Shown in pieces: positions 1-28,383 of a DNA stretch of 28,383 nt (position 1 is its first letter; each line of letters begins with the position of its first letter). The stretch covers positions 410 to 28,792 of the forward strand of contig MZZL01000035.1 in the NCBI GenBank assembly GCA_002749535.1, in the 5' to 3' direction. The notes beneath the pieces are model-generated. The model worked only from the letters and a program-made list of their open reading frames with translations, was not told the DNA's origin and did no database searches. The DNA is from Apophysomyces variabilis. Its lineage: Eukaryota; Mucoromycota; Mucoromycetes; Mucorales; Mucoraceae. Both the position numbers and the translations under genes were made by a program.

Positions 1-540
1 AAGCTGTACAGTGTTTTGTTTGGAATGAGGCGCAAAAGTGATAGTGATAGTTGAGTGTACTATAGAAGATGTAAGAAGACGTTGTAAGAAATAAATAAAT
101 TACCTATTGACTGACAAAAAGCACTACATAGAATGCCTATTAGCGCCAACACTAATTGCCTGTAGTATAGAGAGGTTAGCATGTACTTCGTTAGACAATA
201 GTACCTATACAAACAATGTTAGAGTAGAATGAAGGAAAGTAATGACTTGCACGCCAAAAAAAAACTTTAACCAGTATTAGGAGAGACGAAAAGAAGAACA
301 AAAGAAGAAAAAAAAACGATGGTGGAAACTTTTTACTTGGTTTTTTAAGTCAATCTTGACACAGATTTTTATTGGTTAAATAGTTCTTATATTTGACGCA
401 ACCTATTTTAAACTGTGGCCGCCTGTAATCTTATAGTTCTGAAATATAAGCAAGTGACTCTTTTACTGTTGGTCATTGCTTTGAGCAGAAAGTCTAACAT
501 ATGTTTATCAATAAGCATGCAATCAAGACATCACATTTAC
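1..540. other. No gene recognised (left edge)
   Basis: AT-rich, non-repetitive sequence. An open frame on the plus strand near 415-642 starts only at GTG and resembles nothing, so I do not call it. No terminus matching the CACTA-type end at 6174 is visible here, so the left end of the first tnp2-type element is either outside the window or lost. Confidence 0.6.
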
Positions 541-1243
541 TTATCTGTTACGTTGATTATAAGCATTCTGCCATTTGCGCTTAATCAGACAATCTGCCCC
601 CCAGTAGTTCTCACAAAGGTCCAAAGGGACACCCATCTCTAGCGCCATTGCCTCCATAGTAAGATAAGCGGCTTTGCGCTTTTCACCTGGCACCTTGCTC
701 CAGCTGTGTGTGGTCGCTGAGAAACCACACGCCACTTCTAGTTGCTGTAACACCGTTTGCGCCTTCTGTCCCAGATGCAGGTACTGGGATTGCAAGAATG
801 ACACTGGCGACTAAGGGTGCTCATTGCAGATAAGAAACCATAAGCTTTGAAGGATGCAGCTTTTTCCCTGCTGTCTTTTGTGATCCCTCGCTTCTAACCA
901 GTGCAGAGTGGACGTATCCAAGTCAACAGGCAAGTGAGACTGTAACAGAATAGGTTGATTCCAAATATCTTTGGGAACTCAGTGGGAAGGGGGAGTTTCA
1001 CTATGAACAATTGCCATAGGAGCATTGTTTGGAACACTTATATCACCCAAGATGCTGAACTGTTGGCTGCCAAACTGCTGGCTACCAAACATAGACAAAG
1101 ACTCCACCTGCTGTTCCAACATAACCTTGCACACTGATGCCTCAACCAAACCAGAAAGCTTCTCATCTATGACCTCGCTCAAGATTCTATGCAATTCTGC
1201 GTTTGCATTTTCTCGCCTTTGGTTGCTGTTGGTAGTTGATGAC
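541..1243 (-). pseudogene. tnp2-type transposon companion protein, decayed copy
   Basis: Reading starts at ATG 1243 and stays in one frame to 541, broken by stops at about 979-981 and near 815. The N-terminal part is polar and helix-prone (LHRILSEVIDEKLSGLVEA). The C-terminal part carries a conserved pattern: W, V, R, Y and E, then GVPLDLCENYW, then W. The same order of residues occurs in the better preserved gene at 9458-10368 (GIPLDRCIGYW). Both copies sit beside a tnp2-type transposase, so I infer a second protein of this transposon family, possibly DNA-binding by analogy with the two-protein En/Spm system. I do not recognise a named domain. Here it lies divergent to the transposase, whereas the second copy is co-directional and downstream. 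Confidence 0.6.
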
Positions 1244-2135
1244 ATTTTCAATAAAAAAATAAAGTGATGTTAAAAGAGATAATAAATACGTACCTTTCAA
1301 ATCTTACTAATATTTATATTAGTCACTAAAAAAAAGCGCGTCTTCATACAACGTGATGTTGATAATCTGTTCCATGAGTCATAATGAACATCTTCCTGAT
1401 TTATAATAGAATGGTCGTGTAGAATCACCATAGTCTTCTTGCAGACTATATATGATAGGTGTAATTGGTGTGTACAGGGACGGATCAACTGTTACTCAAG
1501 GAAAATATTGCATAATGATTGGACAGTTGCCATAAATAGCAGCGCTGAGGTTACTGTTCACTTAGCCAAAATGAAAAATTCAAGCGATGTTGATATTGCG
1601 AATTTTTGTCAATAAAAAGTTTTTAAAAAAGAAAACTACAACGACTTTGTAAGAATATGCATGTTACCATTAACACATTCACTTGTCTTACCTTTATTAT
1701 TTAGGAATATATGCGATTTCAATCATTCCATATGGAAATCAATCTATCATGCTCAACGTGAATCATACTTACTAGCACCAATCATGAACTTACCTTTACA
1801 ATCACTCTTTTAATATGCATTACGCGTTAGCTTCTATGTCACGTATGAATTCTGACAACAAGGGGAGCCAATCACACTGCGTATACAAGTGTGTCAATTG
1901 ATATACAATTGTACTGTCAGTGAAGCTCTTTAAATTACATACGCGCTATATCTGCATGAACCAATACCTGCAAACCTTCATATGATTACTCACAATAATG
2001 ACGACCAAGATATTACAATACCATGACAAGATTGGTTGACAGAGAAACCAGTCAACAAGCTATCGACAGAGTGAATAAGATATATAAAGTGAAAAAAAAG
2101 GACATCCATATTCAATCTTTTTCTATCAACTCACC
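1244..2135. other. Divergent intergenic region, no gene
   Basis: About 890 bp of AT-rich sequence between the minus-strand companion relic and the plus-strand transposase relic. I see no convincing ORF. It may have held a bidirectional promoter of the first tnp2-type element. Confidence 0.5.
2081..2088 (+). promoter_or_regulatory. TATA-like box before the transposase relic
   Basis: TATATAAA lies about 48 bp upstream of the ATG at 2136, a plausible spacing for a TATA box serving the zinc-finger first exon. Inference from motif and position only. Confidence 0.4.
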
Positions 2136-5100
2136 ATGACCCTTCCAACTATTATTACCTGCCATATCTGCCATGTTACCTTTACTAGACTCAAGCGTTA
2201 TAACCGCCATAGAAGAGCTTGCTTTATACAGCATGAAAAGTGAGACATTCATTTGTTGGAGCTTAACAAAGAGGCTATGGTATAAGGATTGTTAAAATAG
2301 TGATTGGAATAGTCATTAATATATTATGGTTAGGAAACCGAGGAACATACCAAAGATGTTGAAGTCTCTGCTGTTGAGAACGATTGAGAGATCGATATCC
2401 TGGACTTGATCAACTTGCCAGACAGCGTTAATGAAGAACCAGAAGAATATGACCTACTTGATATGCTTTTTGACTTTCTATCAGACAGTGATGAAGTAGT
2501 TGGAGAAGCTATGGAAAGCCAGAACCGTAAGCAATGAAAGCATGTTTTGCACTTACTGATATGCAAAATAGTTGACTCTAATCCTATGGATCTTTGTTCT
2601 GATGAAATGAACGACAGTGCCCATACATTTGAGTACAAGAAACATACTTCTTGGACGTACACGGAATGCATGAGCGTCAAACTTTACATGGCCGCAGTCA
2701 GCTCCAACATCTCTCGTAAGGCTTATGACAACATGGTGAAGATCTTCAACGAATTCTTTGAGATCGTGCAAAATGGTTAGTGTCATTTCATTGTGCATTT
2801 CACGTTTCTTACCAACATGTAGATCGGAATCAGCGACACTGCCCTCTGCTCAGTTACCACTTGTCTGACAAGCTGGTAAAAGAGGAATATGATGTACAGC
2901 CGGAAATATATGACGTATGTCATAATGGTTGTATCTTGTACATGAAAGACGAACCTAAGACTGTCTGCAACGAATGCAAAGAAAGCTGATACAAGGAATC
3001 TAACAAGCGCCAGGCAAATGGCGAACCCATTTTGCAGCCAGTGCAGACAATGAAGATCCTTCCAATTGCTGGACAGCTGGCTTGCATGCTTGGTGATGAG
3101 GAGACGCGCAAGCTCCTGTCCTACCGCCATAATTTCCAGAACGAGGAAGGGATGTACAGGGACATCTTTGACAGGACAGTATACCAATCACTATGCCACA
3201 ATAAGGACCTGTTCAAAGGAATGCATGACATCGCCCTGACGTTGTACGTTGATGGCTTCTAACCATTTAACACGAGCAAAACTTCTTTGACAATGTTGCA
3301 TCTTGTTGTTCTCAACTTTGATTCCTCTATTCAGTAAGTATCAGATTTGAATTAAGTAATTATGCTAACTTTAAAATCCTTACCATGCACAGATATGAGA
3401 ATCACAATATGCTTCAAATTGGTATTACTCCTGGTCCAAGAAACCCAAGAGACCTGTGGACGTTCCTTGAGCCTACGCTTCGTGAGCTGCGTCAATTGGA
3501 AAATGATGGTATGGTTGTCAAGTTGCTGGATAGTACGCGATTCAGGGCAAGAGTTCACCTGCTACTAGCTACTGATGACATTCCTGCTGCCGCTAGTCTT
3601 TGCAATCATGCCACCTTTTCACATACGTATAGCTGTTGACAATGTTTGATTGAGGGAAAAAAGACGACTGGCATGTACTTCATTCTGAACCAACAGCAAA
3701 CTTTTACCATGCGATCGGTGGAGTAGTACAAACAAGGTGACAAGGTACGTTGCGTTTGCTTCAGCACAGATCAGGCATAAGATGCTGACAAGCTGTCATA
3801 TCACCTTTGCAATATCAACAGGATAGAGGTATCAGGGCGCCAGTTCCATTTGCATACCTATGATCATTCACAGGATCTTTGTTCTTTGGGCTTGATGAGA
3901 TGCATCTGCTCGGGCATGGATTGGCAAGACTTCTGTGGAACTTGTTGCTCAATGATAAACAAAAGTTTGGTGACAACACAATCACAGAACAATATCCTTT
4001 CAAGCTAAAGACAGGTATCACTTTGCGTATGATTGGAGATGCAGTACAGAGCTCTTATCAGTATATACCTACTGCATTTCAGGGTAAATGAAACAATACA
4101 GCAACTAATTCAGGCCATTACCGGGCAGTCAACTGGCTAGACTTCCTTTTGTACATTGTTCCCACCATCATAGTCGACAGCCTGGAGCAAGATGAGACCC
4201 GTTTTGCAGTTCTGAAATTGATCCTTGCTTGTCAAATAAGTTTGCAGTGGGAAATCAATGCAGCAGATCTGAGCACTGTTGAACGGTATGTTATTGTATA
4301 GAAATATATACTGTATCTAATACCTTCTTTTCGTCATTTAGAAACATTCGTGAATGGCAGTCTTTTCGTGAATGGCAGTCTTTCCTGTTGGCACACTACA
4401 ACAATGGCAAAGGAACACTTAGACCACTGGTATTTACCATCATGCAACATTACCTTTCGCACATTGCCAGTACATTGCGCAATCTTGGCCTTCTACATTC
4501 CTTTTCCACATGCTGTATAGAACGTACCAACGGTCTGTACAAAAAGATGATCTGATCAATGGCCGCCCCAGGACAAAACGCAAGCAATCTTATTAAGAAG
4601 CTGGCAGCTTTCCATTTCATAGAACGTGTGCATCCACAATTGCAACAGTCAGTACTATATGATGAGTTATCCTATCTGTCCCCAACATCAAAATCCACTA
4701 AACCACAGATATGGAGACCTTACCATAAAGAAATCGACCTGCATTCATTTCTCGGAATAGAGGGCATCATAGGAGATATGCTGCGAAATGCATTAGCCAG
4801 TTTCTGGATGAGTCACTGCAAGTTTGAAGCAAGTATGCCAGTAGACGATGTTATTCTGCAACTACATCCACACTTCCTGTTGGCCGGTCGCATATGGAAA
4901 GATAGCTGCGTTTATGCCAGTAAACTCTATGACCGCCAACATAGATCAAACAGATGTAACTCGCTTGCTATATATGAGTTCACCAAGATGAGGTAAGATG
5001 CCTAGTCGTTTTATCATACAATGCCTTATACGTTTTCAATCTTTATTTAGTCAGTCTGGACGAGAACATCGTGAAGTGTTTGTTGGTGAAACACAATTTT

Positions 5101-5366
5101 TTATTTACCATCAACACGACACTAACAAGCAGATTCTGGCTGTTGTGCATTTCTACTGAAATCTTCAGCAGGAACGCGATCAGTTTCCAGTCCTCATCAA
5201 GAACCCGTCTGATTCTGGGATGATGAAGGTTGTTGACGTTGGGGGGTTAAACGAAGCTGCTGGATTGATTCCAAAGGTGAATTCCACTACACAGTTTCAT
5301 ATTGTTTGGCCGTATGGAAAAACCAACAGAAGGTTTAAGTTTGGCAACCCCAGCTCCCTTGGGTAG
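2136..5366 (+). pseudogene. tnp2-type (Plavaka/CMC-like) transposase, decayed
   Basis: A relic of a DDE transposase that cuts and pastes its own element. The first exon (from ATG 2136) encodes a C-x2-C-x12-H-x4-C zinc-finger-like motif (CHICHVTFTRLKRYNRHRRA then C). Acidic sequence follows, then a cysteine cluster YDVCHNGC...CNEC, the first catalytic-type motif TLYVDGF near 3240, a block ARVHLLLATDDIP, the second motif FFGLDEMHLLGHG near 3885, SGHYRAVNWLDFLLYIVPT near 4115 and CIERTNGLYKK near 4515. The order matches the copy at 10475-13010. Likely introns include 2776-2822 (GTTAGT...TGTAG) and one opening GTAAGTATCAG near 3336. At least six in-frame stops break it. Several replace Trp or Arg that the other copy or the family keeps (SCW to SC-stop at 3637-3639). 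The tail HIVWPYGK ends at TAG 5364. Nonfunctional. Confidence 0.8.
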
Positions 5367-5929
5367 TCATGACCTTTTTTTTTTCCCCACTGCCAACTTC
5401 TTTCTAGTATTGCTTACGTAGTCTTTTCTTTCCTCTTTTTTCTTTTCTTCCTTTTTCTCTATTTCCTTGTTGTTATTTTTTGTTTGACTTATAAATTATT
5501 TTAGTAAACTTTGCCTCATCCTTGTTATACTTCTACCTTATAAAGTTGTCCCAATTAACTATATAATGCCCCAATCACATCCTATCATACCAAGCATCAT
5601 AGTATCAAAGGACCATATAGTTATAGTGATCTCATCCCATCCGTTTTAATAAATTCAGTCCTGTTAAGAACGTATTTGCTATTGACCATAATCACCTTTA
5701 GAACACTGTCTAACTTACAAATATATTATACTGAAACCTTTCGAATTCATAGTAAATCCCACTTAACAAGTAGACATTCACAAATACTAGAAGTGTAGAC
5801 ACATTAGCATCACCAGAAGTAACTTTTGCTTGAAGCGATCAGTTTCTAAAGCAGAATATCAGATATTACTAAAAAAAATACAATAGCTACCATTAGTGAA
5901 CTTTTGCCACGCTAATGAATTAATCACTA
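5367..5929. other. Noncoding 3' region of the first tnp2-type element
   Basis: A pyrimidine-rich stretch (about 5377-5470) is followed by ordinary AT-rich sequence up to the repeat array. No gene is seen. Confidence 0.5.
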
Positions 5930-6158
5930 CTTTTAGAGCATATTAGCTACTTTAGCACGTTCACTACTTTTAGAGTAGATTTACTAATTTTAGTGTAGCT
6001 TTCACTACTTTTAGAGTAGACTCACTACTTTTAGTATACACTTTACTACTTTTAGTGAGAAATTCACTACTTTTAGTGATTTTACTACTTTTAGTACAGA
6101 TTTACTACTTTTAGTGCGTTTTCACTACTTTTAGTGCGTTTTTACTACTTTTAGTGAG
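5930..6158. repeat. Subterminal array of CACTACTTTTAGTG units
   Basis: About a dozen copies of a 14-bp unit with consensus CACTACTTTTAGTG are spaced roughly 20 bp apart; several are degenerate (TTTACTACTTTTAGT, CACTACTTTTAGAGTAG). Each unit is nearly palindromic because CACTA and TAGTG are complementary. The spacer varies and the unit is conserved, so the unit is the constrained part. CACTA-superfamily transposons are known to carry subterminal repeats that bind their own proteins. The position just inside a CACTA-type terminus supports that role here. Confidence 0.8.
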
Positions 6159-6174
6159 GTCTGTGACCATAGTG
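6159..6174 (-). repeat. Probable CACTA-type right terminus
   Basis: Read on the minus strand from 6174 the sequence begins CACTATGGTCACAG, the form expected for a CACTA-superfamily terminal inverted repeat, and leads straight into the subterminal array. No matching left terminus was found in the window, so the end is inferred. Confidence 0.5.
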
Positions 6175-6199
6175 GACAAATACAAACAGTCAGAATATA

Positions 6200-6528
6200 A
6201 TGGCCACAATGGCCTGAATGCTAGAATTTATTCAGCAACAACAAACTGAATTGTGGCTTATGCAACAGGAAGCCAGTGACTGCTGACCCACCAGTAATGG
6301 ACTACCAAAAAACATATGACCCATTCAGCCTAATATCTTCAAAGGCAAACGATCATCAACAGCTATTAAAACTTAGATACATACCTTCAAAAAATTTGCA
6401 GACCTCTCTGGACTTAATGAAATATAATATATCCTTTATGCTTCTACCCTGCTTTATAAAGTAGCAGCAACTTGGTGGAGGGCTTATTGAGATGGTTCTA
6501 TACAAGTTTTTGTTTGCGGAGTTTCAAT
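6200..6528 (+). pseudogene. Retrotransposon gag relic, 5' half
   Basis: Broken pieces of a Ty3/Gypsy-type capsid gene. An N-terminal Gln-rich stretch (EFIQQQQTELWLMQQEA) is followed near 6450-6480 by YKVAATWWRAY, which matches the Ala-x-x-Trp-Trp signature of retrotransposon Gag. Several stops and frame changes are present. The frame is cut at about 6529 by the AT-rich insertion. The 3' half of what appears to be the same gene resumes at 27508, beyond the composite element. Confidence 0.6.
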
Positions 6529-6635
6529 CATCGGTAGTATTTTAAAAATCGAAAAAAAAAAATTGAATTTTTTTTATTATAAAAATAATTAGCACAAATA
6601 CTATTTGCAATTAATATATTTTGATATAATACAAA

Positions 6636-7148
6636 ATGGTTATATTCAACACAGATATTCTTGTATGTAAAGATAAATTAATTCTTTCTGTTAAAGAACT
6701 AATGAATCAGGTTGTAATTGAATACTTTAATGATGAAATGCTTGTATCTACAATTGAAAAAAAAAAAAAAATACTTGAAAAAAAAATAAAGGATAAAATT
6801 GATCATATAAAATCTAATCATTTCTGGTATGTTAATAGCAGTGATAATGTATGTAGTTTTATTCATAAAAGGGGTAAGAAAGAAGGCCATATGTGTCACA
6901 GGAAAATAAAAACAAATCTTGATGGTCATAAACCTGACTTTTTATGTTCAACTCATAGTAAAATCCATATTCCAAAAAAAAGAAATAAGAAAATTACAAA
7001 AAAAATAGAAAACACAGAATTACAAGTTATAAACAAATGTGATTCTAGAAAAGATACAAAAAAAATAAAAAAAAAATTAAAAAAAGTTTATGTTTATAAT
7101 GGTGGTATACTTAACTTTGCTGATATTATAAGAAAGTTTATATTATAG
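6636..7148 (+). CDS. Small Lys-rich Cys/His protein of the AT-rich element
   Basis: An open frame of 170 codons from ATG 6636, with no introns. Residues 41-56 are a lysine-rich helix. Residues 73-107 hold C-x13-C-x16-C-x2-H (C73, C87, C104, H107) with the core HKRGKKEGHMC and the end FLCSTH, which looks like a small zinc-binding fold. I recall similar KRG-K-x-G-x-x-C...C-x-x-H modules in proteins of large DNA viruses and their hosts, but cannot check this here. The C-terminal third is very basic (KKIKKKLKK). It converges on the chromodomain transposase with 82 bp between stops, so it is probably the second gene of the element, perhaps nucleic-acid binding. Function unknown. Confidence 0.65.
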   Translation: MVIFNTDILVCKDKLILSVKELMNQVVIEYFNDEMLVSTIEKKKKILEKKIKDKIDHIKSNHFWYVNSSDNVCSFIHKRGKKEGHMCHRKIKTNLDGHKPDFLCSTHSKIHIPKKRNKKITKKIENTELQVINKCDSRKDTKKIKKKLKKVYVYNGGILNFADIIRKFIL

Positions 7149-7230
7149 TTTGACTATGTTGTACACATAAAAAAATAAAGGTGTTTAACCTTTTTAAATG
7201 TATGGGAAAAGAGTATCAAATATTTTATAT

Positions 7231-8736
7231 CTATTTTAAATTGTTCTCTTTCATATAATCATTAATAATATCATCAGTATTAAACTCAGAATGTTTAACC
7301 CAAGTATTATCTTCATCACTATATCCTAACCATTTTACATAGAAAATATATTTACCATAATTATCTACCATATGATTTACTATTTTTTCAACTTCATATA
7401 TATTTTCATTAGATTTATTTTTAATTTGATCACGCCTTCTTTTTTTAGAGCTTTCCTTTATATTATCTAATTTTTCCATATATGTATCTTTATCTTCCAT
7501 TTCAATATCTTCTATATTAAGGTCTAAAATTTTAAATTGTAATTCCATCATTTCATTATATTCTTTTTTTACTTTTTGTTCATTACTAAAAACTAAATTA
7601 ATTTTATTTATTTTTGATGGAAATTCAAATCTATCACTATACCAAAGTTTATGATGAGGTTTAACTTCAATATCATAATTTTCGCATAAATTATTTATAT
7701 TTTTCAATAAACAAGCAGTTCTAAATTGTAAATTATAATATTTTTTATCAGACATTTGAATTGCCGCTTTATTGTTATTAAATCTATTAAATTTTGAAGC
7801 AAGAACAGAAAATTGGTTTTCTATTTCAGACCTAAATGAGCCAAATTTACTATTAAAATTTAATTCTGTCGCAGTTAATTTATTATTAATTTCTTTTCTA
7901 ATTGGATATACAAAATTTCTATGACTAAAATCAAATCCATATTCACTAGAATTTTCAATAAATTTTTCAACGAATAAATTATAACCTCCATCCATTGCTA
8001 TACAATCATATTTATTAATATCTTTATATAATTTCATATTTAGGAACATAGTTCCATCATTACCTTGTGCACATTTTTCACTATTAGATATAAATAATAT
8101 ATTTTTATTACTATCTACTACAATCTGAGTTCTTAATCCTGTACCTTTTAATTTATAAGAATATAATTTTTTTTTACTTTCACTTGGATTATAATATTTT
8201 ATTTTACTATCGTGACCATCAATATATAATGTAACATTTTCGAAACCTTCAGGATTATATAATTTCGCTGCTATTATTCTAATTTTTATGTTTGAAAATA
8301 AATTTTCTAAATCTAATTTTACTTTTTTATTTAAATTTGCATAATTTGAAATCCAAAAATCTTTATATAAATCATAAAATGTAGTATAAGGTATAATATT
8401 TGTCATTTCTGGTCCACTTCTACCTGAAACAATATGGTATAATAAAATTAAACCTTTTTCTATTTCTCTATAAGGACCTGGATATTCTTTATTTGAATAT
8501 AATACTGTCAAAAAATAATAAACAGGAATATAACCTAATTTTTCTAATAATTCATCTTTAATTTCTTTCATAATTTCATTATCTTTTATATCTTTTATTT
8601 TAGTGCGGTGATTAAATCTATTCCTAATTTCTGGCCATTGTTCATCTAAAAAATTCCATTTATTTAATATTAATTTATCTAATTCATCTTTTAATTTATT
8701 TTTTAATCCTATATTGATGCTATTATCAATATCCAT
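7231..8736 (-). CDS. DDE (DDE_Tnp_4-like) transposase with C-terminal chromodomain
   Basis: An intact, intronless 501-residue frame from ATG 8736. The central domain looks like the DDE_Tnp_4/IS5-Harbinger group: likely catalytic D173 (TLYIDGHDSKI), D249 (CIAMDGGYN) and E306 (SEIENQFSVLASKFNRF). Residues 1-160 are helical and may bind DNA. A basic nuclear-localisation-like run KKRRRDQIKNK lies at 431-441. Residues 446-500 form a canonical chromodomain: IYEVEKIV, YVKWLGY, NTW and a closing acidic helix, keeping the Tyr/Trp/Tyr positions of the methyl-lysine cage. This suggests a transposase that reads histone H3 methyl marks to choose sites, as chromoviral integrases do. Harbinger relatives need a second protein; the gene at 6636-7148 is the candidate. 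The family assignment is by motif only. Confidence 0.82.
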   Translation of the reverse strand: MDIDNSINIGLKNKLKDELDKLILNKWNFLDEQWPEIRNRFNHRTKIKDIKDNEIMKEIKDELLEKLGYIPVYYFLTVLYSNKEYPGPYREIEKGLILLYHIVSGRSGPEMTNIIPYTTFYDLYKDFWISNYANLNKKVKLDLENLFSNIKIRIIAAKLYNPEGFENVTLYIDGHDSKIKYYNPSESKKKLYSYKLKGTGLRTQIVVDSNKNILFISNSEKCAQGNDGTMFLNMKLYKDINKYDCIAMDGGYNLFVEKFIENSSEYGFDFSHRNFVYPIRKEINNKLTATELNFNSKFGSFRSEIENQFSVLASKFNRFNNNKAAIQMSDKKYYNLQFRTACLLKNINNLCENYDIEVKPHHKLWYSDRFEFPSKINKINLVFSNEQKVKKEYNEMMELQFKILDLNIEDIEMEDKDTYMEKLDNIKESSKKRRRDQIKNKSNENIYEVEKIVNHMVDNYGKYIFYVKWLGYSDEDNTWVKHSEFNTDDIINDYMKENNLK

Positions 8737-8861
8737 TTTAAATATATATATTATTCAGTTTTTATTTATATTTTAGTTACTATAGAAATATATCCATCAT
8801 TTAATTAATAAAAATTCAGGTGATACCGATTTGTCTCCGTGGCAACATCTCAAAACAACAA

Positions 8862-8869
8862 TTAATAAA
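8862..8869. repeat. Left target-site duplication TTAATAAA
   Basis: TTAATAAA abuts the left terminal inverted repeat and is repeated exactly in direct orientation at 27500-27507 next to the right one. Eight bases is within the range known for MULE insertions. Confidence 0.85.
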
Positions 8870-9019
8870 GGGATTTGCCTCAGACACTCCCCTCAGGCAC
8901 TCCTCCCCCAAATTATTTGAGCGCCGTTATGATAAAGTGGATGCTGCTTGATATATAAGCCAGTAAGAATATCAAGAAATAGCAGAGAAATAAAGCACAG
9001 GTAGCATCCAAACAACTAA
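8870..9019 (+). repeat. Left terminal inverted repeat, 150 bp
   Basis: Matches the reverse complement of 27350-27499 with 6 mismatches by hand count. It contains an inward-pointing TATATAAG at 8952-8959 and an AATAAAG, so it could hold a promoter. Similarity stops sharply after AAACAACTAA. Confidence 0.85.
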
Positions 9020-9050
9020 CACCATAGGAAAAAGGAAATGCCAGGAAACG

Positions 9051-9140
9051 CCAGGAAACCTGAGGAATCAGAAACCTGAGGAAACCTGTTCATAAGCTTA
9101 AACGTTTCCTCAGGTTTCCTAGTTTCCTCAGGTTTCCTGG
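9051..9140. repeat. Long imperfect hairpin built of GAAACCTGAG units
   Basis: Arms 9051-9085 and 9104-9140 are near-perfect inverted repeats (CCAGGAAACCTGAGGAA...), each made of two tandem units, around an 18-nt loop containing AAGCTT. It lies between the left TIR and the minus-strand companion gene. It may be a subterminal region of the tnp2-type unit. Confidence 0.8.
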
Positions 9141-9167
9141 GGTTTCTGGATATTTAGCTTCCTGCAG

Positions 9168-9290
9168 TATCCTCACATATCCTCACATATCCATTCAATA
9201 TCCTTAGGTATCCTCATGTATCCTCACATATCCTCACGTATCCTCGCGTATCCATTCAATATCCTTAGCTATCCATTTTAGGATGCATTT
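9168..9290. repeat. Minisatellite of ~10-bp TATCCTCACA units
   Basis: Roughly ten copies of TATCCTCACA-like units, with a longer period marked by the phrase ATCCATTCAATATCCTTAG appearing twice (about 9190 and 9251). Noncoding. Confidence 0.8.
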
Positions 9291-9457
9291 GAATACATTT
9301 TATACTGCAATATTTATTCAATAGCTATTCAACGTTTTCTGTTACATTAAAACATGCTTTAGAAACACATATCAATGTTGGTCTTTTATTATGTTCAACG
9401 CTTTTTGCCTAAAGTCCTCCGTTTCGACTACGTTCTTTGTCATTTAGAGGACCTGCC

Positions 9458-10368
9458 TCAACCTCTCATTTGCCTATGGTTACTTGGTGCAGTAGCCGGC
9501 AGACTGGTTGGTATCTCTGGTGCTGGCAGATTAAATACTACAGGCGGATTTGACAAGCAATCTTTCGATGCACATGAGTACAACAAAGTAAGGAAGACAT
9601 ATCAGGCTTACCTGATGAGTGCTGCGCCAGTGAATGATCTAAAACCTCAACTGCCCTGCTGGCATCGCGCAGTTCATCAGAACCAACTTTTACTGGAGTC
9701 TCATTGGCAGTAGACTGCTGGGATCCGTTGGTGGCAAACGACTCTTTCTCGGGCGTTTCCCAAGCTTTGCATAGCATAAGCCTGGCACACCAGTATCCGA
9801 TGCATCTATCCAGTGGAATGCCAGCAGGGACAAGTTTCTCCTCAAGATATGTGTATCCAGTCATCCTCATTTCCATGGAAACGCGGGCCCATGTGGTAGG
9901 TTTCTTCATCTTACCTGCTAAAACAGCTACAGTTACCTTTGCTATGATGTTTGCATGCTTCAACAAGTTCTTCGCAGTGTCAAGATCGATTGAAGCATCA
10001 TCACCTTTCACCTTGTTCACTAGCCATTGTATAAGTTCTGTGGTCAACTGCTTGGTCTTGCCATAACGAGAATTCGCTGGATCCTCTTCCAGCGGCTGAT
10101 CGATGGTATGATTATCGTTGCTAGTAGGAGCATCAACACTGGGAAGCAGACTTTGGGCGGCAACTGATACCAAGGAGACCACATTTCGCTAAGTCAGAAG
10201 AGATGTTATTTTATTGTTTATGTTTTAGGATACTGGTACCTTCAGGTCAGCAATTTCGGTCTTCAGCTCCTGGACAGCTTGCCTCAATTCCTTGACTTCA
10301 TGACATATGTCCAATGTCATAGAAAGAATTTGTGGGATTTGGTTACTGAAATCCGGATTGTTAGCCAT
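9458..10368 (-). CDS. tnp2-type transposon companion protein (three exons)
   Basis: I model three exons on the minus strand: 10368-10240, 10188-9612 and 9561-9458. Introns 10239-10189 (51 nt, AAG|GTACC...CTTAG) and 9611-9562 (50 nt, CAG|GTAAGC...GAAAG) remove in-frame stops and keep phase, giving about 269 residues ending in MRG-stop. The N-terminus (ATG 10368) has a short heptad run, EVKELRQAVQELKTEIADLK, likely a coiled coil. The middle is acidic and helical. The conserved block TTWARV...GIPLDRCIGYW...W is shared with the relic at 541-1243. It lies 106 bp downstream of the tnp2-type transposase on the same strand. No in-frame stop was found, unlike its neighbour. Function unknown; an oligomeric DNA-binding partner of the transposase is my best guess. 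Confidence 0.65.
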
Positions 10369-10474
10369 CACTTTATTTACGAGAGAATAGAAAGGTAAAT
10401 AAAAATTTTTTCACAAGGCTGATGTACAAATAAAAGTGGGCGTTTAAACAGTTTTTATGGCCATATGATACGAC

Positions 10475-13010
10475 TTAGTTATCTAAATTTGCTAACAGTC
10501 CCAATTCTACTTCTTTGCATGGACGCATTTTTGGCCAAATAATGTATGTTCTGCCAGATGCTGCTCAGATCCATCCTGTCATACACACAATGTCACCAGC
10601 TCATATGACGCAAAGTTGATGTTCAGCTGTTGGTTGGATGTACGGGCGTCTGTCACCTGTAAGGTTGACTTTGAATATTCTCACCAAAGCAAGAAGCTCA
10701 ACTTGCTGTTCTTGCTCATGTTGGAAATATAATAACGCTTCGCTGAAGTAAATGTGTGGCTGTCTCTTTATGCGACAGTTCCACAGATTGCGGTCGACAT
10801 CAATCTCCATCTTCACCATATACGTCCTTTTGGCGCCTGCTCTAAGAAGTGAAATGTGACAACCCATGACTTCTCCGTGCATGGTCTAAAGACGTGCTGC
10901 TATGGTAATATGCGAGTTGATTTCACCTTTGCCTTTGTCATAAATTGACCAGAATCGGCGCAATAGATGTTGTAAATCAGTGCTACTCACAGTGCCAATA
11001 GCAACATTGCGTGTAAAAGGGCCCCATAACTCAGGTGCGTCAGGATCATTGCTGTTATTGGTTAGCACTTCAGCCTTTTGTCGGCTCTCTGTAGGAACAC
11101 AGATCTGCAGGTCATCTTCATCATAGACACGCTTAAAATGCCGCGAAGCTGCTAAGACGTGCATGACATTTGCAGCATTCTCACTTGGTTTAACATGTGA
11201 TTTGATCCTTAAAGAGTATTCGCCTATTACTCTTTCCATTGGACGTGCACTTATTCCACGCAAGGGTCCCAGGCATTTGATTGCAGCAGCCATGTGTGTC
11301 AAGTAGTGCTGGGTGATGTTGAACACCGTGGTGCTGATAGCAGCTTTTTTCACTTGCCCTAGAAGATAGGCATGCCATGAATTCACACCTGCAGCAATTG
11401 CAAGTAGGTCTCCGCTCCTCAATTTCCATTGCTGTGTAAGTTTGCAGGCCTTGACAAGACTGAGTATGGCGGCTTTCACTTGACGATCTTGAATGTTATC
11501 TAGCACGACAGTTGGCACAATGTACAGCAAAAATTCGATCCATTCAACAGCTTTGAAGTGTCCCGAGTTCACTTCAATATCCTTCCAGCTGCTGTTGAAA
11601 GTAGGAGGAATCCAATCATGAAGATGTACGATTTGTTGTCCTATCTTCTTTCTGGTTGGACTGTCCAGGTACAGCGGATGGTTTGTTCCATATTTTCTTA
11701 ACATCAAACTCCAAAGCTGTTTGCCAACACCATGGCCTATCAGGTGCATTTCATCCATACCAAAAAAGAAGACATCGTTGAACGTGAGTAACCCAGCGAA
11801 TTCTGACCTCTCAGAGATCCCTTTGCAAATATTACCATTTACCAAAGACTCTTTCATTCTATACTGGAAAAGACTGGTTCGTGGGACAAAGCAGTAGCAC
11901 CCCAGATCATTCTGATGTCCCTCGACTACTGAACGTCGTGTGCCCGCGATGACGCAAATCCAGCAACTGTACTCGTGCGTATGGCCTCTATGGTGCATAA
12001 GCTTTGCAATACTAGGTATATCTCCCGTCGCAAACAAGAGATGAACCTTTACTTGGTATTGCTGGTCACCTTTTTTCACATACAGCCCAGTCATTTGCAT
12101 TCGTTTCAACTGAGAGATTGTCAGTGCTAGGAAGCTAAATAGGTCTTGCTTCTTTTTCTTGTAGCCGGGAACAATGCAGACTTGTACCATATTCTGCTTC
12201 TCATAACGTAGTTTTGGATGCAGGTTCATGATAACCACATGCACAATGGTCATTGACGTAGTACTGCGTACGTGAGGCTGGAATCCATCGATAAACAAAC
12301 CCAAGGTAATATCCAAATCTCCAGGAAAGTGATCTTGCACCAACATCTTATAAGCACTACCATCGAAAACATCCTCATAGACACCCTCTGGATTTCATGG
12401 TCTTTTGCTACAATATTTGAGATCTTCGCGAGTATCATCGTCTAACACCATCAATGCCAACTGCCTGGAAAGGGAAAGTTGCTTGACGATAGAATGCGGT
12501 TTCTTTTCATTGTTACAACGCTCGTTGAGGTATGAATATGTTACCAGCCTACCTGCACACTATCTGTTTCGATGTAACAGTCACTGCTACAATGGCAGCA
12601 TGTTGTCTCTCGATCATCATCTGCGAACATCTTACAGCCGTTTCTGCAAACATCATAGGACGTCAGATCCACAGGATACCTTTTAGAGAACTCTTTGGAG
12701 GCGCGATAATGGGATAGAAGTCGGGGTAGCTGATGACGATCATTCCATTCATTGATAAGCTTGACCTGTTCGTCGTAGTACTCTCTAGAAGCGTTGTTTT
12801 CTTTAGCCAGCTGGAACAGCTTCAGGCTAAAGATAGTGGCTAGATTGGGCTTGCCAGGATCAACAGTGTCAAATATCTCTTGGATTGGCTGTGTAGTTTG
12901 TCCATCACTTTGCTTTGTTGGGTCTGGTAGATTAGGATCTTGCTGCATTTCCATGTTGACAGGCAACCCTGCGATTGTCTCAATGGATGTGTCTTCATGA
13001 TCGCTGTCAT
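10475..13010 (-). pseudogene. tnp2-type (Plavaka/CMC-like) transposase, 5'-truncated
   Basis: Reads leftward from 13010, where the 5' end is cut by a Ty3 LTR. Order: acidic N-terminus, cysteine cluster YDVCRNGC...ETTCCHC, a 50-nt intron (12552-12503, CAG|GTAGGC...AAAAG), LGLFIDGFQPHV with the first catalytic Asp, KVHLLFATGDIP, YSCWIC, FFFGMDEMHLIGHG with the second Asp, SGHFKAVEWIEFLLYIVPT, and MERVIGEY with the likely catalytic Glu. The C-terminal part ends RTYIIWPKM before TAA 10475. In-frame stops: TGA 12395-12397, TAG 10886-10888, TGA 10601-10603 and TGA 10565-10567. The 486-residue core between the first two is intact. It is less decayed than the relic at 2136-5366 and is clearly the same family. 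Missing the start and interrupted by stops, it should be inactive. Confidence 0.82.
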
Positions 13011-13362
13011 TGTCATATCTGACATGATTACATCACTATATTCAGTGGATAAAACATCAGGTCTAGACTGTCAGTGAACATATCAGCTATAATGCCTGTA
13101 TGGATCAGGTTACACTAACATCTTCATAATCTATTCATCTGTTGCTGGGACCCTAGCGGACACAGAATATCAAAAGACAGAAGATTAACGTGTCATTACT
13201 GATCATACAGATTTTACAAAAGATATTAGTAACTACCCTAACCCGCTTTTACCTGCACGCGTTTCTAAAGATATTTAAAGAGAACAGTCATTCGTGAAAT
13301 AAAGAACATCTTTTTCAGTCTCGCTTATTCTTAGCGTCCTGTTATTTTCATTTTATACGTCA
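13011..13362 (+). repeat. Ty3/Gypsy LTR 1 (5' LTR of copy A), 352 bp
   Basis: Starts TGTCATATCTG and ends TATACGTCA. It aligns without gaps to the LTRs at 18947 and 24150, all three 352 bp long. By hand it differs from LTR 2 at 12 sites and from LTR 3 at 9. ATATTTAAAG (13271-13280) is a TATA-like box and AATAAA (13298-13303) a likely poly(A) signal. It replaces the 5' end of the tnp2-type transposase. Confidence 0.92.
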
Positions 13363-13397
13363 TTTTTTTTAAGCGAATACTTATTTCCCCCTTATCC

Positions 13398-15582
13398 ATG
13401 ATGTCCCAAACAAATTTGTCAAGCCCTCTATCCTCATATGCTCAAGTCGTTGCTGGAACAAAAAGCATATCTAGCCAAGTCACTGAGNNNNNNNNNNNNN
13501 NNNNNNNNNNNNNNNNNNNNNNNNNNNNNNNNNNNNNNNNNNNNNNNNNNNNNNNNNNNNNNNNNNNNNNNNNNNNNNNNNNNNNNNNNNNNNNNNNNNN
13601 NNNNNNNNNNNNNNNNNNNNNNNNNNNNNNNNNNNNNNNNNNNNNNNNNNNNNNNNNNNNNNNNNNNNNNNNNNNNNNNNNNNNNNNNNNNNNNNNNNNN
13701 NNNNNNNNNNNNNNNNNNNNNNNNNNNNNNNNNNNNNNNNNNNNNNNNNNNNNNNNNNNNNNNNNNNNNNNNNNNNNNNNNNNNNNNNNNNNNNNNNNNN
13801 NNNNNNNNNNNNNNNNNNNNNNNNNNNNNNNNNNNNNNNNNNNNNNNNNNNNNNNNNNNNNNNNNNNNNNNNNNNNNNNNNNNNNNNNNNNNNNNNNNNN
13901 NNNNNNNNNNNNNNNNNNNNNNNNNNNNNNNNNNNNNNNNNNNNNNNNNNNNNNNNNNNNNNNNNNNNNNNNNNNNNNNNNNNNNNNNNNNNNNNNNNNN
14001 NNNNNNNNNNNNNNNNNNNNNNNNNNNNNNNNNNNNNNNNNNNNNNNNNNNNNNNNNNNNNNNNNNNNNNNNNNNNNNNNNNNNNNNNNNNNNNNNNNNN
14101 NNNNNNNNNNNNNNNNNNNNNNNNNNNNNNNNNNNNNNNNNNNNNNNNNNNNNNNNNNNNNNNNNNNNNNNNNNNNNNNNNNNNNNNNNNNNNNNNNNNN
14201 NNNNNNNNNNNNNNNNNNNNNNNNNNNNNNNNNNNNNNNCTCTATCCTCATATGCTCAAGTCGTTGCTGGAACAAAAAGCATATCTAGCCAAGTCACTGA
14301 GAACATGAATGTGGACGCTGCAAACACACCATTGTCAGCTGAACAACGTACCGATGTGGCCATTAGGGAGGTTTCTGAACGTCTAGCTACCCTTGGTGAG
14401 AGAATTGCCTCGTCATCCGCATCAGCTGAGGAGAAAGAAGCTGCTAGACAAGCTTATCATGAAGCCAACCAAGACTTGGACTTGCTCTTACAAACTAAGA
14501 GTAAATTGGTATCGCCAAAAAACAAGCATCATCAAGTAACCTACCGGCCACCCTGTATTGTTCCCAAGGATCTTCCCCTGCTACAGTGGACAGGAAATGT
14601 GGTAGACCCTACCAAGATGGTGTTTACATCAATCCAGGAATGTTTGGACAAGTTAGAAGATATTGTCTTGTCATATGGCCAAGAACTTGATGATAGCTGG
14701 CATCGTTTGTTGCCACGTACACTCTCTTCTGAACAACGCTCGTGGTTTGATGCCCATCTTCAGAAGGTGCCTCATTTGCCATAGTCGTATGCACGAAACA
14801 CTCTTTTGCAAAAGTACAGTATCAATGATGCAGAACGTCAAGCAAGCTTTACTCAAGAATTGATCACAATGAAAATGTCAAGAAATGAATCTGTGGAGAA
14901 GTACACTGACCATTTCCATAAGGTGCGCCGTGAGGCAAGTGTAAATGATGACTGAGTAATGGCTATCCTCTACACAAACTCCTTGCTTTCTGAGCTGTCT
15001 CAGCAAGTCAAACTTGCTCAAGTCAATTTACCCATTGAACAAAGGTGCACGGTAGACCAGGCTGCTGCCATGGCAAGAGCTCTTTATCCGCAAGTTGTCC
15101 GTCCTGTCTCTTCTGGCACCCCTACAGGATCTTCAGAACTGAAAGGTTTAAAATTGGTTTCACGCGCTCCTCAGCATAAAGATCAACACTGCCGTATTCA
15201 CGGTAAAGGTTCACATTCAACAAACGAATGTAGGGTTTTGGCGGACACTCTCAGAACAGTCCAACCCAGCCAACATATTGACAAGAACACTCGTTCTTCT
15301 GCTACTGGGACAACCACACCCCAACCACCCACTGCTTCCCGTCCTCCAGCAATTTCCAACAACACAAAATTGTGTTACAAGGGTTGTGGCGCGACCTGGA
15401 CCCATGGTCATGTGTGTAACGTCGATCCTAACAACCCCAGGAATTCTTTGGCGATCCGCACAACGCGTGTTGAGGACAGCCCCTCTGACAGCACCAATGA
15501 TATTCAAGAAGAAATTGAAGAAGACATTGAAATGGCAGCCAAAGAGATTGACACTGCGATCGCGGATTCTTGCAGCATGTGA
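13398..15582 (+). pseudogene. gag: Gag of Ty3/Gypsy copy A (gap inside, two stops)
   Basis: Starts at ATG 13398 (or the adjacent ATG 13401). Capsid-type sequence (LPLLQWTGNVVD, SWFDAHL, MSRNESVEKYTD) is followed by two zinc-binding patterns near the C-terminus: HCRIHGKGSHSTNEC and CYKGCGATWTHGHVC. The N gap interrupts it, but removing the gap plus one copy of its 62-bp flanking duplication restores one continuous frame of the same length as copy B. Stops: TAG 14782-14784, where copy B has Trp, and TGA 14953-14955, where copy B has Arg. The frame ends SCSM-TGA at 15580-15582. That TGA is formed exactly where copy B's 71-nt segment is absent. Confidence 0.85.
13488..14239. other. Assembly gap (752 N) with duplicated flanks
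   Basis: The 62 bp just before the gap (13426-13487) are identical to the 62 bp just after it (14240-14301). The offset of 814 nt changes the reading frame by exactly the amount needed to join the two gag pieces in frame. Contig ends overlap, so the true gap length is most likely zero or negative. Confidence 0.9.
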
Positions 15583-18500
15583 CCAAAACCTACGAGCTCT
15601 TCTGGATTCAGGTGCCACAGTTAGCACTGTTTCTCGTGCCCTTTGTTTAGAAAACGGTTGGCAAATTCGCCCCCAAACAGGCAAAATAAAGCTTGCAGCT
15701 CAAAACCAATTTGTTTCGCATATTGGAAAGAATCCACCCATAAAAATTGTTTGCAATAACATTACAATCTACCACTCTTTCGAAGTGTTTGATCTAAATG
15801 ATCCTCTCGCCAATATTTGCATTGGTACTGATCTTATGACACGCCTAGGTATTCACTTCATTGGTTTACCTGTATGCTGGCACCAACCCGGTTTACCTAA
15901 AGCACCGGAAACTAAAGAACCTCAAGACGACCTTGAGCCAAACAATTCACCAGTTGGCACCCCCACTGAACGCACACTTTTAATGAAAACGATCCAACCC
16001 TTGCTGGATGAAAATCTAAAAATACCAAACTCTTCATTCTGTACCGTTCCAGAATCTATTGTCAGGTTAGACACCCCACCTAACCAAACTGCTTATCGAA
16101 GACAATACGATCTTCCCCACAAACTGCTACCTCTTTTACAAGAGCAAGTGAACAAATGGCTCACTGACGGCATCATCACCCGTGCACCAGTGAATACCAG
16201 ATGGAATAGCCCTCTAACTTTCGCACCAAAAAAGGACGCGTATGGCAATCTAACAGGCAGACGACCTTGCCTAGACCCACGCCACATCAACAATCTGCTT
16301 CCAGATGATCGTTTCCCACTTCCGTTAATTAATGACATCTTTCAGAAGATGCATGGCGCAACAGTGTTCTCCACACTTGACCTGAAAAATGCTTTTCATC
16401 GGTTTCAAATTTATGAACCTCACCAACACAAAACTGCCTTCACTGTCGATGGCATACAATACATGTTCTGCGGTTGTCCTTTTGGACTCAAATCTATCTC
16501 CTCAAAATTTCAACGCATTATGAATTATGTCTTTCACGGACTTAACTATGTTACTACGTTCGTTGACGATATCATCATCTTTTCCAAAACACTGGAAGAA
16601 CACACGGAACACGTTGCAGATGCAATCTGCCGTCTCACTGCTGTCAATCTCATATTCAATCCAGAGAAATGTCACTTCACGCAACACGCTGTTTATTTAC
16701 TTAGTTTCTGCGTGGATGCAGATGGTATTCGCCTTGACCCACGCAAGGTTACAAACGTCCAAACTTGGCCACAGCCCAAAACAGGCAAAGATATTCAAAG
16801 GTTTCTTAGACTTGTCAATTACTTCCAAGTGCACATACCTACCATTTCCACTCTTACGGCACCACTTGACAAATTACGCAATGCTGGTAGCCTTGAAAAC
16901 CTCTGGACATCACAGCACACTGATACATTCAATCGTGTCAAGGCAATTTTGGAGAAAGCTCCTATCCTCAGCCATCCAAACATGGATGAACCCTTCTCGG
17001 TTGCTACAGACGCATCCAACGACGGTATTGGCGCTGTCCTCTATCAAGTCATTAACAACCGCATTCATTACATCGGTTTCATGGCACGCTCCCTCAGTCG
17101 ATCAGAGCGCAACTATTCTGTCACACAACGTGAATTACTTGCCGTTGTCTACGCCCTCAAAAAGTTTCACAAATTTCTTTGGGGTAACAAATTCACGCTC
17201 TACACTGATCATCGCGCTTTAACTTACCTGCACACCCAGGAAATTGCCAATCCAATGATGATCAACTGGCTTGATACCATTTGTGATTATACTTACCGTG
17301 TGGTACATCGTCCTGGCATCGCCAACGTTTTACCGGATGCTCTCTCGCGTCTGTTTGCACCACCTGTTCCATTTTCAGAGGGGGGTATTTCCACAAACAC
17401 GTCATCTCATGACAATTCAGGAACACCTTCATCTACTCCCACACACGTTCTCACGCAACGCTTACTGAAACCACATGAGTATATGACACCTCCTACAGCA
17501 GAACGACAATCACTGCTGGAGAAAGCGCATCTTCTTGGCCATTTCGGTTCAGATGCTATTGTGAATGCTTTACACAGTGACGGAATCCACTGGAGCACTA
17601 TCAAACAAGACGCACTTAACACAGTAGCCAAGTGTATTGACTGTCAACGATTCAACATCGGAAAACACGGTTATCATCCCTTACGACACATAACCGCAGA
17701 CCAACCTGGAGACCACTGGGCTATTGACCTTGGTGACTTCAACACTACCACTATCAACGGTAATAACTTTGTATTAGTTATGGTTGATGTATTTTCACGC
17801 TTTTGCATTTTACGAGCATTACCAGACAAATCCGCACTTTCTGTCGCTAGGCAACTTATTCAAGTATTCTGCGACTATGGTTTCCCAAAAGTCCTGCAAT
17901 CAGACAATGGCACTGAATTTGTCAACGAAGTCATCACACTCGTTACAGAACACTCAGGAATAGACCACAGACTGGTAACACCATATCATCCACGTGCAAA
18001 CGGCGTCGCAGAACGATAGGTAAAAACCATGAAAGAGGTTGTTGTCAAAAGATTGCAAGGTAAGAAACAAGATTGGGATTTGTATTTACCAAGTGCACAA
18101 CTTGCTATCAATCTGAAAATTTCCTCTTTGCACAACACACGTCCTTTTGCGTTGATGTTTGCCCGTCAACCAAACAATTTCGAGGACTATCGTAAAGTAA
18201 AAGTAGGAAATGTACAACAGACTTCTGATGATACTCGGGCAATGACCAAACGCCTCAAACAAATGGAACGAGTAGTGATACCTGCTATCCATGAACGCAT
18301 TAAAACAATGCAGAATAAACAAAGCAACAAGTTCAACAGCAATCATCGCATTGTTGAATTTCCTCCTGGAAGCAAGGTCATGATCGTGAACGTGTCTAGA
18401 AGCAGTAAAACAGACCCAAGATACGAAGGACCATTCACTGTTCTGAGACAGAACAAAGGAGGCAGCTATACTTTGGTTGATGAGCAGAACATGTTGCTTC

Positions 18501-18793
18501 CACAAGATGTTGCACCATCTCATATGAAACTTATTTCGCCTGATACAGTAGTTTCAGACGACTACTATGAAGTGCAGAACATCGTCAATCACAGGGAAGT
18601 ACGCAAAGGACACTACCAGTACTTCGTCAAATGGAAAGGTTATAAAGACGACGAAAATACTTGGCAGAACCCTGAGGATTTTAACGATCCTGCTATTATT
18701 GAAAGGTATTGGCAACGCCAATCAGGTACTGGCAAAAGGAAACAGGCCCAACAATCAGGACCTTCTACTACCAAACGTACCAAACGCATGTAG
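15581..18793 (+). pseudogene. pol: Pol of Ty3/Gypsy copy A: PR-RT-RH-IN-chromodomain
   Basis: Opens directly after the gag stop, in the +1 frame. Aspartic protease ALLDSGAT near 15605; reverse transcriptase with LDLKNAFHRFQI and FVDD (16559-16570); RNase H ATDASNDGIGAVLY near 17010; integrase zinc motif H-x3-H...CIDC near 17530-17645; integrase core DHWAIDLG, QSDNGTEF and NGVAER (D, D, E); GPF/Y module (RYEGPFTVL); chromodomain near 18565-18710 (YYEVQNIV, FVKWKGY, NTW). One internal stop, TAG 18017-18019, replaces the Trp codon TGG present in copy B and sits just after the catalytic Glu. With no Gag-Pol fusion frame and this stop, the copy should not produce full-length Pol. From about 15762 on it is nearly identical to copy B. 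Confidence 0.9.
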
Positions 18794-18930
18794 GCAAGTC
18801 TTTTTCCTCTACACTTTTTTCCCACTGGGTTTTTTCTGAGGTTTTTTATTGACGCGCCACAGTATTATTATCTAATACTTTCAACCATGCTTTTACTACA
18901 TCAATTACTATCTTTCCAACGCTGTCAAGA
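18794..18930. other. 3' untranslated region of Ty3/Gypsy copy A
   Basis: Noncoding sequence between the pol stop and the polypurine tract, nearly identical to 23997-24133 in copy B. Confidence 0.6.
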
Positions 18931-18946
18931 AGCTGGTGGGGGGTAA
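18931..18946 (+). promoter_or_regulatory. Polypurine tract of copy A
   Basis: AGCTGGTGGGGGGTAA lies immediately before LTR 2; an identical tract precedes LTR 3. This is the expected place for plus-strand DNA priming. Confidence 0.75.
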
Positions 18947-19298
18947 TGTCATATCTGACATGATTACATCACTATATTCAGTGGATAAAACATCAGGTCT
19001 AGACTGTCAGTGAACATATCGGCTATAATGCCTGTATGGATCAGGTTACACTAACATCTTCATAATCTATTCATCTGTTGCTGGGACCCTAGCGGACACA
19101 AAATATCAAAAAACAGAAGATTAACGTGTCATTACCAATCATACAGATTTTACAAAAGATATTAGTAACTACCCCAACCCGCTTTTACCCGCACGCGTTT
19201 CTAAAGATATTTAAAGAGAACAGTCATTCGTGAAATAAAGAACATCTTTTTCAGTCTCGCTTATTTTGAGCATTCTGTTATTTTCATTTTATACATCA
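18947..19298 (+). repeat. Ty3/Gypsy LTR 2, shared by copies A and B
   Basis: 352 bp, TGTCATATCTG to TATACATCA. It serves as 3' LTR of A and 5' LTR of B. It differs from LTR 3 at about 7 sites. In the block near its end (TTATTTTGAGCATTCTG) it agrees with LTR 3 rather than LTR 1, so at least its 3' part comes from copy B. Confidence 0.92.
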
Positions 19299-19337
19299 TT
19301 TTTTTTAAGTGAATACTCTTTTGTTCTTAATCCATCA

Positions 19338-22300
19338 ATGTCGCAACAATTGTCAAGCAGCCCTCTCTCTTCCCCTGTTTCTGTATCCTCTGAAATGGAT
19401 ATTGTGCGCCCCGTAGAGACTATAATAGAAGACAAGCTCTACATGCAAGGATCTAGTGAACAGCGCACTGAAGCTTCAATCAATGAGGTCTCCCTGCAAC
19501 TTACTGAGCTTGGTGAACAAATTGCATCCCCTTCTACTACTATGGAAGAAAAAGAAGCCGCTAGAAAAGCCTATGACCAGAAGAATCGTGACCTAGACAT
19601 GCTTTTGCAAACCAAGAAGAAGTTGGCCGGCCTTAAGGACAAGACCCACCAGTCTATGTACCGTGCTCCATATGTTGTGCCCAAGGAACTCCCTCTCCTC
19701 CAATGGACTGGAAATGTAGTGGATCAAACCAAGACCGTTTTCACTTCCATCCAAGAATGCCTGGACAAGTTTGAGGATATTGTTATTTTATATGGACAAG
19801 AACTTGACGAATGCTGGCACCAGATGCTGCCCAGGACTCTTTCTCCAGAACAACGTTCCTGGTTTGATGCACACTTGAGAAGAATGCCTCATCTTCCATG
19901 GTCATATGCTCGTAATGCTTTGTTGCAAAAATATAGCATTAATGATACAGAACGTCAAGCAAACTTCACCCAGGAACTCATCAGCATGAAGATGTCAAGA
20001 AATGAATCTGTAGAAAAGTACACTGATCGGTTCCATCGTGTACGACATGAAGCTGGTGTTGATGATGATCGCGTTACAGCAATCTTATACATTAACTCAT
20101 TGTTACTGGAAATCTCTCGTCAAGTCCATCTTGCCCAGGTCAACCTTCCTGTCAGTCAAAGATGTACTATTGATCAAGCTTCCTCCATGGCTAGAGCTCT
20201 GTATCCTCAGGTAGTTCAACAAAAGTCCCTTGGTGAACGCACAGGATCTTTGGAACAAAAGGTACAACGACCCTTTTCCTCTAATCAACGCGCTTTTCAG
20301 CGTAAGGAACAGCACTGCTGTGTCCATGGCAAAGGTACACACTCTACAAATGAGTGTAGAGTTTTGGCAGACACCCTAAGAACGATCCAATCGGGTCAAC
20401 GTGTTGACAAAGCACCTCAATCATCTCCTTCTAGTTCTGGGCCCAACAAGTCAGGCACCAACACATCTTCCTGCTCCCCATTGTCTAAAACAAATTCCGC
20501 TCTGTGTTACAAGGGTTGTGGATCTGTGTGGTCCCGCGGCCACAAGTGTAACGGTGACTCCAACACCACCACCAATACTATGGCGATCCGTTCTACACAG
20601 GTCCAAGAAACATCCACAGAAGAAACCAATCAGCAACAGGAGGACATCAATGAAGACACCAATATGATCGCAGAAGAGATTGACAAGGCGATCACCAAGT
20701 CGTGCAACATGTGTAAGTTACACACATCTCAGGATTATTCATTCCAAAAAACCGGTTCTTACTATGTGCCTATCACTTTACAGGACCTAAACTTACGAGC
20801 TCTCTTGGACTCCGGTGCTACTATCAGCACAGTTTCCCGTTCTCTTTGTTTGAACAATGGTTGGAAAATTTTACCCCAATCTGGGACAATAAAACTTGCA
20901 GCTCATAATAAATCTGTTTCGCGTGTTGGAAAGACTCCACCCATTAAAGTTGTTTGCAATAACCTTACAATCTACCACTCTTTCAAAGTGTTTGATCTAA
21001 ATGATCCTCTCGCCAATATTTGCATTGGTACTGATCTTATGACACGCCTAGGTATTTACTTCATTGGTTTACCTGTATGCTGGCACCAACCCAGTTTACC
21101 TAAAGCACTGGAAACTAAAGAACCTCAAGACGACCTTGAGCCAAACAATTCACCAGTTGGCACCCCCACTGAACGCACACTTTTAATGAAAACGATCCAA
21201 CCCTTGCTGGATGAAAATCTAAAAATACCAAACTCTTCATTCTGTACCATTCCAGAATCTATTGTCAGGTTAGACACCCCACCTAACCAAACTGCTTATC
21301 GAAGACAATACGATCTTCCCCACAAACTGCTACCTCTTTTATGAGAGCAAGTGAACAAATGGCTCACTGACGGCATCATCACCCGTGCACCAGTGAATAC
21401 CAGATGGAATAGCCCTCTGACTTTCGCACCGAAAAAGGACGCGTATGGCAATCTAACAGGCAGATGACCTTGCCTAGACCCACGCCACATCAACAATCTG
21501 CTTCCAGATGATCGTTTCCCACTTCTGTTAATTAATGACATCTTTCAGAAGATGCATGGCGCAACAGTGTTCTCCACACTTGACTTGAAAAATGCTTTTC
21601 ATCGGTTTCAAATTTATGAACCTCACCAACACAAAACTGCCTTCACTGTCGATGGCATACAATACATGTTCTGTGGTTGTCCTTTTGGACTCAAACCCAT
21701 CTCCTCAAAATTTCAACGCGTCATAAATTATGTCTTTCACGGACTTAACTATGTTACTACGTTCGTTGACGATATCATCATCTTTTCCAAAACACTGGAA
21801 GAACACACGGAACACGTTGCAGATGCAATCCGCCATCTCACTGCTGTCAATCTCATACTCAATCCAGAGAAATGTCACTTCACGCAACGCGCTGTTTATT
21901 TACTTAGTTTCTGCGTGGATGCAGATGGTATTCGCCTTGACCCGCGCAAGGTTACAAACGTCCAAACTTGGCCACAGCCCAAAACAGGCAAAGATATTCA
22001 AAGGTTTCTTAGACTTGTCAATTACTTCCAAGTGCACATACCTACCATTTCCACTCTTACGGCACCACTTGACAAATTACGCAATGTTGGTAGCCTTGAA
22101 AACCTCTGGACATCACAGCACACTGATACATTCAATCGTGTCAAGGCAATTTTGGAGAAAGCTCCTATCCTCAGCCATCCAAACATGGATGAACCCTTCT
22201 CGGTTGCTACAGACGCATCCAACGACGGTATTGGCGCTGTCCTCTATCAAGTCATTAACAACCGCATTCATTACATCGGTTTCATGGCACGCTCCCTCAG

Positions 22301-23996
22301 TCGATCAGAGCGCAACTATTCTGTCACACAACGTGAATTACTTGCCGTTGTCTACGCCCTCAAAAAGTTTCACAAATTTCTTTGGGGTAACAAATTCACG
22401 CTCTACACTGATCATCGCGCTTTAACTTACCTGCACACCCAGGAAATTGCCAATCCAATGATGATCAACTGGCTTGATACCATTTGTGATTATACTTACC
22501 GTGTGGTACATCGTCCTGGCATCGCCAACGTTTTACCGGATGCTCTCTCGCGTCTGTTTGCACCACCTGTTCCATTTTCGGAGGGGGGTATTTCCACAAA
22601 CACGTCATCTCATGACAATTCAGGAACACCTTCATCTACTCCCACACACGTTCTCACGCAACGCTTACTGAAACCACACGAGTATATGACACCTCCTACA
22701 GCAGAACGACAATCACTGCTGGAGAAAGCGCATCTTCTTGGCCATTTCGGTTCAGATGCTATCGTGAATGCTTTACACAGTGACGGAATCCACTGGAGCA
22801 CTATCAAACAAGACGCACTTAACACAGTAGCCAAGTGTATTGACTGTCAACGATTCAACATCGGAAAACACGGTTATCATCCCTTACGACACATAACCGC
22901 AGACCAACCTGGAGACCACTGGGCTATTGACCTTGGTGACTTCAACACTACCACTATCAACGGTAATAACTTTGTATTAGTTATGGTTGATGTATTTTCA
23001 CGCTTTTGCATTTTACGAGCGTTACCAGACAAATCCGCACTTTCTGTCGCTAGGCAACTTATTCAAGTATTCTGCGACTATGGTTTCCCGAAAGTCCTGC
23101 AATCAGACAATGGCACTGAATTTGTCAACGAAGTCATCACACTCGTTACAGAACACTCAGGAATAGACCACAGACTGGTAACACCATATCATCCACGCGC
23201 AAACGGCGTCGCAGAACGATGGGTAAAAACCATGAAAGAGGTTGTTGTCAAAAGATTGCAAGGTAAGAAACAAGATTGGGATTTGTATTTACCAAGTGCA
23301 CAACTTGCTATCAATCTGAAAATTTCCTCTTTGCACAACACACGTCCTTTTGCGTTGATGTTTGCCCGTCAACCAAACAATTTCGAGGACTATCGTAAAG
23401 TAAAAGTAGGAAATGTACAACAGACTTCTGATGATACTCGGGCAATGACCAAACGCCTCGAACAAATGGAACGAGTAGTGATACCTGCTATCCATGAACG
23501 CATTAAAACAATGCAGAATAAACAAAGCAACAAGTTCGACAGCAATCATCGCATTGTTGAATTTCCTCCTGGAAGCAAGGTCATGATCGTGAACGTGTCT
23601 AGAAGCAGTAAAACAGACCCAAGATACGAAGGACCATTCACTGTTCTGAGACAGAACAAAGGAGGCAGCTATACTTTGGTTGATGAGCAGAACATGTTGC
23701 TTCCACAAGATGTTGCACCATCTCATATGAAACTTATTTCGCCTGATACAGTAGTTTCAGACGACTACTATGAAGTGCAGAACATCGTCAATCACAGGGA
23801 AGTACGCAAAGGACACTACCAGTACTTCGTCAAATGGAAAGGTTATAAAGACGACGAAAATACTTGGCAGAACCCTGAGGATTTCAACGATCCTGCTATT
23901 ATTGAAAGGTATTGGCAACGCCAATCAGGTACTGGCAAAAGGAAACAGGCCCAACAATCAGGACCTTCTACTACCAAACGTACCAAACGCATGTAG
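19338..23996 (+). pseudogene. gag-pol: Gag-Pol fusion of Ty3/Gypsy copy B (two stops)
   Basis: From ATG 19338 (MSQQLSSS) one frame runs through Gag, protease, RT, RNase H, integrase and chromodomain to TAG 23996. Gag holds capsid sequence and two zinc patterns, HCCVHGKGTHSTNEC and CYKGCGSVWSRGHKC. The frame passes through 20713-20783 (YYVPITLQ), which supplies the first strand of the protease before ALLDSGAT. Two in-frame stops: TGA 21342-21344, where copy A has CAA, and TGA 21465-21467, where copy A has CGA. Downstream, RT FVDD, integrase D, D, E and the chromodomain are intact, including the Trp that is a stop in copy A. Gag is clearly diverged from copy A, but the rest is about 99% identical. 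Confidence 0.9.
20713..20783 (+). other. 71-nt in-frame intron (exitron-like) at the Gag-protease junction
   Basis: Begins GTAAGT and ends TTTACAG, with a TACTAT branch-like motif about 20 nt before the end. Copy A lacks exactly this stretch: its ...CATGT is joined to GACC... at 15580|15581. Unspliced, the segment is open and encodes protease residues (YYVPITL). Spliced, the 71-nt loss shifts frame and creates TGA at the junction, ending Gag. This fits an optional intron controlling Gag against Gag-Pol. Confidence 0.75.
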
Positions 23997-24133
23997 GCAA
24001 GTCTTTTTCCTCTACACTTTTTTCCCACTGGGTTTTTTCTGAGGTTTTTTATTGACGCGCCACAGTATTATTATTTAATACTTTCAACCATGCTTTTACT
24101 ACATCAATTACTATCTTTCCAACGCTGTCAAGA

Positions 24134-24149
24134 AGCTGGTGGGGGGTAA
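24134..24149 (+). promoter_or_regulatory. Polypurine tract of copy B
   Basis: AGCTGGTGGGGGGTAA immediately before LTR 3, the same as in copy A. Confidence 0.75.
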
Positions 24150-24501
24150 TGTCATATCTGACATGATTACATCACTATATTCAGTGGATAAAACATCAGG
24201 TCTAGACTGTCAGTGAACATATCGGCTATAATGCCTGTATGGATCAGGTTACACTAACATCTTCATAATCTATTCATCTGTTGCTGGGACCCTAGCGGAC
24301 ACAGAATATCAAAAGACAGAAGATTAATGTGTCATTACTGATCATACAGATTTTACAAAAGATATTAGTAACTACCCCAACCCGCTTTTACCTGCACGCG
24401 TTTCTAAAGATATTTAAAGAGAACAGTCATTCGTGAAATAAAGAACATCTTTTTCAGTCTCGCTTATTTTGAGCATTCTGTTATTTTCGTTTTATACATC
24501 A
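24150..24501 (+). repeat. Ty3/Gypsy LTR 3 (3' LTR of copy B), 352 bp
   Basis: TGTCATATCTG to TATACATCA. Its end is fixed by comparison: beyond 24501 the sequence changes from the T-run that follows the other LTRs to MULE coding sequence. Confidence 0.92.
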
Positions 24502-26794
24502 AAACCATATACTCTGCGCATGGCATATAAAAATGCACCTAAAAGATCAGTTTAAGGGCAGTTTTAAAGACGATAGCGAGGAGTCAAAAGAACTGGAAGC
24601 TGCCATTAATACGATGCTATACACGCGCACAGATGAGAAATTTACAAAAGCGGAAGATAACTACTGTAGCTTGGCGAAGAAAGCAGCTAAAATTCAAGTT
24701 GACAATGACAATGACAAAAAAAGAAAAAGGCAAAAGAAGAACCAGGGAAAGATGAGTAAGAAGCAGAAGCAAGCAGAGTCTAAAATCAGCAACGACAATT
24801 GTACAACAGATCCAGAGAAAGTAGAAGACATTCAAGATAAAAGGAAGGAGAAAATAAAAAAAGAAGAGCGCAAAAAAGCCATTGCCAAGAAAGAAAAAAC
24901 CATCCTTGATTATCTTGACAGGTATGGAACAGATTTTTTTTGCTGTATTATTACTGCTTATTTACATAACAATTATTGCTAGTATACTATTGTATAAGAA
25001 AAAGTAGGCAGGACCAGAAGCTGAGAAATATCTGCATTTGGGAGCAAGAACGACACAGCGTGCTGAGGGTACACATTGGCGTATCAAAGAAACATTACAG
25101 ACTACTGGAAACCTGCTAAAAACATTTAATGTGATCGATATCTGGATGCGCAAAACAGTATGTAGCGTTTTTTCTAATAAATACAGTGCAAAACTTGGTA
25201 TTAATTATAACAAATTTCATGCTTCTAGGCTGAACAAGAGTGATGCGAATTTTTCACTGAAAAGCACAAGATGCCAGTTATCAATGAAGTACACCAAGAA
25301 GCGCTTAAACCTTTGCTGGGGAATATATCTTTCTTTGCAATTAACGTTGTAAAAAGACAACTTCAAAGGTTGCGGAAGGCCCAATCAAAGAATAAGGGAA
25401 GTTCTTATTCAAACCAGGAACCTTGTTTATGTTCAAAGCCTATCAACTATGGTTTACCTTGTCAACATATACTCCCAGCAGCAGGGGCCATCCCTCTTGA
25501 TCTTATTTCTGCTAGATAGCATTTATCAACTTCTGAATGTAAGTTCATTTGTTAAACATAAACAGGGCTATTTAATGATTAATAATACCTATATAGTTAC
25601 CATACTGCCACTGACGTCAAAGTCCTCAGATATGGACGTATAAAAAGAATGTTCTGCGTTGCTATATGATATTGAAAAGCTTCTTCAAGAAGCAGAAACC
25701 GATCAACAACGTCTAAATCTAGTTTCTCAGCTAAGGTCATTTATGAAAACTACGTTGAAGTCTACTGCTTTGTCGGATATCACTCTCCTTGTGATAAAAC
25801 CTAAAGGACGTCCAAAATCAACCAAAGGAAAGAGAAAGGCTTCAAAATTCAAAGATACAGCTAAAAAAGCAGAGAAAGAAAAGAAGAAAAAGAAGAAGGA
25901 GAAGAGAGAGACAAACAAGCATACGTTAGATGATACAGAGTCAGCAAGAGAAGAAACAATAGAAGCAGACAAGGAAGATGATCTATTTGTACTTTCAGCA
26001 AAACGGGATCTTGAAGACAAATATATAGAGGAATCTAGGCGTAAAAGGTTAGGAAGACTTCACTTCCAGTATTTCATATTAACCATAGGCTCAATAGAAA
26101 CAAGGTCAACCCGCCAGTCAAAACTATTCACTTTAAGGTGAACTCATCCATACCAATGGAGTGCTACAATGGTACAATTGATGTCAAATCAGACGGTTGG
26201 TGTAGCTTCCGAACAATTGCTTTGTTAGCAAAGGGTAACAAGGATGAATTTCCTGCAGTAAAAGCAGACATAATCAGAACGTTGGATAAGTATGCCAACA
26301 TTTACAGAAAGATTTTTAACTACAATGTGGATGAGTTGTGAACCATTATTTCCTACAGAATCACTTTCCAGGAGCCATATCCACCATGCCCAATGGAATA
26401 CTGGTTTATATCACTGTATTGTGTACAAATTGCTGCAGACATATATGAAACACCAATTGCCCTTTACTCAGATGACGAAAGCAGAAATGTAGTAGGGGAC
26501 TTGATATATCAGCCATTGCTTTACATGCCGCATATGCGCCCCAAAAAAGGATCAAGACCAATTCCATACATCATACATCATGTCAGTAACTGTCATTGGG
26601 CAACCATCAAACTTAAAAGGAGTATAAAGATGACATGGCCGATGGTTGATCATTTTTGTGAAGAGGCCATTAAGCAGCTAAATCCAAAAAATCCCATAAG
26701 AACATTTTGGAGATATTTCTTTATTCAAAAAAAGAAAAAAACAGATCAAGCTGTAGTAAATAGTAATAAATATATAAAAATTATTGAAGATTAA
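24502..26794 (+). pseudogene. MULE transposase C-terminal half with SWIM finger and OTU domain
   Basis: The reading frame is already open at the LTR edge: ILCAWHIK matches the conserved Cys-x-Trp-His-x-x-Lys block of Mutator-like transposases, so the first two catalytic Asp lie in sequence now missing. Next come a Lys/Glu-rich insert (24700-24900), a block LGARTTQRAEGTHWRIKETL (25038-25100) that holds the expected catalytic Glu, and a SWIM zinc finger C-x-C...GLPCQH near 25430-25470. A GRP-K-S-T-K-G-K-R basic segment and a Lys/Glu coil follow. The C-terminus is an OTU-type cysteine protease domain: SDGWCSFRTIALL with the catalytic Cys codon at 26201, then YWFISLYCVQIAADIYETPI and SNCHWATIKL with the likely His. 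Breaks include TAG 25517-25519, probably a lost Trp, TGA 26339-26341 and frame changes near 24915 and 25200, some perhaps introns. Probably the owner of the 150-bp TIRs. Confidence 0.78.
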
Positions 26795-27349
26795 AAGCCT
26801 CTATACTAAAAGCTTGCAAACAATGTATAATATTTTTTAGTACACATTTTTAGTTATCTTCAATTATGGCTGTAGTGATTATCATGTAATCAGATTTTCT
26901 GTTTGATTTTTATTTCTAGACTTTTACAAAACTGCAAGTTATACATTGTTTATTTACTTTAATTTTTAACTTGTTGGCACTTTTAGACATTCTAGTAATG
27001 GTTGACCTGATCTTACTGAATTGATTTATATGTGTAGCTGTAGCCATAATGGAAAGTAGCAGTTAGGTTTCTTAGCATTTTTATTAGGGCTTCCTACTTC
27101 TCCTGGGGACTCTGTTATAGACACTACCTTTTGGGGCACTCCGTTATAGACACTACCTTCTGGGGCACTCTCTCTCTTACACACTACCTTCTCAGGCACT
27201 CCCTCTTCATATCTTGAACAACTTCTTAAATAAAGTTCTTATGCATAGCCTCTCTTTATTTTATATAACGTTGTTAGTTAGACTATTATATAGATTAGTA
27301 TGTAAATGTTTTATACTTTGTATAGCCTGTTAATGTCTCTGGCACTTTA
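26795..27349. other. Noncoding region inside the right TIR
   Basis: AT-rich, with no gene seen. The notable content is the GGGGCACTCC repeat cluster at 27092-27207. Confidence 0.6.
27092..27207. repeat. Subterminal direct repeats GTTATAGACACTACCTT...GGGGCACTC
   Basis: Three to four imperfect units of about 30-37 bp containing GACACTACCTTCTGGGGCACTC. The core GGCACTCC also occurs in both terminal inverted repeats, here in the opposite orientation, so these may be extra transposase-binding sites. Confidence 0.7.
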
Positions 27350-27499
27350 TTAGTTGTTTGGATGCTACCTGTGCTTTATTCCTCTGCTATTTCTTGATAT
27401 TCTTACTGGCTTATATATCAAGCGGCGTCTACTTTATCATAACGGCGCTCAAATAATTTGGGGGAGGAGTGCCTGAGGGGAGTGCCCGAGGCAAATCCC
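27350..27499 (-). repeat. Right terminal inverted repeat, 150 bp
   Basis: Reverse complement of 8870-9019 with 6 mismatches, including the inward-pointing TATATAAG. It ends in GGCAAATCCC at 27499. Confidence 0.85.
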
Positions 27500-27507
27500 T
27501 TAATAAA
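27500..27507. repeat. Right target-site duplication TTAATAAA
   Basis: Exact direct repeat of 8862-8869, immediately outside the right TIR. Confidence 0.85.
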
Positions 27508-27918
27508 AATGGTAAAAACACTATTTTAACCACCTAGTGAGATTTTAAAGACCTTTTTCATGCTGAGTTTAAGCCCAATAACGCTTCTAAACTGGCTTGA
27601 CAATACATTAAGGAACTCTAGCAAACCCAATCAATCCATAAATATATTATTATACTCTATGACATCATGCTCAATCTTCAAGACATGTATAAAGAAGATA
27701 TAGTAGATCATTTTATTCAGGGACTGCAGTATACAGCCTATCTGCAAGTCTTACTGAAGAACCCACAAACACTAGTAGAAGCATACCAGGCGGCCAAAGC
27801 ATTTGAGGCAGCTGAAGAATGTGCTCAAGGACTCTGTGCCTGTTCTATGTTTGTCAATACTGAAAACGCCATGTATCAATCTACCACTGCAGTTGAAAGG
27901 ACGTTTTACCCTGGGTAA
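27508..27918 (+). pseudogene. Retrotransposon gag relic, 3' half
   Basis: One frame reads DFKDLFHAEFKPNNASKLA, YIKEL, SIHKYIIILYDIM, DHFIQGLQ and ALV-type helices (TLVEAYQAAKAFEAAEE). This is the Trp/Asp-Phe-Lys...Phe-x-Pro, Tyr...Phe-Ile-x-Gly-Leu order of a Ty3/Gypsy capsid. Stops occur before DFK and at two conserved positions. Across the composite element the frame continues from 8831-8869 (SPWQHLKTTINK) without a shift once one TTAATAAA is removed, so the left half at 6200-6528 and this piece were once one gene. It ends in the GGGTAAAA array at about 27898. Confidence 0.65.
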
Positions 27919-28052
27919 AATCTGGGTAAAACGTCAAATATTACCCACATTTTACTCACATTTTACCCACGTTTTACCCAGTGGGTAAAACTTTTGAGAA
28001 GTGGGTGAAACGTACCTTTTACCCACATTTTACCCACGTTTTACCCACCTTC
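27897..28052. repeat. Inverted and direct array of GTGGGTAAAA units
   Basis: Roughly a dozen GTGGGTAAAA / TTTTACCCAC units in both orientations within 155 bp. A hairpin at its left end (GACGTTTTACCC...GGGTAAAACGTC) makes up the first 37 bp. It cuts the gag relic. Probably a small non-autonomous element or a transposon end. Confidence 0.75.
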
Positions 28053-28383
28053 TATACCGTTATTAATTGGATAAAACAGTATGTGTCAGACATAATTACA
28101 TTAATGCTATTGGACTAAGTTGTATGCATTTAACAACTAATATTAGAATTCTATTCGACTATATTCTTTTCTTTAAGCTCTTTTATTGGATTAACTTGCT
28201 TACAACAATACATGCTATTGAAGCTAATGATTCTTATCTAGTCTTTTTGATTGGATGCTCTTTTTGTTGCATTCATTATTTTAGCCAATAAAATACACTT
28301 CTTTATCATGTACAACAACACTTCTTAGCCTTATATATAGAGAAAACAAACATTTTTATTTTATTGAAGATATATAATATAAT
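28053..28383. other. No gene recognised (right edge)
   Basis: AT-rich sequence. A 74-codon open frame (28067-28291) is hydrophobic by composition and starts at a non-ATG codon, so I treat it as chance. TATATATAG near 28333 is TATA-like, but nothing follows it in the window. Confidence 0.5.

What the first reader, a model, noticed from the sequence alone, without database searches (positions are those of the whole stretch)
20713..20783. Optional intron at the Gag-protease junction may set the Gag to Gag-Pol ratio
Seen: copy B has a 71-nt GTAAGT...TTTACAG segment that is open in frame and encodes the start of protease. Copy A lacks exactly that segment (join at 15580|15581), and the join makes TGA, ending Gag one codon after ATG. 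Known: Drosophila copia uses splicing to make a Gag-only RNA; most Ty3/Gypsy elements use frameshifting or a single polyprotein. Inference: unspliced RNA makes Gag-Pol and spliced RNA makes Gag only, and copy A descends from reverse transcription of the spliced RNA. A coding intron used this way in a fungal Ty3 element would be unusual.
Basis: partly seen in the sequence, partly recalled or inferred. Interest (0 to 1): 0.87.

Follow-up and report, generated by a model that had tools for sequence, protein, structure and literature searches.

The report
Coding intron that makes Gag-only RNA
In a group of fungal jumping genes, a short stretch of protease code begins and ends like an intron and is missing exactly in a few genomic copies, so it is very likely an optional intron; removing it places a stop codon at the end of the coat protein, which would let one gene make either coat plus enzymes or coat alone.

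Summary
Copy B has an in-frame GTAAGT...TTTACAG segment of 71 nt (20713-20783); copy A lacks exactly that stretch and ends Gag at TGA. Copy A's three closest relatives (96.7-98.5% identical) all keep a 74-nt version. The pattern is much wider than this pair. I read the site in 101 loci of the same genome, sorted by me into 13 families of Ty3/Gypsy chromovirus relatives. Ninety keep GT...AG, seven (in five families) lack exactly that stretch, three have GT->AT, one is rearranged. Joining across the segment gives a stop within two codons in all 100 loci with a readable donor side, against 8.6% for other GT...AG pairs in the same frames. The stop is reached by different codon routes, in two families without any frameshift. 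Unspliced, the segment encodes the start of the protease. Best reading: a coding intron removed from part of the RNA; unspliced RNA gives Gag-Pol, spliced RNA gives Gag, and spliced RNA is occasionally reverse transcribed. No RNA reads were available: splicing rests on genomic excisions and conserved sites, and the Gag:Gag-Pol role is inferred. Barley BARE1 and Arabidopsis EVD (Ty1/copia) work alike; my searches found no such Ty3/Gypsy or fungal case.

The parts
20713..20783 (+). Coding intron of copy B (71 nt, GTAAGT...TTTACAG); unspliced it encodes the first residues of the protease (CKLHTSQDYSFQKTGSYYVPITLQ)
   Evidence: Sequence; kept in 12 of 13 family copies and, as a homologous site, in 13 families; Pfam protease matches begin within it
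20709..20714 (+). Donor context ATG T|GT: the donor falls after the first base of the TGT codon (phase 1)
20779..20786 (+). Acceptor context TACAG|GAC: joining T to GA makes TGA
15577..15587 (+). Intron-minus junction of copy A: ATG TGA; Gag stop made at the join 15580|15581
19239..21344 (+). Copy B single open frame, Gag into protease and the start of RT, ended by a TGA inside Pol
   Evidence: Pfam Retrotrans_gag just below its cut-off
21468..23996 (+). Copy B Pol remainder: RT, RNase H, integrase, chromodomain, in that order
14956..15582 (+). Last open stretch of copy A Gag; further upstream the Gag frame has TAG at 14782 and TGA at 14953, so copy A is decayed as well
15152..18019 (+). Copy A Pol frame (RT, RNase H, integrase); it lies in another frame than Gag since the join; chromodomain in 18020-18793
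13011..13362 (+). LTR 1, upstream of copy A (ends approximate)
18947..19298 (+). LTR 2, shared by copies A and B (ends approximate)
24150..24501 (+). LTR 3, downstream of copy B (ends approximate)

Best explanation
The 71-nt segment is most likely an optional spliceosomal intron lying inside the protease code: unspliced RNA would be translated as one Gag-Pol protein, while spliced RNA would meet a stop codon at once and give Gag alone. Shown directly by sequence: the segment is open in frame in copy B; a GT...AG segment is kept at the same place in 13 related families; seven copies in five families lack exactly it; joining across it gives a stop within two codons in each of the 100 loci with a readable donor side. 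Inferred: that the host spliceosome removes it from part of the RNA today, that both RNA forms are translated, and that the spliced form supplies the excess of Gag that particles need. Also inferred: spliced RNA is now and then packaged and reverse transcribed, which leaves Gag-only copies such as copy A.
For: (1) Copy A lost the segment: 3 of 3 closest relatives keep it. (2) Seven of 101 loci, in five of 13 families, lack exactly the GT...AG stretch; three of the seven (L067, L094, L118) have no placement ambiguity at all, L044 and L066 have 1 nt, L103 and L111 have 2 nt. (3) The three other kinds of gap of 15 nt or more in the same comparisons are not GT...AG. (4) Donor always after codon base 1, acceptor ending in CAG or TAG in 90 of 90, lengths 54-80 nt. 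(5) A stop within two codons of the join in 13 of 13 families, against 181 of 2093 (8.6%) other GT...AG pairs of 50-100 nt in the same 13 frames, or 16 of 141 (11.3%) with a stronger donor. (6) The stop is made by different routes: at the junction when the base before the donor is T, one codon later when it is not, and with no frameshift in F11 and F13. (7) Eleven of 11 families with Gln at the acceptor use CAG, although CAG is 34% of 275 Gln codons. (8) Unspliced frame free of stops across the segment and about 20 codons beyond in 77 of 90. (9) Two host tubulin introns are 60 and 81 nt, GTAAGT...TAG, a match in size and ends. (10) Segments hold 13% G against 22% in the flanks.
Against: No RNA evidence. 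Families are homologous and loci partly near-identical (80 distinct stretches among the 90), so counts are not independent trials. A YTRAY branch-like motif 15-40 nt before the acceptor is missing in 6 of 13 representatives, F1 among them. F12 has an unusual donor, GTATTC (12 loci, one of them GTATTT), and no loss copy. In eight of 13 families no loss was seen. Two copies of this family with exact losses in F10 (L103, L111) may be one event. Other species could be checked only as proteins.
Confidence: 0.87

Rival explanations
1. The segment is spliced, but to no benefit: cryptic or host-imposed splicing cripples the element, and the Gag-only product has no use.
For: Splicing removes the start of the protease and shuts Pol off; seven loss copies are dead ends for Pol.
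Against: A harmful intron should lose its sites, yet 13 families keep donor, acceptor and an immediate stop, and the stop is rebuilt by different codon routes. Selection against splicing could use silent changes such as CAG to CAA.
Confidence: 0.07
2. The losses are ordinary DNA deletions at a fragile or repeated site, with no splicing involved.
For: One or two bases of identity at the ends of four of the seven losses.
Against: Seven of seven losses match GT...AG exactly, with different letters and lengths (59, 68, 74 nt) in five families; three have no end identity at all; other gaps in the same comparisons have other ends.
Confidence: 0.02
3. The logic is different: spliced RNA is the main messenger and still gives some Pol by recoding at the splice-made stop (+1 shift in eleven families, stop readthrough in F11 and F13).
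For: After joining, Pol lies in the +1 frame next to a stop, or in frame behind one, as in elements that use recoding.
Against: The product would lack the residues that open the protease, where Pfam matches begin. The unspliced frame already gives Gag-Pol with no recoding in 77 of 90 loci.
Confidence: 0.03

Closest known systems
BARE1 of barley, Ty1/copia (PMC3735527; abstract and passages read)
   Same: One Gag-Pol frame; a small intron (104 nt) at the end of gag; splicing makes a stop just after Gag, and the RNA stays nearly full length.
   Different: Other superfamily. The stop comes three residues on. [quoted passage not shown] here 7 of 101 loci are such copies.
EVD of Arabidopsis, Ty1/copia (PMC8892269 and review PMC12786077; passages)
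   Same: Unspliced RNA for Gag-Pol, spliced RNA for Gag only.
   Different: The intron takes out the whole protease and splicing is coupled to early polyadenylation; no sign or test of that here.
Drosophila copia (as told in PMC3735527)
   Same: Splicing gives a Gag-only RNA.
   Different: It removes 2950 nt, nearly all of pol; here 54-80 nt.
Tyran and Varan of sunflower, Ty1/copia (PMC7730604; passages)
   Same: Spliced short RNAs carrying Gag frames.
   Different: Two introns plus early termination, and the Gag is truncated.
Ogre of legumes, Ty3/Gypsy (PMC6317226; passage)
   Same: A Ty3/Gypsy element with an intron removed from part of its RNA.
   Different: Opposite logic: splicing is needed to make the whole polyprotein, and the intron lies between protease and RT.
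Fungal Ty3/Gypsy elements such as Tf1, Tj1, MAGGY, Tcn1 (PMC10085805; passages)
   Same: Same superfamily, in fungi; Tf1 also has a single Gag-Pol frame.
   Different: Strategies named there are -1 frameshift, an in-frame stop, or a single frame; none of the passages names splicing.

Membership tests
Ty3/Gypsy chromovirus | Pol order RT, RNase H, integrase, with a chromodomain at the end | tested here: met
   Copies A and B. Not tested for F2-F13, which were matched over Gag end and protease only; P0005 of Phycomyces has a chromodomain.
Ty3/Gypsy chromovirus | Long terminal repeats | tested here: met
   Three LTRs in the window, 97.4-98.1% identical where aligned to LTR 3
Ty1/copia (BARE, EVD, copia) | Integrase before RT | tested here: not met
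   RT first, integrase after. It works like BARE1 but is not a member of that group.
Splice-made Gag RNA (way of working) | GT...AG segment at the end of gag whose removal gives a stop at once | tested here: met
Splice-made Gag RNA (way of working) | Spliced RNA seen in cells and on ribosomes | not testable with these tools
   No RNA reads on hand; seven exact genomic losses are indirect evidence
Recoding element (frameshift or readthrough) | Gag and Pol in different frames, or split by a stop, in the unspliced element | tested here: not met
   One frame across the border in copy B and no stop across the segment in 77 of 90 loci
Ogre-type intron | Splicing needed to make Gag-Pol continuous | tested here: not met
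   The unspliced frame is open; the join closes it

The most novel reading that the evidence does not exclude
A coding intron at the Gag-protease border is an old, lineage-wide way for Ty3/Gypsy chromovirus relatives of Mucoromycotina to make Gag. Thirteen families in one genome, diverged to 15-62% protein identity around the protease start, keep donor, acceptor and a splice-made stop by changing codon routes, and two of them make the stop without a frameshift. It arose apart from the copia, BARE and EVD solution, and, unlike BARE1, lets spliced RNA re-enter the genome as Gag-only copies.
Probability: 0.72. Interest if true: 0.8.

Novelty: new variant of a known kind. Interest (0 to 1): 0.76.

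Why it matters
Retroelements need many Gag per Gag-Pol. In the papers I read, splice-made Gag RNA is described for Ty1/copia elements, and fungal Ty3/Gypsy elements are given frameshift, readthrough or a single frame. A conserved coding intron in a fungal Ty3/Gypsy lineage would be a convergent answer with a very small switch (54-80 nt). The exact losses are a record of splicing that can be read from DNA alone. The losses also show how a single-frame element can turn into one with separate gag and pol frames in one step, and the system makes it testable how these fungi let unspliced RNA reach ribosomes.

Tried and rejected
Relatives elsewhere: a scan of viral contigs found none. Other fungi gave proteins only, so donor and acceptor letters could not be read there. 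Residues fit in Circinella minor P0002 (NCK..TLE) and P0009 (TGKY..TLQ), Phycomyces P0005 (QGK..VQSS) and Umbelopsis P0015 (NGK..LKNK), but codons are unknown. Models P0003 (Apophysomyces ossiformis) and P0011 (Circinella minor) lack residues from this site on and rejoin in frame further down; their basis is unknown and I do not count them as splice evidence. Two Lichtheimia Gag proteins (P0007, P0018) end alike in MDITGTHI, which may be the spliced product or a different arrangement; left open. Radiomyces P0004 ends shortly after the site with a tail I could not explain.

Host: three rRNA searches did not complete. The best Gag matches are to Apophysomyces ossiformis (94% over 38% of the query, 81% over 91%), so a related Mucorales species is likely but not established.

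Family labels F1-F13 are mine. An automatic assignment was skewed by query length; I reassigned loci by reading the junctions. A first alignment failed for loci on the minus strand and was redone. No tree was built. The alternatives (useless splicing, plain deletion, recoding of spliced RNA) were weighed and put low.

Full report
What the sequence shows. The window holds two chromodomain Ty3/Gypsy copies in tandem, LTR-A-LTR-B-LTR. In copy B one frame runs from Gag into the protease. At the border lies GTAAGT...TTTACAG, 20713-20783, 71 nt. In copy A the flanks are joined directly at 15580|15581 and Gag ends ATG TGA. The join can be placed in two ways, 1 nt apart; one is exactly GT...AG.

Which state is original. 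The host genome (38.7 Mb, 126 contigs, unnamed) holds 13 copies of this family at the site. Twelve keep the segment, six with 71 nt and six with 74; only copy A lacks it. Copy A's closest relatives L040, L041 and L057 (98.5, 97.0 and 96.7% identical over the aligned parts) all have 74 nt. So copy A lost the segment.

Wider survey. A protein search with Gag end and protease gave 111 matches. I held 102 loci around them (L033-L134). L134 has no readable junction and was dropped, which leaves 101. Nine matches were not fetched as loci of their own: three are further pieces beside fetched ones (C60, C104, C18), five begin at query residue 84 or later, past the site, and one weak match (C78, E 2.4e-5) that may reach the site was left out. 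I sorted the 101 loci by eye into 13 families. Result (with L103 and L111 resolved): 90 keep GT...AG; 7 lack exactly that stretch (copy A in F1, L067 in F2, L066 in F3, L094 and L118 in F8, L103 and L111 in F10); 3 have GT changed to AT (L055, L129, L133); 1 is rearranged upstream (L069). The script labelled L103 and L111 'degraded' because the aligner split an AG repeat; their letters equal the exact join. The 90 hold 80 distinct junction stretches, so they are not 90 independent histories.

Are the losses intron excisions? Each copy of twelve families was compared with its two nearest siblings for missing stretches of 15 nt or more. This gave the seven site losses (59, 68 or 74 nt) and three other kinds of event (19, 138 and 232 nt), none of them GT...AG. 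The scan is not complete: it did not list the 1.4-kb insertion in L043 that one search shows. L094 and L118 are 87.8% identical to each other over 271 nt, while each is nearer to an intron-plus copy (L094 to L087, 96.2%; L118 to L091, 89.6%), so these two losses look independent. L103 and L111 (97.6%) may be one event, although L103 is nearer to intron-plus L099 (98.9%). That makes at least six likely events.

What joining does. In each family the donor falls after the first base of a codon. Lengths are 59-80 nt with remainder 2 on division by 3 in eleven families, and 54 and 72 nt (remainder 0) in F11 and F13. Joining gives a stop in the junction codon or the next one in all 100 loci with a readable donor side; the script also says so for L069, where it means little. 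Other GT...AG pairs of 50-100 nt in the 13 representative frames do so in 181 of 2093 cases (8.6%), and in 16 of 141 (11.3%) with a stronger donor. When the base before the donor is T, the stop is TGA or TAA at the junction (representatives of F1, F2, F3, F8, F11, F13). When it is not, exon 2 begins NNT followed by AA, AG or GA and the stop comes one codon later (F4-F7, F9, F10, F12); F5 holds both kinds of copy. In F11 and F13 the acceptor lies 2 nt upstream of the usual place and TAA is still made, with no frameshift. These look like different solutions to one requirement.

Unspliced use. The segment is also coding. Of the 90 GT...AG loci, 77 have no stop across it and about 20 codons beyond. 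Pfam aspartyl protease matches begin inside it: PF13650 from residue 43 in F1, where the segment is residues 25-48 and the score is below the cut-off, and from residue 460 in F12, where the segment is 444-465 and the score is just above it. Between families the protease start is 15-62% identical.

Splicing signals. Donor GTAAGT in 51 of 90, GTAAGC 11, GTATTC 11, GTATGT 10, others 7; the acceptor ends in CAG or TAG in 90 of 90. Segments have 13% G against 22% in the flanks. A YTRAY motif 15-40 nt before the acceptor is present in seven of 13 representatives and missing in six, F1 included. Two introns of the host alpha-tubulin gene (L136 127-186 and 369-449; boundaries read from the translation with the tubulin sequence as I recall it) are 60 and 81 nt, GTAAGT...TAG.

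Mechanism. Committed reading: partial splicing. Unspliced RNA gives Gag-Pol, spliced RNA gives Gag. Shown: coding segment, conserved ends, exact losses, splice-made stop. Inferred: splicing in living cells, its extent, translation of both forms, the gain in Gag. The losses further imply that spliced RNA can be reverse transcribed, by transposition or by cDNA recombination; LTRs and target duplications of the six losses other than copy A were not examined.

Comparison. BARE1 of barley works in nearly the same way (104-nt intron, stop three residues past Gag; PMC3735527, abstract and passages). EVD, copia and two sunflower elements use related schemes (passages of PMC8892269; PMC12786077; PMC7730604); all are Ty1/copia. 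In BARE1, DNA copies of spliced RNA could not be amplified; here seven are seen. Ogre, a plant Ty3/Gypsy element, has the opposite logic (PMC6317226). The BARE paper also names CRR and Bagy2 as Ty3/Gypsy elements with spliced RNAs, for other ends. Fungal strategies named in PMC10085805 are frameshift, stop readthrough and a single frame. In the text of a 2011 survey of fungal LTR elements (PMC3248453) the words intron and splic- do not occur. Passages of a Mucor transposon paper (PMC11943222) and of a recoding review (PMC5009743) name no such case. Search listings 29, 30, 34, 38, 39, 73 and 74 showed none by title or abstract; the library lacks most subscription journals, so this is not proof of absence.

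Other species. Proteins from Circinella, Phycomyces, Mucor, Lichtheimia, Radiomyces, Umbelopsis, Phascolomyces and Apophysomyces belong to the wider group. Several keep residues that could encode donor and acceptor, but only DNA can tell.

Noticed in passing
window 14302-18946 against 19247-24149: Copies A and B are about 52-76% identical up to about 15690 and mostly 96-100% identical after about 15840, so one Gag end has been swapped onto a shared Pol, by template switch or conversion.
   Followed up: partly
window 13011-24501: Two elements share their middle LTR (LTR-A-LTR-B-LTR), as recombination between copies would give.
   Followed up: partly
window 13426-14301: An assembly gap of Ns (13488-14239) inside copy A Gag is flanked by the same 62 nt on both sides, probably an assembly artefact.
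   Followed up: no
window 7234-8754 (-): A DDE_Tnp_4 transposase that carries a chromodomain at its C-terminus.
   Followed up: no
window 10889-12394 (-): A Transposase_21 (tnp2) frame.
   Followed up: no
window 8862-9019 and 27350-27507: Inverted pair of 158 nt, 95% complementary, 18.3 kb apart, around the retrotransposons.
   Followed up: no
window 5924-6158; L057 past its protease: An array of near-palindromic units TCACTACTTTTAGTGA; the same motif stands where copy L057 breaks off.
   Followed up: no
L043 (C60:10939-12610): A copy with about 1.4 kb inserted just upstream of the donor, with 8 nt of the site repeated on both sides (query 103-110).
   Followed up: no
L053, L063, L070, L071, L096: The acceptor CAG has become TAG in copies of five families, which puts a stop into the Gag-Pol frame but leaves the acceptor AG intact; many changes in copies look like C to T or G to A (not counted).
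   Followed up: no
P0007 (Lichtheimia ornata) and P0018 (Lichtheimia corymbifera): Gag proteins of two species end alike in MDITGTHI at the place where the donor would lie.
   Followed up: no
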